A stretch of DNA of 64,000 nucleotides from Candidatus Barnesiella excrementigallinarum (GTDB lineage Bacteria > Bacteroidota > Bacteroidia > Bacteroidales > Barnesiellaceae): the NCBI GenBank assembly GCA_019114445.1, contig DXFL01000010.1:1-64000 (forward strand). Direction: 5' to 3'. The translations under genes and the position numbers were made by a program. A model generated the notes under the pieces. That model had not been told where the DNA came from, did not search any database, and was given only the letters and a program-made list of their open reading frames with translations. Positions 1 through 64,000 of the stretch are shown here, one piece after another (within the stretch, counting starts at the first letter, position 1; each line of letters opens with the position of its first letter).

Positions 1-38
1 GCAATCAATAACAGGCTAAATATTTTTATAATTTTCAT
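1..38 (-). CDS. N-terminus of an exported protein (partial)
   Basis: The minus strand reads an ATG at 38-36 followed by MKIIKIFSLLLI and runs off the window edge. This is the lysine-plus-hydrophobic start typical of a signal peptide. It lies 19 bases downstream of the glycan-binding protein gene, on the same strand, so it should be the next member of the SusCD operon. In such loci this place is often taken by another surface glycoside hydrolase or binding lipoprotein. Nothing more can be said of its function from 12 codons. Confidence 0.55.
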   Translation of the reverse strand, partial: MKIIKIFSLLLI

Positions 39-57
39 GATACTTTCGTTTTAATGA

Positions 58-1329
58 TTAATTAGCTTCAACAACTCTCACGTTATCAATATGGAATGTA
101 GGTGTACATGCTGTTCCCATTACGCCGCCGCTTGAGCCTACAAACAGGGTTATTCCCGAATAATGGCCCGGCCCGTTTACAGCTACGCTGCCACCCGTTC
201 CGTTGTATTTGAAATCGCTCATGGGTATAGTTACCGTTATCCAGCCGTCGGTGGTATACGAACCGGTTTCGGTCCACGGCAGCCACAATGCTCTGGGATA
301 GGTGCTACTGCTTAAATAAGCGTTGTTGGGGTTTCCTCCGTTCGAGGTCTCTTGCCAGTTCATCCATACATCTTCGGCACCGGTAAATACAATTTGGAAC
401 GCGCAGCACGACCAGGGATCGGGTATATTTACTTCGAATTTGAGTACATAATCTGCAAGGTTTGAAGCGTCGAAGAAGTCGGGATCGGTTTCGCGGTAGG
501 TCCATCGTTCGTAGCCGAAGTTCGTATCGTCCCATACGTCGTCGGCCAATTCGCGGCCTGTGAATATAAGATATTGTCCGCAGCCTTCCAATCCGTTTTC
601 GGTGCCGTATCCGTTACCGGCGTGCCAGCCGTGGTGGTATCCGCCATCGGGGAAAGTGGTGTCGAAATCGAGAATGGTGTTTCGGTTGTCCCGGAAGTGG
701 AAACTGCTTTCGCCCGTACCATAGGCCGATGTAACGGAGATGGGGCCGGGTTGTGCGCCTGCGGGAACGGTTACATAAATATTGTTTACATCAAAATCGA
801 CAATTTCGCCCTCGACATCGCCGGTGAACGTGACGGTAAGGGGATAGTTGGGGTCGTCGACAAAATAGAGCCCTTCGAGGTGTGCCACATCGTTGGTGTT
901 GACATATTCGCACGTCATGCTGGTTACAGAGGGCACAGGCACTACACTCTCAAATGTATATAGGCAAGAGTCGTTTTGGGTATAAAGACGGATCAAATCC
1001 TCTTTCTTCCCGGGAATGGCATTGGGAACGTCGACGATTATTGCGTTGTCTGTGACAAAATTGGGATTCAATGCCGCTTTTTGGTCGTTGAAGTAAATTT
1101 TGTTTACTCCACCTAAGTTTTCACCGATGATGGCAATTCTCGATCCGAGGTAAGCTCTCACGAGCAGCGAGTCGGAGGCGGCAGCGTCGCAGGGCCGTAT
1201 GTATTTGACTACGGGGGCTCCCCCGTTTTTCGAACCCGACAAACCGTCATCTTCGGAACATGAGGCCAATGCTGCAAAGGCAAGTACCGACAACAATATA
1301 TGATAACAATACTTTTTCATAATTTTCAT
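58..1329 (-). CDS. Surface glycan-binding lipoprotein with IPT/TIG domains
   Basis: This is a 423-residue lipoprotein. The signal peptide ends in a lipobox (LASC, Cys24) followed by SEDD, an acidic stretch that favours export to the outer cell surface. Residues about 40-215 look like two IPT/TIG immunoglobulin-like domains. The C-terminal half is rich in Trp and Gly and resembles the glycan-binding domain of SGBP-B proteins (Pfam SGBP_B_XBD type). It follows the SusD gene by about ten bases, the usual place for an SGBP. By family it holds the polysaccharide at the surface beside the SusCD transporter. The ligand is inferred, from the neighbouring enzymes, to be a mannan or glucomannan. A second ATG three codons in is an alternative start. 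Confidence 0.85.
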   Translation of the reverse strand: MKIMKKYCYHILLSVLAFAALASCSEDDGLSGSKNGGAPVVKYIRPCDAAASDSLLVRAYLGSRIAIIGENLGGVNKIYFNDQKAALNPNFVTDNAIIVDVPNAIPGKKEDLIRLYTQNDSCLYTFESVVPVPSVTSMTCEYVNTNDVAHLEGLYFVDDPNYPLTVTFTGDVEGEIVDFDVNNIYVTVPAGAQPGPISVTSAYGTGESSFHFRDNRNTILDFDTTFPDGGYHHGWHAGNGYGTENGLEGCGQYLIFTGRELADDVWDDTNFGYERWTYRETDPDFFDASNLADYVLKFEVNIPDPWSCCAFQIVFTGAEDVWMNWQETSNGGNPNNAYLSSSTYPRALWLPWTETGSYTTDGWITVTIPMSDFKYNGTGGSVAVNGPGHYSGITLFVGSSGGVMGTACTPTFHIDNVRVVEAN

Positions 1330-1339
1330 GGTTTAATAA

Positions 1340-3022
1340 TTAAAATTGATATTCAACGGGTTCGGCCAAGATAGAAGGTGTTTTTGTGAGTGTCTCGGCC
1401 GGGATAGGCAATACGAGTTGGCTGGCAGTGATCGTAATTCGAGGTATATCTTGGTTTATGTAGAAGATAGAACCTTTTCCGGTGGGATCGTCGGCCGGGC
1501 TCAACTGGGTGAATCCTTGATGGTAGGCATTGGATGCATTTTTCTCGGAGGCCGTATAACTTCCGTTAGATACATATTGTCTGTGCCGATCCATTTGGTT
1601 CAGATAGTCGAGAGCTTTGTTCATGTCTCTATAACTCATACGTTTGATGTCGAAGAAGTTGATACTTTCCAATGCAAATTCTACGCGGCGTTCTTTAATC
1701 AATTCGTCGTAGGTTATTTCGCTCTTTGTCCAGTTTAGACCGGCACGGTTGCGCACGAGACCGAAAACGTTCAACGCAAGCGGGTCGTTTGTAGAGCTAC
1801 CGCTGCCAATGCAGGCTTCTACGTAGCACAAGTATACGTCGGCCAGACGGAGTAAGTAGATATTGTTCCCGGCGTCTTGGTTGGTGGCACCCGACATTCC
1901 GCCGCAGTCTTCATTAGCGCCGATTACGTATTTTCGTACGTGGGCAAGCATTTCGTTGGAGACTTCGGTGGTTTCGTCTTCCGAGAAGTTGTTGTAGGTA
2001 TAACCTCCACCACCGAGGTTGTCGTAGTGGTCGCCTTGTCTCATGTAGGTAGCTTTACGACGGACATCGCCGGTTTCGAAACTTTCCTGCAAACTGAGCG
2101 TGGGGCCTTTACCGCTACCCCACGAAGAGCCGAGGGTGATGAGGGCATTGCGCGAGAGAGAAACATTGCGCGAATTGCCATATCCATAGCCATCTGTTGT
2201 GCATTGGATAGCAAATAACGATTCCGAATTGTTGTTGGCCAGCGGGTAGAACATATCCGAGAAGTTGTCATACAGTATTAAATTTTCGTTCTTGATAACC
2301 TCTTCGGCATAGGATTTGGCCAGCCGGAAATTTTCGGCCGAGTTGGCGTCGTCCAAGTGAGAAGCCATTGTCAAGTGCAGTTTGGCCAGCATCCCCACGG
2401 CGGTATAGTACGAGCAACGCCCGGCTTGGAATGGTGTTTCGGGCAAAACGTTTTTGGCAAATTCGAGATCGCGGCGGATAAATTCGTAAATGCTGGCTTG
2501 CGTGTTTCGCACGACCTCGTCGCCCGAGATATTGTTATTGGTAATGATGGGTACATCTTGCCAGTATTCGGTCAACAGAAAATAGGCGATACCGCGTATG
2601 CAACGGGCTTCGCCCAATGCACGGTTGATAACGGTCTCGTCAACACCGTTTTCTCTGGCGGGTTCGGGCATACCGTTGATAATGTTGTTGCAGTAGGATA
2701 TTACCCGGAAGAGGCCGTTCCAGCCTTGATTCAGGAATGTATTTCCGTTTTGGAAGGTCATGTAATAGAAATGGCCCTCTTGGTCGTAAGTATAGAATAG
2801 GTCGCCGGCCAGTTCGTCGCCAGCCATCCACATGAAGTTGATGGAGAAATCTTGCCATACGGCACCATACAGCGAGGCTGTATTGGCATTCACGGCATTT
2901 TCGTCTAAGTAATAAGTTTCCAGTACGATTTCATCTTCGGGGACGATTGTCAAGAAATCTTCGCAAGAGGTCGTTCCCAGCAGTACCGATGAAAGCAATA
3001 ATGTTTTAAATATATTTTTCAT
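1340..3022 (-). CDS. SusD/RagB-family nutrient-binding lipoprotein
   Basis: The 560-residue protein starts with a lipoprotein signal peptide (TTSC, Cys20) followed by EDFLT, a common SusD N-terminus. It has the helical TPR-rich N-terminal part and the C-terminal RagB/SusD region, where the VRNRAGL and KERRVEFALES-type motifs are seen. SusD proteins form a lid on the SusC barrel and capture oligosaccharides at the outer membrane. The gene lies 19 bases after susC and directly before the glycan-binding protein gene, in the standard order of a polysaccharide utilisation locus. Glycan specificity cannot be read from the sequence itself. Confidence 0.95.
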   Translation of the reverse strand: MKNIFKTLLLSSVLLGTTSCEDFLTIVPEDEIVLETYYLDENAVNANTASLYGAVWQDFSINFMWMAGDELAGDLFYTYDQEGHFYYMTFQNGNTFLNQGWNGLFRVISYCNNIINGMPEPARENGVDETVINRALGEARCIRGIAYFLLTEYWQDVPIITNNNISGDEVVRNTQASIYEFIRRDLEFAKNVLPETPFQAGRCSYYTAVGMLAKLHLTMASHLDDANSAENFRLAKSYAEEVIKNENLILYDNFSDMFYPLANNNSESLFAIQCTTDGYGYGNSRNVSLSRNALITLGSSWGSGKGPTLSLQESFETGDVRRKATYMRQGDHYDNLGGGGYTYNNFSEDETTEVSNEMLAHVRKYVIGANEDCGGMSGATNQDAGNNIYLLRLADVYLCYVEACIGSGSSTNDPLALNVFGLVRNRAGLNWTKSEITYDELIKERRVEFALESINFFDIKRMSYRDMNKALDYLNQMDRHRQYVSNGSYTASEKNASNAYHQGFTQLSPADDPTGKGSIFYINQDIPRITITASQLVLPIPAETLTKTPSILAEPVEYQF

Positions 3023-3041
3023 GTCTGTAATCTCTTAATGG

Positions 3042-6000
3042 TTAGAAAGTAATGTTTGCGCCGAATGTATAAACACGAGGAGAGGGGTAACGTCCCATAT
3101 CGATATTCGACAAAAGGGCTTGCTGGTTGTATGACCCGATTTCGGGGTCGAGACCCGAATAAGCCGAGAATGTATAAACGTTCTGGACATTCAGATAGAG
3201 TTTGCAGTTTGCCAAATGGCATTTTTTGAGCCACGATTTCGGGAAGTTGTAAGAGAGAGCGATGTTTTGGATTCGCAGGTAGCTGCCGTCTTCGATCCAG
3301 CGGTCGCTCATACGGTTGTTACCGTTCAGGTCGTTCCCGCTCCAACGGGGCAGTGTGGCATCGCTGTTGATGATGTAACAGTTATAGGGATCCGAAACGT
3401 TCATGTTGTTGCCATCGTAGTATCCCAGTTTAGCCCGATTCAGAGCTGTTACGGCTTGGTTATCCCATTGCGAAACAAGTCCTTCGGTTTTAACCCTTAC
3501 ATAGTTCAAGATGTCGCCTCCGTATGCACCGGTAAGTCCAATGCTAAGGCCCCAGTTCTTATAGGTAAAGGTGTTGGTGAATCCGAATGTGAAATCGGGA
3601 TTGGGGTCGCCGATGATGGTTTGGTCGTATTCGTTGATGATACCGTCGGGCACACCGTCGGGGCCGCTTATATCCTTGAATTTAATATCGCCTACCCACG
3701 AACCGGTTGTCCGGTTTATGGTTACACCTTCGGGTTTGGGCGAGTTCATCAAATCTTCGGCATCTTTATAGAGACCGTCGGTTTGGTATCCGTAGAACAC
3801 TCCGATGGGTTGACCTTCGGTAATCATGGTTACCGTTTGGAAGCCGGCATACCAGTCGAGTTTCCCGTAGATGGTGGTTCCCAAATCGTCGAGTTTTACC
3901 ACTTTGTTGCGGTTCATCGAGATGGTGAGGTTCGAATCCCAAGTGAAGTCTCTTGTGGCGATGTTGTGCGTGTTCAGGGCGATGTCCAAACCTTTGTTCT
4001 CTACCTTACCGATGTTCATATAGGGTGTTTGAATGTCCCAGTAATTCGAGCCGCCCAGTACCGGCGAAACGGAGGGTTGTAACAAAAGGTCTTTGGTGGT
4101 TTTGTAGTAAGCGTCGACAACCAAGTCAACACGGCCGTTGAACAAGCCGAGGTCGATACCTACGTTGTATTGTTCCGAAGCCTCCCATTTCAAATCGGGG
4201 TTGGAGTTGTTCGACATACGGTAGGCTGTACCGAAAGCCGAGGGATAGGCAATCATGGTAGAGCCGTAGAGATAGGTGCCGATGTTGTCGTTACCTACTT
4301 GTCCGTAACCCAAGCGCAGTTTCAGGTTGGAGAGCCAATCGCGGGTGTTCTCCATAAACTCTTCGCTGGTGATACGCCATGCAGCGGCAAAGGAGGGGAA
4401 GTAACCCCAGCGGTTGTTGACACCGAATTTCGAGGATGCGTCGGCACGCAGGGTGGCAGTCAACAGGTATCGGTTGGCATAGTTATAGTTGGCACGACCA
4501 AATACCGAAACTCGTGTAACGGCATCTTTCCAACCCGAGTTGGAGGTGTATACACCGTCTTGGCCGATCACGTGAATCAAGTTGTTCGACAACTGGTTCT
4601 TTTGGAGTTGGGTTCCTTCCCAAGCCGATTTTGAGGTTTCGGTACCGGCCATTACATTTAACGAGTGGCGACCGAAAGACTGGTTGTAGGTGGCATAGTT
4701 TTTCCAAATCCAGTAGAGGCTGTGCTCTTCGCGTTGCATAATCATAATATCGGTGTTTTTCAACTGACCGTATTCGTAGCTTGGTTTGAAACCTTTGTTG
4801 AGGTTGTTCGAACCGTCCATACCGAATTCCGAGCGGAAATTTAAGAAATCGGTGAAGGTCAACTGGGCATACACATTACCCATGAAGCGTTCGCGCAAAA
4901 CGGTGTTGATTTGGTCTTTGGTCAAGGCCACGGGGTTGTAGATGGACGAGCCGTTGACCGATTCGGGACCGGCATAGTTGCCGTCGAAGTCATAAACGGG
5001 AACCGAGGGCGACATCAGTGCGGCTTGCATGACTACGCCATTGATACCGTCGTTGTTGATAATCGCCTCGTCGGTGCGTGAATAGGAGAGCGAGGCTCCT
5101 ACCTTTACATATTTATTAAATTCGTTGTCGATGTTCAATCGCCCGGTAAAACGTTCGAATTCAGAGGTCAGCATAATACCGTCTTGCCCTGTATAACCGA
5201 TAGAGGCGGCATATTGGGTTTTGTCGGTACCTCCGGTCAAAGAGACATTGTGGCTGTGCATGAGTGCATCTTTTGTCACTTCGTCCTGCCAGTCGGTTCC
5301 CGTACCCAGCAAAGAGGGGTCGAGGTAGGCTTGGTCGACGTTGTACATCACGCCTTCGTCGTACAACGATTTTTGATATTGGGCAAATTCTCTCAGGTTC
5401 ATCATGTCGAGTTTGCCTGTGCGTTGTTGCAACGCTACGTAACCATCGTATGTGATGTTGGCTTTACCGCTTTTACCTCTTTTGGTGGTGATGATTACTA
5501 CACCGTTAGCACCGGCCGCACCATAAATGGCAGTGGCGGAGGCATCTTTCAAAACGTCCATCGAGACAATGTCGCTGGGGGCGATAGAAGCCAACGGGTT
5601 CACTTGGTTTTGTCCGTTAGACCCTCCCGTCCAGTCAAAACCGGCGGTCGTCGTACCGGCACCACTCATGGGGATACCGTCGATAATATACAACGGTTCG
5701 TTGGTGTTGTTGATTGAACTTGCACCACGGATTCGGATCGAAGTGGCAGCACCCGGTGCACCGGAGTTGGTGGCTACTTGTACACCGGCAACTCTACCTT
5801 GTAACATTTGGTCGACATTGGTTACGATCGATTCCTTCAACTTGTCTCCCGACAAACTGGCTACAGAGCCTGTAAGGTCTGTCTTTTTCATTGATCCGTA
5901 TCCTACGACAACTACTTCGTCGAGAACTTCGGTATTTTCTTCCAAAGTGACTTTGAGAATTTGGCCGGGTTTAGCTTGGACTTCTTGTGTTTTATATCCG

Positions 6001-6224
6001 ATACTTGAAATAACAAGGACCTTTTTCCCGGCAGGAGGAACGATTTTGAAATTGCCATCTAAATCGGAAACCGTTCCTACCGATGTGCCCTTTACCAATA
6101 CGCTAGCTCCAATTATTGGGGCGCCATTTTTGTCGTCCAATATGACACCCGTGACAGGTGTTTCTTGAGCTACTACTCGACTACTCAATAGAATAGCCAA
6201 AACAAAAAACATGATGTTTTTCAT
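3042..6224 (-). CDS. SusC/RagA-family TonB-dependent outer-membrane transporter
   Basis: The 1060-residue protein has a signal peptide (about 1-19), a carboxypeptidase-regulatory-like beta domain (about 23-95, VTGVILDDKNGAPIIGASV), the SusC-typical DEVVVVGYGS segment, a plug (about 110-250, LKDASATAIYGAAGANGV) and a long beta-barrel ending in an aromatic residue (ANITF). It imports oligosaccharides through the outer membrane with energy from TonB-ExbBD, capped by the SusD protein encoded next. It is first in its operon. A Bacteroides-type promoter lies about 40 bases upstream, and a 14-bp palindrome lies just above that. Confidence 0.96.
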   Translation of the reverse strand: MKNIMFFVLAILLSSRVVAQETPVTGVILDDKNGAPIIGASVLVKGTSVGTVSDLDGNFKIVPPAGKKVLVISSIGYKTQEVQAKPGQILKVTLEENTEVLDEVVVVGYGSMKKTDLTGSVASLSGDKLKESIVTNVDQMLQGRVAGVQVATNSGAPGAATSIRIRGASSINNTNEPLYIIDGIPMSGAGTTTAGFDWTGGSNGQNQVNPLASIAPSDIVSMDVLKDASATAIYGAAGANGVVIITTKRGKSGKANITYDGYVALQQRTGKLDMMNLREFAQYQKSLYDEGVMYNVDQAYLDPSLLGTGTDWQDEVTKDALMHSHNVSLTGGTDKTQYAASIGYTGQDGIMLTSEFERFTGRLNIDNEFNKYVKVGASLSYSRTDEAIINNDGINGVVMQAALMSPSVPVYDFDGNYAGPESVNGSSIYNPVALTKDQINTVLRERFMGNVYAQLTFTDFLNFRSEFGMDGSNNLNKGFKPSYEYGQLKNTDIMIMQREEHSLYWIWKNYATYNQSFGRHSLNVMAGTETSKSAWEGTQLQKNQLSNNLIHVIGQDGVYTSNSGWKDAVTRVSVFGRANYNYANRYLLTATLRADASSKFGVNNRWGYFPSFAAAWRITSEEFMENTRDWLSNLKLRLGYGQVGNDNIGTYLYGSTMIAYPSAFGTAYRMSNNSNPDLKWEASEQYNVGIDLGLFNGRVDLVVDAYYKTTKDLLLQPSVSPVLGGSNYWDIQTPYMNIGKVENKGLDIALNTHNIATRDFTWDSNLTISMNRNKVVKLDDLGTTIYGKLDWYAGFQTVTMITEGQPIGVFYGYQTDGLYKDAEDLMNSPKPEGVTINRTTGSWVGDIKFKDISGPDGVPDGIINEYDQTIIGDPNPDFTFGFTNTFTYKNWGLSIGLTGAYGGDILNYVRVKTEGLVSQWDNQAVTALNRAKLGYYDGNNMNVSDPYNCYIINSDATLPRWSGNDLNGNNRMSDRWIEDGSYLRIQNIALSYNFPKSWLKKCHLANCKLYLNVQNVYTFSAYSGLDPEIGSYNQQALLSNIDMGRYPSPRVYTFGANITF

Positions 6225-6265
6225 GATTCATATAAGTTTTTAAGAAATTATAAATTTTTATGATA

Positions 6266-6296
6266 CAAAAATAAGGTGTTGAGAGAGCGTTGGCAA
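6266..6296 (-). promoter_or_regulatory. Promoter of the susCD operon
   Basis: Read on the minus strand, TATTTTTG (6273-6266) matches the Bacteroides -7 box TAnnTTTG. A TTG (6296-6294) lies 20 bp upstream, as the -33 element requires. The start codon of susC is about 40 bases downstream. Confidence 0.75.
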
Positions 6297-6304
6297 GTAC
6301 AATT

Positions 6305-6318
6305 TTATCATATGATAA
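6305..6318. promoter_or_regulatory. 14-bp perfect palindrome above the susC promoter (candidate operator)
   Basis: TTATCATATGATAA is a perfect palindrome located eight bases upstream of the -33 element, where an activator would contact RNA polymerase. A related sequence (ATTTTATCA shared, then a degenerate half) lies at the equivalent place upstream of the mannanase operon promoter (12797-12811). This suggests one regulator for both operons. No regulator gene is present in the window. Confidence 0.5.
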
Positions 6319-6811
6319 CACTTTTGAAACATATATTGCATTTAACAGTTGAATAGAACTGTTGGAGAGCTAAACCTCTTTGTGTTTGACGATAGATAAG
6401 GATTTCTGTTTGGGTATATACCTATTATATTAATGGGTGTTTTGTAGATTTATAGTTAATATGTTGATTTATAGCGTGAATTTTGCCCAGCCTTAATTCT
6501 CCTTTCTCCCGGAATCCTTTTATTGGAGTGGGGCTGTCGAAATTAAATCGATTGCAGGTATGAAAAGATATGATACAAACGGGCGGGAATCCAGTGTGTA
6601 AAAAAACAATCACTATGGTTGTTTACTTCTGCAAAAAGGATAGTTCGCCTTTTCTCTTCCGAAAGAACCAAAGTAGGGTATAATGTCATAAAAGATGTAA
6701 ATTGTGTCGCAGGGCTCTGCGGCGGGTAGAACGATTTTTTTGGGGGGGAGAGGGAGTGGCTGCCCCCAAAAGTGGAAGGCAGCCATTTGTTCCAAAAACT
6801 ATCGGTCGATG
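6319..6811. other. Intergenic region between the GH3 gene and the susC promoter
   Basis: This AT-rich stretch of about 490 bases holds no convincing gene. Short open frames (up to 96 codons, minus strand) have no recognisable domain, and one overlaps the end of the GH3 gene. An imperfect hairpin with 7-bp arms GGCTGCC (6758-6764) and GGCAGCC (6778-6784) lies just beyond the GH3 stop and could slow transcription, but it has no following T-run on the minus strand. Confidence 0.5.
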
Positions 6812-9160
6812 TTATCGGTTTGGACTTTCCCACTTATGGGTTTCGGTACATTCGACTTTTACCGACTGGTTGCCGGCGAAGATCACAAATTCGCCTTTTT
6901 CGAGAATCCATTTCCCGTCGTACCCGACGAATGCGAGATCGTTGGCGGGAAGTGTAAATTCCACCGTGCGGGTTTCGCCCGGCAAAAGTTCCACTTTGGT
7001 GAAATTGCGTAAGCGTCGTACGTCGGGGGTTAACGAAGCCACTAAATCGCTACTGAAAAGTAACACGCTCTCTTGTCCGGCTATTTTCCCGGTATTGGTT
7101 ACATCGACGTGTATAACAAGAGTATCGCCCGGTTTGAATGTGTTGCAATTTACTTTTATGTTGGAATATTCGAAGGTCGTATAACTCAGCCCGTAGCCGA
7201 AAGGCCATTGGATATTCATCACGGCATCGTAGTTGTATGCCCCTTCCATAGGTTCCGAGATGTTTTCGCAAGGTTTGTAATCGTACGTTACCAGCGAATT
7301 GATCTCTTTCGGGTAGGTATAGGGCATTTTCCCCGAAAAGTTTACATCGCCGGCCATCAGTCGGGCAAGGGCATCGCCCCCGTAGTTACCCGGGAGCATG
7401 GTATGGATTACTCCTTGTGCAAGAGGTTCTATGTCGGCAATGATACGGGGACGTCCTTCGTTGAGGACAAGAATTATAGGCTTGCCGGTTTTGGCCAACT
7501 GTTTTACCAATTCGCGTTGCGATTGCGACAGATAGAGGTCGGTCAAGTTCCCCGGAGTTTCGCAGTAGGAATTTTCGCCTATGCACGCTACGATGTAGTC
7601 GGCTTTTTGGGCTTTCTCCAATACTTTTTCAAGGGAGAGTTCGCTCTCTTCCCACCATTTCCCGTCGGGGCGATAGGTTACTCCCGGTTCATACATGACA
7701 TTCTCTGAGCCGAATCGGTTTACAAGGGCTTCGAGAATGGTATTGTATCGTGCTCCGTATTGGGGAAGGTCGGCTTTGTCGCCTTGCCACGAATAGCTCC
7801 AACCGCCGTTGAGCGTGCGCATGGAGTTGGCGTTGGGTCCTGTAACCAAGATTTTAGCCCCTTGTCTCAGAGGCAACAGGTTGTTGTCGTTTTTTAAGAG
7901 TACGATAGATTCTTCGGCGGCACGGAGCGCTTCGGCGGCAAATTCGTCGGAACCGAATAGAGGATAATTATTCCGTTTAAATACCGGGGTCTCGAATAGT
8001 CCCAGTCGGAATTTCAACCGTAATATCCGGCGTACGGCATCGTCGATACGGCTCATAGGCACTTCCCCCTCTTCGACAAGCTCTTTCAGGTATTTGCAGA
8101 AGTCCCAGTCGTATGGAGTCATCGACATATCTATCCCGGCATTTATGGCCAGTTTTACCGCTTCTTTCGGGGAGGCTGCAATGTGGTCGCGAGTGTATAG
8201 GTTGTTGATGTCGGCCCAGTCGGTTACGATCATACCGTCCCAGTTCAAATCCTCTTTCAACCACTGTGTCAACAATTCGTGGTTTGCATGGAAGGGTAGT
8301 CCTTTGTTCATGGCCGAATTGACCATGACCGACAAGGCGCCGGCTTTGATACCTTCGACGAAGGGGGCAAAATGTTTTTCGCGCATATCCTGTACCGAAA
8401 TCGACGAGGGGGTTCGGTCTTTCCCCGATACCGGTACACCGTAGCCCATATAGTGTTTCAAGCAGGCGGCCACGTGGTTCTTGTCTATTCGGTTGGGGTT
8501 TTTGCCTTGAAATCCAAGAACCGCCTCGCGGCCCATTTCGGCATTCAGGTAGGCATCCTCGCCGTAGTTTTCCCACATACGCGACCAGCGGGGATCACGA
8601 CCGAGGTCGACTACCGGGGCATACGTCCAGGGTATGCTTCCGGCTTTGGTTTCGTAGGCCGAGATTTCGGCACCACGCCGGACGAGTGAACGGTTAAAGG
8701 TAGCTCCCATATTCACACTTTGCGGGAAAAGCGTCCCGCCGGTGGTATATGTGGTGCCGTGCATTTGGTCTACGCCATATATGCATGGGATACCTATATG
8801 TTTCATGGAGAGCTCTTGAATATGGGCAATCAATTCTTCCCAAACTTCGGGCGTTTGAGCCTCGCCATAAGGTACGTTCAGAATGGAGCCTACTTTGTAC
8901 ACCCGAATGAGGGTGTCGAGAATGGCCTCGTTGAAGCAGAAAGGAGTTTCGCCCCAACGGCTTCGGTCGGTAATCACGTCGATGGTAATTTCGGTCATTT
9001 GCCCAATCTTCTCGTCCAGTGTCATTTGGCTCAACAATGCCTCTACACGCTGTTCGATGGTTGGGTCGACAGGAATTGCAGGTTTGGTGGTTTGTGCCCA
9101 GTGGTTTGGTCCGGGTAGGATCATTAGGGCGACAGCGATAAATAATGATTTCAAATTCAT
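6812..9160 (-). CDS. GH3 beta-glycosidase, exported (beta-glucosidase or beta-mannosidase)
   Basis: The 782-residue protein has a signal peptide (about 1-23, ending WAQ), a GH3 N-terminal TIM barrel, a C-terminal alpha/beta domain (GPNANS and GENSYCE segments) and a fibronectin type III-like end. The nucleophile is Asp314 in the MIVTDWADI motif. The substrate-binding KHYMGYG and GRDPRWSR motifs are present. It resembles BglX-type enzymes, which remove terminal beta-linked glucose from oligosaccharides in the periplasm. It is the last gene of an operon with two GH5 enzymes and an esterase, so it probably finishes degradation of glucomannan oligosaccharides. Exact sugar specificity is an inference. 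Confidence 0.93.
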
Positions 9161-9178
9161 GGTATTCGGTTTGTTTTA

Positions 9179-10462
9179 TTATTCTATGCCCAGTTTTTCG
9201 AAGAGCCAGTTTTGCCATTCGTCATATTGCTCTTGATACCAGTAGTGTCCGGTTTCTAAATAGGGATGCAGTTCTTTGGGCGATGTAATGATGTTGTAGG
9301 CCGAGAACATCGATGTGGGTGGACATACGTTGTCGTTGTATCCCCAACTGAACCAGCCGGGAACTTTCAAAAGACGGGCGAAATTGACCGTGTCGTAATA
9401 TTTCGAAGTCTCGATTTGTTCTTTACTTGGAGTGGTGTTGTAATAAAAATAGTGAGGCCACCCCCCGGCACGTTTTTTCAGAAAGGCCGAGTGATCGCAT
9501 AGGGCGGGGTGAATGGCGGCATAAAAGGTTATTCGGTTGTCGAGGGCGGCCGTAACTACCGACAGGGCACCTCCCTGACTCGAACCGGTCACACCGAGCT
9601 GTTCGCCGTTGAATTGGGGTAGAGAACAGATAAAATCGACGGCTCTCAGCGCTCCTACGAATACGCGTTTGTAATATTGCTCGTCGCGATTCGAGGTATT
9701 TGCATTCCAATAGCAATACAGTGCCCCGTTGGAGAGTTTGTCGTAATACTCCTGACTCATGGTTACCGGTATGCCGTGTATCCCTATTTCGAGCGTGATC
9801 GCACCTTTCGAGGCGGTGTATATGTCGCCATAATAGGGGCGTATGCCGGCTCCGGGTACCCGCAGCAATGCCGGATATTTTCCGGGGGCTTTCGGGATAC
9901 ACAGGATTCCATAGGTGCGCGATCCCCAGCGGATATTTTGGAAACTCACGTGATACACGTCGACCTTGTCGGTGCAGCGTTCGGGAAGTAGCTCCATAGT
10001 AGGTTCGAGCGGTACATACCGAGCCTCTTGCAATGTGTTTTCCCAAAAGGTCGAAAAATCGGTTGGCATATCGGTTACCGGTAGGAGCTTTTCGGGCGAG
10101 TAGGCTACGTTGGCAATCCCTTCGTATGTGTATTTGCCTACATGGGCTTTTACTTTGCAACAAAAGAAACCCGGTTCGTTCATATCTCCCTTTACCGTTA
10201 GTTTACCCTCTTTCAGTACGATACCGCTCTTTTTTTCGATTGGGTAAAATTCGGGACCCAGCTCATAATCGATAGTAACGTTTTCGAGTAAGTTTTGAGC
10301 TTTGAATACTTGAATGGTGAAACGGCACTGCTCGCCACAAACGTAGGTCCAGTTGGTGTGGTCGGGCGATACGACGACCCGAATTTCGTTCCCTTTGATT
10401 TGTCCGAAGGTCAGCGATGTCCACCAGAACAGGACAACGGAGAAAAAAATAGTTCTTTTCAT
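9179..10462 (-). CDS. Acetyl-xylan-esterase-like (CE7/AXE1) carbohydrate esterase
   Basis: The 427-residue exported protein has a signal peptide (about 1-20), an N-terminal beta domain of about 110 residues and an AXE1-type alpha/beta hydrolase domain. The nucleophile is the Ser of GVTGSSQGG (near residue 301). The acid is the Asp of GYNDNVCPP, and the base the His of ETGHYW, both near the C-terminus. CE7 enzymes remove acetyl groups from xylan fragments, cephalosporins and other carbohydrates. Here, between GH5 and GH3 genes, deacetylation of acetylated glucomannan oligosaccharides is the natural guess. It is translated from the same message as its neighbours (6-base and 18-base gaps). Confidence 0.82.
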   Translation of the reverse strand: MKRTIFFSVVLFWWTSLTFGQIKGNEIRVVVSPDHTNWTYVCGEQCRFTIQVFKAQNLLENVTIDYELGPEFYPIEKKSGIVLKEGKLTVKGDMNEPGFFCCKVKAHVGKYTYEGIANVAYSPEKLLPVTDMPTDFSTFWENTLQEARYVPLEPTMELLPERCTDKVDVYHVSFQNIRWGSRTYGILCIPKAPGKYPALLRVPGAGIRPYYGDIYTASKGAITLEIGIHGIPVTMSQEYYDKLSNGALYCYWNANTSNRDEQYYKRVFVGALRAVDFICSLPQFNGEQLGVTGSSQGGALSVVTAALDNRITFYAAIHPALCDHSAFLKKRAGGWPHYFYYNTTPSKEQIETSKYYDTVNFARLLKVPGWFSWGYNDNVCPPTSMFSAYNIITSPKELHPYLETGHYWYQEQYDEWQNWLFEKLGIE

Positions 10463-10468
10463 AATAGG

Positions 10469-11452
10469 TTATTGATGAAGATGTTTTTTTACCATAATTC
10501 CCCACTCTTTCAGCTCACTGTCGGGCCACGGCCCGGAAGAAGATCCGTTGGGCATAATCATCGAGCAAGTCTCGTTCTTGTCGGCAATCGCCCAAGCTAT
10601 CCAACTCAGTGATTCTCGGTTTGTCCATTCGAGCCAGCGGTTCCACTCGTTCATATCTATGGGGCCGTCGCCGTCGGCATTCATGCCGGCACATTCCGAT
10701 ACAAATAGCGGCAAACCTTTTTTCAAGGCATAGTTCGCACGGTCGCGCAGATCCTGTTTATGACTGCCTGCATAAAAGTGTAGCGAATACATGATGTTGG
10801 AGTACCCTTCGATGGGATTGTCGGCAGCCAAGTGAATGTCTTGGTCCCAGTGCGGAGAGCCTACGATGATAATCGCTTGTTTGTCGATGGCGCGTATGGC
10901 GGCGATAACCGCTTCGGAATATTGTTTTACATCGTCCCAACTGTCGTCGACAGGTTCGTTGAAGATTTCGTAAAGGACATTGGGGGTTCCATTGTATTTG
11001 CGGGCTACCTTTTCGAAAAATTCGATAGCCTCTTCTTGGTGTATTCCGTGGCTATGCCAGTCGATAATTACATATATTCCGTTTTGTATAGCCCCGTCGA
11101 CTACTTCGTAGAGGCAGGAGAGTGCATATTGAGGATTGTCGAGGTAGGCGTTGTCGGGTTCTACACCTATGGCAGCACGTACAATATCGGCATTCCAGTC
11201 GTTGGCTAATGTCTTGATACACGATTGGTTGAAGAATCGTCCCCACCAGTTGTGCCAACCTAAGCTCACTCCTTTTAGGACAATGGGGTTGCCGTTTTGA
11301 TTAACCAGTTTACTCTCTTTGACAGATAAAAATCCGTTCTCCTCGACGATACTCATCTTTTCAGCTTCGTCTTTTTGGACCGGTGGGTTGCAGCCGGATA
11401 ATGCCGGACAGAGACAAAGAAGGGTTAAAGCCGTTGCAACGATTTTTCTCAT
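10469..11452 (-). CDS. GH5 endo-glucanase (GH5_2-like) lipoprotein
   Basis: The 327-residue protein has a lipoprotein signal peptide (ALSGC, Cys21). The GH5 barrel carries IIDWHS, the acid/base Glu166 in YEIFNEP, the YSLHFYAGSH motif, and the nucleophile Glu253 in FVSE. These motifs match GH5 subfamily 2, mostly endo-beta-1,4-glucanases. Its start codon overlaps the stop of the mannanase gene (ATGA), showing translational coupling. Together the two enzymes could cut a mixed glucose-mannose backbone. Subfamily placement is by motif memory only. Confidence 0.88.
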   Translation of the reverse strand: MRKIVATALTLLCLCPALSGCNPPVQKDEAEKMSIVEENGFLSVKESKLVNQNGNPIVLKGVSLGWHNWWGRFFNQSCIKTLANDWNADIVRAAIGVEPDNAYLDNPQYALSCLYEVVDGAIQNGIYVIIDWHSHGIHQEEAIEFFEKVARKYNGTPNVLYEIFNEPVDDSWDDVKQYSEAVIAAIRAIDKQAIIIVGSPHWDQDIHLAADNPIEGYSNIMYSLHFYAGSHKQDLRDRANYALKKGLPLFVSECAGMNADGDGPIDMNEWNRWLEWTNRESLSWIAWAIADKNETCSMIMPNGSSSGPWPDSELKEWGIMVKKHLHQ

Positions 11453-12735
11453 TTCAGTAGCGAAGTGTAATTTTTAATGATGGATATGGTGCTGTCCGAA
11501 ACGAATACCGAGTTGAGCCCCTGTTGTTCTTGTGCGGGATCGCCGGTGTAGTCGTCGCCGCGTTGCCAATAGGTGTGAGCCGGTTCGGCAAAACCTCCCC
11601 ATGACCAAAAATTGCACCCCGTCAGCAGTCCGCCGTTTTGAGCTTGTTCGGCGATGAGGTTGAATACATAGGAGTAATAGCTGTCGCGAGCCGTAGTTGA
11701 TGAATGTCGGTCGAACGAGAATCCGTCGCGCGGGTACCCGAATTCTTCGAGTACAATCGGTTTTTCATATTTGCGGGCGACTTCGAGGTGCTCGTCGATG
11801 TAAGTTCGGGTGTTTAGTTGGGCTCGTTCTACATTTTGTATCAGGCTGTCGGGGTGTACCCACCCCCAGTTGTACGGCCAAATATGAATATTCATATAGT
11901 CGATGTTCGGGTCGCTATGGATCTTTTCGAACAATAGAATATCTGTTTCGCAACCGTGTTTCCCTTCGCTACCGGTAGAGACCAAATGGTTTTTGTCGAG
12001 GCTTTTTATTTGGGCGGCTACATCAGATACCCAAGCTGCAAATAATTCTTTGTTTTCGTTGGAGAAGGCACGGGGTTCATTCCCTATTTGCCACGACATA
12101 ATCGTGGGGTCGTCGATATATTTCAGGTGTGTATATCGGTTTTCTCGCGTCAAAACATCTTCTACATATTTCGAAAAAAGCAATTTAGCGCTGTCCGATT
12201 GCACGAATTGTTTGGCATATTCCATGTAGGCGGGCCAACCGTCAACTGCGGGAATAATGGCTTTACCGTGGCCGGCCCATTCCAAGTACTGGCCGTATCC
12301 GCCGCTCCACTCCCATGAATTATTGAGGTACAATATGGCTACCATATTTCGTTTCTTCATTTCGGCAAGCAGGTAGTCCAACCCGTCGAAAATCGTGTCG
12401 TTGTACACGCCGGGGGCTATTTGCAACGTGGGTTCCACTTTGGTGGGAACACCCCGTTTCCCATCGGCCCCAACGAGTATGCGCAGGTTGTCGATTCCTA
12501 TACCTTTTAAATAATCCAATTCGCGGCACAATCTATCCCGATTGCCGCCTTCTCCTTGTGATCCCAAAATGGCACCATACCAAAAATTGGTTCCTATGTA
12601 GGAATAGGGTTGTCCGTTACGGATAAATTTGCCGTTTTCGACTTTTATGAATGTGTTGTCGTCGTTTTTAGGGGTTACCGAACAAGAAACGGTCAGGATA
12701 AACGAAAGTAAAATGAAAAAAGATATTTTTCTCAT
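11449..12735 (-). CDS. GH5 endo-beta-1,4-mannanase (GH5_7-like) lipoprotein
   Basis: I chose the ATG at 12735 (428 residues) because it begins a lipoprotein signal peptide (LTVSC, Cys18). The longer frame, starting at 12795, would begin upstream of the promoter. The barrel shows the N-terminal IGTNFWYG motif, acid/base Glu220 in SWQIGNEP, the MNIHIWPYNWGW segment and nucleophile Glu331 in VLEEFGYP, all characteristic of GH5_7 beta-mannanases. It is the first gene of a four-gene operon and probably cuts the mannan backbone at the cell surface or in the periplasm. Confidence 0.92.
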   Translation of the reverse strand: MRKISFFILLSFILTVSCSVTPKNDDNTFIKVENGKFIRNGQPYSYIGTNFWYGAILGSQGEGGNRDRLCRELDYLKGIGIDNLRILVGADGKRGVPTKVEPTLQIAPGVYNDTIFDGLDYLLAEMKKRNMVAILYLNNSWEWSGGYGQYLEWAGHGKAIIPAVDGWPAYMEYAKQFVQSDSAKLLFSKYVEDVLTRENRYTHLKYIDDPTIMSWQIGNEPRAFSNENKELFAAWVSDVAAQIKSLDKNHLVSTGSEGKHGCETDILLFEKIHSDPNIDYMNIHIWPYNWGWVHPDSLIQNVERAQLNTRTYIDEHLEVARKYEKPIVLEEFGYPRDGFSFDRHSSTTARDSYYSYVFNLIAEQAQNGGLLTGCNFWSWGGFAEPAHTYWQRGDDYTGDPAQEQQGLNSVFVSDSTISIIKNYTSLLK

Positions 12736-12760
12736 GATAATTAGACTTGTGATTTTTTTA

Positions 12761-12792
12761 CAAAAATAGAGTTTGTAAAAAAGGATTTCCAA
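12761..12792 (-). promoter_or_regulatory. Promoter of the mannanase operon
   Basis: The minus strand reads TATTTTTG (12768-12761) with TTG (12792-12790) 21 bp upstream. Transcription would start near 12755, about 20 bases before the chosen mannanase start. The AATTTGATAAAAT sequence just upstream resembles the site above the susC promoter. Confidence 0.7.
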
Positions 12793-13052
12793 CACTATTT
12801 TATCAAATTATTGCATTTTTAAGGCAAATTTTAATACATATATTGCTCACGTCTCAGGCCATTTGTTGTCTATATTAATTAATTGAGGTATAAGGTCGAA
12901 ATGCTAAGTTGAAAAGTGTATTGTATACTTTTTGTCGCGATAGCAAATTGTGTCTATTCATTCGCGAATACGTTGGTAAAATTTTAACACGACCGATGAA
13001 AATGATACCATGATTGGATAATACAATGTTATTATAAAAGGTTTTGTATGCT
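12793..13052. other. Divergent regulatory region between mannanase and alpha-galactosidase genes
   Basis: No gene is visible here. It holds two copies of TCGCGA, at 12935-12940 and inside the 10-bp palindrome ATTCGCGAAT (12960-12969), spaced 27 bp. It also holds the ATTTTATCA motif (12797-12805) shared with the susC promoter. These are candidate regulator sites for both directions. Confidence 0.4.
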
Positions 13053-13060
13053 TACATTTG
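13053..13060 (+). promoter_or_regulatory. Possible -7 box of the alpha-galactosidase gene
   Basis: TACATTTG matches TAnnTTTG. A good TTG at -33 is missing (only a TGTT-like run near 13027), so activation by a regulator is likely. Position supports the start codon at 13090. Confidence 0.4.
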
Positions 13061-13089
13061 TTCCATCAACGAAATACAATAATACCATT

Positions 13090-15297
13090 ATGAAAACATT
13101 CAAAAAAACGGTACTGACCATGGCGTTGCTGCTTGTTTCTGCGGGAAATCTCGCGGCAGAAAAAGTATGCGTGTCTACCCCGAACAACACTTTGTTGCTC
13201 CTTGCCGAAAAAGGGAGTGAATTGAAATTTGTATATTATGGGAATAAACTGTCGGGAGAGGATATGGAAAATATCTTTTATAACGAAAAGTATATGCCGG
13301 CCGCTTATCCCGTGTATGGCTTGTATTGTCAAGGCGAATCGGCGCTTGCCGTCAGACATGGCGATGGGAATATGACCCTTCAAATGGAGGTTTCGGAGGT
13401 GGAAAAAACTTCGGACGAGAACTCCGAGACTACGGTCATAAAGATGAAGGACAAGGTATTTCCTTTTTATATCAATGTGTATTACAAGGCATATATCGAT
13501 GCCGATGTCATAGAGACATGGACCGAGATTTTCCATGCCGAAAAGAAAAACGTGGAGTTGAACAATTTTGCTTCGGCTTATCTTCCTATCAGGCGGGGCG
13601 ATGTGTGGTTGTCGCATCTTTACGGTTCGTGGGCAAATGAGAGCCGGCTCATGCAAGAGCCGCTCGAAGCCGGCATGAAAGTGATAAAGAATAAAGATGG
13701 TGTGCGTAACTCGCATACAGCCCATGCCGAAGTGATGTTTTCGCTCGATGGTAAACCGCAGGAGAATTATGGAAGTGTGATAGGTGCAGCTCTTTGTTAT
13801 AGTGGTAATTATAAATTGAGAATCGATACCGACGATAGCGAGTATCACCATTTTTTTGCGGGGATAAACGAAGAGAATTCGATGTATTCGTTGCAAAAGA
13901 ACGAAGTATTTCAAACGCCCGAATTGGCTTTGACTTTCAGCGACGAAGGCCTTAGTGGGGCAAGCCGTAATTTCCATTCGTGGGCTCGGCTTCACAAGAT
14001 TGCACATGGCTCTACCCTCCGCAAAATACTGCTCAATAGTTGGGAAGGGGTATATTTCGATATAAATCAAGAGGGTATGGACCAAATGATGGCCGACATT
14101 GCATCGATGGGAGGAGAGTTGTTTGTAATGGACGACGGCTGGTTTGGCGGAAAATATCCTCGCAACAACGATTCGTCGTCGCTTGGCGATTGGGTGGTCG
14201 ACAGTCGAAAACTCCCGAATGGTATCGAAGGTTTGCTGGCCGATGCGGCTAAGCATAATATCAAATTCGGGATATGGCTCGAACCTGAGATGGCCAATAC
14301 TGCCAGTGAGTTGTTCGAGAAGCACCCCGAATGGGTGATAGAATCGGCTCAACGCGATTTGGTAACGGGCCGGGGCGGAACGCAAGTCGTACTCGATCTT
14401 GCCAACCCCGAAGTGCAGGATTTCATTTTTGACCTTGTAGATGGGCTGATGACAAAATATCCCGAGATAGACTATATCAAATGGGATGCCAATATGTCTA
14501 TCACGAATCATGGATCGAATTACCTCGATACATCGAGGCAAAGTCATCTGTATATCGAGTATCACCGAGGTTTCGAAAAGGTGTGCCAAAGGATACGTCA
14601 CAAGTATCCCGATTTGACCATTCAGGCCTGTGCCAGTGGCGGAGGCCGGGCTAACTATGGGGTTATGCCCTATTTCGACGAGTTTTGGGTAAGCGACAAT
14701 ACCGATGCCCTACAACGGATTTATATGCAGTGGGGTGCCTCTTATTTCTTCCCCGCGATAGCGATGGCATCGCATATCAGCGCAGCGCCCAACCACCAGA
14801 CATTCCGATCTATTCCGCTTAAATACCGAATCGATGTAGCCATGAGCGGACGGCTCGGTATGGAAATACAGCCCAAAAATATGACCGACGAAGAAAAGAA
14901 TCTTTGCCGAAAAGCCATTGCAGAATATAAAGAGATAAGGCCCGTAGTCCAGTTGGGCGACATATACCGTTTGATTTCGCCTTACGACAACTTGGGCGTT
15001 GCTTCGTTGATGTATATCTCCCGGGATAAAACGGAGGCTGTGTTCTATTGGTGGAAAACCGAGCATTTTGTAAATCAACATCTCCCCAGAGTGAAAATGG
15101 CCGGTCTTGATCCCGATAAAACATATACGGTGAGGGAGTTGAATAGGATAGATAACGAGCCGTTGAGTTTCGAGGGTAAATCGTTTAGTGGCCGTTATCT
15201 GATGAATACAGGGTTGGAAATACCCTATAATCACATTGTAGACTATCATAAGAAAAACGATTATTCGAGCCGTGTGTTATATCTCGAAGTCAAATAG
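13090..15297 (+). CDS. GH36 alpha-galactosidase, exported
   Basis: I use the ATG at 13090 (735 residues), which starts a clean signal peptide (MKTFKKT to NLAAE). The upstream in-frame ATG at 13048 would place the promoter inside the gene. The N-terminal beta-supersandwich is followed by a TIM barrel with VMDDGWFG, WLEPEM, the nucleophile Asp466 in YIKWDAN and the acid/base Asp536 in WVSDNTDA, as in GH36 (MelA/RafA type). It releases alpha-linked galactose, here probably the side groups of galactomannan or galactoglucomannan. It is transcribed away from the mannanase operon from a shared 350-bp region. Confidence 0.93.
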   Translation: MKTFKKTVLTMALLLVSAGNLAAEKVCVSTPNNTLLLLAEKGSELKFVYYGNKLSGEDMENIFYNEKYMPAAYPVYGLYCQGESALAVRHGDGNMTLQMEVSEVEKTSDENSETTVIKMKDKVFPFYINVYYKAYIDADVIETWTEIFHAEKKNVELNNFASAYLPIRRGDVWLSHLYGSWANESRLMQEPLEAGMKVIKNKDGVRNSHTAHAEVMFSLDGKPQENYGSVIGAALCYSGNYKLRIDTDDSEYHHFFAGINEENSMYSLQKNEVFQTPELALTFSDEGLSGASRNFHSWARLHKIAHGSTLRKILLNSWEGVYFDINQEGMDQMMADIASMGGELFVMDDGWFGGKYPRNNDSSSLGDWVVDSRKLPNGIEGLLADAAKHNIKFGIWLEPEMANTASELFEKHPEWVIESAQRDLVTGRGGTQVVLDLANPEVQDFIFDLVDGLMTKYPEIDYIKWDANMSITNHGSNYLDTSRQSHLYIEYHRGFEKVCQRIRHKYPDLTIQACASGGGRANYGVMPYFDEFWVSDNTDALQRIYMQWGASYFFPAIAMASHISAAPNHQTFRSIPLKYRIDVAMSGRLGMEIQPKNMTDEEKNLCRKAIAEYKEIRPVVQLGDIYRLISPYDNLGVASLMYISRDKTEAVFYWWKTEHFVNQHLPRVKMAGLDPDKTYTVRELNRIDNEPLSFEGKSFSGRYLMNTGLEIPYNHIVDYHKKNDYSSRVLYLEVK

Positions 15298-15483
15298 GAA
15301 TAGCAATTCGCAGGAATTTTAGTCGATAAGACAGTATATCAAACCGTGTATTTTCAATAGGTGATTTTATATGAATGGGAGGATGAAGTTAGAAAAACTT
15401 CTTCCTCTTTTTTTCTATATAGGTGATAAAATCTATTAAATAGTTTTACAGAGGTTGTCGCTTTCTGAAAATATGTTTATGTT

Positions 15484-15514
15484 TACAAATAAATTGTGAA
15501 TATGTTTATTTGTA
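15484..15514. promoter_or_regulatory. 10-bp perfect inverted repeat upstream of the namZ-like operon
   Basis: TACAAATAAA (15484-15493) and TTTATTTGTA (15505-15514) are exact reverse complements around an 11-base spacer, ending nine bases before the start codon. It is a candidate operator or leader hairpin. No well-formed TAnnTTTG promoter is visible; TATGTTTA at 15471 or 15501 is the nearest match. Confidence 0.45.
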
Positions 15515-15523
15515 GATGATACC

Positions 15524-16690
15524 ATGAAAAAAATTGTGTTGTCTTTATTGCTGACCGGTAGTGTTTTGGCCCTTTGCCAAGCCGAGGCTCGCGTGGTGGT
15601 AGGTGCCGAACGCACGGGAGAATATTATCCTGCATTGGAAGGTAAACGGGTGGCTGTTTTTTCCAACCATACGGGTATGGTTGGAGATCGTCATTTGGTA
15701 GATATGTTGGTTGCCGACGGCGTGAATGTGGCGACGATATTTTCGCCCGAACATGGATTCCGGGGTGATGCCGATGCCGGAGAGCACGTATCGGGGTCGG
15801 TCGATCCCAAGACGGGTATAAAAATAAGTTCGTTGTACGATGGCAAGTCGGGACGTCCGTCGAATGAATCCATGCGCACCTTCGATGTGCTGCTGGTCGA
15901 TATACAAGATGTGGGTTTGCGGTATTATACCTACTATATTTCGATGGTGAAATTGATGGATGCCTGTGCCGAGTTCGGGCGCAAGGTGATTGTACTGGAT
16001 CGTCCGAATCCCAACGGCCACTATATCGACGGGCCTATCCTCGATATGAAACATAAATCGGGAGTGGGGTGGTTGCCCATACCGGTGGTACATGGCATGA
16101 CATTGGGCGAGTTGGCCCGCATGGTGAATGGTGAACATTGGCTTCCCGATAATCGGGTGTGCGATTTGACGGTGGTCCCTTGCCTTAATTATACGCACCA
16201 GACGCATTATGTATTGCCTATTCCGCCTTCACCCAATTTGCCCAATATGCGTTCGATTTACCTCTATCCTTCGACCTGCTATTTCGAGGCCACTCCTGTG
16301 AGTTTGGGACGGGGCACCGACAAGCCATTCCAAGTGTATGGCCACCCCAATATGATTGGATACGACTTTTCGTTTACTCCGCGCAGCGTACCGGGAGCCA
16401 AGAATCCGCCGTTGCTGGACAAAAAATGTTATGGTGTGGACTTGACCGCACTTTCCGACGAGGAGATTTGGGCTAAGGGCATTAATCTCGAATATGTGAT
16501 CGATGCCTATCGTAACCTTAATTTGGGCGATCATTTCTTCCGTCCGTTTTTCGAGAAACTCATTGGCGTGGATTATGTGCGCAAAATGATTAAAGAGGGT
16601 AAATCGGCCGACGAAATTAAAGCCATGTGGAGCGACGATGTGAAGAAGTTCGCAGAGCAGCGTCGTCCCTATTTGTTGTATGCAGAGTAA
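15524..16690 (+). CDS. namZ: Exo-beta-N-acetylmuramidase NamZ family (DUF1343, GH171)
   Basis: The 388-residue protein has a signal peptide (about 1-21) and is a full-length match by eye to DUF1343: the VFSNHTGMV, IFSPEHGFRG, LLVDIQDVGLRYYTYI-like, VLDRPNPNG and GRGTDKPFQ segments are all present. Characterised members (YbbC/NamZ of Bacillus subtilis, NamZ of Tannerella) remove MurNAc from the non-reducing end of peptidoglycan fragments such as MurNAc-GlcNAc. The Glu of SPEHG is a likely catalytic residue. It leads an operon with a symporter and a GH9-CE4 fusion. Assignment to the family is firm; substrate in this organism is inferred. Confidence 0.88.
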   Translation: MKKIVLSLLLTGSVLALCQAEARVVVGAERTGEYYPALEGKRVAVFSNHTGMVGDRHLVDMLVADGVNVATIFSPEHGFRGDADAGEHVSGSVDPKTGIKISSLYDGKSGRPSNESMRTFDVLLVDIQDVGLRYYTYYISMVKLMDACAEFGRKVIVLDRPNPNGHYIDGPILDMKHKSGVGWLPIPVVHGMTLGELARMVNGEHWLPDNRVCDLTVVPCLNYTHQTHYVLPIPPSPNLPNMRSIYLYPSTCYFEATPVSLGRGTDKPFQVYGHPNMIGYDFSFTPRSVPGAKNPPLLDKKCYGVDLTALSDEEIWAKGINLEYVIDAYRNLNLGDHFFRPFFEKLIGVDYVRKMIKEGKSADEIKAMWSDDVKKFAEQRRPYLLYAE

Positions 16691-16717
16691 TAATCGTTAA
16701 ACCTGAATAACTAAACC

Positions 16718-18184
16718 ATGACATCGACAGTTGTCTTAATCACCATTTTTGCTTATTTTATCGTATTGTTCGGCATCTCTTATGTGGTAGGCCGCAGAGC
16801 CGACAATCAAGGTTTTTTTGTGGGTAATCGCAAATCGCCGTGGTATATCGTAGCCTTTGCGATGATAGGTTCGATGATTTCGGGTGTGACATTCATCTCG
16901 GTTCCGGGTATGGTTGCCGCCAGCGGTTTCTCCTATCTGCAAATGGTTTTGGGGTTTGTGGTAGGACAGTTGCTGATAGCCTATGTGCTGGTGCCGCTTT
17001 TTTATAAAATGAATTTGGTCTCCATTTACGAGTATTTGGAGAATCGGTTCGGTATTTCGTCCTATCGTACGGGGGCTTGGTTCTTCTTTATATCCAAAAT
17101 GTTGGGAGCTGCGGTGCGCCTGTTTTTGGTTTGCGTGGTTCTGCAACTGTTGGTTTTCGAACCGTTGAGGCTGCCGTTTATCCTGAATGTGATCTTTACC
17201 GTGGGGTTGGTGTGGCTCTATACCTTCCGGGGTGGGGTGAAGTCGTTGATTTGGACCGATACGCTTAAAACCTCTTGTCTTATCATTTCGGTTATCCTCT
17301 GTATCTACTATATCGCTACCGATTTGAACCTCGATTTTGGCGGGCTGTGGCAGACGATTAGCGAGTCGGATATGTCGCGAATGTTTTACTTCGACGATGT
17401 GAACGACAAGCGATATTTCTTTAAACAATTCTTGGCGGGTGTCTTCACGATGATTGCCACGAATGGTCTCGACCAAGATATGATGCAGCGCAATTTGAGC
17501 TGCAAGAATTTCAAGGATTCGCAAAAGAATATGATTACCAGCGGTATTTCGCAGTTTTTCGTGATAGCCATGTTCTTGATGCTGGGCGTATTGCTGTATG
17601 TCTATGCCGAAGAAAACGGAATACAGACCCCACAGAAGAGCGACGAGTTGTTCCCGATGATTGCGACGCAAGGTTATTTCCCGGTAATCGTGGGTATCTT
17701 GTTTGTGGTGGGGCTTATCTCTTCGGCCTATTCGGCTGCCGGTTCGGCGCTGACGGCGTTGACAACCTCGTTTACGGTCGACATATTGGGCGTGAAGGGG
17801 AAGAGCGAAATGCAGGTCGTTAAGTTGCGCAAACGTGTTCACGTAGGTATGGCCGTGTTGATGGGGCTGGTGATATTTGTTTTCAATATACTGAATAATA
17901 CCAGTGTAATCGATGCCGTCTATATATTGGCCAGCTATACGTATGGCCCCATATTGGGATTGTTTGCGTTTGGTATCTTTGTGAAAAAGTCGGTAAAAGA
18001 CAAATACATTCCGTTGGTTGCCATTTTGTCGCCGGTGCTTTGTTTCATTTTGGACCGCAATTCGCAAGCGTGGTTCGGAGGTTATTCGTTCAGTTACGAG
18101 TTGTTGATATTGAATGCTTTGTTTACATTCATAGGGTTGTTGTTCTTGGTTAAAAAGTCGGAACCGACACCCGAAAAAGTTTGA
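16718..18184 (+). CDS. Sodium:solute symporter (SSS family)
   Basis: This is a 488-residue inner-membrane protein with about 13 hydrophobic segments. The N-terminal region (YVVGRRADNQGFFVGNR, then the Gly/Ser-rich GSMISGVTFISVPG) is the SSS signature. The family couples sugar, amino-acid or sialic-acid uptake to sodium. It lies between a NamZ-type hydrolase and a GH9-CE4 hydrolase, both exported, and its stop codon nearly touches the next gene. It therefore probably imports the sugar they release (MurNAc, GlcNAc or glucosamine). That substrate is an inference from context. Confidence 0.85.
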   Translation: MTSTVVLITIFAYFIVLFGISYVVGRRADNQGFFVGNRKSPWYIVAFAMIGSMISGVTFISVPGMVAASGFSYLQMVLGFVVGQLLIAYVLVPLFYKMNLVSIYEYLENRFGISSYRTGAWFFFISKMLGAAVRLFLVCVVLQLLVFEPLRLPFILNVIFTVGLVWLYTFRGGVKSLIWTDTLKTSCLIISVILCIYYIATDLNLDFGGLWQTISESDMSRMFYFDDVNDKRYFFKQFLAGVFTMIATNGLDQDMMQRNLSCKNFKDSQKNMITSGISQFFVIAMFLMLGVLLYVYAEENGIQTPQKSDELFPMIATQGYFPVIVGILFVVGLISSAYSAAGSALTALTTSFTVDILGVKGKSEMQVVKLRKRVHVGMAVLMGLVIFVFNILNNTSVIDAVYILASYTYGPILGLFAFGIFVKKSVKDKYIPLVAILSPVLCFILDRNSQAWFGGYSFSYELLILNALFTFIGLLFLVKKSEPTPEKV

Positions 18185-18189
18185 ATGAT

Positions 18190-20676
18190 ATGAAAAAATT
18201 TCTTTTTGGGGCGTTGGTTGGAATTTGGATCTGGTTTGCCCCGGTACAAGCGAGCGAATGGATACGGGTCAACCAGTTGGGCTATTTGCCCAATACGCCC
18301 AAAGTAGCCGTATATATGAGCGATGAGCCGACAACTGTCGCCGAATATGCGCTTATCGATGCCTTTACCGGCGAGGTTGTGCAACGGTTTCACAATCCGA
18401 AGGCTGCCGGCCGGTGGGGCAATATGGAGTCGCTTTACCGGCTCGATTTTGGGAGCTATACCCGTCCCGGTACCTATCGGTTGCAGGCGGGGAATGCACT
18501 TTCGCCCCGCTTTGTCATCGGCAACCGGGTGTACGACGGCACCGCCGATTTTATCTTGCGGTATATGCGCCAGCAGCGTTGCGGTTTCAATCCGTTTGAG
18601 CGGGACAGTTGCCATACGCACGACGGCTATATTGTCTATCACCCTACCCGTAGCGGCGAGCGAATCGATGCGCGAGGCGGTTGGCACGATGCCAGCGACC
18701 AGTTGCAGTATGTCACCACATCGGCCAATGCCACTTACCAAATGATGTTTGCCTATTTGGCGAATCCCGAAGTCTACGGCGACGAATATGATGCCAACGG
18801 CTTGCCCGGGGCTAACGGTATTCCCGATATTGTCGACGAGATTAAGTGGGGGCTCGATTGGCTCAACCGCATGAATCCGTCGAAAGGCGAAATGTACAAC
18901 CAAATAGCCGACGACCGGGATCACAAAGGATTTAAATTGCCTTCGCAAGACGAGATTGACTATGGTTGGGGCAAAGGTATGGGGCGTCCCGTCTATTACT
19001 GCACGGGAGAGCCGCAGGTGCGGGGCGAGTTTACCAATGCTACGACCGGTGTCGCCAGTACGGCCGGCAAATATGCCTCGTGTTTTGCGCTGGGCGCCGA
19101 AGTGTTGGGCGATTTTTATCCCGCAATGGCCGATACGTTACTTGCCAAAGCTCGCGATGCCTATCGTCACGGAGTGGAAAATCCCGGAGTGTGTCAAACG
19201 GCTTCGGTGGTTTCGCCCTATATTTACGAGGAGTGCAACTGGACCGACGACATGGAGTTGGCCGCTGCTCAACTCTATCTTTCGACCGGCGAACCGGCTT
19301 TCTTGCAGGAGGCTGTCGAATACGGACGTTTCGAACCCGTTACCCCGTGGATGGGCGCCGACAGTGCCCGCCATTATCAATGGTATCCCTTTATCAATTT
19401 GGGGCACTACCATTTGGCCAAGACAGCCGATGCCCGCATAAGCAAGGAGTTTACCCGCAATTTGCGCAGCGGTATCGAGCGGGTATTCGAGCGGGCGCAA
19501 GGCAATCCGTTCCTCAACGGAGTACCGGCCATTTGGTGTTCCAACAACCTTACCGTGGCTATGGCTACCCAGTGTCGGCTTTATCGGGAGCTAACCGGCG
19601 ATGATCGTTATCGCGAAATGGAGGCGGCATTGACCGATTGGCTGTTTGGCTGTAACCCGTGGGGGACGAGTATGATTACCGAATTGCCTTTGTGGGGCGA
19701 TTATCCGATAGACCCGCATACCCCGTTGATTGCTTTAAAGGCAGGTACGACGGTGGGCGGCTTGGTCGATGGCCCCGTATACGCCGCTATTTTCAACAAT
19801 TTAAGGGGCGTGCGCTTGTCGAGGGAAGACCCGTATGCCCGGTTCCAGTCGTCGGAGATTGTCTATCACGACGATATACAAGACTATTCGACCAACGAAC
19901 CTACGATGGACGGGACGGCCAGCCTCAGCTATCTGCTCTCTTCGTTGCAAAAAGAGGGGATCGCGGCGCAAGGCGAGGATAAGAATCGATATGCTTATGG
20001 TGGCATAGTCCGTACCGATACTTCGAAAAAACAGATTTCGCTCGTTTTTACGGCTGCCGATAAAAACGATGGAGCCACCCGCATTTTGGAGGTTTTGGAG
20101 AAGTGTGGTGTAAAGGCTTCGTTTTTCTTCACCGGCGAATTTTACGAGCTTTTCCCAAAAACGATACAGGCTCTGCACGAGGCCGGCCATTACGTGGGGG
20201 CGCACAGCGACGGCCATTTGCTCTATTGCGCTTGGGAGAATCGCGACTCTACATTGATAGATCGGTCGTTGTTCGAGGAGGATATGGAGAAAATCTATGC
20301 CCGTATGCACAAGGCCGGAATCGATGTAGCCCGTGCAAATTTGTTTATTCCGCCGTATGAGTATTACAACGAGACTATATCGGCTTGGGCCAGAGGTATG
20401 GGATTGAGACTGGTGAATTTTACGCCCGGTACTTGGACGAATGCCGATTATACCACCCCCGATATGAAGAATTATCGCAGCAGTCAGGCAATATATAACC
20501 GGGTAATGGAGGTCGAAAAGCGCGAGGGGCTGAATGGCCACATCATGCTTCTCCATTTGGGGACCGACGATGGGCGAACCGATAAATTTTATGACCGTTA
20601 CCTCGAACGGCTTATCCGCTCGTTGCAAAAGAGAGGATATGAATTTGTACCGCTTGTCGAGGCTGTGGGCGAGTGA
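18190..20676 (+). CDS. GH9 glycosidase fused to CE4 polysaccharide deacetylase
   Basis: I start it at the ATG at 18190 (828 residues), which opens a signal peptide (about 1-21). Domains in order: a cellulase-type Ig-like N-domain (about 22-105), a GH9 (alpha/alpha)6 barrel (about 110-585) with base Asp pair in GGWHDASDQ (166-170) and probable acid Glu570 in YSTNEPTMDG, and a NodB/CE4 domain (about 614-825). The CE4 part keeps the metal ligands His672 and His676 (HSDGH), Asp624 or Asp627, and the LLHLG motif (His789), but has a changed first motif (FTAADKNDG instead of TFDDG) and FIPPYEYYN in place of RxPY. Some GH9 enzymes are exo-beta-glucosaminidases, so deacetylation followed by glucosamine release is plausible. 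It starts five bases after the symporter stop. Confidence 0.88.
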   Translation: MKKFLFGALVGIWIWFAPVQASEWIRVNQLGYLPNTPKVAVYMSDEPTTVAEYALIDAFTGEVVQRFHNPKAAGRWGNMESLYRLDFGSYTRPGTYRLQAGNALSPRFVIGNRVYDGTADFILRYMRQQRCGFNPFERDSCHTHDGYIVYHPTRSGERIDARGGWHDASDQLQYVTTSANATYQMMFAYLANPEVYGDEYDANGLPGANGIPDIVDEIKWGLDWLNRMNPSKGEMYNQIADDRDHKGFKLPSQDEIDYGWGKGMGRPVYYCTGEPQVRGEFTNATTGVASTAGKYASCFALGAEVLGDFYPAMADTLLAKARDAYRHGVENPGVCQTASVVSPYIYEECNWTDDMELAAAQLYLSTGEPAFLQEAVEYGRFEPVTPWMGADSARHYQWYPFINLGHYHLAKTADARISKEFTRNLRSGIERVFERAQGNPFLNGVPAIWCSNNLTVAMATQCRLYRELTGDDRYREMEAALTDWLFGCNPWGTSMITELPLWGDYPIDPHTPLIALKAGTTVGGLVDGPVYAAIFNNLRGVRLSREDPYARFQSSEIVYHDDIQDYSTNEPTMDGTASLSYLLSSLQKEGIAAQGEDKNRYAYGGIVRTDTSKKQISLVFTAADKNDGATRILEVLEKCGVKASFFFTGEFYELFPKTIQALHEAGHYVGAHSDGHLLYCAWENRDSTLIDRSLFEEDMEKIYARMHKAGIDVARANLFIPPYEYYNETISAWARGMGLRLVNFTPGTWTNADYTTPDMKNYRSSQAIYNRVMEVEKREGLNGHIMLLHLGTDDGRTDKFYDRYLERLIRSLQKRGYEFVPLVEAVGE

Positions 20677-20684
20677 AAAAAATG

Positions 20685-20715
20685 CGGCTGGAATCTCTTT
20701 CCCGGCCGTTTTTTT
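20685..20715 (+). terminator. Terminator of the namZ-like operon
   Basis: A 7-bp stem, CGGCTGG (20685-20691) with CCGGCCG (20702-20708) and one G-U pair, is followed by seven T residues. It begins eight bases after the GH9-CE4 stop. Confidence 0.85.
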
Positions 20716-20784
20716 GTGTTTGTATATGGTGTTGTTGCGTGATCTATTTTATAACCTGCGGGGTAGGTATGGCGGACTTTCGTT

Positions 20785-20815
20785 TTGGATAATAAGTCCA
20801 AAAAACATATCTTTG
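20785..20815 (+). promoter_or_regulatory. Promoter of the His-rich protein/TonB receptor operon
   Basis: TATCTTTG (20808-20815) is a full match to the Bacteroides -7 box, with TTG (20785-20787) 20 bp upstream. Transcription should begin near 20822, just before the first gene. Confidence 0.8.
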
Positions 20816-20837
20816 CGAATCCATAAAAAGAGATAAG

Positions 20838-21185
20838 GTGAATCGATTGCTCCGCCCGATAGCGAAATATTTTTTGCCTATATTGTTCATTACGTATATG
20901 GGCTGTATTTCGTTGTTTACCCATACCCATGTGGTCAATGGGGTAACGATAGTCCATTCACATCCTTACAAATCGGGAGCGGAACACGAACATACGACCG
21001 CTGAATTTCAATTGATACATATCCTGTCGAACGTTACGACGGTAGAGCCGTCGATGTGGGCGTTCTTTGCGGTAGTATTGTTTGCGTACAGTTGTCGGTT
21101 ATACAATCCGCATTCTGCATTTCGTCGCACGGTTGAAGAGTGGGGGGCACACGGGTTACGCGCACCGCCTGTTTCGATTCGATAA
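20838..21185 (+). CDS. Small histidine-rich membrane protein of unknown function
   Basis: The 115-residue frame starts at GTG about 16 bases after the predicted transcription start. Residues about 10-28 and 70-88 are hydrophobic. Between them lies a His-rich part (FTHTHVVNG, IVHSHPY, EHEH) with seven histidines, which looks like a metal-binding periplasmic loop. I do not recognise a named family. It precedes a TonB-dependent receptor by about 90 bases under one promoter, so a role in binding or sensing a metal or metal complex taken up by the receptor is plausible. No metal can be named from the sequence. Confidence 0.65.
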   Translation: MNRLLRPIAKYFLPILFITYMGCISLFTHTHVVNGVTIVHSHPYKSGAEHEHTTAEFQLIHILSNVTTVEPSMWAFFAVVLFAYSCRLYNPHSAFRRTVEEWGAHGLRAPPVSIR

Positions 21186-21278
21186 TACCCCAAACATTTG
21201 TGAGTAAAATGATCGTTTTCTCCCGCTTGTGAGAGTTCGGAGAAGACCAGTTGTGTATTATTATTTAGAATCGAAAAA

Positions 21279-23585
21279 ATGAAAAAGCATTTAATTTTAT
21301 GGATATGCCTGTGGCATATCGTTGCAATTTCGTATGCCGAGCCGGCCGTGCGAAAATCGCTCGATATTAATATTGTGGGCCATGTATTGAATAAAGATAC
21401 GAAAGAACATTTACCCTATATATCCATTTCGTTGAAGGGAACTACCGTGGGGACGATGACCGATGCTTCGGGTCACTATTTCTTGAAAAATCTGCCGGAG
21501 GGAGAGTTTATTCTCGAAGCATCGTCGGTGGGATATAAGACCGAAAGCCGCAAGGTATCGTTGAAAAAAGGGATTACGCTGGAAATCGATTTCGAAATCG
21601 AGGAGAGCTCGATTGCGCTGGACGGAGTTGTCGTTTCGGCTAACCGAAGCGAGACGACACGGCAGTTGGCTCCTACACTGGTCAATGTATTGAATATAAA
21701 GACCTTTGAAAATACCAACTCCAATACGTTGGCTCAGGGACTGAATTTTCAACCGGGCGTGCGGGTCGAAAACGATTGCCAGAATTGCGGATTCCAGCAG
21801 GTGCGTATCAACGGTCTTGATGGCCCCTATACGCAGATTCTGATGGACTCCCGTCCTATATTCAGCGCTTTGTCGGGGGTCTATGGATTGGAGCAGATTC
21901 CCGCCAATATGATCGAGCGGGTAGAGGTTATGCGAGGCGGCGGGTCGGCTTTGTTCGGAGCTTCGGCCATTGCGGGGACGATTAACATCATCACGAAAGA
22001 GCCCATGCGTAACAGCGGTTCGTTGTCGCACAATTTAATTTCGATAGGGGGGAGTGACGATTTCGAGAACAATACTTCGTTGAACGCTTCGTTGGTGACC
22101 GACGACAGTAAAGCCGGCTTGTATGTATTTGGACAAAATCGCCAGCGGGGAGGTTATGACCATGATGTCGATGGCTTTACCGAATTACCCAAACTGAATG
22201 CACAGACGTTGGGTTTCCGCTCTTATCTGAAAACCAGCGACTATTCCAAACTTACTTTGGAGTATCACCATATCAATGAGTTTCGTCGAGGTGGAAACCT
22301 GTTGAATCGGCCCCCTCACGAGGCTGACATTGCCGAACAGCTCGACCACTCGATCAATGGCGGAGGAGTTAGTTACAACCTCTTTACGCCCAACGAGAAA
22401 CATCGGTTTTCGCTCTATGCGTCGGTTCAACATATCGACCGAAACAGCTATTACGGTACGGAACAGAATCTCGATGCTTATGGCGAAACCGGCAATTTGA
22501 CGCTCGTGACCGGCGGACAGTATATATATAGTTTTGACCGTTGCCTCTTTATGCCGGCCGACTTGACGGCAGGTATCGAGTATAACTATGATAAATTGCG
22601 CGACGAGATGAAGGGTTATGATCGCACGATCCGCCAAGAGGTACATATAGAAAGTGCTTTCTTGCAAAACGAGTGGAAAAACGAACGTTGGAGCTTTTTG
22701 GTAGGCGGGCGGTTCGATAAACATAATCTTATCGATCATGTTATTTTTAGTCCTCGGGCCAATGTGCGTTTCAATCCCTCGCCCAGTGTCAATTTGCGGT
22801 TCAGTTATTCGTCGGGATTTCGTGCGCCGCAGACTTACGACGAGGATTTGCACGTGGCTGCCGTAGGTGGCGAGGCCACGATGATACAGCAGGCCGAGGG
22901 GTTGAAGGAGGAAAAATCGCACAGTTTGAGTATGTCGGCCGATATGTATCGACGTTTCGGCGCGTTCCAGTGCAATTTGTTGCTCGAAGGTTTTTATACC
23001 CGGCTGAACGATGTATTTGTGCTGGAAGAGATCGGGTGGAACGACCAGCATAAGGCTATGGTGAAGGAGCGGCGCAACGGACAGGGTGCCGAAGTGGGCG
23101 GTATTACGGTGGAAGGTAAGGTAGCCTATCTCTCCCTTGTACAGTTGCAGGCCGGTGTCACATGGCAACAAAGCCGATATACCCAAGCCGAGCGGTGGAG
23201 CGAGGACGAGACGGTTCCTGCCGAGAGGCGTATTTTCCGTACTCCCGACTGGTATGGTTATTTCACCGCTACCTATACGCCGCTGAAACCTTTGAATATA
23301 GCTCTATCGGGGACCTATACGGGTTCTATGCTTGTGCAGCACATGAAAGGTTATATTCCCAAAGATGTAGCGGAGGTTACTCCCGATTTTTTTGATATGA
23401 ACCTGAAAGTATCGTACGATTTCACGCTCTATAAGTCCATTACGTTGCAGGTGAATGCCGGGGTACAGAATATTTTCAATGCCTATCAGCGCGATTTCGA
23501 TCGGGGTAAAGAGCGCGATTCGGGTTATATCTATGGCCCCTCTATGCCTCGCAGCTACTTCGCCGGTATGAAGTTGATGTTTTAG
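21279..23585 (+). CDS. TonB-dependent receptor (CirA/BtuB-like, not SusC)
   Basis: The 768-residue protein has a signal peptide (about 1-20), a carboxypeptidase-regulatory-like domain (about 31-110), a plug (about 120-250, with QVRINGLDGPYTQILMD and the VEVMRGGGSALFGASAIAG motif) and a beta-barrel ending with KLMF. An NDCQNCGF motif (Cys167, Cys170) in the plug is notable. Receptors of this size import siderophores, heme, cobalamin or metals rather than glycans, and no SusD gene follows. The upstream His-rich protein points to a metal or metal complex. Substrate is unassigned. Confidence 0.9.
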   Translation: MKKHLILWICLWHIVAISYAEPAVRKSLDINIVGHVLNKDTKEHLPYISISLKGTTVGTMTDASGHYFLKNLPEGEFILEASSVGYKTESRKVSLKKGITLEIDFEIEESSIALDGVVVSANRSETTRQLAPTLVNVLNIKTFENTNSNTLAQGLNFQPGVRVENDCQNCGFQQVRINGLDGPYTQILMDSRPIFSALSGVYGLEQIPANMIERVEVMRGGGSALFGASAIAGTINIITKEPMRNSGSLSHNLISIGGSDDFENNTSLNASLVTDDSKAGLYVFGQNRQRGGYDHDVDGFTELPKLNAQTLGFRSYLKTSDYSKLTLEYHHINEFRRGGNLLNRPPHEADIAEQLDHSINGGGVSYNLFTPNEKHRFSLYASVQHIDRNSYYGTEQNLDAYGETGNLTLVTGGQYIYSFDRCLFMPADLTAGIEYNYDKLRDEMKGYDRTIRQEVHIESAFLQNEWKNERWSFLVGGRFDKHNLIDHVIFSPRANVRFNPSPSVNLRFSYSSGFRAPQTYDEDLHVAAVGGEATMIQQAEGLKEEKSHSLSMSADMYRRFGAFQCNLLLEGFYTRLNDVFVLEEIGWNDQHKAMVKERRNGQGAEVGGITVEGKVAYLSLVQLQAGVTWQQSRYTQAERWSEDETVPAERRIFRTPDWYGYFTATYTPLKPLNIALSGTYTGSMLVQHMKGYIPKDVAEVTPDFFDMNLKVSYDFTLYKSITLQVNAGVQNIFNAYQRDFDRGKERDSGYIYGPSMPRSYFAGMKLMF

Positions 23586-23650
23586 GTGTATTAGGATGGT
23601 GATGAGATCATCGCTCTGAAAAAAGGAGACAAAAAATAGGCCCTTATCGA

Positions 23651-23702
23651 GAAGAACCGAATTCTAAAAGGTGGTTATCTAACTTTTAGAGGTCGGTTCT
23701 TC
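23651..23702. terminator. Large hairpin between convergent genes (bidirectional terminator)
   Basis: GAAGAACCGA (23651-23660) pairs with TCGGTTCTTC (23693-23702), and inside it TCTAAAAG (23663-23670) pairs with CTTTTAGA (23683-23690). Two 2-base bulges face each other and the loop is 12 bases. It lies between the plus-strand receptor gene and the minus-strand redox operon. Confidence 0.7.
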
Positions 23703-23823
23703 TTTCAAATATTTGCCGTTCGTCATAAAAATGCATAGAGGAATAAATAGAGATTCTATGCCGTTGTTATGGCGGAACTATTTTTAGTATAAGCTATAAT
23801 CCTATGGCTTTTGCGTGATTACG

Positions 23824-24972
23824 TCAATAGCCAAAACGTTGAGCGGCCTGTCGCATCGACTCGATGATTTTTACCCCAAAGGGGCAACGGGTTTCACAAG
23901 CGCCGCAGGCGATACATTCCGAGGCGTGGTGGTCGAGTGCCTTGTAATGCTCCCGCACGGTTTCGGGAATCGCTCCTTGTGCAGCCGCCAAATTATAGAA
24001 TTTATTCACCGAGGCAATGTCTATTTTCGATGTGCAGGGAGCACAGTGCCCGCAATACATACAGTGGCCTTGCCACGAAAAACGGTCGAGCCGGCTCATT
24101 ACTTGGGAATAGTCGCGTTCTTGGGGTGTCGCTTGGCACCAAGCTACGGCCTGAGCTATTTCGTCGCGGCTTTTGCAGCCCACCATGACGGCAGCCACGC
24201 CGGGTCGGGTGAGGGCATATTCGAGGGCTTGCACTGGGGTAAAGGCGCAACCGAAAGGTGAGTTCGTTCGATCCAGTAGATCACCTCCGCCAAAGACCTT
24301 CATCACGTCGATGGCTACCCCTTCGCGCGCGCACAAGGCGTAGAATTGTTCGCGTGCCGGGTCGATGTTGTGCAAGGCACCGGTGTAGCTCGTCTGGTCG
24401 AAAAGGGCGTTGACATCTTCGTTGGGAGGGAGCAGGTCGTAGCAAGGGTTGATCGAGAAAAGCACAACGTCGATGAGCCCGGTTTTTACCGCCATACTCG
24501 CCACCACGGGGTTGTGGCTGCTCATGCCGATGTGCCGAATCTTCCCTTCGCTTTTCAGTCGTTGGGCAATCTCGATGATTTCGTGGTCGAATACGGTGTG
24601 GAAATCGCTTTCGGCGTCGACATAGTGAATCATACCTATATCCACATAATCGGTTTTCAGTTGGTTGAGCAGGGCTTCGAACGATTCGACCGTCTTTTGC
24701 GGGTCGCGGGTACGCAGGTATTGCCCGTTTTCCCACGTGGTACATAAGTGGCCTTGTATGACGAAATTTTCCCGACGCCCCTCCAATGCGGCTCCGATAT
24801 GAGAACGGAGCTCTGGATTCGACGAATAGATATCGACAAAGTTGATACCCTGTTCGATGGCAAAGTCAAAATCGGCTTTCACCTCTTGGGCGCTTTTGTT
24901 CATAAACCCTTCGCAGCCGAGGGCGATGGCGCTCACTTGTATCCCGGTGCGGCCTAATGTGCGGTATTCCAT
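23824..24972 (-). CDS. Aldo/keto reductase with C-terminal [4Fe-4S] ferredoxin domain
   Basis: The 382-residue protein starts with the aldo/keto reductase fold (RTLGRTGIQVSAIALG, then DYVDIGMIHYVD and HIGMSSHNP) and ends with a ferredoxin-like domain with cysteines in CMYCGHCAPC (304-313) and CIACGACETRCP (353-364). The usual catalytic DxxxxYG region reads DIYSSNPELRS, so the classical Tyr-based NADPH chemistry may be altered. No signal peptide is seen, so it should be cytoplasmic. It is the last gene of a three-gene redox operon, eight bases after the previous gene. Confidence 0.85.
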   Translation of the reverse strand: MEYRTLGRTGIQVSAIALGCEGFMNKSAQEVKADFDFAIEQGINFVDIYSSNPELRSHIGAALEGRRENFVIQGHLCTTWENGQYLRTRDPQKTVESFEALLNQLKTDYVDIGMIHYVDAESDFHTVFDHEIIEIAQRLKSEGKIRHIGMSSHNPVVASMAVKTGLIDVVLFSINPCYDLLPPNEDVNALFDQTSYTGALHNIDPAREQFYALCAREGVAIDVMKVFGGGDLLDRTNSPFGCAFTPVQALEYALTRPGVAAVMVGCKSRDEIAQAVAWCQATPQERDYSQVMSRLDRFSWQGHCMYCGHCAPCTSKIDIASVNKFYNLAAAQGAIPETVREHYKALDHHASECIACGACETRCPFGVKIIESMRQAAQRFGY

Positions 24973-24980
24973 AAACAGAC

Positions 24981-26360
24981 TTAAAATTCTTTACCTTGTT
25001 TCAACTCTTCGACAAAGCGGTCTATCCGTTGCAACTCTTTGGGAATGTCGATACTTTGCGGGCAGTGGGGCACGCACTGATGGCAGCCGATACAGTGGTT
25101 GGCTTGGCGCAATTTAGGCACACTGCGGTCGTACCCGATGAGGAATGCCCGGCGGGCCTTCCGGTAATTCTCGTCCTGCGACGAGGCGGGTACATTCCCT
25201 TCGTTGATACATTTGTTGTAATGGAGCAAGATACCCGGAATATCCAGTCCGTAGGGACAGGGCATACAATATTTGCAGTCGTTGCAGGGTATGGTGGGAT
25301 AGCGTAACATGAGTTGGGCTGTCTCTTCCAAAAAGTCTTTCTCGTCGTTGGTGAGCGGTTGTAGCGGCGAGTAGGTGCGCAGATTGTCTTGCAAGTGCTC
25401 CATGTAGGTCATTCCGCTCAGTACGGTGAGTACGTTGGGTAATGAGCCGGCAAAGCGGAACGCCCACGAGGCTACGCTGGCTTCGGGGGTGCGTTGTTTC
25501 AATTTAGCGGCAATGTGGTCGTGTACGTTCGACAGCCGGCCGCCCAGCAACGGCTCCATGATAATGGCGGGAATGTTGCGTTTGGTCAGTTCGGCGTAGA
25601 GATAATCGGCATTGACATTCCGTCCCGATGCGTGTAGCCAGTCTACGTAGTTGAGTTGTATTTGTACGAAATCCCAGTGTACCGATTCGTGCATGGCCAG
25701 TACTTCGTCGAACACCTCTTGGGTGCCGTGGAACGAAAATCCCAAATTGCGAATGCGTCCGGCTTTGCGCTCCTCCAAAAGGAAATCGATCATGCCATTA
25801 TCGATGTATCGCGCCCGGAAGGTTTCGATACCGCCATTGCCGATGGAGTGGAGCAGATAGTAGTCGATGTAATCGACTTGCAAGTCGTCGAACGACTTGC
25901 GGTACATGGCGATGGAGTTCTCGCGCGTGTAGTTGGAGAAGTTCGATAACTTGGTGGCGATAAAATATTTGTCGCGGGGATAGCGCTTCAAGGCTATGCC
26001 GGTCGATTTTTCCGACCCGCCTTGCACGTAAACGGGGGAGGTGTCGAAATAGTTTACCCCGTGGGCAATGGCATAATCGACCAACTCGTTGACAGCTTCT
26101 TGGTCGATACTGTCGTGTGTGCCGTCGGGCGAGGGTATGAGCGGCAGGCGCATCATGCCGTAGCCGAGCAGCGAAACTTGGTCGTGGTTGGCGGGATGGG
26201 TACGGTAGGTCATTTGACCGGTGGGCACATCGGTGGTTGCCGTGTAAGCCTCTTCCTGTTTATTTTTGCATCCGGGGAGCACAGTGGCCGAAGCGAGAGT
26301 TGCTCCGCCTAACACTTTCAGGAAATTCCGTCTATCGATTTTATTATGTTCGTTTTTCAT
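24981..26360 (-). CDS. Tat-exported aldo/keto reductase with [4Fe-4S] domain
   Basis: The 459-residue protein begins with a twin-arginine signal (DRRNFLKVLGG) and a lipobox-like LPGC, so it is probably exported folded, carrying its cofactors. The aldo/keto reductase barrel (LLGYGMMRLP, YFDTSPVY, FIATKLS, DYYLLHS) is followed by a ferredoxin-like end with CNDCKYCMPCP and CIGCHQCVPHCP. It sits between the membrane polyferredoxin and a cytoplasmic homologue. An exported reductase fed electrons through iron-sulfur clusters is the simplest reading; its substrate is unknown. Confidence 0.86.
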   Translation of the reverse strand: MKNEHNKIDRRNFLKVLGGATLASATVLPGCKNKQEEAYTATTDVPTGQMTYRTHPANHDQVSLLGYGMMRLPLIPSPDGTHDSIDQEAVNELVDYAIAHGVNYFDTSPVYVQGGSEKSTGIALKRYPRDKYFIATKLSNFSNYTRENSIAMYRKSFDDLQVDYIDYYLLHSIGNGGIETFRARYIDNGMIDFLLEERKAGRIRNLGFSFHGTQEVFDEVLAMHESVHWDFVQIQLNYVDWLHASGRNVNADYLYAELTKRNIPAIIMEPLLGGRLSNVHDHIAAKLKQRTPEASVASWAFRFAGSLPNVLTVLSGMTYMEHLQDNLRTYSPLQPLTNDEKDFLEETAQLMLRYPTIPCNDCKYCMPCPYGLDIPGILLHYNKCINEGNVPASSQDENYRKARRAFLIGYDRSVPKLRQANHCIGCHQCVPHCPQSIDIPKELQRIDRFVEELKQGKEF

Positions 26361-26378
26361 TGTTGGCTGTTTTGGGGA

Positions 26379-27866
26379 TTAGATGATACGGTGGTTTTTG
26401 TGCCCTTCTACATAGATGGCGCTGAATGGTCGTGCCGGGCACAGGTTCTCGCAGCTTCCGCAACCGATACACCGTTCGACATTGATGACCGGTATTTGGG
26501 GCGAATCGGTCACATCGGGATCCGAGGGAACCATCTGAATGGCTCCGGTAGGACAGTGGCGGGCGCAGTTTCCGCAACTCACACCGTCGGTTACAGGTAG
26601 ACAGTTTTTCTTGATCCATACGGCATGGCCGATTTGGATACTCGATTTCTCGGCTAGGGAGGTCAGATGAATGGCGTCTGTGGGACAAACCTCGGCACAT
26701 TTCGCACATTCCGGGCGGCAATAACCCCGTTCGTAAGACATTTCGGGCTGCATGAAGGTTGCCGGGTTACTCGACGGGCGCAACACTTGATTGGGACATA
26801 CCGATACGCACAGTTGGCAAGCGGTGCAGTGTTGTGCCATATTGGCCGCACTCAACGATCCCGGAGGGGTGATGGGTGTGGCGCGTTTGGGAATTTTTTT
26901 GTCTTCGATGATAGCCAGTCCGCCATCTACTTTTTTCTCTTGGGCTTTCAGCAGGGCGGTGGTGGCCAGCAGTCCGGTGAGCGAGAGGAACGCTCTTCGC
27001 GAATGGTTACCCCCCTTTTCGTCGGGAGCCAAACAGGCCTGTTTGGCTTTATGCCGGGGGATATAGCGTATGGCACCCTGAGTGCATTTTTCGATACAGT
27101 CCATACATACCACGCAGCGGCTGTAATCGATGGCGTGATTTTTAGCGTCGATACACGAGGCTTTGCAATTACGGGCACACGATTGGCACCCGTTGCATCG
27201 GGTCGTATCGATAACGGGACGAAATAGCGAGAAGCGCGACAGCACTCCCAAAACCGTACCTACCGGGCAAATCGTGTTGCAATAGGTGCGTCCGTTCCGC
27301 CAAGCCAGTATGAAGAGGACGACAAAGGTGGCTATGGCGACAATGAGGGTGGAGGTTCCTTTTATCCATACCTCGGTGGAATAGAATGCATAGCTGTCGG
27401 CCCGTTCGGCAAAGTAGGCGAGCAGATTGTTTCCCCATTGGTAGAGCGGGGCGAACAGGGTGGAGGCCATACGTCCGTAGGCGCTGTATGGGGCGATGAG
27501 GGCGGCCCAAGAGGCAAATCCTGCCAACAAGGCGGCGACGAAAAGCACCAATACACTGTATCGCAGCCACGAGAGCGCGGGCGAATAGCGGAACCGGTTT
27601 TTCTTGCGTTTGCCCGCTATCCACGAGATGATGTCTTGGAATACGCCGAGCGGACAGATGACCGAGCAATAGACGCGCCCGAAGAGCAGGGTGAGGGCTA
27701 CGAGCAGGACAACGACGCCTACATTCAGAGCCAATACGGCCGGGAGAAACTGTATTTTGGCAAGCCACCCGAACCATGTGTGCAAACTTCCGGTGAAGTC
27801 GAGGAATAATAATGTAATGAGAGTAAAACAGATAGCAGCAGCGGCTATCCTCGTTTTCCGTAACAT
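26379..27866 (-). CDS. NapH-like membrane polyferredoxin fused to a NapG-like ferredoxin
   Basis: This is a 495-residue protein. Residues 1-200 have about five membrane segments and the two NapH/NosR-type motifs YCSVICPLG (67-75) and YCNTICPVG (195-203). Next come two [4Fe-4S] motifs (CNGCQSCARNC and CVVCMDCIEKC, 224-261). At 289-296 a twin-arginine motif, SRRAFLSL, precedes a hydrophobic stretch, as at the start of a free NapG. The rest holds four more [4Fe-4S] motifs (348-476). It probably moves electrons from the quinone pool or cytoplasm across the membrane to the Tat-exported reductase encoded next. First gene of its operon, with a leader of about 220 bases. Confidence 0.86.
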   Translation of the reverse strand: MLRKTRIAAAAICFTLITLLFLDFTGSLHTWFGWLAKIQFLPAVLALNVGVVVLLVALTLLFGRVYCSVICPLGVFQDIISWIAGKRKKNRFRYSPALSWLRYSVLVLFVAALLAGFASWAALIAPYSAYGRMASTLFAPLYQWGNNLLAYFAERADSYAFYSTEVWIKGTSTLIVAIATFVVLFILAWRNGRTYCNTICPVGTVLGVLSRFSLFRPVIDTTRCNGCQSCARNCKASCIDAKNHAIDYSRCVVCMDCIEKCTQGAIRYIPRHKAKQACLAPDEKGGNHSRRAFLSLTGLLATTALLKAQEKKVDGGLAIIEDKKIPKRATPITPPGSLSAANMAQHCTACQLCVSVCPNQVLRPSSNPATFMQPEMSYERGYCRPECAKCAEVCPTDAIHLTSLAEKSSIQIGHAVWIKKNCLPVTDGVSCGNCARHCPTGAIQMVPSDPDVTDSPQIPVINVERCIGCGSCENLCPARPFSAIYVEGHKNHRII

Positions 27867-28092
27867 AAGAGTTTGTTTTTGTTAGCTGTTAGTGATGTGT
27901 CTTGATGATTTTGCTTGTGAGAAAAATCTTTACGAAAATACGCAAAGATTTTCTATTTTGGGAAGTTTTGGCTTGGGAAAAGCGCATTTACCTGCTATTT
28001 TTTAGATAGGCAAGTGCTTTCTTTCCCGGTTATGCGAGGTGCCGTGTGGCTGTTCCTTCGCTTTGTGCGGTGGAGCCTCTTATTCCCGGGTA
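27867..28092 (-). other. Long leader of the redox operon
   Basis: About 220 bases lie between the predicted transcription start (near 28086) and the first start codon at 27866. No credible gene is seen. Nine-base complementary arms AAAATCTTT (27924-27932) and AAAGATTTT (27945-27953), with a 12-base loop, could form an AT-rich hairpin in the leader. Confidence 0.45.
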
Positions 28093-28160
28093 CAAAGATA
28101 GGGGACGCCTGCACTTTGCGAAAGAGACAAATTACAGATAGTAATACCCGTTTTACAGAT
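28093..28160 (-). promoter_or_regulatory. Promoter and direct-repeat operator of the redox operon
   Basis: The minus strand carries TATCTTTG (28100-28093), a -7 box without a proper -33. Upstream lie two TTACAGAT repeats (plus-strand positions 28132-28139 and 28153-28160), exactly 21 bp apart and starting 31 bp beyond the -7 box. An identical arrangement lies upstream of the flavodoxin gene. Two same-way half-sites two helical turns apart, next to a missing -33, is the layout of an AraC-type activator site. The Nudix gene on the other side could also be affected. Confidence 0.7.
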
Positions 28161-28219
28161 TATGATTTATTAGGGAGAGTTTATACTTTGAGACCGGGAG
28201 TGTGCGTTTATATATAAAT

Positions 28220-28861
28220 ATGTTTGTTATGAATATTCAATCGAAAGAATCTCTTGCGTGGCTCGATTGGGCTAAAGAATTGCAGTTTATTGCTCAGGTA
28301 GGATTGACCTATTCTAAAGACCCGTTTGACTTGGAACGTTTCCAGCGCATACGGGAAATTTCGGCCGAAATTATGAATAGATATACGGGGCTTCCTTATG
28401 AGCAGGTGTATGATCTGTTTTGTAGTGAAACGGGATTTCAGACGCCTAAGCTCGATACTCGGGCGGTTATTTTCGAGGGAGACAAGATTCTGCTGGTTGA
28501 GGAGCGCGATGGTACGTGGTCGCTGCCCGGAGGGTGGGTTGATGTGAACCAAACCCTCAAAACCAATACCGAGAAAGAAGTTTTCGAGGAGGCTGGCCTC
28601 GAGGTGGAGGTGGTGCGCCTGTTGGCTCTGCAAGACCGCAATTTACACAATAGGCCGCCTTATGCTTATAATGTGTGCAAGGCCTTTTTCCTTTGCAGGG
28701 TTAAGCAAGGCTCTTTTCGCCCCAATACCGAGACTTTGGGCAGTGCCTATTTTGCTTTGAACGAATTGCCTCTACTCTCAGAAGACAAGGTTACTCGTGA
28801 GCAGATAGCCTTATGTTTCGAAGCTGCCAAAAGCGAGAATTGGGTGGTGCCTTTTGATTGA
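28220..28861 (+). CDS. Nudix hydrolase with N-terminal helical domain (ADP-ribose pyrophosphatase-like)
   Basis: The 214-residue protein (ATG at 28220; 28229 is also possible) has an N-terminal helical region like Pfam Nudix_N (SLAWLDWAKELQFIAQ) and a Nudix domain from about residue 65. The Nudix box reads GGWVDVNQTLKTNTEKEVFE followed by EAGL: the usual first Glu is Gln and the usual Arg is Lys, but the metal-binding EVFEE core is kept. Related proteins hydrolyse ADP-ribose or other nucleotide sugars. It is a single gene, divergent from the redox operon, and the direct-repeat site lies just upstream of it as well. Confidence 0.85.
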   Translation: MFVMNIQSKESLAWLDWAKELQFIAQVGLTYSKDPFDLERFQRIREISAEIMNRYTGLPYEQVYDLFCSETGFQTPKLDTRAVIFEGDKILLVEERDGTWSLPGGWVDVNQTLKTNTEKEVFEEAGLEVEVVRLLALQDRNLHNRPPYAYNVCKAFFLCRVKQGSFRPNTETLGSAYFALNELPLLSEDKVTREQIALCFEAAKSENWVVPFD

Positions 28862-29200
28862 ATGTTGTTTCTCCGGTTAAATAGAAAATGAATCGCAAGT
28901 CTTTTGCAGACATTTTTATGTGTTTGTAAATGAGGTTTATGAGTAGTTATAAGACTATTTTTTTTATGAAAAAATAGAGTTAAAAAAGTATTTTTTCGTA
29001 TCTTTGCACCCGGATGGGGTCATTTAGCCCCACGTATTTGATGAAACGATATACAGCAAATCGCATTTATTTTTTTCGCACAGGAGTATTGACAAAACTC
29101 GATTCTTTTCACCAATGGGGAATGGCTAATTCCGATTAATAAATAGCGTGTCAATACAGTTTTAAGCTAATCCTAATTTTTTAATCATAATTTATTACGA
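28862..29200 (+). other. Leader region of the efflux operon
   Basis: TATCTTTG (28999-29006) is a good -7 box, with a weak -33. The transcript would begin with a small hairpin (TGGGG/CCCCA, about 29015-29032), then a possible 32-codon reading frame (29041-29139) and complementary arms GTATTGACA (29086-29094) and TGTCAATAC (29149-29157). The layout suggests control of the pump by a leader, although nothing proves translation. Confidence 0.5.
29041..29139 (+). CDS. Possible leader peptide of the efflux operon
   Basis: A 32-codon frame starts at an ATG about 28 bases after the predicted transcription start and ends at TAA. The peptide (MKRYTANRIYFFRTG start, MANSD end) shows no known motif. One arm of the 9-bp inverted repeat lies inside it, so its translation could change RNA folding upstream of tolC. 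It may be a chance frame. Confidence 0.25.
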   Translation: MKRYTANRIYFFRTGVLTKLDSFHQWGMANSD

Positions 29201-30520
29201 ATGAACAAATTTAATTTGTCCATAACGGTATTGTGTGTATCGTTATGTGTAGAAGGCGTGTGTGCGCAGGATACGATTCGGCAAACAATTACTTTGGACG
29301 AGATATTCACATTGGCCGATCGCAACAGCAAATCGTTACGTCCTTCGGTTACGGCAATCGACGAAGCCCGCGAAGCGGTGAGGATTGTCAAAAACGACCG
29401 CTTGCCCGACATCGAGGCTTCTCTCTCGTTTAGTTATTTGGGCGACGGTACATTGATGGAGCGTGATTTCACGCAGGTAGAACGGGCTCCCATGCCTCAC
29501 TTCGGTAACAATTTCGCTTTGGAAGTTTCGCAAATCATCTATTCGGGCGGAGCAGTTCCCAACAGCATTGCAATAGCCCATTTGCAAGAGGAGATAGCTC
29601 GACTCAACTGGAAGAAAGATCGCAACAAAATACATTTTTTGTTGGCCGGATACTATTTTGACCTCTTCAAACAGCAGAATATCTTGAAAGTGTATGAGCG
29701 AAATATCGAACAGACCAAACAGCTATTGAAAGATATTCGCGCCAAACAGGGGGAGGGGTTGGCGTTGAAAAACGACATTACCCGGTATGAATTGCTCCTT
29801 TCCGATTTGGAGTTTACCGTGGTGCAGTTGAAAAATACGATGGATATTCTCAACCGGAATCTTACCACACAACTGGGATTGGACGAGACGGTACAGATTC
29901 TCCCCGACACGACCCTCCTCTCGCGGGTGCTCCCGCTGGGCGACGAGCCTTATTGGCAGGGCGAGGCTGTTGAAAATTCGCCCGAACTGAAACAGTTGGA
30001 ACTGGCGGTACAGCAGACCAAGCATCAGGATAAAATCGTGAATTCCGACCGCCTGCCCCATGTGGCTTTCATCGCCGGGAACCATTTCGACGGTCCCATC
30101 ACCATCGAAGTCCCGCCCATCAATAAAAACTTCAATTACTGGTATGTAGGGGTGGGCGTGAGCTACAATTTAGCTTCGCTCTACAAAACCAACAAATCGG
30201 CCAGTCGCAGTAAACTGACTATCCGCCGCACACAGGAGCAGTATGCCGATGCCCGTGAGCAAACCGAGTTGGCGGTGCAGGCGGCTTATGTGCGTTATAT
30301 CGAGGCTTACGAACAACTCAATACCCGTGAGAAAGGGGTGGAGCTGGCCGCCCAAAACTATGCGGTGATAGCCAATCGGTATAAAAACGAACTTTCGCTC
30401 ATTACCGATATGCTCGATGCCAGCAACGCCAAACTGTCGGCCGAGGTACAGTTGGCCAATGCCCAAATCGACATCGCTTTTAATTATTACAAACTTCTTT
30501 ATTTAACAGGTACATTATAA
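29201..30520 (+). CDS. TolC-family outer-membrane efflux protein
   Basis: The 439-residue protein has a signal peptide (about 1-22, ending VCAQ) and the repeated helical OEP domains of TolC, with long coiled-coil stretches (KNDITRYELLLSDLEFTVVQLK region) and a duplicated architecture. It forms the outer-membrane exit duct of a tripartite pump. It is the first of three genes with the HlyD adaptor and the MFS pump following at a 14-base gap and a 17-base overlap, so the three products should work together. Confidence 0.92.
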   Translation: MNKFNLSITVLCVSLCVEGVCAQDTIRQTITLDEIFTLADRNSKSLRPSVTAIDEAREAVRIVKNDRLPDIEASLSFSYLGDGTLMERDFTQVERAPMPHFGNNFALEVSQIIYSGGAVPNSIAIAHLQEEIARLNWKKDRNKIHFLLAGYYFDLFKQQNILKVYERNIEQTKQLLKDIRAKQGEGLALKNDITRYELLLSDLEFTVVQLKNTMDILNRNLTTQLGLDETVQILPDTTLLSRVLPLGDEPYWQGEAVENSPELKQLELAVQQTKHQDKIVNSDRLPHVAFIAGNHFDGPITIEVPPINKNFNYWYVGVGVSYNLASLYKTNKSASRSKLTIRRTQEQYADAREQTELAVQAAYVRYIEAYEQLNTREKGVELAAQNYAVIANRYKNELSLITDMLDASNAKLSAEVQLANAQIDIAFNYYKLLYLTGTL

Positions 30521-30534
30521 AATTGGTTACAGTC

Positions 30535-31590
30535 ATGAATAAGAGAACTCGAAAAATAGTGTTTAACGTAATTGTCATTACCTTGTTGGTAATAGGTTTC
30601 GTGTGGGTGTGTTCCCGGTTTGTCCATTTGGGACGGGTTGAATATACCGACAATGCACAAGTGCGTCAGCAGATTGTCCCGGTGAACAGCCGGGTACAGG
30701 GATTTATCAAGAAAATTTATTTCGATGAATATCAGTTTGTACACAAAGGCGATACCTTGTTGGTTATTGAGGACACGGAGTTCCGCCTGCGGGTGGCTCA
30801 GGCCGAGGCCGACTATGCGAATGCGCTGGCCGGCCGCACGGCTATGGGTACGGCAGTTTCGACGGCTTACAACAATTTGGCGGTATCCGATGCCGGTATC
30901 GAAGAGGTGGAGGTACAGTTGAAGAATGCCGAGAAAGATTATGCCCGCTATGCCAAATTGCTCACCGAAGAGGCGGTTACCCAACAGCAATACGATGCGG
31001 TAAAAACCAACTACGATGCATTGAAGGCCAAATACGAGATGCTCGTGCGCCAAAGACGTTCGGCGGCTTTGGTAAAGGAGGAGCAGTCGCAACGGCTTTC
31101 GCAGAACGAGGCTGCTGTTGCCGTGGCTTCGGCTGCTTTGGAACTGGCTCGATTGAATCTCTCGTATACTGTGGTATTGGCTCCTTGCGACGGGGTGACT
31201 TCGCGCAAGACCATACAGGAGGGGCAACTCATACAGCCGGGGCAAACGCTGGTGTTGGTGGTCGATGAAAATGACAAGTGGGTGGTGGCCAACTACAAGG
31301 AGACACAAACGACCCACATCGCCGAAGGTATGGAGGTGAAAATGAAAATCGATGCCATTCCCGGGGTGGTTTACTACGGTCGGGTGCAGGCTATCTCGAA
31401 GGCTACGGGGGCACAATATGCCGTTGTGCCGCAAGACAATTCGGCCGGTAATTTTGTGAAGGTAGAACAACGTGTCCCGGTGAAGATTGTCTTCTCGGCC
31501 GAGAATGCGCCCGACAATATGGCTCGGTTGCGTGCCGGGTTGAACGTGGAGTGTGAGGTAAACTATCGCGATTATGACGCCGCTCGATGA
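30535..31590 (+). CDS. HlyD/EmrA-family periplasmic adaptor
   Basis: I use the ATG at 30535 (351 residues). A single membrane segment (about 12-30) is followed by a lipoyl-like half (VEYTDNAQVRQQIVPVNSRVQGFI), a helical hairpin with coiled-coil character, the second lipoyl half (VLAPCDGVTSRKTIQEGQ) and a beta-barrel domain. This is the EmrA type, which links an MFS pump in the inner membrane to TolC. Its end overlaps the pump gene by 17 bases. Confidence 0.92.
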   Translation: MNKRTRKIVFNVIVITLLVIGFVWVCSRFVHLGRVEYTDNAQVRQQIVPVNSRVQGFIKKIYFDEYQFVHKGDTLLVIEDTEFRLRVAQAEADYANALAGRTAMGTAVSTAYNNLAVSDAGIEEVEVQLKNAEKDYARYAKLLTEEAVTQQQYDAVKTNYDALKAKYEMLVRQRRSAALVKEEQSQRLSQNEAAVAVASAALELARLNLSYTVVLAPCDGVTSRKTIQEGQLIQPGQTLVLVVDENDKWVVANYKETQTTHIAEGMEVKMKIDAIPGVVYYGRVQAISKATGAQYAVVPQDNSAGNFVKVEQRVPVKIVFSAENAPDNMARLRAGLNVECEVNYRDYDAAR

Positions 31591-33175
31591 TTTGATGCGA
31601 AAGGTCCCCGCTTTCAAAGAGTGGGTACCCATGTGGGCGAGGGTGGGATTCTTTTATTCCTGCATTGTGATCTTTCAGTGTTCGGGGGGTATCTATCTCT
31701 CGGCGTTGAGCGAGATGATGGGCGCCACCGCTTTGATGCAAGAAGATATTCTCATGGCGGGATATGCTTCGTTCGTGGGGATTACGATGATTTTCCCCAT
31801 TCTGTTCCGCCTCAAATTCCGCTTGCCGTCGCGCACCATTCTCCCGGTGGTGGCTATCGGGCTCATTGCGGGAAACCTCATCACCATGAGTACCGACAAC
31901 CTGCCGGTATTGACGGTTACCTGTTTTGCGACCGGGGTATTGCGTATGTGGGGTACGTTTGAATGTTTCTCGTCGATACAGTTGCGTATCACGCCCACCC
32001 GTAATTTCGCCGTCTTCTTTCCGGTGATCTACTTCACGGTATTCGGGTGCATACAGTTGTCGGGGTTGGCCACCGCCTATCTCTCCTATTTTTACAGTTG
32101 GCACTATATGCACTATTTGGCGGTGGCAATGTTGCTGATGGTGATTGGGTTGTCCCGATGGTTATTGCGGCCGTTTTATCTGCGCCCGCCCTTGCCGTTG
32201 TATGGCATAGATTGGTTGGGGGCTATTCTTTGGAGTGTGGTGTTGCTGTTGATAGCTTTTGTCTTTAATTATGGCGACTATTACGATTGGTTCGATTCGC
32301 CCTATATTCGCTTGGCGTTGGTTTGTGCAGGGGTGTTCCTGTTTTTGAGTTTGCAACGTATGTGGCATATTCGGCACTCTTATATCGAAACCGAGACGTT
32401 TAAGTATCGTCACTTTGTTACAGTGATGTTCCTGTTTTTCGCCCTGAATTGCCTGTCGGCCACTTCGACGGTGTTGCAAGGCGCTTTTACAGGGGGAATA
32501 CTTCATTACGATTCGCTTAATGCCATTTCGTTGAATTTACCCGGATTACTGGGGGTGGTAGTGGGCGCTTTTCTATCTTGGCTTTTCTTGGCCCGTTGGC
32601 AAATGAGTTACAAGGTGGTTACCTTTATAGGATTTGTTTTCATGGTTCTGTATCAATTTGTCATGTACTTTTTGATTTCTCCCGAAATGAATATCGAACG
32701 CTTGTATTTGCCTCTGATCTTGAAGAATGCCGGGAATGTGATGATTTATGTGGTACTGACGACTTATCTGTCGCAGATTGTACCCTTCAAACATTTTTTT
32801 CAGGCTCTTTGCGCTGTGGGATTTGTGCGCGAGGGAGTGGGCGGCCCCATTGCTTCGGCTTTGGTTACGCGAATCTTCAAAATCACCTATCAATCGAATT
32901 ACTACACGTTGGGGGGTGAGCTGGATGCCCTTAATCCCATGACGGGCCATTTGTCTTTCCCGACCTATTTCGGGGAGTTGCAGCGGCAGGCGATGTTGGT
33001 ATCGATTAAGGAGGTATTCGGGTATGCTGTGCTCTTTGGTATTTTGTTATTGCTTTTTATTCTGATAACTCGATATACCCGTGTTGTCCATCGTATCAAG
33101 TTATTCAGGGTTCCGGTGGTGGGACGTCTCTTTGCGATTAATCTCTCTCAGGAACGATTGGAAGATACCGTTTAA
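31574..33175 (+). CDS. MFS multidrug efflux pump (EmrB/DHA2-like)
   Basis: This 533-residue protein has about 14 hydrophobic segments, the number typical of the DHA2 (14-TM) drug:proton antiporters. The gene overlaps the EmrA-like adaptor gene and ends the operon. DHA2 motif C (around the GGPIASALV segment) can be guessed but motif A is weak. The pump would expel drugs, bile compounds or fatty acids through the adaptor and TolC. Substrate unknown. Confidence 0.85.
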   Translation: MTPLDDLMRKVPAFKEWVPMWARVGFFYSCIVIFQCSGGIYLSALSEMMGATALMQEDILMAGYASFVGITMIFPILFRLKFRLPSRTILPVVAIGLIAGNLITMSTDNLPVLTVTCFATGVLRMWGTFECFSSIQLRITPTRNFAVFFPVIYFTVFGCIQLSGLATAYLSYFYSWHYMHYLAVAMLLMVIGLSRWLLRPFYLRPPLPLYGIDWLGAILWSVVLLLIAFVFNYGDYYDWFDSPYIRLALVCAGVFLFLSLQRMWHIRHSYIETETFKYRHFVTVMFLFFALNCLSATSTVLQGAFTGGILHYDSLNAISLNLPGLLGVVVGAFLSWLFLARWQMSYKVVTFIGFVFMVLYQFVMYFLISPEMNIERLYLPLILKNAGNVMIYVVLTTYLSQIVPFKHFFQALCAVGFVREGVGGPIASALVTRIFKITYQSNYYTLGGELDALNPMTGHLSFPTYFGELQRQAMLVSIKEVFGYAVLFGILLLLFILITRYTRVVHRIKLFRVPVVGRLFAINLSQERLEDTV

Positions 33176-33176
33176 T

Positions 33177-33215
33177 AAAAAACCACAGCTCGCCGCCAGC
33201 GAGCTGTGGTTTTTT
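33177..33215. terminator. Bidirectional terminator
   Basis: A 17-bp perfect stem (33177-33193 with 33199-33215) with a 5-base loop has six A residues on one side and six T on the other, so it can end transcription from both the efflux operon and the flavodoxin gene. Confidence 0.95.
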
Positions 33216-33262
33216 ATTGGGATATCGGGGAGAAGCAACAGATTGATAAAAGAATTCAGCAA

Positions 33263-33814
33263 TTATTCCAAATTTAGTTTTTTCAGCCATTTGTCAATGT
33301 CGGGCCGGCAGTCGTGGGCATAGCTGTCGCGAATGCTGAGCCCGTCGGAAAATGTGGCGTTGGGGCATAATTTTTTCATGTCGGCGATAGCATGGCCGAA
33401 TCGGCCTCCGCCGTGGGTCATAAAGGGAACGATAGTTTTACCGGCAAAATTGTAACTCTCCATGAAGGTGGCCACGGGAGGTGCTATGGTACTCCACCAG
33501 TTGGGGGAGCCGATGAAAATGACATCGTACGAATCGAAGTCGGTCACCCGGTTTTTCAGTGCAGGGCGGTGTGCCGCATGGATTTCTTGCTTGGCCACAT
33601 CGAGGAGCGAATTGTATTCGGTCGGGTAGCTCTTTTGCGGGACAATTTCGAAGAGGTCGCCACCGGTGGCTTGGGCAATCTCTTCGGCTACGGCACGGGT
33701 GTTCCCACTGTGAGAGAAGTAGGCTACAAGTATTTTTCCCCCTTTCCCCCGGTTTTGGGCAGGGACGGCAATACAGGTAAACATGAGCATGGCTAAAACA
33801 ATTTTGTGAATCAT
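33263..33814 (-). CDS. Exported flavodoxin
   Basis: The 183-residue protein (ATG at 33814) starts with a signal peptide (MIHKIVLAMLMFTCIAVPAQ) followed by a flavodoxin fold: the FMN phosphate loop is AYFSHSGNTRAVAEE and a second cofactor loop is GSPNWWSTIAPPV. It looks like the flavodoxin_4 family. Most flavodoxins are cytoplasmic, and this one appears to be exported. Its promoter has the same direct-repeat operator as the redox operon at 23.8-27.9 kb, so the two are probably co-regulated and may share an electron path. Confidence 0.88.
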   Translation of the reverse strand: MIHKIVLAMLMFTCIAVPAQNRGKGGKILVAYFSHSGNTRAVAEEIAQATGGDLFEIVPQKSYPTEYNSLLDVAKQEIHAAHRPALKNRVTDFDSYDVIFIGSPNWWSTIAPPVATFMESYNFAGKTIVPFMTHGGGRFGHAIADMKKLCPNATFSDGLSIRDSYAHDCRPDIDKWLKKLNLE

Positions 33815-33849
33815 AAACTTCAAAATTTTTGGGTGTGAATTTTATGCAA

Positions 33850-33917
33850 CAAAATTACAATCGCCGTTTGTTTGTAACTGTATATCGATTACAGATAGAT
33901 ATACCCTTTTTACAGAT
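33850..33917 (-). promoter_or_regulatory. Promoter and direct-repeat operator of the flavodoxin gene
   Basis: The minus strand reads TAATTTTG (33857-33850) as the -7 box, with no -33. TTACAGAT occurs at 33889-33896 and 33910-33917 on the plus strand, 21 bp apart, beginning 31 bp beyond the -7 box. Spacing and much of the sequence between repeats equal those at 28093-28160. Confidence 0.7.
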
Positions 33918-34062
33918 TGTGGGGCGTTGGGTGTCACTGTAATAAATATAATTCCTATTCCTCCCTCATGTAAGTATAAATAAGTTTAAAGCCGGGAATG
34001 CGGCTGGTCGCGTAGGCTAAATTTTGTGTAATTTCGCCGACAATTTGAAATATATCCCAACC

Positions 34063-35400
34063 ATGAATGTAAAGAGAAGTAAGGCAGAATGGCTGCGCCG
34101 TTATGCCAGTTTTGTGGTTATCCTTTTTGTAATAGCTTTTGGTACATCTTTGTCTATCCGAGCCAACCTCGGTTCGTCGCCCATCTCGGCTCCTCCCTAT
34201 ATCCTGTCGCTTATTCCCGGTATGCAGCTTACGATGGGGCAGTTGACTATATGTATGCACGTATTTTTCATTTCGATGCAAGTTTTGTTACTGCGCAAAA
34301 ATTTCGAGAAACGCCAGTATGCCCAAATATTGGTCTCTTTCCTGTTTGGATTTTATACCGACTTGACCATGTGGCTGACGGGCTTTTTGCAAGTCCCGTT
34401 CGATATGAACCCGTTGGTGGGTTATCCGTTGCGATTTGTCGAGTTGCTCATCGGTGGAGCCATATTGGCATTCGGTATTGCCTGCGAAGTGCGTTGCGAC
34501 TCGTTAATGCTTGCCGGTGAAGGCTTTCCATTAGCCATTTCCAAAACCTTGAATAAGGATTTTGGAAAGGTGAAAATTTGTACCGATACATTTTTGGTAA
34601 CTGTCGGCATGATTTTTATGTTTATCTATTTCGGCCGGTGGAGTTGGGAGATGGTAGGCGTAGGAACTTTGGTGTCGATGTTTTATGTAGGACTTATGGT
34701 GCGGGTATTTTCCCCTCATATCGGGTGGCTCGACAAAATTTTTATTCCCAAAGCAGAACGGGCGGCCGCTGTGGCTCTTACTGGCGACGAGTGGAACGGG
34801 AACCGTATTATTACCATAGCCCGTATGTATGGAAGTGGAGGAAATGCCGTGGGCGAGGAGGTGGCACGTCGGTTGGGGTGTCCCTGTTACAATCGGCAGA
34901 TTATCGACCAAACTGCCCGGCAGATGGGATACACTACCGATTTCGTGGAAGCGAACGAGCAAAACCTTTCGACCGGCCGTTTGTGGGAATTGATATTTGC
35001 CGATAGCGGTATTCCCGCGTCGATGAATCCGTCGAAAGAAGATGCCATCTATGTAAGCCAAAGTCGTACCATTCGCGAGTTGGCACATAACAGTCCGTGT
35101 GTAATTATCGGGCGTTTGGGTAACTGGATACTCCGCGACGACCCTCATGTGTTGCGGGTCTTTATTATGTCGGGGCGTGATTTTGCCGTGAAACAGATTG
35201 TAGAGAAACTTCACCTCTCGGAGGAGGAGGCCGCCAAGAAAATCGAGCGGGTGAATACCGGTCGAGCCAACCATTATTGGCACTATACCGGTAAGCAATG
35301 GACCGATATCGGCGGTTACGATATAGTTGTCAATACCGAACGCACCGGTATCGATGGCGCCGTGGATATGATTTTGCGTGCGGCTCAACAGATAAAGTAA
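34063..35400 (+). CDS. YitT/YczE-like membrane domain fused to a cytidylate-kinase-like domain
   Basis: The 445-residue protein (ATG at 34063) has an N-terminal membrane part of about six hydrophobic segments (about 13-225, with FGTSLSIRANLGSSPISAPPY as in YczE/DUF6198 proteins). The C-terminal part is a cytidylate-kinase-like P-loop domain (about 247-445, IARMYGSGGNAVGEEVARRLG at 252-272, and a GRLGNWIL segment). The kinase part should lie in the cytoplasm. What the membrane part transports, and what the kinase part phosphorylates, are unknown. A CMP kinase for nucleotide supply is usually a separate soluble protein. Confidence 0.82.
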   Translation: MNVKRSKAEWLRRYASFVVILFVIAFGTSLSIRANLGSSPISAPPYILSLIPGMQLTMGQLTICMHVFFISMQVLLLRKNFEKRQYAQILVSFLFGFYTDLTMWLTGFLQVPFDMNPLVGYPLRFVELLIGGAILAFGIACEVRCDSLMLAGEGFPLAISKTLNKDFGKVKICTDTFLVTVGMIFMFIYFGRWSWEMVGVGTLVSMFYVGLMVRVFSPHIGWLDKIFIPKAERAAAVALTGDEWNGNRIITIARMYGSGGNAVGEEVARRLGCPCYNRQIIDQTARQMGYTTDFVEANEQNLSTGRLWELIFADSGIPASMNPSKEDAIYVSQSRTIRELAHNSPCVIIGRLGNWILRDDPHVLRVFIMSGRDFAVKQIVEKLHLSEEEAAKKIERVNTGRANHYWHYTGKQWTDIGGYDIVVNTERTGIDGAVDMILRAAQQIK

Positions 35401-35417
35401 AAAATATATGGGTAAAG

Positions 35418-35462
35418 AAAGGGTGCTGTCCTCAAAATAGATTTTGGGGGTAGCACTCTTTT
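35418..35462 (+). terminator. Terminator after the YitT-kinase gene
   Basis: An imperfect hairpin of about 20 bp (AAAGGGTGCT... with AGCACTCTTTT) begins 18 bases after the stop codon and ends in a T-run. Confidence 0.75.
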
Positions 35463-35618
35463 GGTGTGGAATATTGGAGATGGGAAAGGGGGTATGGCGG
35501 CCTTTTTGTGCCTTATCAATAAGAGTAAAGTGGAGGGTATTGTCGGTTTAGGCTACCCTTTGGCTACCTGTAAAAAACAAATAGAGCTGAAAATCAAAAG
35601 ATTAACAGCTCTATTGTG

Positions 35619-35702
35619 TACCCGAAGGGGGACTTGAACCCCCACAGCTGCAATAGCCAAAGGATTTTAAGTCCTTCGTGTCTACCATTCCACCATTCGG
35701 GC
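35619..35702 (-). tRNA. tRNA-Leu (anticodon TAA)
   Basis: The minus strand folds as a class II tRNA: acceptor GCCCGAA with TTCGGGT (one G-U pair), anticodon loop CTTAAAA with TAA, a long variable arm, and T-arm loop TTCAAGT. CCA is not encoded. It is second in a two-tRNA transcript. Confidence 0.95.
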
Positions 35703-35710
35703 AGCCTTGG

Positions 35711-35783
35711 AGCGAAAAACGGGACTCGAACCCGCGACCCCAACCTTGGCAAGGTTGTGCTCTACCAACTGAGCTATTTTCGC
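35711..35783 (-). tRNA. tRNA-Gly (anticodon GCC)
   Basis: A 73-base cloverleaf on the minus strand: acceptor GCGAAAA with TTTTCGC, anticodon loop TTGCCAA, T-loop TTCGAGT, discriminator T. CCA is not encoded. It is first in the two-tRNA transcript. Confidence 0.96.
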
Positions 35784-35794
35784 AGTTGCGAGTG

Positions 35795-35824
35795 CAAAGA
35801 TAAAATGCTTTTTTGGTTCTGCAA
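35795..35824 (-). promoter_or_regulatory. Promoter of the tRNA-Gly/tRNA-Leu transcript
   Basis: The minus strand reads TATCTTTG (35802-35795) with TTG (35824-35822) 19 bp upstream. The tRNA begins 11 bases downstream of the -7 box. Confidence 0.85.
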
Positions 35825-35867
35825 AATTACAGCTCGAAAAATCGTTAACACTTTTATTTACTTGTTG

Positions 35868-35905
35868 GCGTTTTACCGATAATTTTCGAGGACAGCGTTT
35901 TACCG
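35868..35905. repeat. Pair of 11-bp direct repeats
   Basis: GCGTTTTACCG occurs at 35868-35878 and 35895-35905, 27 bp apart, between the tRNA promoter and the end of the Rieske-like gene. Purpose unknown; may be chance. Confidence 0.4.
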
Positions 35906-35937
35906 GGAAAGCCAAAATTGTGTCAAAGTGGTCGGAA

Positions 35938-36426
35938 TTAACGGAATATCAACTGTCCGCCAGCGGTTCCGTAAGGGGCAATTTGATAGCTTTGCAGGAA
36001 GTATCGACCCTCTTGTGCCGCTCCGGTCATGGGGGCACCGGTCGAGATGTCGTAGGTGGAGCCGCATTTGGGGCATCGCAGGCAGAGGTTTTCTTCGTCG
36101 AATTCGATGCGTATGTTGGAGTTTATCTCCACGGGACAGCAGAGGTCGTAGACAAAGGGTACGGCGTGTTCGTTGGTGACGAGCATGAGGCCGCCATATC
36201 CGGTGGCCGACGATAGGGTGTAGGGAAATCCTGTGGGGATTTTTTGACTGAGAATGAATCGCCGGTGTATAAAACTGCCGCTTACTCCGTATTGGTTCCA
36301 CATGGCTTGGCTGGCAAACTCTACTCGTACGGCTGCGGCGGGTATGCGGTCGCGGTCGCCTCTGTCGCAACAAATGGAGGTGATGGTTATGATAAGGAGC
36401 AGAAGGATTTGTACACTCTTTTTCAT
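35938..36426 (-). CDS. Rieske-like lipoprotein with four-cysteine metal site
   Basis: The 162-residue protein has a lipoprotein signal (SICC, Cys19 or Cys20). The C-terminal half has a Rieske-like layout, DLCCPVE (Cys96, Cys97) then LRCPKCGSTYDISTG (Cys118, Cys121) about 20 residues later, but the two histidines of true Rieske [2Fe-2S] sites (CxH and CxxH) are absent. It may bind zinc or a cluster through cysteines only. The gene overlaps the upstream aldo/keto reductase gene by four bases (ATGA) and ends the operon. Function unknown. Confidence 0.7.
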   Translation of the reverse strand: MKKSVQILLLLIITITSICCDRGDRDRIPAAAVRVEFASQAMWNQYGVSGSFIHRRFILSQKIPTGFPYTLSSATGYGGLMLVTNEHAVPFVYDLCCPVEINSNIRIEFDEENLCLRCPKCGSTYDISTGAPMTGAAQEGRYFLQSYQIAPYGTAGGQLIFR

Positions 36427-37415
36427 GCCAAAATATCGTCGATAAGTTTTATCTCGGTGGGGGTGAGTACAAGGTTTTCGGTGGTGTGCAGGGAGCCTTT
36501 CAGTTGGTCGAGGTTACGTGCGCCTACGATTACACTGCTTACTTCGTCCCGACGCAGTACCCACGACAGCGCCAACTGCGAAATCGTTTGTCCTCGTTCG
36601 TCGGCAATGGCTTTCAACCGGGTTACCCGTTCGATCTTTTCGGGGGTGACGTCGGTGGTTTTCAAATACCCTTCGGGGCGTGCCGCCCGCGAGTCGGCCG
36701 GTATGCCGTGGAGGTATTTGTCGCTGAGTATGCCTTGTGCCAAAGGCGAGAATGCCACGACCCCGATGCCTTTGGCGCTGCATATTTGCAAGTGTTGTTC
36801 TTCTACATGGCGGTCGAACATATTGTACCGGTCTTGATAGGCCAGACAAGGTATGCCGGCTTCGTGCAGGTAGTTGAGTGCGTAGAGCAGCTTTTCGATG
36901 GGGTATTTGGAGAGCCCTATGTAGAGCGCTTTGCCTTGTCGCACAATGTCGACGAGTGCCTGCATGGTTTCGTCGATGGGGGTGAAACCGTCGTAACGGT
37001 GGCTGTAAAAGAGGTCGACATAGTCGAGATTCATGCGTCGCAAACTTTGGTCGATACTGGCCATGAGGTTTTTGCGCGAGCTGTTGCCTCCGTAGGGACC
37101 GGCCCACATTTCGTGACCGGCTTTCGAGGTGATGAACATTTCGTCGCGGTGTGCGGCGAAGCATTGTTTCATCATGCGGCCGAAGTTCTCTTCGGCACTG
37201 CCGGCGGGAGGGCCGTAGTTATTGGCTAAATCGAAGTGGCATATACCGTGGTCGAAAGCATATTTTACCATTTCGAGGCAGGCGGCATAGTTGTCGATGT
37301 GGCCGAAATTGTGCCAAAATCCCAGCGATATGGCTGGCAGTTGTATGCCGCTGTTCCCGCAACGGCGATATGTCATTCCATTGGTATAACGGTCTTGTTG
37401 AGGCTTGTAGTCCAT
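36423..37415 (-). CDS. Aldo/keto reductase (YghZ/Gpr-like)
   Basis: The 330-residue cytoplasmic protein has the aldo/keto reductase tetrad in its usual places: Asp and Tyr in FDLANNYGPP, Lys in FITSKAGHEMW and His in DLFYSHRYD. The MWAGPYG segment and the length match the YghZ (L-glyceraldehyde 3-phosphate reductase/methylglyoxal reductase) group and the Kv-beta-like subfamily. It lies 13 bases after argH and overlaps the Rieske-like gene. It probably detoxifies small aldehydes with NADPH; its place in the operon does not explain a link to arginine synthesis. Confidence 0.88.
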   Translation of the reverse strand: MDYKPQQDRYTNGMTYRRCGNSGIQLPAISLGFWHNFGHIDNYAACLEMVKYAFDHGICHFDLANNYGPPAGSAEENFGRMMKQCFAAHRDEMFITSKAGHEMWAGPYGGNSSRKNLMASIDQSLRRMNLDYVDLFYSHRYDGFTPIDETMQALVDIVRQGKALYIGLSKYPIEKLLYALNYLHEAGIPCLAYQDRYNMFDRHVEEQHLQICSAKGIGVVAFSPLAQGILSDKYLHGIPADSRAARPEGYLKTTDVTPEKIERVTRLKAIADERGQTISQLALSWVLRRDEVSSVIVGARNLDQLKGSLHTTENLVLTPTEIKLIDDILA

Positions 37416-37428
37416 GACGTTATTGTTT

Positions 37429-38769
37429 TTATCGACCCAAAAGCCGGGCTTCGGCCTTTTCTATCCGGTCGAATTGGAAACTGTCGAGTGTTTGCTGCAT
37501 GAGTGCGACGATACGGTCGTTGCACAAGTTGCCTATGCTGCCTTCGTGGGTATGGCGAATGTTTTTGTCGGGCACGAATTGCCCGGCTTCGATTTCCAGT
37601 CCCACCTGCTTGTAAGCGTCGCGGAATGGGATTCCCTGTTGTACCCGGCGGTTTACCTCTTCGACGCTGAACATATAGTCGTATCGGCTGTCGTTGAGAA
37701 TGGTTTCGTTGACTTTGATTTGCGACATCATCAGTTCGACCATGTGCAAACAATCTTCCAACTCGTCGAATGCGGGGAGGAACAGCTCTTTGATGATTTG
37801 CAGATCCCTGAAATAGCCCGAAGGCAAGTTGTTGGCAATGAGCGTAATTTGGTAGGGTAACGACTGTATTTTGTTGCACTTGGCCCGGGTTAATTCGAAT
37901 ACGTCGGGGTTCTTCTTGTGAGGCATGATGCTCGACCCGGTGGTAAAGGCATCGGGCAGTTTGATGAAGGCGAAGTTTTGCGAATTGTAGAGGCAGGCGT
38001 CGAAAGCCAGTTTGGCCAAAGTAGAGGCTATCGAGGCGATGGCCGAGGCGACGATACGTTCGGTTTTTCCCCGTCCCATTTGGGCATACACGACATTGTA
38101 GTCCATCGATTCGAAACCGAGACTGTCGGTGGTTTGCGTGCGGTTGAGCGGGAAGGAAGAGCCGTATCCGGCAGCCGATCCCAACGGATTGCGGTTGCAT
38201 ACCCGGTAGGCGGCTTGCACGACGACAAGGTCGTCGACCAAACTTTCGGCATAGGCGGCAAACCACAGCCCGAACGACGAGGGCATAGCCACTTGCAAGT
38301 GGGTATATCCCGGCATGAGGACCTGTTTGTATTTTTCGCTTTGTGCAATGAGTGTATCGAAGAGCTTGGCCGTTTTTTCTACAATCTGCCGCAGCCGGGC
38401 CCGGGTGAAGAGTTTGAGATCGACCAGCACTTGGTCGTTGCGCGAGCGTCCGCTATGGATTTTTTTCCCGATGTCGCCCAATCGGCGGGTCAACATCAGC
38501 TCCACTTGCGAATGCACGTCCTCGACACCCTCTTCGATGACAAATTTCCCCGATTCGGTATCGCGATAGATGTTGCGCAATTCGGCGGTGAGTATTTCCA
38601 ACTCTTCGGCCGTAAGCAACCCGATGGATTGCAGCATGGCAATGTGTGCCAGCGACCCCAAGATGTCGTAGGGCGCCAAGTATAAATCCATTTCACGATC
38701 CCTGCCCACGGTGAATTGTTCCACTTCGCGGTCTACCTGAACCGATTTTTCCCAAAGTTTTTGCGCCAT
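37429..38769 (-). CDS. argH: Argininosuccinate lyase
   Basis: The 446-residue cytoplasmic enzyme belongs to the fumarase/aspartase superfamily. The signature GSSIMPHKKNPD is present, as are HSGRSRNDQ and the TAEELEILTAEL region typical of ArgH. It splits argininosuccinate into arginine and fumarate, the last step of arginine synthesis. No other arg genes are nearby. It lies in a minus-strand run with pyrE and the SRPBCC gene upstream and an aldo/keto reductase downstream. Confidence 0.96.
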   Translation of the reverse strand: MAQKLWEKSVQVDREVEQFTVGRDREMDLYLAPYDILGSLAHIAMLQSIGLLTAEELEILTAELRNIYRDTESGKFVIEEGVEDVHSQVELMLTRRLGDIGKKIHSGRSRNDQVLVDLKLFTRARLRQIVEKTAKLFDTLIAQSEKYKQVLMPGYTHLQVAMPSSFGLWFAAYAESLVDDLVVVQAAYRVCNRNPLGSAAGYGSSFPLNRTQTTDSLGFESMDYNVVYAQMGRGKTERIVASAIASIASTLAKLAFDACLYNSQNFAFIKLPDAFTTGSSIMPHKKNPDVFELTRAKCNKIQSLPYQITLIANNLPSGYFRDLQIIKELFLPAFDELEDCLHMVELMMSQIKVNETILNDSRYDYMFSVEEVNRRVQQGIPFRDAYKQVGLEIEAGQFVPDKNIRHTHEGSIGNLCNDRIVALMQQTLDSFQFDRIEKAEARLLGR

Positions 38770-38825
38770 TCGAATTGCGTTTTTATTGTCGTGAAAAAGA
38801 GTTCTTTGTATGCAAGTCCTCCGGT

Positions 38826-39248
38826 TTATTCATAAGGGAGGACAACCAGCATATCGGCCATTTTGTCGATACCCTCTTGCAAGGGTTTGGAAACCATCGG
38901 CTTGATGAACGGATTCAATTCGGCTTTCACGGTAATGCGCGAGGCCGTTTCGTTTTCGCCGGTAGCGACGAATTGTATCCACAAGTTGAGGGGTAACGGC
39001 GAGTTTTCGGCTTCGAACTTGATGGTTTTGTTGGGTTCCCGGTCTATGATACGGAACGTGATGGCTCCTATGGGATTTACTTCGATCGAAAGGCTGTCGC
39101 GGTCGTAGCCTTTGATTTTGAGTTTGTCGTTTCCGGGAGCGTTCAGAAACCCGCTGAACCGGTCGAGATTCGAGAGGTCCGACAAGAGGTTGAATACCCG
39201 TTCGGCCGAATGGGCTATCCGCACGGTTTTGCTTTCGAATGTGGTCAT
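38826..39248 (-). CDS. SRPBCC (START-like) domain protein
   Basis: The 140-residue protein begins at the ATG at 39248, which overlaps the pyrE stop (ATGA). It has the polyketide-cyclase/SRPBCC fold pattern: SAERVFNLLSDLSNLDRF at the start and a long C-terminal helix (MVSKPLQEGIDKMADM). Such proteins bind hydrophobic ligands; no catalytic residues can be assigned. Translational coupling to pyrE is conserved in many Bacteroidales as far as I recall, but its role is unknown. Confidence 0.8.
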   Translation of the reverse strand: MTTFESKTVRIAHSAERVFNLLSDLSNLDRFSGFLNAPGNDKLKIKGYDRDSLSIEVNPIGAITFRIIDREPNKTIKFEAENSPLPLNLWIQFVATGENETASRITVKAELNPFIKPMVSKPLQEGIDKMADMLVVLPYE

Positions 39249-39898
39249 ACCGCAGAGGTGTTGTTGGGGCCTTGCCAACTTGCGGGGTCTTTGCGCCACT
39301 CCTGCAAGGTTTCAAGGTCTTCGGGTTTGATATAATTGGTTTCCAGCGCGGTTTCGAGCATGGCATTGTAGTTGCTGAGTGTAATTAACTCTACTTGTGC
39401 AGCTTTGAATTTGCGGGCGGCTACGGGGAATCCATACGTGAAGATGGCTACCATGCCAATGACTTCGCAGCCGGCATTGCGTATGGCCTCGACAGCTTTC
39501 AGGCTGCTGCCGCCGGTAGAGATGAGGTCTTCGATAACAACCACTTTTTGTCCCGGTTTCAAGTTCCCTTCGATAAGGTTTTCCAATCCGTGGTCTTTCG
39601 GTGCAGAACGAACATAGACATAAGGCAGACCCAGCGTGTCGGCTACCAATGCACCTTGTGCGATGGCACCTGTGGCTACGCCGGCGATAGCGTCGGCATT
39701 ACCGAAGTTTTCCATGATTACCCGGCAAAGCTCTACTTTGATGAAGGAGCGAACTTCGGGGTAGGAGAGGGTTCGGCGATTGTCGGTGTAAATGGGTGAA
39801 TTCCAACCGGATGCCCAAACAAAAGGATTTTCGGGCTGTAATTTGATGGCTCTGATTTTCAACAGTTTTTCAGCCAATAATCGTTCTACCGTTTTCAT
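39245..39898 (-). CDS. pyrE: Orotate phosphoribosyltransferase
   Basis: The 217-residue enzyme (ATG at 39898; an earlier frame start lies inside the promoter) has the PRPP-binding motif VVVIEDLISTGGSS and the N-terminal FVWASGWNSPIYTDNR that contacts orotate. It makes OMP from orotate and PRPP in pyrimidine synthesis. A -7 box, TACCTTTG, lies on the minus strand at 39936-39929, which places the transcript start near 39922. Confidence 0.95.
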   Translation of the reverse strand: MKTVERLLAEKLLKIRAIKLQPENPFVWASGWNSPIYTDNRRTLSYPEVRSFIKVELCRVIMENFGNADAIAGVATGAIAQGALVADTLGLPYVYVRSAPKDHGLENLIEGNLKPGQKVVVIEDLISTGGSSLKAVEAIRNAGCEVIGMVAIFTYGFPVAARKFKAAQVELITLSNYNAMLETALETNYIKPEDLETLQEWRKDPASWQGPNNTSAV

Positions 39899-39928
39899 GA
39901 GGAATAAAGTTTTGTGTATTTCGACAGA

Positions 39929-39936
39929 CAAAGGTA
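39929..39936 (-). promoter_or_regulatory. -7 box of the pyrE operon
   Basis: The minus strand reads TACCTTTG, a match to TAnnTTTG, 31 bases before the pyrE start. No TTG is found at the -33 place. Confidence 0.55.
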
Positions 39937-39985
39937 TGAAAAATAGCAGAGAAATAGTTGAGCCGCAGGTGAAAAATATGAAATT

Positions 39986-40681
39986 TTAAGGCACAGCGGC
40001 GAGGGTGAGACAACTGATACGGGGATTGCCGCACGCATAAAGGGCTTGGGCGCAGGAGAGCAGGGTGGCTCCTGTGGTTATTACATCGTCTATGAGTAAG
40101 ATATGTCGGCCGGTCAGGTCGATTCCGGGGGCTGTTTCGTAAGCGGAGTGTGTGTCGAGCCAGCGGTCGTAAACGCCTTTGCGGGTTTGCGACTGGGCGT
40201 CGCGGGTGTGACGCAGCCAGTCGGTGCGGAGTTCTATCCCTGTGGCTTGTTCCACTCCGAGGGCAATCCATTCGCTTTGGTTATATCCTCGACGGCGCAG
40301 TTTGGCGGGGTGTAGAGGGACGGGTACCAACGTGTCGATACTTTCGAAAAAATGCGAGGGCAGCAGCTCTCGGGCATATATTTCGCCCATGATACGGCCG
40401 CACTGTTTTCCACCATGATATTTGATATGGTGGATCAGTTGTCGGGCATCGCCGGGAGAGGTAAAAAAGAAAAAGGCGGCACACCGTTCGATAGGAGCTT
40501 TCGCGAAGAAAAGTTGCGCCATAGGACTGAACGGGTCGAGGTGGTAGCCGGTACGGGGAAGTCGTTGCAAGCAGGTGATACACACGCCTTGTTCGCCGCG
40601 GTTGAGAGCCCGGTGGCAAATCGGGCAAAGCCGGGGGAAGAACAGGTCGGCAAGATCGTGCAGGAACGAGAACTGTTTCAT
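39986..40681 (-). CDS. comF: ComF family phosphoribosyltransferase-like protein
   Basis: The 231-residue protein has an N-terminal zinc finger (CPICHRALNRGEQGVCITC) and a C-terminal phosphoribosyltransferase domain with the LLIDDVITTGAT motif, the ComFC/GntX layout. ComF proteins take part in DNA uptake or utilisation in competent bacteria. It starts within the end of recX (4-base overlap), so recX-comF are coupled. Confidence 0.9.
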   Translation of the reverse strand: MKQFSFLHDLADLFFPRLCPICHRALNRGEQGVCITCLQRLPRTGYHLDPFSPMAQLFFAKAPIERCAAFFFFTSPGDARQLIHHIKYHGGKQCGRIMGEIYARELLPSHFFESIDTLVPVPLHPAKLRRRGYNQSEWIALGVEQATGIELRTDWLRHTRDAQSQTRKGVYDRWLDTHSAYETAPGIDLTGRHILLIDDVITTGATLLSCAQALYACGNPRISCLTLAAVP

Positions 40682-41145
40682 GGGAGAATCTCCTTGATGG
40701 CTTTGAAAATGAGGTCGCTCTCGAATCCCCGTGAGGCGGCGAACCGGAAAAGTTTGGCCCGGCGCGTTTCGGGATTTTCGTCGGTGATCGACCGGGATTT
40801 CTCTTGGAGCAAGTCGGTCAGTCGTGTGGTGTATAGTTCGTTGTCGATATGCGAAAGGGCATGGGCGATGAGGTGCCCCGGTATTCGTTTTTGTTGCAGG
40901 GCATAGCTCATTTTTATTCGTCCCCAGCCGGCAAAGCGGAATTTGTCCCGGACAAAGGCGATAGCATATCGCTCTTCGTCGATAAATCGTTCGTGGACTA
41001 ACCGCTCGATAATAGTCTGGGTGTCGGTTGTCCCGATTCCCCAGCGGGTCAGTTTCTGCCGGATATCGTCGATACAGTGTTCCGAGGAAGAACAGAGGGC
41101 GGCAGCCCGGTGAAGGGCTTCGGGTGGAGTTAGTGTCTTAGCCAT
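40678..41145 (-). CDS. recX: Regulatory protein RecX
   Basis: The 155-residue protein matches RecX by its three-helix repeats and the motifs RLVHERFIDEERYAIAFVRDKFRFAGWGRIKMSYALQQKRI-like segment (about 48-88). RecX inhibits RecA filament growth and ATPase. Length is usual for the family. It overlaps prmC by eight bases and comF by four, forming a tight prmC-recX-comF unit. No recA is in the window. Confidence 0.9.
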   Translation of the reverse strand: MAKTLTPPEALHRAAALCSSSEHCIDDIRQKLTRWGIGTTDTQTIIERLVHERFIDEERYAIAFVRDKFRFAGWGRIKMSYALQQKRIPGHLIAHALSHIDNELYTTRLTDLLQEKSRSITDENPETRRAKLFRFAASRGFESDLIFKAIKEILP

Positions 41146-41998
41146 TTCGAAGAGGTTTTATGGTAGCAATAAAGCGATCTTTCCCGTACAGGTCTTTGAT
41201 GATTTCGACCGATTCATAGCCCGTTTCTTCGAGCATACGGGCGCAGTTCGCACCCTGAGTTTCGTTTATTTCGAAATAGAGTTTCCCTCCCGGCGTTAAG
41301 AGTTGTATCCCGTCGCGAGCTATTTTTTCGTAAAACAGGAGTGGTGATTCATCGGGGACGAAAAGAGCCTCGTGCGGTTCGTAACCCAATACGTTCTCGC
41401 ACATGGCAGCCTGCTCGCTTTGTCGGATATAAGGCGGGTTGCTCACGATGATGTCGAGCGATTCGGCTTCGGCCTCCGTAACGGTGTAGAGGAGAATGTC
41501 GCGTTGGATAAAGTTTACAGGGGCGTTGTGTTTCTGCGCATTGCGTTGGGCTATGCGAAGGGCATCGGCCGAAATATCCCAAGCCTCGACGCGGCAAAGC
41601 GGTAAGGCCAACGCCAAAGTGACGGCTATACACCCGCTGCCTGTCCCCAAATCGGCTATCCGCAGCGGTGTGTCGCCGTTCTCTCGAATCACCCGGGTTA
41701 CCAACTCCCCGGTTTCGGGGCGGGGAATGAGTACACCGGGCGCTACATCGAACCGGTAGCCGCAAAAATCGGTGTAGCCCAAAATGTATTGAATGGGCTC
41801 TTGTCGGACGAGCCGTCGGGCTATACTTTCGATTTTTAGGTGCATATCCTCAGATAAAATCGTATCTTTGTGGAGCAGAATGTCGGAGGGCGAGTAGTTG
41901 CACAAAGCCTCGAAAATCATTCGGGTAATCCCGGTGATTTCGCCGGCGGGATAAAGTCCGCTCAATTTGTGCCTCAGCAGGTCGATGCTTTGTTGCAT
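41138..41998 (-). CDS. prmC: Release factor glutamine methyltransferase
   Basis: I use the ATG at 41998 (286 residues) because it matches the usual start (MQQSIDLLRHKLSG). The enzyme has the N-terminal helical domain, the SAM-binding ADLGTGSGCIAVTLA motif and the signature NPPYI for binding the target glutamine. It methylates the GGQ glutamine of RF1 and RF2. It is divergent from ribD. Confidence 0.95.
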   Translation of the reverse strand: MQQSIDLLRHKLSGLYPAGEITGITRMIFEALCNYSPSDILLHKDTILSEDMHLKIESIARRLVRQEPIQYILGYTDFCGYRFDVAPGVLIPRPETGELVTRVIRENGDTPLRIADLGTGSGCIAVTLALALPLCRVEAWDISADALRIAQRNAQKHNAPVNFIQRDILLYTVTEAEAESLDIIVSNPPYIRQSEQAAMCENVLGYEPHEALFVPDESPLLFYEKIARDGIQLLTPGGKLYFEINETQGANCARMLEETGYESVEIIKDLYGKDRFIATIKPLRNG

Positions 41999-42080
41999 AA
42001 GAATGGTTTTATCGTAAAACGGAGTTTCCGGCGGTGTTGGTTCCGGTACAATCCGGGGTGTCGCTCCTCGCAATTCTGTA

Positions 42081-42088
42081 CAAAGGTA
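42081..42088 (-). promoter_or_regulatory. -7 box of the prmC operon
   Basis: The minus strand reads TACCTTTG, matching TAnnTTTG, about 83 bases before the chosen prmC start. No clear -33 is present. Confidence 0.45.
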
Positions 42089-42106
42089 AATAAAAAAGTT
42101 TGAGAT

Positions 42107-43159
42107 ATGGAAAGAGATATGGATACCGTTTTCATGCGCCGTTGTTTACAACTGGCATCGTTGGGTAGGGGACACGTTTCGCCTAATCCGATGGTGGGAG
42201 CGGTAGTCGTGTGCGACGGTAAGATAATAGGCGAGGGGTATCACCGGGCTTGCGGGTTGCCTCATGCCGAAGTAAATTCCATTGCTGCGGTGCGCGATGA
42301 TACCCTGTTGCCGAAATCGACGCTGTATGTGTCGCTGGAACCCTGCTCGCATTATGGGAAAACTCCGCCTTGTGCCGAGTTGATTGTGAACAAGCAGATT
42401 CCCCGGGTAGTCGTGGGGTGCCTCGATCCCTTCCCTGCGGTTTCGGGGCGTGGCGTGGCTCGGCTTCGCGAGGCGGGGATAACCGTGGTTACAGGTGTAT
42501 TGGAAGAGGAATGCAAGGCTTTGAACCGCACATTTATGACTTTCCAAACGAAGCACCGTCCGTTTATTACGTTAAAATGGGCGCAGAGTGCCGATGGTTA
42601 CATCGATCGCTTGCGCAAAGCGAGCGAGCCGGCGGCACGGATTTCGGACGAAATTTCGTCGGTGTGGGTTCACCGGCTACGGGCCGAAGCCGATGCGATA
42701 TTGGTGGGTACGAATACGGCCATCGCCGACAATCCGTCGTTGACTGCTCGGTTGTGGTACGGACGGTCGCCTTTGCGGGTTGTCCTCGACCGGCAAGGCC
42801 GTATCCCTTGCTCCGCCCGGTTGTTCGACGATGGGCAACCCACACTTGTCGTAACCGGTCAATCTTGTGGCCGTGAGCCGTTGCCGCAGTCGGTCGAGTG
42901 TGTGGTATTGCCTTTTGACGAGGCGTTTATCCCGGCGTTGCTCGATGAATTGCATACTCGGCAAATACAACACCTTTTGGTGGAAGGCGGAGCCCGGTTG
43001 TTGCAGTCGTTCATCGATTCGGGTATTTGGGACGAGGCCCGGGTCGAGACCGGTGAGATGTTTTTGAACGAAGGCATTCCCGCTCCGCAGATGGATATTC
43101 TCCCGTGGGCGACGGAGTATTGTGGCGCAGCTCGAATCGAATGGTACGAAAATAGGTAA
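42107..43159 (+). CDS. ribD: Riboflavin biosynthesis bifunctional deaminase/reductase
   Basis: The 350-residue protein has an N-terminal deaminase domain with the zinc site HAEVNS and EPCSHYGKTPPC, and a C-terminal reductase domain (about 150-350, KWAQSADGYI, VGTNTAIADNPSLTAR). It performs the second and third steps of riboflavin synthesis. The start may also be the ATG at 42119. It stands alone on the plus strand; no FMN riboswitch fits into the 33 bases between it and the prmC -7 region. Confidence 0.95.
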   Translation: MERDMDTVFMRRCLQLASLGRGHVSPNPMVGAVVVCDGKIIGEGYHRACGLPHAEVNSIAAVRDDTLLPKSTLYVSLEPCSHYGKTPPCAELIVNKQIPRVVVGCLDPFPAVSGRGVARLREAGITVVTGVLEEECKALNRTFMTFQTKHRPFITLKWAQSADGYIDRLRKASEPAARISDEISSVWVHRLRAEADAILVGTNTAIADNPSLTARLWYGRSPLRVVLDRQGRIPCSARLFDDGQPTLVVTGQSCGREPLPQSVECVVLPFDEAFIPALLDELHTRQIQHLLVEGGARLLQSFIDSGIWDEARVETGEMFLNEGIPAPQMDILPWATEYCGAARIEWYENR

Positions 43160-43327
43160 AAACAGGCTGTTTGCCCGGCTAATATTTCGGTTTGTCTAAA
43201 ATAATGCCTTTTCGTCTGCTTTTTTCCCTATTTTTGAAGCTGAGACCCGAAGAAAGCAAAAAGTTGTCCTTATCCATAAATAATTATAATTATCGGAGTT
43301 TGTAGTGTACAAAGAAAAAAATGTTGC

Positions 43328-43335
43328 TAAATTTG
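43328..43335 (+). promoter_or_regulatory. -7 box of the DUF6242 gene
   Basis: TAAATTTG matches TAnnTTTG and lies 39 bases before the start codon at 43374. A TTTG at 43299-43302 is 25 bp away, longer than ideal. Confidence 0.5.
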
Positions 43336-43373
43336 CCGATTGTAACTGCAAACCTGTAACTCATATCAAGTTG

Positions 43374-44858
43374 ATGAAGAAGCAAAGAGTATATTTTTTC
43401 CTGTGTATCGCAGCTTTGTTTTTATCCGGTATTTCGTGCAACTCTACCGATGACGAGGATATATCCTATACGGTTTCGGAGAGCGTGCGGGTTTCTGCCT
43501 TTTCTTTGGCTGCCAATGACTCGGTATTGGCCAATTTGGATACGGTATTTTTTACCATCGACCTTATTGGCGGGCGAATTTACAATGCCGACTCTTTGCC
43601 GAAAGGAACCGATGTCTCGGCGCTGATTGCAAACATCTCGTTCGATAATGTTTCGCAAGCCCTCATTTATATGGATAAGGGCGATCCTGCCAAAAACGAT
43701 ACGATCGACTATTTGGAGAGCCCTACCGATTCCATTGACTTTACTTCGAAAGTGTCGTTAAAGGTGGTTGCCGAGAATGGTGTAACCGAAAAGTGGTATT
43801 CGGTGAAGGTGAATGTCCATCAAATCGATCCCGATTCGTTGTATTGGAATGCCCCGTTCGGGCGGAAATCGTTGCCCGGCCACCATGCGACTGTGGAGGC
43901 TCAAAAATCGATCTATTACAAAGGTAAGGTACATACGTTTATCATAGCCAATTCGGCTTGTATATTATATACTACCGACAATCCTTATGCCGACGATTGG
44001 ACGGCACAACCGCTCACTCTTTCGTTTACCCCCGATTTGCTCTCTTTACAGGCAACCGACGAGGCGCTGTATATGCTCGCGCAAAACGGCGAATTGTTCC
44101 GGTCGGAAAACGGTGCCGACTGGACCTCGACCGGACAGTCGTTCTACTCGCTGGTGGGTACATGGAAATCGAGATTGCTCGGTGTTATCGACGACAACGG
44201 CACATACAAGCACGATTGCTATCCGCGTCCCGACGGATTTACGCCTTATCCCACATCGGCCGAGTTTCCCATTAAGGGCAGCAGCCCTATGGTGACTTTC
44301 GTTTCGGAGTACGATTTGGATTCACCCCAGTCGATTATGGTGGGAGGCCGTATGGCCGATAACAACCTTACCGGAGCTACTTGGGGATACGACGGTGAGA
44401 ATTGGGCGCAGTTGGCGGGGGTGATCGTACCTTGCGAGGGAGCGCTTCTCTTCCCCTATTTCACCTTTACGACTAACGAGTATTGGATTACTACGCAATA
44501 TTCTTCGTGGATTGTGATTGGCGGTCGGGAAGCCGCCGGAGCGGCCAATTCGGTATATGTATCGATAAATAACGGCAATACATGGAACAGGGCTCCCGAA
44601 TCGTTGGCAATGCCCTCTTACATATCGCCGCGGGCATTTGCCTCGGTAATGGTTGTCGAGGCAGACTTTACGGCTTCGCAATCGGCCTCGTTGTGGAAAC
44701 TTATGCCGGTTCGTACGGTGGCTCATGCCGTTACCCGTTCGAGCGATTATAAGATACCCTATATTTATATATTCGGTGGCGAAGACAATTCGGGCAAGGT
44801 CTATAACGAGATATGGCGGGGAGCTATCGGCCGGTTGAGGTATCCGCCTATACCGTAA
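43374..44858 (+). CDS. DUF6242-like lipoprotein with beta-propeller-type repeats
   Basis: The 494-residue protein (ATG at 43374; the longer frame begins upstream of the -7 box) has a lipoprotein signal (SGISC). An N-terminal domain (to about 150) resembles the beta-sandwich common to Bacteroidetes surface lipoproteins, followed by kelch-like stretches (GGRMADNNLTGATWGYDGENW, IFGGEDNSGKVYNEIWRG). It looks like the DUF6242 family. Role unknown; surface-exposed binding or scaffolding is a guess. It lies about 80 bases upstream of the envelope gene cluster. Confidence 0.75.
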   Translation: MKKQRVYFFLCIAALFLSGISCNSTDDEDISYTVSESVRVSAFSLAANDSVLANLDTVFFTIDLIGGRIYNADSLPKGTDVSALIANISFDNVSQALIYMDKGDPAKNDTIDYLESPTDSIDFTSKVSLKVVAENGVTEKWYSVKVNVHQIDPDSLYWNAPFGRKSLPGHHATVEAQKSIYYKGKVHTFIIANSACILYTTDNPYADDWTAQPLTLSFTPDLLSLQATDEALYMLAQNGELFRSENGADWTSTGQSFYSLVGTWKSRLLGVIDDNGTYKHDCYPRPDGFTPYPTSAEFPIKGSSPMVTFVSEYDLDSPQSIMVGGRMADNNLTGATWGYDGENWAQLAGVIVPCEGALLFPYFTFTTNEYWITTQYSSWIVIGGREAAGAANSVYVSINNGNTWNRAPESLAMPSYISPRAFASVMVVEADFTASQSASLWKLMPVRTVAHAVTRSSDYKIPYIYIFGGEDNSGKVYNEIWRGAIGRLRYPPIP

Positions 44859-44940
44859 TGAGAGCGATTTGGAAAAGAATAAATACTTTTCATCGGTTTA
44901 TTTCGTTTTATGTATGTAGTCTTGTAAAAATGGCGCGCAC

Positions 44941-45615
44941 ATGAAAAAAATAATTCCGGTTATAGTAATAATGATAAGTAGTATAGCCGCTTTGTCGGCG
45001 CAAGATTACCGTTTCGACGGGGGAATTGCCGGCGGCATAAGCAGTTATATGGGCGATGCGAATCAGGTTTCGCCGTGGCATCGGCCGGGAGTGGCAGTAA
45101 ACGGGGTATTCCGTTTTTTGCTCAACTACCGGTGGGCTGTAAAGACCGATATTTCGGCTATGCAGTTTTCGGGCGATACCCGCGATTTCGACAACCGGTT
45201 TCCAAACGGTAACGACTATTCGTTTGAAAGCTGGCAGTACAGGTTGGGCGGGCAGATAGAGTTCAACTTCTTCAACTACGGAATGGGTCATTCCTATTTG
45301 GGAACGAGACGAATATCGCCCTATTTGTTGGCTGGTGTCGGAGCGGGTTACTCGACGGTCGATGGCGGTTATTTTACCGTCGACGGGTCGTTGGGTGTGG
45401 GTGTCAAATACAAGTTGGCCCCGAGGTGGAATATCAGTTTGGAGTTTGCCATGCACAAAACGTTGGGCGACAGCCTCGACGGGAAAGCATTGGACGACCC
45501 GTATAATATAAAGAGCAGCGTGCTGAAAAATACCGATTGGTTTTCGACGACATTGTTTTCGATAACGTATGAATTCGGCCGCAAGAAAGAGATTTGTAAC
45601 AACGATAATCGTTGA
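44941..45615 (+). CDS. DUF6089-like outer-membrane beta-barrel protein
   Basis: The 224-residue protein has a signal peptide (about 1-20, ending LSAQ) and amphipathic beta-strands ending in ITYEFGRKK, as in small outer-membrane barrels of the DUF6089 group. It overlaps the start region of uppS. Its place just upstream of uppS and bamA recurs in many Bacteroidetes genomes, from general knowledge, which suggests a role in the outer membrane, but function is unknown. Confidence 0.78.
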   Translation: MKKIIPVIVIMISSIAALSAQDYRFDGGIAGGISSYMGDANQVSPWHRPGVAVNGVFRFLLNYRWAVKTDISAMQFSGDTRDFDNRFPNGNDYSFESWQYRLGGQIEFNFFNYGMGHSYLGTRRISPYLLAGVGAGYSTVDGGYFTVDGSLGVGVKYKLAPRWNISLEFAMHKTLGDSLDGKALDDPYNIKSSVLKNTDWFSTTLFSITYEFGRKKEICNNDNR

Positions 45616-45620
45616 AAAGA

Positions 45621-46358
45621 ATGACTTACGCAGAGCAGATAAATCGGACTCGTGTGCCTAAGCACATCGCCATTATTATGGACGGCAACGGACGTTGGGC
45701 CAAAGAGCGGGGATTGGACCGTTCGGAGGGGCATCGCAAAGGTCTTGATGTGGTTCATGAGATAACTGATGCCGCCGCCGAGGTGGGAGTGCAATACCTT
45801 ACTTTGTATGCGTTTTCGACCGAGAACTGGAATCGGCCGCAGGCCGAGGTCGATGCGCTGATGTCGCTGGTTGTATTCGGGATCGAACGCGAAACCCCCG
45901 GCATGGTCGAGAAGGGGGTGCGCCTGTCGGTTATCGGCGATTTGGACCGTTTGCCTGCCGATGTGAAAGCCCGCCTGTTGAAATGTATCGACGATACGTC
46001 GGGCGGACAGCGCATTGTGTTGAATTTGGCGTTGAGTTATTCTTCGCGTTGGGAGATTGCCCGTGCCGCCCGTTCCATTGCCGCCGATGTTCAGGCCGGT
46101 AGACTGGCGGTAGACGATATTACCGAAACAACGGTCGACAATTATATGACAACGGCCGATATGCCTAACCCCGATTTGTTGATACGCACCGGTGGCGAAA
46201 TACGGCTCAGCAACTTCCTGCTGTGGCAACTCTCGTATGCCGAGTTTTATTTTACCGAGGAGTTTTGGCCCGATTTCGACGGTGAAAGCCTGTATAAGGC
46301 AATCGTGGAATACCAAGCGCGGGAACGACGTTTCGGGAAAACGAGTGAACAACTATAA
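45621..46358 (+). CDS. uppS: Isoprenyl transferase (undecaprenyl diphosphate synthase)
   Basis: The 245-residue enzyme (ATG at 45621) has the family signature IIMDGNGRWAKERG with the catalytic Asp, the SxENWxRP-like STENWNRP and the C-terminal DLLIRTGGEIRLSNFLLWQLSYAE motif. It makes the C55 lipid carrier for peptidoglycan and O-antigen. Its stop is immediately followed by the bamA start. Confidence 0.96.
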   Translation: MTYAEQINRTRVPKHIAIIMDGNGRWAKERGLDRSEGHRKGLDVVHEITDAAAEVGVQYLTLYAFSTENWNRPQAEVDALMSLVVFGIERETPGMVEKGVRLSVIGDLDRLPADVKARLLKCIDDTSGGQRIVLNLALSYSSRWEIARAARSIAADVQAGRLAVDDITETTVDNYMTTADMPNPDLLIRTGGEIRLSNFLLWQLSYAEFYFTEEFWPDFDGESLYKAIVEYQARERRFGKTSEQL

Positions 46359-49034
46359 ATGAAGAAAAAGAGATTGAAAATGCAATATAGGATACCTTTG
46401 AGGAGTTTGTCTGTTTTTTTGTTTTTGGCTTTTTGCGCATGGGGCGCAATGGCACAGCAAGAGGAAAAACTCGATACGATATATAACCCGAAAGTCGTTT
46501 ACTCGGCTATCCCGCAAAAATACGAAATAGCCGGTATAACCGTAACCGGCGCTCCCAACTATGAGGATTATGTATTGATAGGTTATTCGGGTCTGGAAGT
46601 CGGGCAGGTAATCGAGATTCCCGGTAATGCCATTACCGAGGCCGCTAAAAAATTTTGGCGGCAGGGGCTTTTCTCCGATGTGGTCATTAAGTTGACGAAA
46701 ACCTATGGCGACAAGGCGTGGCTCGAAATTCAGCTCAAACAGCAACCTCGTATTTCGCAAATCAACTATCATGGTATCAAGAAGAGCGAACGGGAAGATT
46801 TGGAGATGCGTTTGGGTTTGGTCAAAGGTAACCAAATAACGCCCAATATCGTAGATAGGGCTACCACCATCATCAAGAAGCATTTCGAGGAGAAAGGTTT
46901 CAAGAATGCCGAGGTAAATATCAAGCAAACCGATGACCTTACGCACGAAAACGAGGTGATTGTTGATATTTATATCGATAAGAAAGAGAAAATCAAAGTC
47001 CATAAGATTTATATCGAAGGCAACGAAGTTCTTTCGGACAGGAAGGTGAAATGGGCGATGAAAAAGACCAATGAGAAAGGAAACCTGTTACACCTGTTCC
47101 GTACCAAAAAATTTGTCGATGAAAATTACAAAAACGATAAAAACCTCATTATCGAGAAATACAACGAGTTGGGCTATCGCGATGCGACGATTGTGAGCGA
47201 CAGCGTTGTGCGGTATAACGAAAAAACGGTCGATGTATACCTGACAATCGATGAAGGTAAGAAATACTATATTCGTAACATCGACTGGGTGGGTAATACG
47301 ATTTATCCGTCGGATTATTTGTCGGCCGTGCTGAATATGAAACCGGGCGATGTCTATAACCAAAAGATGTTGAACAAACGGACTATGGAGGACGAAGATG
47401 CTGTGGCAAACCTCTATATGGACCGCGGTTACCTCTTCTTCCAACTGGTGCCCATCGAAGGGAATGTGCAGAACGACTCTATCGACTTGGAAATACGCCT
47501 CTTCGAGGGTCCGCAGGCTCGTATCAACAAGGTGGTGATTAACGGTAACGACCGTTTGTACGAACACGTTATTCGCCGGGAGTTGCGTACGAAGCCGGGC
47601 GAGTTGTTCAGCAAGTCGGACTTGATGCGTTCGGCTCGTGAGATTGCCCAAACCGGACACTTCGACCCCGAAACGATGGATATAAAACCCGAACCGAACG
47701 AAGAGAACGGTACGGTTGACCTTGTCTATAATCTCGAATCGAAAGCCAACGACCAAATCGAGTTCTCGGCCGGTTGGGGACAGACCGGTGTGATTGGTAA
47801 ACTCAGTTTGAAGTTTACGAACTTCTCGGTTCGAAACTTGTTGAATCCCAAATCGTTCAAGGGTATTATCCCGCAAGGCGACGGACAGACTTTCACCATC
47901 AGCGCACAGACCAATGCCCGCTATTACCAACAATACAGTATTTCGTTCTACGATCCGTGGTTTGGTGGCAAGCGTCCTAATTCGTTCCAGTTCTCGGCCT
48001 ATTACAGCCGTCAAACCGGTATCGAAAGTTCGTTCCTGAGCAATGCCTACAACAGCCTTTACAACAGTGCTCTTTATGGTAATTATTACGGTAGCTACTA
48101 CGGGAATTATTACGGGAATAGCTATTACAACGATTATTATCAGAACGCATATGAAAATGCGCTCGACCCCAGCAAATCGTTGCAGATGGTGGGTGTCTCT
48201 TTCGGATTCGGAAAACGGTTGGAGTGGCCCGACGATTACTTCACCTTTATGGCCGAGTTGGGTTATCAAGCCTATATCCTCAAAAACTGGGAGTATCTCT
48301 ACTATATGCAAAACGGTACATCTCATAGCTTTACGCTGGGTTTGACTTTGGGCCGTAGTTCTATCGACAATCCCATTTATACCCGCCGGGGTTCGCAATT
48401 CACTTTGTCGGCACAATTCACTCCGCCATATTCGGCCTTCTCGAAGAAAGATTACAAGAGCCTTTATGAGAGTTCCTCACAAGCCGACCGCGAGGAGTTG
48501 TATCGTTGGATAGAGTATTATAAAATCAAGTTCAAGAGCCGTGTATATACGCCGTTGAATAACTCCGAAAAATATACGCTGGTGCTTATGGGTCGTGCCG
48601 ATTTCGGATTGCTGGGCTCTTACAACAAGTATAAACAAACTCCGTTCGAAACCTTCTATGTGGGAGGTGACGGTATGACCGGTTCCTACACCTATGCCAC
48701 CGAGACCATCGGGTTGAGAGGTTACGGCAACGGTTCGCTTACCCCTTATTCCGACGGCCGTGCCTACACCCGCTTCTCGATGGAGTTGCACTTCCCGTTC
48801 CTGTTGCAACCCTCGTCGACCATCTACGGTTTGGCGTTTGTCGAGGGTGGTAATGCGTGGACTTCGCTCGAAAATTTCAATCCCTTCTCGCTGAAACGTT
48901 CGGCCGGTGTGGGTGTGCGTATCTTCTTGCCGATGATTGGTTTGATGGGTATCGACTGGGCCTATGGTTTCGACAAGGTGCAGGGCGAGCGAGGCGGAGG
49001 CCACTTCCACTTCATCTTGGGACAGGAATTTTAA
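46359..49034 (+). CDS. bamA: Outer-membrane protein assembly factor BamA
   Basis: The 891-residue protein has a signal peptide (about 1-32, ending AMAQ), five POTRA domains (about 45-455) and a 16-strand Omp85 barrel ending in a phenylalanine (LGQEF). The VRGF-type motif appears as GLRGYGNGSL. It inserts barrel proteins into the outer membrane, including the SusC proteins. About residues 566-600 form a Tyr/Gly/Asn-rich insert (repeated YYGNYYG units) in an extracellular loop. Start is adjacent to the uppS stop. Confidence 0.96.
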   Translation: MKKKRLKMQYRIPLRSLSVFLFLAFCAWGAMAQQEEKLDTIYNPKVVYSAIPQKYEIAGITVTGAPNYEDYVLIGYSGLEVGQVIEIPGNAITEAAKKFWRQGLFSDVVIKLTKTYGDKAWLEIQLKQQPRISQINYHGIKKSEREDLEMRLGLVKGNQITPNIVDRATTIIKKHFEEKGFKNAEVNIKQTDDLTHENEVIVDIYIDKKEKIKVHKIYIEGNEVLSDRKVKWAMKKTNEKGNLLHLFRTKKFVDENYKNDKNLIIEKYNELGYRDATIVSDSVVRYNEKTVDVYLTIDEGKKYYIRNIDWVGNTIYPSDYLSAVLNMKPGDVYNQKMLNKRTMEDEDAVANLYMDRGYLFFQLVPIEGNVQNDSIDLEIRLFEGPQARINKVVINGNDRLYEHVIRRELRTKPGELFSKSDLMRSAREIAQTGHFDPETMDIKPEPNEENGTVDLVYNLESKANDQIEFSAGWGQTGVIGKLSLKFTNFSVRNLLNPKSFKGIIPQGDGQTFTISAQTNARYYQQYSISFYDPWFGGKRPNSFQFSAYYSRQTGIESSFLSNAYNSLYNSALYGNYYGSYYGNYYGNSYYNDYYQNAYENALDPSKSLQMVGVSFGFGKRLEWPDDYFTFMAELGYQAYILKNWEYLYYMQNGTSHSFTLGLTLGRSSIDNPIYTRRGSQFTLSAQFTPPYSAFSKKDYKSLYESSSQADREELYRWIEYYKIKFKSRVYTPLNNSEKYTLVLMGRADFGLLGSYNKYKQTPFETFYVGGDGMTGSYTYATETIGLRGYGNGSLTPYSDGRAYTRFSMELHFPFLLQPSSTIYGLAFVEGGNAWTSLENFNPFSLKRSAGVGVRIFLPMIGLMGIDWAYGFDKVQGERGGGHFHFILGQEF

Positions 49035-49078
49035 TTTGTGAAAAAACCGACCCGCTTTTGTTAAATGGTCTAAAAGTA

Positions 49079-49104
49079 TAGCGCGATTTGGCAGAATCGC
49101 GCTA
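49079..49104 (+). terminator. Terminator after bamA
   Basis: A 10-bp perfect stem TAGCGCGATT (49079-49088) with AATCGCGCTA (49095-49104) and a 6-base loop is followed by TCTTTATTTC. It partly separates bamA from the skp genes. Confidence 0.8.
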
Positions 49105-49183
49105 TCTTTATTTCTTGGAGATTGTTCTATGGGGAGATTCCTCCGATAGGAATGTAAATGTTTAATTAAAATTGAAGTATACA

Positions 49184-49702
49184 ATGATGAAGAAAATAGC
49201 TCTTTTGGCGGTGGCGGTTATGGTTTGTGTCGCTTCGTCGGTAGCCCAAAAATATGCGTTGGTCGATATGGAATATATCCTTAAAAATATACCTTCCTAT
49301 GAAATGGCCAACGAACAGTTGAATCAGGTTTCTCAACGGTGGCAAAAGGAGTGTGACGATAAAGCCGCCGAAGCCAAGACCATGTATAAGAATTACCAGT
49401 CGGATCTCGTATTCCTTACCGAAGAGATGAAGGTAAAACGCGAAGAGGAGATCCGTGCCAAAGAGACCGAGGTAGTGGAGTTGCGTCGGAAATATTTCGG
49501 CCCCGAGGGTGAGTTGTTCAAAAAACGCGAGAGTTTGATGAAACCCATTCAAGACGATATTTACAACGCCATTAAGAAAATTTCGGAGGAGAAGGATTAC
49601 ATGATGGTGATCGATAGGGCGTCGTCTCCGAATATTATTTTTGCTTCGCCGAAGATAGATATAAGCAATGAAGTGCTCACAAAGTTAGGATATTCAAAAT
49701 AA
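49184..49702 (+). CDS. OmpH/Skp-family periplasmic chaperone (first copy)
   Basis: The 172-residue protein has a signal peptide (ending VAQ) and the OmpH pattern (KYALVDMEYILKNIPSYE, then a long charged coiled coil to about 135, and the DRASSPNIIFASPKIDIS end). Skp proteins hold unfolded outer-membrane proteins in the periplasm on their way to BamA. The ATG at 49187 is an alternative start. Two tandem paralogues follow bamA here. Confidence 0.9.
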   Translation: MMKKIALLAVAVMVCVASSVAQKYALVDMEYILKNIPSYEMANEQLNQVSQRWQKECDDKAAEAKTMYKNYQSDLVFLTEEMKVKREEEIRAKETEVVELRRKYFGPEGELFKKRESLMKPIQDDIYNAIKKISEEKDYMMVIDRASSPNIIFASPKIDISNEVLTKLGYSK

Positions 49703-49762
49703 ATGCTTACTTTTGTGCCACGTATCATAACAAACAGTATATAGAAACAAAAAAATTATAGT

Positions 49763-50278
49763 ATGATTAAGAAATTTCTTTTCGTCGCAGTGTGTGTATG
49801 CTCTTTGAGCTTTATGGCACAAGCGCAACAGACCTTTAAATTCGGTACCGTAAATTCTCAGGAGATTTTTATGCTGATGCCCGAGAAAGCAACTGCCGAA
49901 CAAACTCTCCAAGATATTAATAAAAAGTATGAAGACGAATTTGTAAAAATTCAGGAAGAGTTTACCAAAAAATATAAAGAATTTATGGCTTTGGGCGACA
50001 CGATTCCCGAAACGATACGTGCCCGCCGTATGCAAGAGGTACAAGATTCACAATCTCGTATTGAGAGTTTCCGCGAAATGGCTACTCAAGATATTCAAAA
50101 ACAACAGGAAGCTCTTTTCGCTCCCATTCAACAAAAGTTGATAGAGGCCATTAAGTCGGTAGGTGCCGAGGGCAACTATACTTATATTTTCGACTTGGCT
50201 TATCCTATTGTTATTTATCAAGGTGCACCCAGCGAAGATGTTACTCCGTTGGTAAAAGCCAAATTGGGATTGAAATAA
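49763..50278 (+). CDS. OmpH/Skp-family periplasmic chaperone (second copy)
   Basis: The 171-residue protein has a signal peptide (about 1-21, ending AQAQ), the KFGTVNSQEIFMLMPEK start of OmpH and a central coiled coil. It is a diverged paralogue of the preceding protein, sharing the fold more than the sequence. It ends 24 bases before a terminator-like hairpin that lies upstream of murI. Confidence 0.9.
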   Translation: MIKKFLFVAVCVCSLSFMAQAQQTFKFGTVNSQEIFMLMPEKATAEQTLQDINKKYEDEFVKIQEEFTKKYKEFMALGDTIPETIRARRMQEVQDSQSRIESFREMATQDIQKQQEALFAPIQQKLIEAIKSVGAEGNYTYIFDLAYPIVIYQGAPSEDVTPLVKAKLGLK

Positions 50279-50301
50279 TTCCCCTCGTCGAGGGTTTGTA
50301 T

Positions 50302-50334
50302 AAAAGGGTGATAAATGTGCTTATCATCCTTTTT
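50302..50334 (+). terminator. Terminator between skp2 and murI
   Basis: AAAGGGTGATAA (50303-50314) pairs with TTATCATCCTTT (50321-50332) with one G-U pair, loop of 6 bases, and T residues follow. It ends only about 20 bases before murI, so murI may depend on read-through or a start within the hairpin region. Confidence 0.7.
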
Positions 50335-50353
50335 CCATTTTATGCTTTCAAGA

Positions 50354-51199
50354 ATGAACACGACAAATCTACATACGGCTACGGCTCCTGTCGGGATTTT
50401 CGATTCGGGGTACGGAGGCCTTACCATTCTCGAACAGGTACGCAAGGGATTGCCGCAGTACGATTATCTCTATTTGGGCGACAATGCCCGGGCTCCTTAC
50501 GGGACAAGGTCGTTTGAGATTGTGTATGAGTTTACCAAGCAGGCCGTATTCCGCCTTTTCGATGAGGGTTGTTCGTTGGTAATTCTCGCTTGTAATACCG
50601 CGTCGGCGAAAGCGTTGCGTAGCATACAGCAAAACGATCTGCCCCGGCTTGCTCCCGACAAACGGGTGTTGGGTGTGATACGTCCCACAGTCGAGGCGTT
50701 GTCGGAATTTTCGCATACGGGACACATCGGTATCTTGGCTACGCCGGGTACCATACAGTCACAATCGTATGAATTGGAAATTAAGAAGATGTACCCTCGC
50801 TTCGAGGTCTATGGGCAGGCTTGTCCCATGTGGGTGCCGTTGGTGGAGAATAACGAGGCACAGGGACCCGGAGCCGATTATTTCGTAAAGAAATATATCG
50901 GCGAGTTGTTGGCACAGTCGCCCGACATCGATACGGTAGTGCTGGGGTGTACCCATTACCCGTTGTTGCTCGACAAGATTAAGGCTTGTTTGCCTCCGTC
51001 GGTGTCGGTTGTCGTACAAGGGCCGTTAGTGACCGACCGCTTGTCCGACTATCTGCACCGTCATCGCGAAATTGAGCACCGGTGTTCGAAAGGGGGGAGT
51101 TGCCGTTATCTCACAACCGAGTCTCCACAAAAATTTTCCGAGGCGGCAGCTTTGTTTTTGAAAGAGCCCGTAGTGGCCGAGCATATTGTATTGGGATAA
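50354..51199 (+). CDS. murI: Glutamate racemase
   Basis: The 281-residue enzyme (ATG at 50354; 50342 is possible) has the two catalytic cysteines in LACNTASAKAL and LGCTHYPLL, and the PVGIFDSGYGGL start. It makes D-glutamate for peptidoglycan. Together with uppS it links this cluster to envelope building. Confidence 0.95.
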   Translation: MNTTNLHTATAPVGIFDSGYGGLTILEQVRKGLPQYDYLYLGDNARAPYGTRSFEIVYEFTKQAVFRLFDEGCSLVILACNTASAKALRSIQQNDLPRLAPDKRVLGVIRPTVEALSEFSHTGHIGILATPGTIQSQSYELEIKKMYPRFEVYGQACPMWVPLVENNEAQGPGADYFVKKYIGELLAQSPDIDTVVLGCTHYPLLLDKIKACLPPSVSVVVQGPLVTDRLSDYLHRHREIEHRCSKGGSCRYLTTESPQKFSEAAALFLKEPVVAEHIVLG

Positions 51200-51219
51200 T
51201 TGAAAATTAAGTTTTTACT

Positions 51220-51726
51220 ATGGCAAAGAAAGAGATACAACCGGGTGTCAGAATTAACAAATACATCAGTGAATCGGGTTTTTGCTCCCGTCGTGAGGCC
51301 GATAAGTTGGTCGACGACGAGCGGGTAACCATCAACGGAACGTTGGCTACGCCGGGCAGCCGGGTGATCGAAGGGGATAAAGTGAGGATAGATGGCGAGC
51401 CGGTCTATTTTATTCCTATGGAACAGCGCGAATATAAATTGCGACGCTATGGCTCTTCCCGTCGGAGTATAGGGCCGGAGGGGGAGGAAAAGCCGAAGTC
51501 CGTCAATCGGGGAAGGTCGGTTTCGAAGCAAAGCGAGGAGCGTCGGCCCCATCGTGTCAAGGAGGCTGCCGTAAAGCCGGGGCGGGAATCTCGAAAAGAG
51601 GTTCAGCCGTCGAAACGGCACGCTTCGACGTATCCCGATAAAAAAGGTTCCGACCGAGGTAATAAAGCTCCTTCGCATGGAAAGCCGGCTGTTGCGCATC
51701 CCGCAACGAAGCGGAGAAAAAGTTGA
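51220..51726 (+). CDS. S4-domain RNA-binding protein with basic disordered tail
   Basis: The 168-residue protein has an S4 RNA-binding domain at 10-60 (RINKYISESGFCSRREADKLVDDERVTINGT) like the start of RsuA/RluB pseudouridine synthases, but no catalytic domain follows. Residues about 80-168 are low-complexity and rich in Lys, Arg, Ser and Pro. It likely binds structured RNA, perhaps rRNA. It may be a functional stand-alone S4 protein rather than a broken gene, because the frame is intact and ends cleanly. Confidence 0.8.
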   Translation: MAKKEIQPGVRINKYISESGFCSRREADKLVDDERVTINGTLATPGSRVIEGDKVRIDGEPVYFIPMEQREYKLRRYGSSRRSIGPEGEEKPKSVNRGRSVSKQSEERRPHRVKEAAVKPGRESRKEVQPSKRHASTYPDKKGSDRGNKAPSHGKPAVAHPATKRRKS

Positions 51727-51798
51727 CGCCGAGGGTAAATAAATGGAGGTGAGTACGTCGCTTGTTACATCTCCTTCCTTATATTTTTAGAATACACG

Positions 51799-51836
51799 AA
51801 AAGAGGGCGCATCGTTAAAATGGATGCACCCTCTTT
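51799..51836. terminator. Bidirectional terminator
   Basis: AAAGAGGG and GCATC (51800-51813) pair with GATGC and CCCTCTTT (51823-51836), with a C/A mismatch. It lies between the S4 gene (plus) and the YeiH-type gene (minus). Confidence 0.8.
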
Positions 51837-51857
51837 CCGTGTTATGTAGAAGTTGTG

Positions 51858-52892
51858 TTAAACCAACCATTTTGCGAGCAAATAGCCTCCGCCCAAAAGC
51901 CATACATACAAGATAGCTGCCAAGAGGAATGGTTTAGCTCCGGCTTGTTTGAATTTCTCGAAACTGGTTTCGGCTCCCAGTGCAGTCATAGCCATAGTGA
52001 GCATAAAGGTGTCGAGGTTGTTGATTCCATCGACTACCGGTGCGGGGAGCAGGTCGAACGAGTTGAAGCCGATGACGGCGAGGAACCCGAAGGCAAACCA
52101 GGGTATGGTAATTTTTCCACGTTGGTTGTTTGCGGCCGTTTCTCCTTTGACGGCACGAACAGCCCGACGGGCCAATGCAAAACTCATGATGAGCAGTACC
52201 GGAGCCAAAAGCATGACACGAATCATCTTGACGATGATAGCCGAGTCGGAAATCTCTTTGCCCATAGCGTTTCCGGCACCCACTACGTGAGCTACTTCGT
52301 GGAGTGTAGAGCCGGTATAAAGACCCATTTGTTCGGGGGTAAGGTCAAATACTCCGGCACGGTAAAGAATCGGGTAGATAAACATCGAGAGGGTTCCGAA
52401 GATTACCACTGTCGATACGGCAACCGCTGTTTTGTGCGGTTCGCTTTTGACTACCGGTTCGGCACCCAGCACGGCAGCGGCACCGCAAATGGCGCTACCC
52501 GTGGCGGTGAGCAGGGCGAGGTCGCTATCCATTTTCAGCAATTTCCCCACCAAAATACCCAGCAGAATGGTGCAGGTGACAATAATCACATCGATGAGGA
52601 TCGCCGTTGAACCAATGGCGATTACGCTTTGGAATGTCAGTCGGAACCCGTAGAGGACGATACCGGCGCGCAATACCTGTTTCGAGCAGAATTTAATACC
52701 CGGTACCCATGTCTCGGGCAAGCGGTTGCGCAGGCTGTTGGCGTAGAGCATACCCAGTATGATACCCACGATGAGCGGACTGAGGGATAGATTTTTTATA
52801 AATTGAAATTCGGCAATGTAGAAGGCCGAGAATGAGAAGAGGACAATCAGCAGAATGCCGTGGAGGACGTTCGCCCGTTTTTCACTGAACAT
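51858..52892 (-). CDS. YeiH-family (UPF0324) membrane transporter
   Basis: The 344-residue protein (ATG at 52892) has about ten hydrophobic segments and the conserved GLYTGSTLHEVAHVVGAG and GMLYANSL motifs of the YeiH/Cons_hypoth698 family, annotated as putative sulfate exporters. The function of the family is weakly established. A 21-bp palindromic region upstream may bind its regulator. Confidence 0.85.
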   Translation of the reverse strand: MFSEKRANVLHGILLIVLFSFSAFYIAEFQFIKNLSLSPLIVGIILGMLYANSLRNRLPETWVPGIKFCSKQVLRAGIVLYGFRLTFQSVIAIGSTAILIDVIIVTCTILLGILVGKLLKMDSDLALLTATGSAICGAAAVLGAEPVVKSEPHKTAVAVSTVVIFGTLSMFIYPILYRAGVFDLTPEQMGLYTGSTLHEVAHVVGAGNAMGKEISDSAIIVKMIRVMLLAPVLLIMSFALARRAVRAVKGETAANNQRGKITIPWFAFGFLAVIGFNSFDLLPAPVVDGINNLDTFMLTMAMTALGAETSFEKFKQAGAKPFLLAAILYVWLLGGGYLLAKWLV

Positions 52893-53003
52893 AATTTTAA
52901 GAGAATTAGAGTGTTTGTAATCGATTCGGGGTATCGGTGGTTGTTCGATCAACCCTATTTCGGTGCCGTTTTACCCGAAACGTTGTTTTTCTGTTTTGCG
53001 CCG

Positions 53004-53011
53004 CAAAGGTA
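53004..53011 (-). promoter_or_regulatory. -7 box of the YeiH-type gene
   Basis: The minus strand reads TACCTTTG, matching TAnnTTTG, 112 bases before the start at 52892. The -33 element is not clear. Confidence 0.5.
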
Positions 53012-53050
53012 GGAATTTATTCTCAAAGATGTGATTTCTTTGTGTTTATA

Positions 53051-53071
53051 GGTTATAACCACAGGTTATAA
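53051..53071. promoter_or_regulatory. Tandem palindrome upstream of the YeiH-type gene (candidate operator)
   Basis: GGTTATAACC (53051-53060) is itself a palindrome, and after ACA the half GGTTATAA follows (53064-53071), giving an 8+8 inverted repeat with a 3-base spacer. It lies 40-60 bp upstream of the -7 box, in activator range. Confidence 0.5.
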
Positions 53072-53083
53072 ATACTTGTGGCA

Positions 53084-53123
53084 TTTTTTTGATGGAGATG
53101 AGGACGGCTTTTTTTGATGGAGA
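53084..53123. repeat. 15-bp direct repeat
   Basis: TTTTTTTGATGGAGA occurs at 53084-53098 and 53109-53123, 25 bp apart, in the gene-free stretch between the YeiH-type and gamma-carbonic-anhydrase genes. Confidence 0.55.
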
Positions 53124-53149
53124 GAGCAAATCGGGTATGGTTTAAAGCG

Positions 53150-53183
53150 CGCAGGAGCTGCCCTTTCCGGGGCAGCTCCTGCG
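53150..53183. terminator. Hairpin after the gamma-carbonic-anhydrase-like gene
   Basis: A 14-bp perfect stem, CGCAGGAGCTGCCC (53150-53163) with GGGCAGCTCCTGCG (53170-53183), loop of 6 bases, lies about 20 bases past the stop. There is no strong T-run, so it may act by stability alone. Confidence 0.65.
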
Positions 53184-53205
53184 TATATAGGGCGTAGAGG
53201 CGAGT

Positions 53206-53724
53206 TTATTCCTCTTCGTACCAAGTGGAGTACATGAGGTAATTCTTGGCAATTTTTTGGTTAATCTCTTTCGATTGTTCGGGATCGACCATTTTGATGA
53301 ATTTGGCGGGTGTACCGCCCCACAGTTCTCCCGGTTTGATAACGGTTTTGCTCAATACTACCGAGCCGGCAGCCACAATGGCACCTTCGCCTACTACGGC
53401 GTGATCGAGGATAACCGAGCCCATTCCCACAAGGGCGCCGCTGTGTATGGTGGCTCCGTGTATGGTGACGTTGTGCCCGATGGATACGTCGTCGCCGATT
53501 TCGATGGTCGATTTCTCATACAGGGTGTGCAGCACCGAGCCGTCTTGTATGTTCACCCGGTTGCCTATGCGAATAGAGTTGACATCGCCCCGTATGACAG
53601 CACCGAACCAAATGCTGCATTCGTCGCCGATGATGGTGTCGCCGATAAGTACGGCGTTGTCGGCCAAGAAACAATTTTTGCCTACTTTCGGGGTGAATCC
53701 CCGTACCGATTTTATAAGTGCCAT
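53206..53724 (-). CDS. Gamma-carbonic-anhydrase-like hexapeptide protein
   Basis: The 172-residue protein (ATG at 53724, MALIKSVRGFTP) is made of left-handed beta-helix hexapeptide repeats. His residues in VLHTLY, IGHNV and TIHGA match the zinc-ligand places of the YrdA/CaiE gamma-carbonic anhydrase family. Activity is often unproved in this family. An ATG at 53754 that touches the aminopeptidase stop (TAATG) is an alternative, giving a ten-residue longer N-terminus. Co-transcribed with the aminopeptidase gene. Confidence 0.88.
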   Translation of the reverse strand: MALIKSVRGFTPKVGKNCFLADNAVLIGDTIIGDECSIWFGAVIRGDVNSIRIGNRVNIQDGSVLHTLYEKSTIEIGDDVSIGHNVTIHGATIHSGALVGMGSVILDHAVVGEGAIVAAGSVVLSKTVIKPGELWGGTPAKFIKMVDPEQSKEINQKIAKNYLMYSTWYEEE

Positions 53725-53753
53725 AGTTGTTGTGTTTTTTTGAATTTTTGTCA

Positions 53754-55532
53754 TTAAATAGCCGAGGTCTTGTGGCGCAACCATTGTTGTTCATCTGCGT
53801 TGAGCATGGGGCTGAGCCGGTCGTAAACCATTTCGTGATAGCTGTTGAGCCATTCGATCTCTTTCTCGCTCATGATGGAAAGGTCGAGCGCTTCGGTATC
53901 GAAGGGGAATAGGGTGAGGGTCTCGAACCGATAGAAGGTGCCGAACTCGTTTTGCTCGTCGTCGACGGTCAATACAAGATTCTCGCAGCGTATACCGTAC
54001 TCGCCGGTGCGGTAAAGTCCCGGTTCGTTCGAGGTAATCATGCCTGGCATGAGCGGGGTGGGATTCTCTTCGAGCCGTATGTTTTGCGGCCCTTCGTGTA
54101 CGTTGAGGAAATGGCCTACGCCATGTCCCGTGCCGTGCAGATAGTTGAGGTGGTCGTCCCACAGGAAGTGGCGGGCGAGGGCATCGAGTTGAGCTCCGCG
54201 TGTACCCTGCGGGTAGTGGCAGGTAGCCAGTGCGATGTGTCCCTTCATCACTAAGGTGAAGTCGCGCTTTTGGCGAGGGGTGAGGTTCCCCAGCGAGACG
54301 GTGCGGGTAATGTCGGTGGTCCCGTCGAGATACTGTGCGCCCGAGTCGATGAGCAGGAAGCCGTCGCGGGTGAGGGTGACGTTGCTTTCGGGGGTTGCCG
54401 AGTAGTGAACGATGGCGCCGTGGGCATTGAAGCCGGCAATGGTAGCGAAACTTTCGCCTACATAGAGGCTTTGTTGCGAACGGAACTCCCGCAATTTCTC
54501 GGCTACGGTAATTTCGGTCACTTGTCCGCTGTCGATATTTTGATCCAGCCACCGGAAGAAGCGAACCAGCGCCACTCCGTCGCGAATCATCGCTTCGCGG
54601 GTTCCGGCCAGTTGAGTTTCGTTTTTGACGCTCTTCAACAGCGCGATGGGCGACTGCCCTGTTACGGGAACCGCGCTCATCTTGTTTAATAAGGTATAGT
54701 TTATCTTGTTGGAATCGACAAAAACTCTTTTGTCGGCCGGCAGAGCTTCTACAAAGTCGAATATATTGCCGTAGGGGAGTATCTCTACTCCGTTTTGTTG
54801 CAGATAGCGATGTGCCGTTTCGTCTATTTTGTCGTTGTCGATAAAAAGGATACGGCGGGAGTCGTCGATATAGGCATAGCAAATGACTACCGGGTTGCAC
54901 TCTACATCGGTGCCCCGTATGTTGAAAGCCCATGCGATTTCGTCCAAAGCAGCCAACAATAAGGCTTCGGCATCCTCCCGGTGTACTTGCTCCATAATCC
55001 GGCCCATTTTTGCCGTAATCGATTCGCCGCTGTATTTCTCTTCGTGAATGAAGATTTTGTTTTTAGGTATCGACGGGCGTTCGTTCCAAATGGTATCGAA
55101 CGGGGTAAAGTCCGATACGAACCGGAAGCCGTGGCGCTCGAAATTTTGCTTCATCGCAGCGGCTTTCGTCGCACCGAACAGCGTGCCGTCGATGGCGATA
55201 GTAGCTCCTTGCGGAAGGGTGGTAAGCAGCCATTGCTCGATGGTGGGGGTGTCGGGTAGTCCCTCTTTGAAGAGGTCGAAGCCCGAACCTTCCAGTTGCT
55301 GGGCTGCTTGAAGAAAGTAGCGCGAGTCGGTCCATAATCCGGCTTGGTTGGTCGTGACAACAGCGGTTCCGGCCGAACCGTTGAACCCGGTAATCCAAGT
55401 ACGTGCAGCCCAGTGGGTAGCATAATATTCGCTTTGGTGCGGATCGGTACCCGGTATGATAAAAGCGGTAATGCCGGCTTTGCCCATCTCTTCGCGCAGG
55501 GCATTCAGCCGGGGTAATGTCGATTTACTCAT
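53754..55532 (-). CDS. Xaa-Pro aminopeptidase (M24 family)
   Basis: The 592-residue cytoplasmic enzyme has two creatinase-like N-terminal domains and a C-terminal pita-bread fold. Metal ligands are seen in LIDSGAQYLDGTTDITRTV, GTGHGVGHFLNVHEGP and the TSNEPGLY segment. Length fits the eukaryote-like APP-type aminopeptidase P, which removes N-terminal residues before proline. It leads an operon with the gamma-carbonic-anhydrase-like gene. Confidence 0.94.
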   Translation of the reverse strand: MSKSTLPRLNALREEMGKAGITAFIIPGTDPHQSEYYATHWAARTWITGFNGSAGTAVVTTNQAGLWTDSRYFLQAAQQLEGSGFDLFKEGLPDTPTIEQWLLTTLPQGATIAIDGTLFGATKAAAMKQNFERHGFRFVSDFTPFDTIWNERPSIPKNKIFIHEEKYSGESITAKMGRIMEQVHREDAEALLLAALDEIAWAFNIRGTDVECNPVVICYAYIDDSRRILFIDNDKIDETAHRYLQQNGVEILPYGNIFDFVEALPADKRVFVDSNKINYTLLNKMSAVPVTGQSPIALLKSVKNETQLAGTREAMIRDGVALVRFFRWLDQNIDSGQVTEITVAEKLREFRSQQSLYVGESFATIAGFNAHGAIVHYSATPESNVTLTRDGFLLIDSGAQYLDGTTDITRTVSLGNLTPRQKRDFTLVMKGHIALATCHYPQGTRGAQLDALARHFLWDDHLNYLHGTGHGVGHFLNVHEGPQNIRLEENPTPLMPGMITSNEPGLYRTGEYGIRCENLVLTVDDEQNEFGTFYRFETLTLFPFDTEALDLSIMSEKEIEWLNSYHEMVYDRLSPMLNADEQQWLRHKTSAI

Positions 55533-55790
55533 AATTCGAGATTTTAATGTTTGTCCTTCGGCAACCGGTGGAACCCCGATTCCGAGGTGTTGGCAACATA
55601 GGTGTTGTTGAGCCTCGGCGAGGTGCAGCCGCTGACGGAAGGGAGATTTTTTCCAACTGCGTGTAAAGTTAGTTATATTTGATAAAATAAGACGATAAAA
55701 GCGTGTGAAAATATCGCAATGAGTATGAAACGTCCGGTAGCCCTTTTTGCAGAAATTTTATCTTCGGGGTGTATTTTAGCGGTCGAAAGT
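55533..55790. other. Intergenic region upstream of the aminopeptidase and rpsU genes
   Basis: No gene is seen. The stretch is divergent between the aminopeptidase P gene (minus) and rpsU (plus). I find no clear minus-strand TAnnTTTG close to the aminopeptidase start. Confidence 0.4.
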
Positions 55791-55821
55791 TTTGCGAATC
55801 ACAAAACAATCTATAATTTTG
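55791..55821 (+). promoter_or_regulatory. Promoter of the rpsU operon
   Basis: TTTG (55791-55794) and TAATTTTG (55814-55821) are 19 bp apart and match both Bacteroides promoter elements. The rpsU start lies about 48 bases downstream. Confidence 0.85.
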
Positions 55822-55868
55822 CACCGCAATTGTTCAAACGAAATAAAAAAACTAATTTCTAAATAATT

Positions 55869-56060
55869 ATGATTATAGTTCCAGTAAAAGAAGGCGAAAA
55901 CATCGAAAAAGCTTTGAAAAAATTCAAACGGAAATTTGAAAAAACAGGTGTAGTGAAAGAATTGCGTAACCGTCAGGCATTTGAAAAACCCTCTGTTACG
56001 AACCGCAAAAAAATGATGCGGGCCATCTACATTCAAAAACTCCAACAGATCGAAGAATAA
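55869..56060 (+). CDS. rpsU: 30S ribosomal protein S21
   Basis: The 63-residue basic protein matches bS21 (MIIVPVKEGENIEKALKKFK, RNRQAFEKPSV). It is the last protein to join the small subunit. In Bacteroidota it helps set the exposure of the 16S rRNA 3' end, which relates to the rarity of Shine-Dalgarno sites seen throughout this window. First of the rpsU-xer-hpf set. Confidence 0.95.
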   Translation: MIIVPVKEGENIEKALKKFKRKFEKTGVVKELRNRQAFEKPSVTNRKKMMRAIYIQKLQQIEE

Positions 56061-56112
56061 AAATATTTTTATTCCCGACAGCTATTGGATTTTTCAATAA
56101 TTTCTCCTATAT

Positions 56113-56136
56113 TCGTAGCGTAAGTAAAAGCTACGA
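56113..56136 (+). promoter_or_regulatory. Inverted repeat over the ribosome-binding region of the Xer gene
   Basis: TCGTAGC (56113-56119) and GCTACGA (56130-56136) are exact complements with a 10-base loop, ending four bases before the ATG at 56141. Folding would hide the ribosome entry site and keep translation low. Confidence 0.45.
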
Positions 56137-56140
56137 GTAT

Positions 56141-57022
56141 ATGCTGATCGAATCGTTTTTAAGATATATCCGGTATGAGAAGAATCTTTCTACTCATACC
56201 GTATTGTCATATAAAGGCGATTTGTTTCAGTTTAAAGAGTTCCTTGAAAATAATTATCCCGAGAGCGAAATACAAACGGTGTCGCCCGACCAAGTACGCG
56301 AATGGGTCGCGTGGTTGTCGGAGTCGGGCGTTTCGTCGCGCAGCATTTGCCGCAAGGTATCTTCTCTGCGCGCCTTGTACGGCTATATGGTAAGGCAGGC
56401 TATCATTGGCGAAAGCCCTGTGAAAAATATCGCCTTGCCAAAGGTGCGCAAGAAAATCCCGATTTATCTGCGTCAAGACTCCATGAACGAACTTTTGGAC
56501 GATGCACAGTATGGCGATGGATTCGAGGGTATTCGCAACAAATTGGTCGTGGCGATGTTCTGTAATACAGGAATGCGTCGGGCCGAGTTGATAGGATTGA
56601 AAGATACCGATGTACGCGAAGACGAAATAAAGGTGACCGGTAAACGAAACAAGCAACGGTTGATACCTTATGGCGAAGAGTTGTCGTGCATGATTGCCGA
56701 GTATCGCAAGGCTCGGGGCGAACAAGGTATTGCCGGGCAGGGGTACTTCTTTGTGAGAAAAGATGGTTCGCCGCTTTATCCGCAACTGGTCTATCGGCTG
56801 GTAAACCGCGCCCTCTCGCAAGTGTGTACGCTCGACAAGAAAAGTCCGCACGTGTTGCGCCATACATTTGCATCGGTCATGCTCAACAACGGCGCCGGTC
56901 TTAATAGTGTAAAGGAACTGCTCGGGCATCATTCATTAGCTTCAACCGAAGTATATACACATATAACGTTTGAAGAACTGAAACAAAATTATAACCAGGC
57001 CTTCCCCAAAAGAAGGTCATAA
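56141..57022 (+). CDS. xerC: Tyrosine recombinase XerC/XerD-like
   Basis: The 293-residue protein has an N-terminal SAM-like DNA-binding domain (FLRYIRYEKNLSTHTVLSYKGDL) and a catalytic domain with Arg in TGMRRAEL, HVLRHTFA, GHHSLASTEVYTH (the last Tyr is the nucleophile). Length and motifs match chromosomal Xer recombinases which resolve chromosome dimers at dif. Its fixed place between rpsU and hpf argues for a housekeeping role rather than a mobile element. XerC versus XerD cannot be told with certainty. Confidence 0.85.
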   Translation: MLIESFLRYIRYEKNLSTHTVLSYKGDLFQFKEFLENNYPESEIQTVSPDQVREWVAWLSESGVSSRSICRKVSSLRALYGYMVRQAIIGESPVKNIALPKVRKKIPIYLRQDSMNELLDDAQYGDGFEGIRNKLVVAMFCNTGMRRAELIGLKDTDVREDEIKVTGKRNKQRLIPYGEELSCMIAEYRKARGEQGIAGQGYFFVRKDGSPLYPQLVYRLVNRALSQVCTLDKKSPHVLRHTFASVMLNNGAGLNSVKELLGHHSLASTEVYTHITFEELKQNYNQAFPKRRS

Positions 57023-57036
57023 AAAAAGGAGGAAAT

Positions 57037-57339
57037 ATGGAAGTCCGTATTCAAGCGATTCATTTCGATGCATCAGAAAAGTTGGAACAATTTATTCAGA
57101 AGAAAGTATCAAAACTCGAACAATATTACGACGGGATTATAGCCGTTGAGGTTTCGTTGAAAGTAGTGAAGCCCGAAACCGCACAAAACAAAGAGGCCGG
57201 AATAAAGGTGCTTGTGCCAAGAAATGAGGCCATTTTTTCGAGCAAGATAGCCGACACGTTTGAGGAAGCTGTCGATGTAGCCGTAGAGGCTCTCGTGAAA
57301 CAGCTACTGAAATCGAAAGAAAAGATGCGTGAAAAGTAA
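57037..57339 (+). CDS. hpf: Ribosome hibernation promoting factor (short form)
   Basis: The 100-residue protein matches the HPF/YfiA domain (MEVRIQAIHFDASEKLEQFIQKKVSKLEQYYDG). It binds the decoding centre in stationary phase and promotes ribosome dimers or inactivation. It follows the Xer gene by 14 bases. Confidence 0.92.
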   Translation: MEVRIQAIHFDASEKLEQFIQKKVSKLEQYYDGIIAVEVSLKVVKPETAQNKEAGIKVLVPRNEAIFSSKIADTFEEAVDVAVEALVKQLLKSKEKMREK

Positions 57340-57357
57340 AAAAAAAACATCGATATT

Positions 57358-57387
57358 TTTGTAGTTTAAAATTTATGCCTAAATTTG
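57358..57387 (+). promoter_or_regulatory. Promoter of the tRNA-tuf operon
   Basis: TTTG (57358-57361) and TAAATTTG (57380-57387) are 18 bp apart and match the Bacteroides promoter. The first tRNA begins about 100 bases downstream. Confidence 0.8.
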
Positions 57388-57495
57388 CACCCGTTTCTCA
57401 CCGACTCCCATGTGACAAGCGGGTGCAAATCTGTCGGCAAGAAAGCCCGAAGCGTCGGGCCTAAACTTGGTGATAGAAGCGGGGAAAAGAAACAA

Positions 57496-57578
57496 GGGCA
57501 AATACCAGAGTGGCCAAATGGGGCAGACTGTAAATCTGCTGGCTTACGCCTTCGGTGGTTCGAATCCATCTTTGCCCA
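57496..57578 (+). tRNA. tRNA-Tyr (anticodon GTA)
   Basis: A class II tRNA: acceptor GGGCAAA with TTTGCCC, anticodon loop CTGTAAA with GTA, long variable arm, T-loop TTCGAAT. Discriminator A; CCA not encoded. Confidence 0.96.
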
Positions 57579-57585
57579 CGATTTT

Positions 57586-57658
57586 GCGGAAGTAGCTCAG
57601 TTGATAGAGCATCAGCCTTCCAAGCTGAGGGTCGCGAGTTTGAGCCTCGTCTTCCGCT
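57586..57658 (+). tRNA. tRNA-Gly (anticodon TCC)
   Basis: A 73-base cloverleaf: acceptor GCGGAAG, anticodon loop CTTCCAA with TCC, discriminator T. CCA follows directly in the DNA. Confidence 0.95.
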
Positions 57659-57671
57659 CCAAAGAAATAAT

Positions 57672-57743
<72 letters not shown>

Positions 57744-57787
57744 CCAAGTTTTTAGAACGCTAATCATTTATAAAAAAATACAAAGCT

Positions 57788-58972
57788 ATGGCAAAAGAAC
57801 AGTTTCAACGTACCAAACCCCACGTAAACATTGGTACTATCGGTCACGTAGACCACGGTAAAACGACCTTGACCGCCGCTATCACTACGGTTCTTGCAAA
57901 AAAAGGTCTTTCTGAATTGCGCTCGTTCGATTCTATCGATAACGCACCTGAAGAAAAAGAACGTGGTATTACCATCAATACTTCTCACGTAGAATATGAA
58001 ACTGCAAACCGTCACTATGCACACGTTGACTGCCCGGGTCACGCCGACTATGTAAAGAACATGGTAACTGGTGCTGCTCAGATGGACGGTGCTATCATCG
58101 TAGTTGCAGCAACTGATGGTCCTATGCCCCAAACTCGTGAGCACATCTTGTTGGCTCGTCAGGTGAACGTTCCTCGTATCGTTGTTTTCTTGAACAAATG
58201 CGATATGGTTGACGACGAAGAGATGCTCGAACTCGTTGAAATGGAAATGAGAGAGTTGCTCACCGCTTATGAATATGATGGCGACAATACTCCTATCATT
58301 CGTGGTTCTGCACTGGGTGCTTTGAATGGCGAACCCCAATGGGAAGAAAAAGTATTGGAGTTGATGGACGCTGTAGATACTTGGATTCCTCTGCCTCCGC
58401 GCGATGTTGATAAACCCTTCTTGATGCCTGTTGAGGACGTATTCTCGATCACTGGTCGTGGTACTGTTGCTACGGGTCGTATCGAAGCCGGTCGCGTAAA
58501 AGTAGGTGACGAGGTTCAAATCTTGGGTCTTGGTGCCGATAAGAAATCGGTTGTAACAGGTGTTGAAATGTTCCGTAAGATCCTCGACGAAGGAGAAGCC
58601 GGTGATAACGTAGGTCTGTTGCTCCGTGGTATCGACAAAAACGAAATCAAACGTGGTATGGTAATCTGCCACCCGGGACAAGTAAAACCCCACTCCGAAT
58701 TCAAAGCTCAAGTTTATATCTTGAAGAAAGAAGAAGGTGGTCGTCACACTCCGTTCCACAACCACTACCGTCCTCAATTCTATATCCGTACGCTCGACGT
58801 AACCGGTGAAATCACTCTTCCCGAAGGTGTAGAAATGGTAATGCCCGGTGACCACGTAACTATCAACGTAAAACTGATCACTCCGGTAGCTTGCGACAAA
58901 GGTTTGCGCTTCGCAATCCGTGAAGGTGGCCGTACGGTAGGTTCGGGTCAGATCACAGAAATCTTGGACTAA
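57788..58972 (+). CDS. tuf: Elongation factor Tu
   Basis: The 394-residue protein has the GTPase motifs [14 protein letters not shown] and NKCD, followed by domains II and III, the complete length of EF-Tu. It carries aminoacyl-tRNA to the ribosome. Codon use is strongly biased, as in highly expressed genes. Three tRNAs lie upstream in the same transcript and tRNA-Trp downstream. Confidence 0.98.
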
Positions 58973-59005
58973 TTCTTTACGAGTTAGCAATAAGATAAAT
59001 CACAA

Positions 59006-59031
59006 AATCAGCCCTCATTGCGGGGCTGATT
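59006..59031 (+). terminator. Terminator or attenuator after tuf
   Basis: AATCAGCCC (59006-59014) pairs with GGGCTGATT (59023-59031) across an 8-base loop, followed by TTT. It ends five bases before tRNA-Trp, so it probably allows part of the transcripts to read on. Confidence 0.65.
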
Positions 59032-59035
59032 TTAT

Positions 59036-59108
59036 ACGGGTCTAGCTCAGTTGGTAGAGCACTGGTCTCCAAAACCAGGTGTCGGGAGTTCGAGTCTCTC
59101 GACCCGTG
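59036..59108 (+). tRNA. tRNA-Trp (anticodon CCA)
   Basis: A 73-base cloverleaf: acceptor ACGGGTC with GACCCGT, anticodon loop CTCCAAA with CCA, discriminator G. CCA tail not encoded. It lies in the conserved place before secE. Confidence 0.96.
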
Positions 59109-59125
59109 CAAAATTTAATGTAACA

Positions 59126-59323
59126 ATGAAAAAATTGAAAATACTTGCCGATATCCAAGAGTCTTATAACGAATTGGTTCATAAGGTTTCTTGGCCTACC
59201 AAATCGGAGTTGGCGAATAGTGCCGTAGTGGTTATGTTTGCTTCCCTTATTATCGCTATGGTTATATTTGCAATGGATCAATGTATTGACAAAATCATGC
59301 ACCTTATTTACGGAGGTCTTTAA
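59126..59323 (+). CDS. secE: Preprotein translocase subunit SecE
   Basis: The 65-residue protein has the SecE signature ELVHKVSWPTKSELANSAVVV and a single C-terminal membrane segment. It is the short, one-segment form. I use the ATG at 59126; the longer frame would start in tRNA-Trp. Confidence 0.94.
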   Translation: MKKLKILADIQESYNELVHKVSWPTKSELANSAVVVMFASLIIAMVIFAMDQCIDKIMHLIYGGL

Positions 59324-59340
59324 TTAGGGGAGGTAAATCA

Positions 59341-59886
59341 ATGTCTGAAGAAAAAAAATGCTGGTACGTTCTGCGTGCCATAAGCGGAAAAGAGAGCAAG
59401 GTCAAAGAAGTTCTTGATGCCGAAATCAAGAATACCGATCTTGGCAATTACGTATTTCAGGTCTTGATACCTACCGAAAAAGTCTATACCGTACGTAACG
59501 GGAAAAAGGTAGTAAAGGAGAAAAACCTTTACTCCGGTTATGTTTTTGTAGAAGCTATCTTAGTAGGTGAAGTTATTCATCATCTGCGTAACACAACGAA
59601 TGTGATTGACTTTTTGGGTGGAAAGTCCAACCAACCGGAGCCATTGCGGCCTTCGGAAGTTAATCGTATGTTGGGCGCTGTCGACGAATTGCAAGAAGTA
59701 GGCGACGAGCCTGCTGTTGTATATCACGTGGGCGAAACGGTAAAAGTAAACTACGGGCCCTTTAATGGATTCAGTGGTATTATCGAAGAGGTGAACAACG
59801 AGAAGAAGAAACTGAAAGTGATGGTGAAAATCTTTGGTCGGAAGACACCGTTGGAGTTGGAAAATTCGCAAGTAGAGCGGGAGTAA
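59341..59886 (+). CDS. nusG: Transcription termination/antitermination protein NusG
   Basis: The 181-residue protein has an NGN domain (KCWYVLRAISGKESKVKEVL) and a C-terminal KOW domain (VKVNYGPFNGFSGIIEEVN). It links RNA polymerase with Rho and the ribosome. It follows secE by 17 bases. Confidence 0.96.
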   Translation: MSEEKKCWYVLRAISGKESKVKEVLDAEIKNTDLGNYVFQVLIPTEKVYTVRNGKKVVKEKNLYSGYVFVEAILVGEVIHHLRNTTNVIDFLGGKSNQPEPLRPSEVNRMLGAVDELQEVGDEPAVVYHVGETVKVNYGPFNGFSGIIEEVNNEKKKLKVMVKIFGRKTPLELENSQVERE

Positions 59887-59947
59887 TGCAAGAGGTTACG
59901 CGCTTGTATGAATCCTCGGTATTTTAATAATATCAAAATTAAAAACA

Positions 59948-60391
59948 ATGGCTAAAGAAATTGCTGGACAAATCAAATTACAGATTAAAGGTGGTGCAGC
60001 AAACCCCTCTCCTCCCGTAGGACCTGCATTAGGTTCCAAGGGTATAAACATCATGGAGTTTTGCAAGCAATTCAATGCCCGTACCCAAGACAAAGCCGGT
60101 AAAGTGTTGCCGGTTGTAATTACCTATTACAGCGATAAGTCGTTCGACTTTATCGTTAAAACACCTCCTGTTGCGATACAGGTGTTGGAAGTTGCCAAAG
60201 TAAAAGGCGGCTCGGCCGAACCCAATCGTAAAAAAGTAGGTGAAATCACTTGGGAACAGGTAAAAGCAATCGCCGAGGACAAAATGGTCGATTTGAACTG
60301 TTTTACCATAGAATCGGCGATGAAAATGGTTGCTGGTACAGCGAGAAGTATGGGTATCACCGTAAAAGGGGAATTCCCGGTAAATAACTAA
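59948..60391 (+). CDS. rplK: 50S ribosomal protein L11
   Basis: The 147-residue protein matches uL11 ([34 protein letters not shown]). It is part of the GTPase centre of the large subunit. Confidence 0.97.
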
Positions 60392-60406
60392 TAAACTTCA
60401 ATTGAA

Positions 60407-61105
60407 ATGGGTAAACTGACAAAAAATCAAAAGTTAGCTTTAGCAAAGATTGAAGCAGGGAAGGCCTACTCACTCAGCGAGGCATCTCAATTGGTAAAGG
60501 ACATCACTTATACCAAATTTGACGCATCGCTTGATATTGATGTACGCTTGGGAGTCGATCCTCGTAAGGCCAATCAAATGGTTCGCGGTGTGGTATCGTT
60601 GCCTCATGGAACCGGAAAGCAAGTACGCGTGTTGGTACTTTGTACCTCCGATGCCGAAGCTGCCGCTAAGGAAGCCGGAGCCGATTATGTAGGATTGGAC
60701 GAATATATCGAGAAAATCAAAGGAGGTTGGACCGATATCGACGTGATCATTACGATGCCTGCTATCATGGGTAAAATCGGTGCTTTGGGACGTGTATTGG
60801 GCCCCCGCGGTTTGATGCCTAACCCCAAAAGCGGAACGGTAACTACCGATGTTGCTAAAGCTGTAAGAGAAGTAAAACAAGGAAAGATCGATTTCAAAGT
60901 CGATAAGAATGGTATAGTACATGCCTCTATCGGAAAGATTTCGTTTGCAGCCGATCAAATTCGCGAAAACGCCAAAGAATTTGTTTCGACTTTGATTAAA
61001 CTGAAACCTACTGCTGCTAAGGGCACTTATATCAAGAGTATTTATCTTTCGAGTACAATGAGCCCGGGTATCAAAATTGACCCCAAATCGGTTGACGAGA
61101 ACTAA
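60407..61105 (+). CDS. rplA: 50S ribosomal protein L1
   Basis: The 232-residue protein matches uL1 ([39 protein letters not shown]). L1 binds the stalk of 23S rRNA and in many bacteria also represses its own mRNA. It follows rplK by 15 bases. Confidence 0.97.
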
Positions 61106-61116
61106 AACAAGGAATT

Positions 61117-61632
61117 ATGAGAAAGGAAGATAAAGGCACTATTATTGCACAAATAGCAGATACTGTAAAGGAATACAGCTGCTTCTACCTGGCCGAAACC
61201 GCTACGTTGAACGCCGAAAAAACGAGCGATCTGCGTCGTGCTTGTTTCAAGGAAGGTATTAAAATGATGGTTGTAAAGAACGCTTTATTGCACAAAGCAC
61301 TCGAAGGGCTCGATACCGATTATTCGCCCCTGTACGGTTCTTTGAAAGGTTCTACAACAATGTTCTTTGCGAATGTGGGCAACTCTCCTGCAAAGCTGAT
61401 CAAAGAGTTCCGCAAAACTTCGGAAAACTTGATTTTGAAAGCCGCTTATGTAGAAGAAAGTTTCTATATCGGTGCCGATCAACTCGATACGCTGGTTGCT
61501 ATCAAGAGCAAAAACGAACTTATTGCTGATGTCATTGCCCTCTTGCAATCTCCTGCAAAGAATGTGGTTTCGGCTCTCCAGTCAGGCGGTTCGACTATAC
61601 ATGGAGTATTACAGACTCTATCAGAAAGATAA
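61117..61632 (+). CDS. rplJ: 50S ribosomal protein L10
   Basis: The 171-residue protein matches uL10 (MRKEDKGTIIAQIADTVKEY). Its C-terminal helix holds L7/L12 dimers on the ribosome. The rplA-rplJ gap of 11 bases is too short for the L10-controlled leader known in E. coli. Confidence 0.96.
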   Translation: MRKEDKGTIIAQIADTVKEYSCFYLAETATLNAEKTSDLRRACFKEGIKMMVVKNALLHKALEGLDTDYSPLYGSLKGSTTMFFANVGNSPAKLIKEFRKTSENLILKAAYVEESFYIGADQLDTLVAIKSKNELIADVIALLQSPAKNVVSALQSGGSTIHGVLQTLSER

Positions 61633-61683
61633 ACTTTTATACAAAAACATTATTACGAATAATAACATTTAATTCATACAAAA

Positions 61684-62058
61684 ATGGCAGATTTGAAAGC
61701 TTTTGCAGAACAATTAGTTAACTTGACCGTAAAGGAAGTAAACGAACTTGCTCAAATTTTGAAAGACGAATATGGTATTGAACCTGCTGCTGCAGCTGTT
61801 GCTGTTGCTGCTGCTCCCGCTGCTGGTGGAGCCGCTGCTGAAGAAAAAACATCGTTCGATGTAGTTTTGAAAGCTGCTGGTGCAAACAAATTGGCTATCG
61901 TTAAATTGGTGAAAGAACTCACCGGACTTGGCTTGAAAGAAGCTAAAGACCTCGTAGATGGCGCTCCCAACAACATCAAAGAAGGTCTTGCTAAGGCTGA
62001 TGCTGAGGCTTTGAAAAAACAACTGGAAGAAGCTGGAGCAGAAGTTGAACTTAAATAA
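61684..62058 (+). CDS. rplL: 50S ribosomal protein L7/L12
   Basis: The 124-residue acidic protein has the N-terminal dimer domain, an Ala/Gly-rich hinge and the C-terminal domain ([25 protein letters not shown]). It is the stalk protein that recruits translation factors. A strong hairpin follows before rpoB. Confidence 0.97.
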
Positions 62059-62081
62059 TACGTCTGTTAATCAGATAGTTT

Positions 62082-62119
62082 GGTTAAGAATCATCTTACC
62101 GGTGATTCTTAACCTTTTT
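62082..62119 (+). terminator. Attenuator between rplL and rpoB
   Basis: A 12-bp perfect stem, GGTTAAGAATCA (62082-62093) with TGATTCTTAACC (62103-62114), is followed by five T. Partial termination here would lower rpoBC expression relative to the ribosomal genes, as known in other bacteria. Confidence 0.85.
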
Positions 62120-62161
62120 GTGTATATATTTTTAATTAAGTTCACTTAATCCGTTTTATAA

Positions 62162-64000
62162 ATGTCTTCTACAATAGGTAAACCACGCGTAAATTTCGCT
62201 TCAATAAAGAATCCGCTTCCCTATCCGGATTTCCTCGAAGTGCAGTTGAAGTCATTTCAAGACTTTTTGCAACTTGACACCCCGCCTGAAAAAAGGAAAA
62301 ACGAAGGGCTTTTCAAGGTCTTTGCCGAGAATTTCCCCATTGCCGATACGCGGAACAATTTTGTCCTCGAATTTTTGGACTATTATATAGACCCGCCCCG
62401 GTACACCATCGAAGAGTGTCTCGAAAGAGGGTTGACTTACAGCGTACCGTTAAAGGCCAAATTGAAATTGTATTGCACCGATCCCGATCACGAGGATTTT
62501 GCAACCGTTATCCAAGATGTCTATTTGGGTCCCATTCCTTATATGACGGCCAAAGGTACATTTGTTATCAATGGTGCTGAGCGTGTTGTCGTATCGCAAT
62601 TGCACCGGTCGCCGGGTGTATTCTTTGGACAAAGCACACATGCCAACGGGACGAAACTCTATTCGGCTCGTATTATTCCGTTCAGGGGCTCTTGGATAGA
62701 GTTTGCCACGGATATAAACAACGTGATGTATGCCTATATCGACCGGAAGAAAAAATTGCCTGTTACGACCCTGTTGCGTGCCATCGGATTCGAGACCGAC
62801 AAGGATATTCTCGAAATCTTCGGCCTGGCAGAAGATATGAAGGTTTCCAAAACGAACTTGAAGAAAGCCATTGGTCGCCGTTTGGCCGGTAACGTCGTGA
62901 AGTCGTGGGTAGAAGATTTTGTCGACGAGGATACAGGCGAGGTAGTTTCGATCGAACGTACCGAAATTGTCATTCCTCGCGAAACCGTTTTGGAAGAATC
63001 GCACATTGCCGATATTCTCGAATCGGGCGTTCAAAATATCCTGTTGCACAAAGAGGATACCAATACATCGGACTACTCGATCATATTCAACACCCTGCAA
63101 AAAGATTCCAGTAACTCGGAGAAAGAGGCCGTGTTGTATATCTATCGCCAATTACGCAACGCCGAGCCGGCCGACGATGCCAGTGCTCGCGAGGTAATCA
63201 CCAACCTTTTCTTCTCGGAGAAACGTTACGATTTGGGCGAAGTAGGACGTTACAGAATAAACAAGAAATTAAATCTCTCCACCTCACCCGACGTGAAGGT
63301 GCTTACCAAAGAGGATATTATCGAAATCATCAAATATCTTATCGAGTTGATTAACTCCAAGACCGATGTCGATGATATAGACCACCTGAGCAACCGTCGT
63401 GTGCGTACGGTAGGAGAACAATTATACAACCAGTTTGGCGTAGGGTTGGCTCGTATGGCTCGTACCATTCGCGAGCGTATGAACGTGCGCGACAACGAGG
63501 TATTTACTCCCATCGACTTGATCAATGCCAAGACAATTTCGTCGGTGATCAACACCTTCTTCGGGACGAACGCCTTGTCGCAGTTTATGGACCAAACCAA
63601 CCCGTTGGCCGAGATTACCCACAAACGCCGTATGTCGGCTCTGGGCCCCGGCGGTCTGTCGCGTGAGCGTGCCGGTTTCGAGGTGCGCGACGTTCACTAC
63701 ACGCACTACGGACGTCTTTGTCCTATCGAGACCCCCGAAGGTCCTAACATCGGTTTGATCTCGTCGCTTTGCGTTTATGCCAAAATCAACGACTTGGGCT
63801 TTATCGAAACTCCGTATCGGAAAGTAAAAGACGGTAAGGTAGATTTGTCGCCCGAAGGTGTTACATATTTGACCGCCGAAGTAGAGGAGGGACAAATTAT
63901 CGCTCAGGGAAATGCCCCGTTGAACGACGACGGTACCTTTATCCGCAACCGGGTAAAAGCCCGTTTGGATGCCGACTTCCCCATTGTGGCTCCCGATCAG
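62162..64000 (+). CDS. rpoB: DNA-directed RNA polymerase subunit beta (partial)
   Basis: The frame from ATG at 62162 stays open to the window end (613 residues). It shows the RpoB start ([20 protein letters not shown]), the SPGVFF-type GVFF motif, the [19 protein letters not shown]-like region (residues about 460-480) with the rifampicin site, and [16 protein letters not shown]. In rifampicin region 1 the sequence reads [22 protein letters not shown], the sensitive form. The remainder lies outside the window. Confidence 0.98.

Follow-up and report, generated by a model that had tools for sequence, protein, structure and literature searches.

In the 64,000-nucleotide stretch of Candidatus Barnesiella excrementigallinarum DNA analysed here (the window), two redox transcription units, an operon and a separate flavodoxin gene, are preceded by the same tandem-repeat element. 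We consider it very probable that both copies serve as operators for a single AraC-family regulator, probably a protein encoded on contig C28, which would replace the missing -33 promoter element. We computed the sites, their conservation and spacing and their link to an AraC subfamily, and we infer binding, activation, the choice of paralogue and the signal.

The repeat TTACAGAT lies on the plus strand at 28132, 28153, 33889 and 33910, the four positions given by the first-pass annotation, and a fifth, unpaired copy lies at 59978. Read on the minus (coding) strand, both sites have the layout ATCTGTAA-N13-ATCTGTAA-N31-TAnnTTTG. Operator 1 has a 29-bp core (28132..28160, minus strand; ATCTGTAA-AACG-GGTA-TTACT-ATCTGTAA) 5′ of the redox operon, and operator 2 a core of the same length (33889..33917, minus strand; ATCTGTAA-AAAG-GGTA-TATCT-ATCTGTAA) 5′ of the flavodoxin gene. 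As the first-pass annotation had described, the -7 boxes TATCTTTG of the operon (28093..28100, minus strand) and TAATTTTG of the flavodoxin gene (33850..33857, minus strand) are separated from the nearer repeat by exactly 31 bp, neither promoter has a -33 element and the bases between the repeats are mostly alike, with the same base at 10 of the 13 spacer positions.

The operon, on the minus strand, begins with a NapH-like membrane polyferredoxin gene (26379..27866; matches to NapH models fall below the curated cut-offs), followed by genes for an aldo-keto reductase with a 4Fe-4S domain and an N-terminal RRNFLK twin-arginine-like stretch (24981..26360) and an aldo-keto reductase with a C-terminal 4Fe-4S domain (23824..24972). 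The flavodoxin (Flavodoxin_4; 33263..33823, minus strand) has an N-terminal signal-like stretch and may start at the ATG at 33814. A Nudix hydrolase gene (Nudix_N and NUDIX; 28229..28861, plus strand) is the divergent neighbour of operator 1, where it had earlier been remarked upon. This arrangement is not fixed, several open reading frames separating the Nudix gene from the site in one relative (G002), and membership of the gene in the regulon is unsupported.

Agreement of this kind had been judged unlikely by chance. Across the whole 2.61-Mb genome, TTACAGAT-N13-TTACAGAT occurs without mismatch at the two window sites only, with no excess of exact copies at unrelated places; 26 further places each carry two or three mismatches, and a reversed-pattern control gave 24 such places. 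Among the nine genomes of the genus (Barnesiella), the redox-operon site is retained in eight, and the flavodoxin site is retained at all six orthologues. The repeats are thus kept in close relatives, a check that the first-pass annotation had proposed. All these sites keep 31 bp between repeat and -7 box, and the spacer and flanks drift. In one genome (G006) the redox operon is present without a site of its own.

The half-site is longer than the eight bases of the repeat and reads ATCnGTAA-N4-box. In the upstream half this box is GGTA; promoter-proximal halves mostly have TnTA or GnTA. The proximal half-site extends to 28124 in operator 1, where the box is TCTC in place of the expected TnTA, and to 33881 in operator 2, where it is TATA. 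Although it lay outside the search pattern, the TA of the second box is present at 109 of 118 unique exact sites. The direct half-sites have a period of exactly 21 bp, and each has two boxes one helical turn apart, as in AraC-type tandem operators with direct half-sites about 21 bp apart. No TTTG was found at spacers of 19–23 bp at any of the 118 unique exact sites of other genomes. In 25 sites chosen without regard to the TAnnTTTG box, an exact box lies at 31 bp in 17 and at 32 bp in one, and seven have no exact box. As in class II sites, the proximal half-site therefore coincides with or overlies the -35/-33 place, and its distance from the -10/-7 box is fixed. Two putative direct half-sites 21 bp apart with the proximal one over the -33 place is AraC-family site geometry.

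Within the order, 68 of 393 genomes contain the full element, compared with a single match for the reversed-pattern control; together with the genome scan, this rules out chance as its source. Sixty genomes hold both the element and one AraC subfamily (Fisher p about 2e-36, with genomes treated as independent). Of the 96 genomes with the regulator, 36 lack a site at the threshold used; eight have a site without the regulator, seven of them a single site with three mismatches and one a single site with two. Among the matches listed, a subfamily gene stands no more than 400 bp from at least 44 of 143 order-level sites, divergently at 40 of them, and 42 of the 46 exact sites near such a gene (of 121 exact sites) are divergent. 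For the other 99 of 143 order-level sites and for 75 of 121 exact sites, the matches listed include no subfamily gene as close as 400 bp, the loci being short. From the protein side, the operator was found upstream of 27 of 30 subfamily genes and of none of 30 controls. Genes downstream of the element mainly encode CMD/cupin proteins, aldo-keto reductases, SnoaL-like proteins and flavodoxins (26 of 121 were unclassed, and 14 sites had no open reading frame start within 500 bp), and in some relatives (G004, L205 and L243) the element has an iron alcohol dehydrogenase gene beside it. In Parabacteroides distasonis strain NM39_I3 (L300), an AraC gene, the element and a flavodoxin-like gene follow one another in that order. 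Open reading frames were called as the longest frame, which sometimes selected antisense shadows, for example for the G006 regulator, which is present at locus L311, and for the CMD/cupin genes of G001 and G003, which were matched by tblastn. Together, these results point to one uncharacterised AraC-type family as the probable reader of a common tandem site at both redox promoters.

The window itself contains no AraC gene, as had been noted: all 12 HTH_18 matches in the genome lie on contigs other than that of the window (C9). The genome has two subfamily genes, at G000:C28 14,098-15,036 and C28:11,701-12,582. The first encodes a protein of 312 aa, or 298 aa from an inner ATG, and between this gene and a divergent CMD/cupin gene lies a degenerate copy of the element with 3 of 18 positions mismatched. 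Its second recognition helix is QYPQHMSRM, of the form YP[QH]H, which occurs in 40 of 46 site-adjacent proteins (five of the other six were missed by the search expression and one differs); among non-adjacent subfamily proteins, four of nine have YP[QH]H and six of nine some YP form. The regulators adjoining the flavodoxin site in G002 and G007 are 56–59% identical to this protein. HTH_18 scored above its cut-off in all six AraC proteins scanned, and PDB sequence matches were to the DNA-binding domains of SoxS, AraC and MarA. A structural model of the orthologue in G007 matches 3oio among other entries; AraC-type structures come first, and sigma-factor and other rows are weaker, among the matches listed. 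The proteins have both parts of AraC-like members of the AraC/XylS family: at the C-terminus a DNA-binding domain (about 100 aa) containing two helix-turn-helix units, and at the N-terminus a cupin-like sensor/dimerisation domain, here RhaR/AraC-like. The most likely candidate regulator of the window sites is therefore the AraC protein of G000:C28 14,098-15,036, preferred over its paralogue because its second recognition helix has the YP[QH]H form of most site-adjacent proteins.

In the mechanism that we propose, two monomers (or a dimer) would bind the two direct half-sites 21 bp apart. Within each half-site, one protein would contact ATCnGTAA and, about 10 bp beyond it, the box (GGTA, or TnTA proximally) through its two helix-turn-helix units. 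The half nearer the promoter would occupy the Bacteroidota -33 place at a constant 31 bp from TAnnTTTG, the -7 box, so that the bound protein most likely replaces the -33 element and recruits RNA polymerase. Under its control would be the NapH-like/aldo-keto reductase operon, the flavodoxin gene and the C28 CMD/cupin gene, which would make up a small regulon of redox or electrophile-detoxification genes. The regulator probably turns on these detoxification and electron-transfer genes.

The earlier proposal of a shared AraC-type activator stands as to a shared AraC-type regulator, given the conservation, the subfamily co-occurrence, the divergent genes and the reverse test; its activating role is still what we infer. 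The same protein might instead repress, or alternate between repression and activation, as a protein over the -33 place could block polymerase as well and AraC of E. coli both represses and activates. We think this unlikely, since the lack of a -33 TTTG at 118 of 118 unique exact sites and the nearly constant 31-bp gap suit a protein that helps polymerase bind. About as improbable is control of both sites by the second paralogue (C28:11,701-12,582), or by both paralogues: it belongs to the subfamily and to the same cluster, but its second recognition helix, PTHRGFCSL, is unlike that of most site-adjacent proteins, and the C28 site directly adjoins the other gene instead.

It is very unlikely that the AraC genes are mere neighbours of operators serving a response regulator, an ECF sigma factor or a MarR/TetR protein. 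The AraC link comes from sequence comparison, most sites have no adjoining AraC gene among the matches listed, and some response regulators also use direct repeats; however, the repeats are direct rather than inverted, each half-site has two boxes separated by one helical turn, at least 40 of 143 and at least 42 of 121 sites lie between a gene of one AraC subfamily and its divergent neighbour, and the reverse test gave 27/30 against 0/30. Chance or a recent promoter duplication of no regulatory meaning would fit two sites so alike, but is almost inconceivable: the stretches from the proximal half-site to the -7 box are unlike each other, and each site is kept separately in relatives with drifting flanks.

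Operation of both window sites by one unlinked AraC-type activator remains our preferred reading. To our knowledge, few operators have been defined for Bacteroidota transcription factors outside sugar use. The present pair is precise and testable, ranges from gut Bacteroidales to Flavobacteriaceae, and places genes of uncertain role (the NapH-like polyferredoxin with 4Fe-4S aldo-keto reductases, flavodoxins and CMD/cupin proteins) in one probable regulon. It also suggests a phylum rule, in which an AraC protein 31 bp from TAnnTTTG substitutes for an absent -33 element. More speculatively, and with the balance somewhat against it, there may be a phylum-wide, previously undefined electrophile/redox stress system, in which one AraC subfamily would read one operator 31 bp from the -7 box and induce flavodoxins, 4Fe-4S aldo-keto reductases, a NapH-like donor, CMD/cupin proteins, alcohol dehydrogenases and esterases, its paralogues (several in some genomes) sharing targets and being interchangeable. 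On this view, the predicted unlinked regulator of the window sites seems to have taken the place of the flavodoxin-linked one of G002, G006 and G007.

The titles and abstract openings returned by our literature queries, some of them narrow and with subscription journals thinly covered, do not describe this operator or regulator, which is weak evidence of absence. A link to iron starvation was set aside, the accessible part of PMC10434189 holding nothing usable. In the accessible parts of PMC8249747 and PMC5297802, E. coli YqhC is an AraC-type activator of yqhD and dkgA in the glyoxal/furfural response, reported with a single target. It resembles the present system in being divergent from the genes it controls and in its aldehyde and aldo-keto reductase targets, and differs in that single reported target, compared with several here. 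YqhC itself is ruled out as the regulator: its PF06719 (AraC_N) domain was found in none of nine genus genomes (and in two of 14 control genomes, E. coli and T. maritima), and the operator is absent at yqhC-yqhD, the best match in the surrounding 4 kb having 7 of 18 positions mismatched. The accessible part of PMC8464067 gave no YqhC operator consensus for comparison. The Bacteroides fragilis AraC-family protein reg (BF9343_3162), which the accessible parts of PMC5028390 and PMC11300592, citing Casanueva 2008, link to surviving DNA damage and metronidazole, is comparable in being an AraC protein of Bacteroides that has a stress phenotype.

The SoxS/MarA/Rob class shares the double-HTH DNA-binding domain. 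Its targets are redox or stress genes, as here. SoxS and MarA have no N-terminal sensor domain and use a single asymmetric site, whereas the window system has two tandem half-sites and a predicted regulator with a RhaR/AraC-like N-terminal domain. Also close is E. coli AraC at araI1-araI2 of the araBAD promoter, which likewise combines a regulatory domain with a C-terminal double HTH (the folds match). At araI1-araI2, as at the window sites, the half-sites are direct with a 21-bp period and the proximal one lies beside or over the -35 place. The window differs in its half-site sequence, in its Bacteroidota -33/-7 rather than sigma-70 promoter class and in its targets, which are unlinked redox genes rather than sugar catabolism. 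The predicted operator-regulator pair is a well-supported fresh example of a known AraC-type kind.

The operator pair described in the first-pass annotation is real. In the 2,611,671-base genome (30 contigs, 93.6% complete), the pair TTACAGAT-N13-TTACAGAT claimed for two redox promoters was found with no mismatches at 28132-28160 and 33889-33917 only. In the orientation of the genes they serve (minus strand), both sites take the form ATCTGTAA-N13-ATCTGTAA-N31-TAnnTTTG; the 31-bp distance to the -7 box thus holds in each, and the bases between the repeats are indeed mostly alike (10/13 identical). With up to three mismatches allowed, 28 matches were obtained genome-wide, of which the 26 besides the exact two carry two or three mismatches, versus 24 places for the reversed-pattern control; the perfect pair occurs at no third place. 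Operator 1 (28132-28160, minus strand) lies upstream of a minus-strand three-gene redox set encoding a NapH-like polyferredoxin and two aldo-keto reductases with 4Fe-4S domains, and operator 2 (33889-33917, minus strand) upstream of a minus-strand flavodoxin gene whose product has a signal-like N-terminus. Between the operators, on the opposite strand, is a TolC-HlyD-EmrB-like multidrug efflux gene set (29201-33175), faced by neither site.

Both sites are conserved, though not in every genome, among eight relatives assigned to Barnesiella by contig matches (G003:C15 with Barnesiella sp. An22; G006:C8 with uncultured Barnesiella). The comparison proposed in the first-pass annotation supports its reading: the polyferredoxin gene is present in all nine genomes searched (window genome counted), and in eight it carries the redox-operon site, each 31 bp from TAnnTTTG. 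The exception is G006, where the operon lacks its own site but follows a flavodoxin-carboxymuconolactone-decarboxylase pair that carries one (L122:5860-7010, G006:C8). Flavodoxin orthologues (at least 66% identity) occur in 6/9 genomes, with the operator upstream in all six; in G002 an FMN-reductase gene lies between operator and flavodoxin. In G004 (L118:4235-4302, G004:C25), the flavodoxin-promoter operator and -7 box are retained with no flavodoxin gene downstream, an apparent relic left after gene loss, and a multidrug transporter gene ends just past them.

Operator-anchored, ungapped promoter alignments were made for eight redox and seven flavodoxin sites (including the G004 relic). Invariant columns numbered 24/37 (redox) and 28/37 (flavodoxin) in the operator, 7/8 and 6/8 in the -7 box, 0/23 and 1/23 in the spacer, and 0/40 upstream in both alignments. 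A search of the other eight genomes without a promoter requirement gave 25 sites carrying two mismatches or fewer; the best TAnnTTTG was exact at 31 bp in 17 and at 32 bp in one, and the remaining seven, some of them inside genes, had no exact box.

Our analysis adds that this operator and its probable regulator are spread through much of Bacteroidota. Scanning 393 genomes of the order for the whole 24-letter element, with up to three mismatches allowed, gave 143 places distributed over 68 genomes, and the reversed control matched once. In six of 86 order-level stretches (L192, L198, L237, L254, L260 and L263), a NapH-like gene occupies the first or second position behind the site, so the window's redox-operon site is probably old. 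In a collection spanning 84,980 species, exact matching of the element gave at least 118 stretches with at least 121 sites. Record titles of 116 of the 118 listed stretches name Bacteroidota, mostly Bacteroidales and Flavobacteriaceae with few others; the remaining two are an uncultured bacterium and a metagenome bin labelled Ruminococcus flavefaciens (L287), perhaps a wrong label or a stray contig.

Among the 121 listed exact sites, the first gene class met behind the element is carboxymuconolactone-decarboxylase/cupin (CMD/cupin) in 20, aldo-keto reductase in 14, SnoaL-like in 13, flavodoxin in 9 and alpha/beta hydrolase in 7. DUF3737, hexapeptide transferase and FMN reductase follow (3 each), then NapH-like, DUF362 and ABM (2 each) and iron alcohol dehydrogenase, AraC and amidohydrolase (1 each); 26 downstream genes were unclassed and 14 sites lacked an ORF start within 500 bp. 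These counts are a description rather than an enrichment test, because the reference set was drawn partly from proteins behind order-level sites. At five Flavobacteriaceae-type loci (L275, L279, L286, L329 and L351), a protein of ~730-745 aa with a signal-like N-terminus lies behind the site.

In geometry, the sites are of the class II AraC type: tandem half-sites, the nearer over the -33 place, stand at a nearly fixed gap from the -7 box and there is no -33 element; by itself, the missing -33 element is a weak argument outside Bacteroidales. TTTG was absent at 19-23 bp spacing from the -7 box in the 118 unique exact sites examined. Our analysis also adds a second box in each half-site: at positions left open in the pattern, the second half-site has TA where the first has GGTA in 109 of these 118. 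The mode of action is likely to be activation. Two loci (L343:5869-5918 and L113:8306-8355) have three successive ATCnGTAA-like repeats in 21-bp steps, perhaps three half-sites.

An AraC-type protein had been proposed for both sites, and this class was most likely named correctly. A divergent AraC gene adjoins the flavodoxin or FMN reductase site in G002, G006 and G007, and the CMD/cupin site in G001, G003, G004 and G008. A profile built from 12 such AraC proteins and paralogues detected this subfamily in 96 of the 393 order genomes (at most six candidates scored per genome). Site and regulator occurred together in 60 genomes, site only in 8, regulator only in 36 and neither in 289 (Fisher P = 2e-36; 1.3e-33 without the five own-genus genomes), figures that are only a guide because genomes are not independent. 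A listed subfamily gene lies within 400 bp of 44/143 order-level sites (40 divergent) and 46/121 exact sites (42 divergent); the remaining sites of both sets had none within reach among genes listed or fetched. In the reverse test, 27 of 30 regulator genes found by protein had a site (at most 3/18 mismatches) in the 450 bp upstream. Of these sites, 26 point away from the gene, and most begin 94-109 bp ahead of the matched start; the reversed-sequence control gave none upstream of these 30 genes. Of the other three genes, two have a site with 4 mismatches. Close pairs of subfamily genes occur at L127, L121 and L343; in the L127 pair, one protein has the usual second recognition helix, absent from the other. 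At L258:1501-2312 (G357), the site is flanked by a subfamily AraC gene on one side and an RteC-like gene on the other; the family of the latter (PF09357) is known from mobile elements of Bacteroides.

In line with the annotation's statement that the window has no regulator gene, none of the 12 HTH_18 matches in its genome is on contig C9, the window's contig. Two subfamily members (312 and 303 aa) are both on contig C28. Between the gene of the 312-aa AraC and a divergent CMD/cupin gene is a site with three mismatches and, 31 bp from it, TAATTTTG; this protein has the usual second recognition helix, which takes another form in the 303-aa paralogue. For these two reasons, we favour the 312-aa protein as the probable regulator of both window sites. 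Conservation, this probable regulator and its genomic place are thus added to the earlier reading.

Among the titles and abstract openings returned by literature searches, none described the operator or its probable AraC regulator. Orthology with YqhC was ruled out by two tests: PF06719 was found in 0/9 genus genomes, and the 4 kb around E. coli yqhC-yqhD contains no site with fewer than 7 of 18 mismatches. The predicted target genes, together with likeness to YqhC, suggest that the regulator acts in aldehyde, quinone or other redox stress. The targets of YqhC are aldehyde reductases (PMC8249747, PMC5297802), which resemble those predicted for the regulator of this element.
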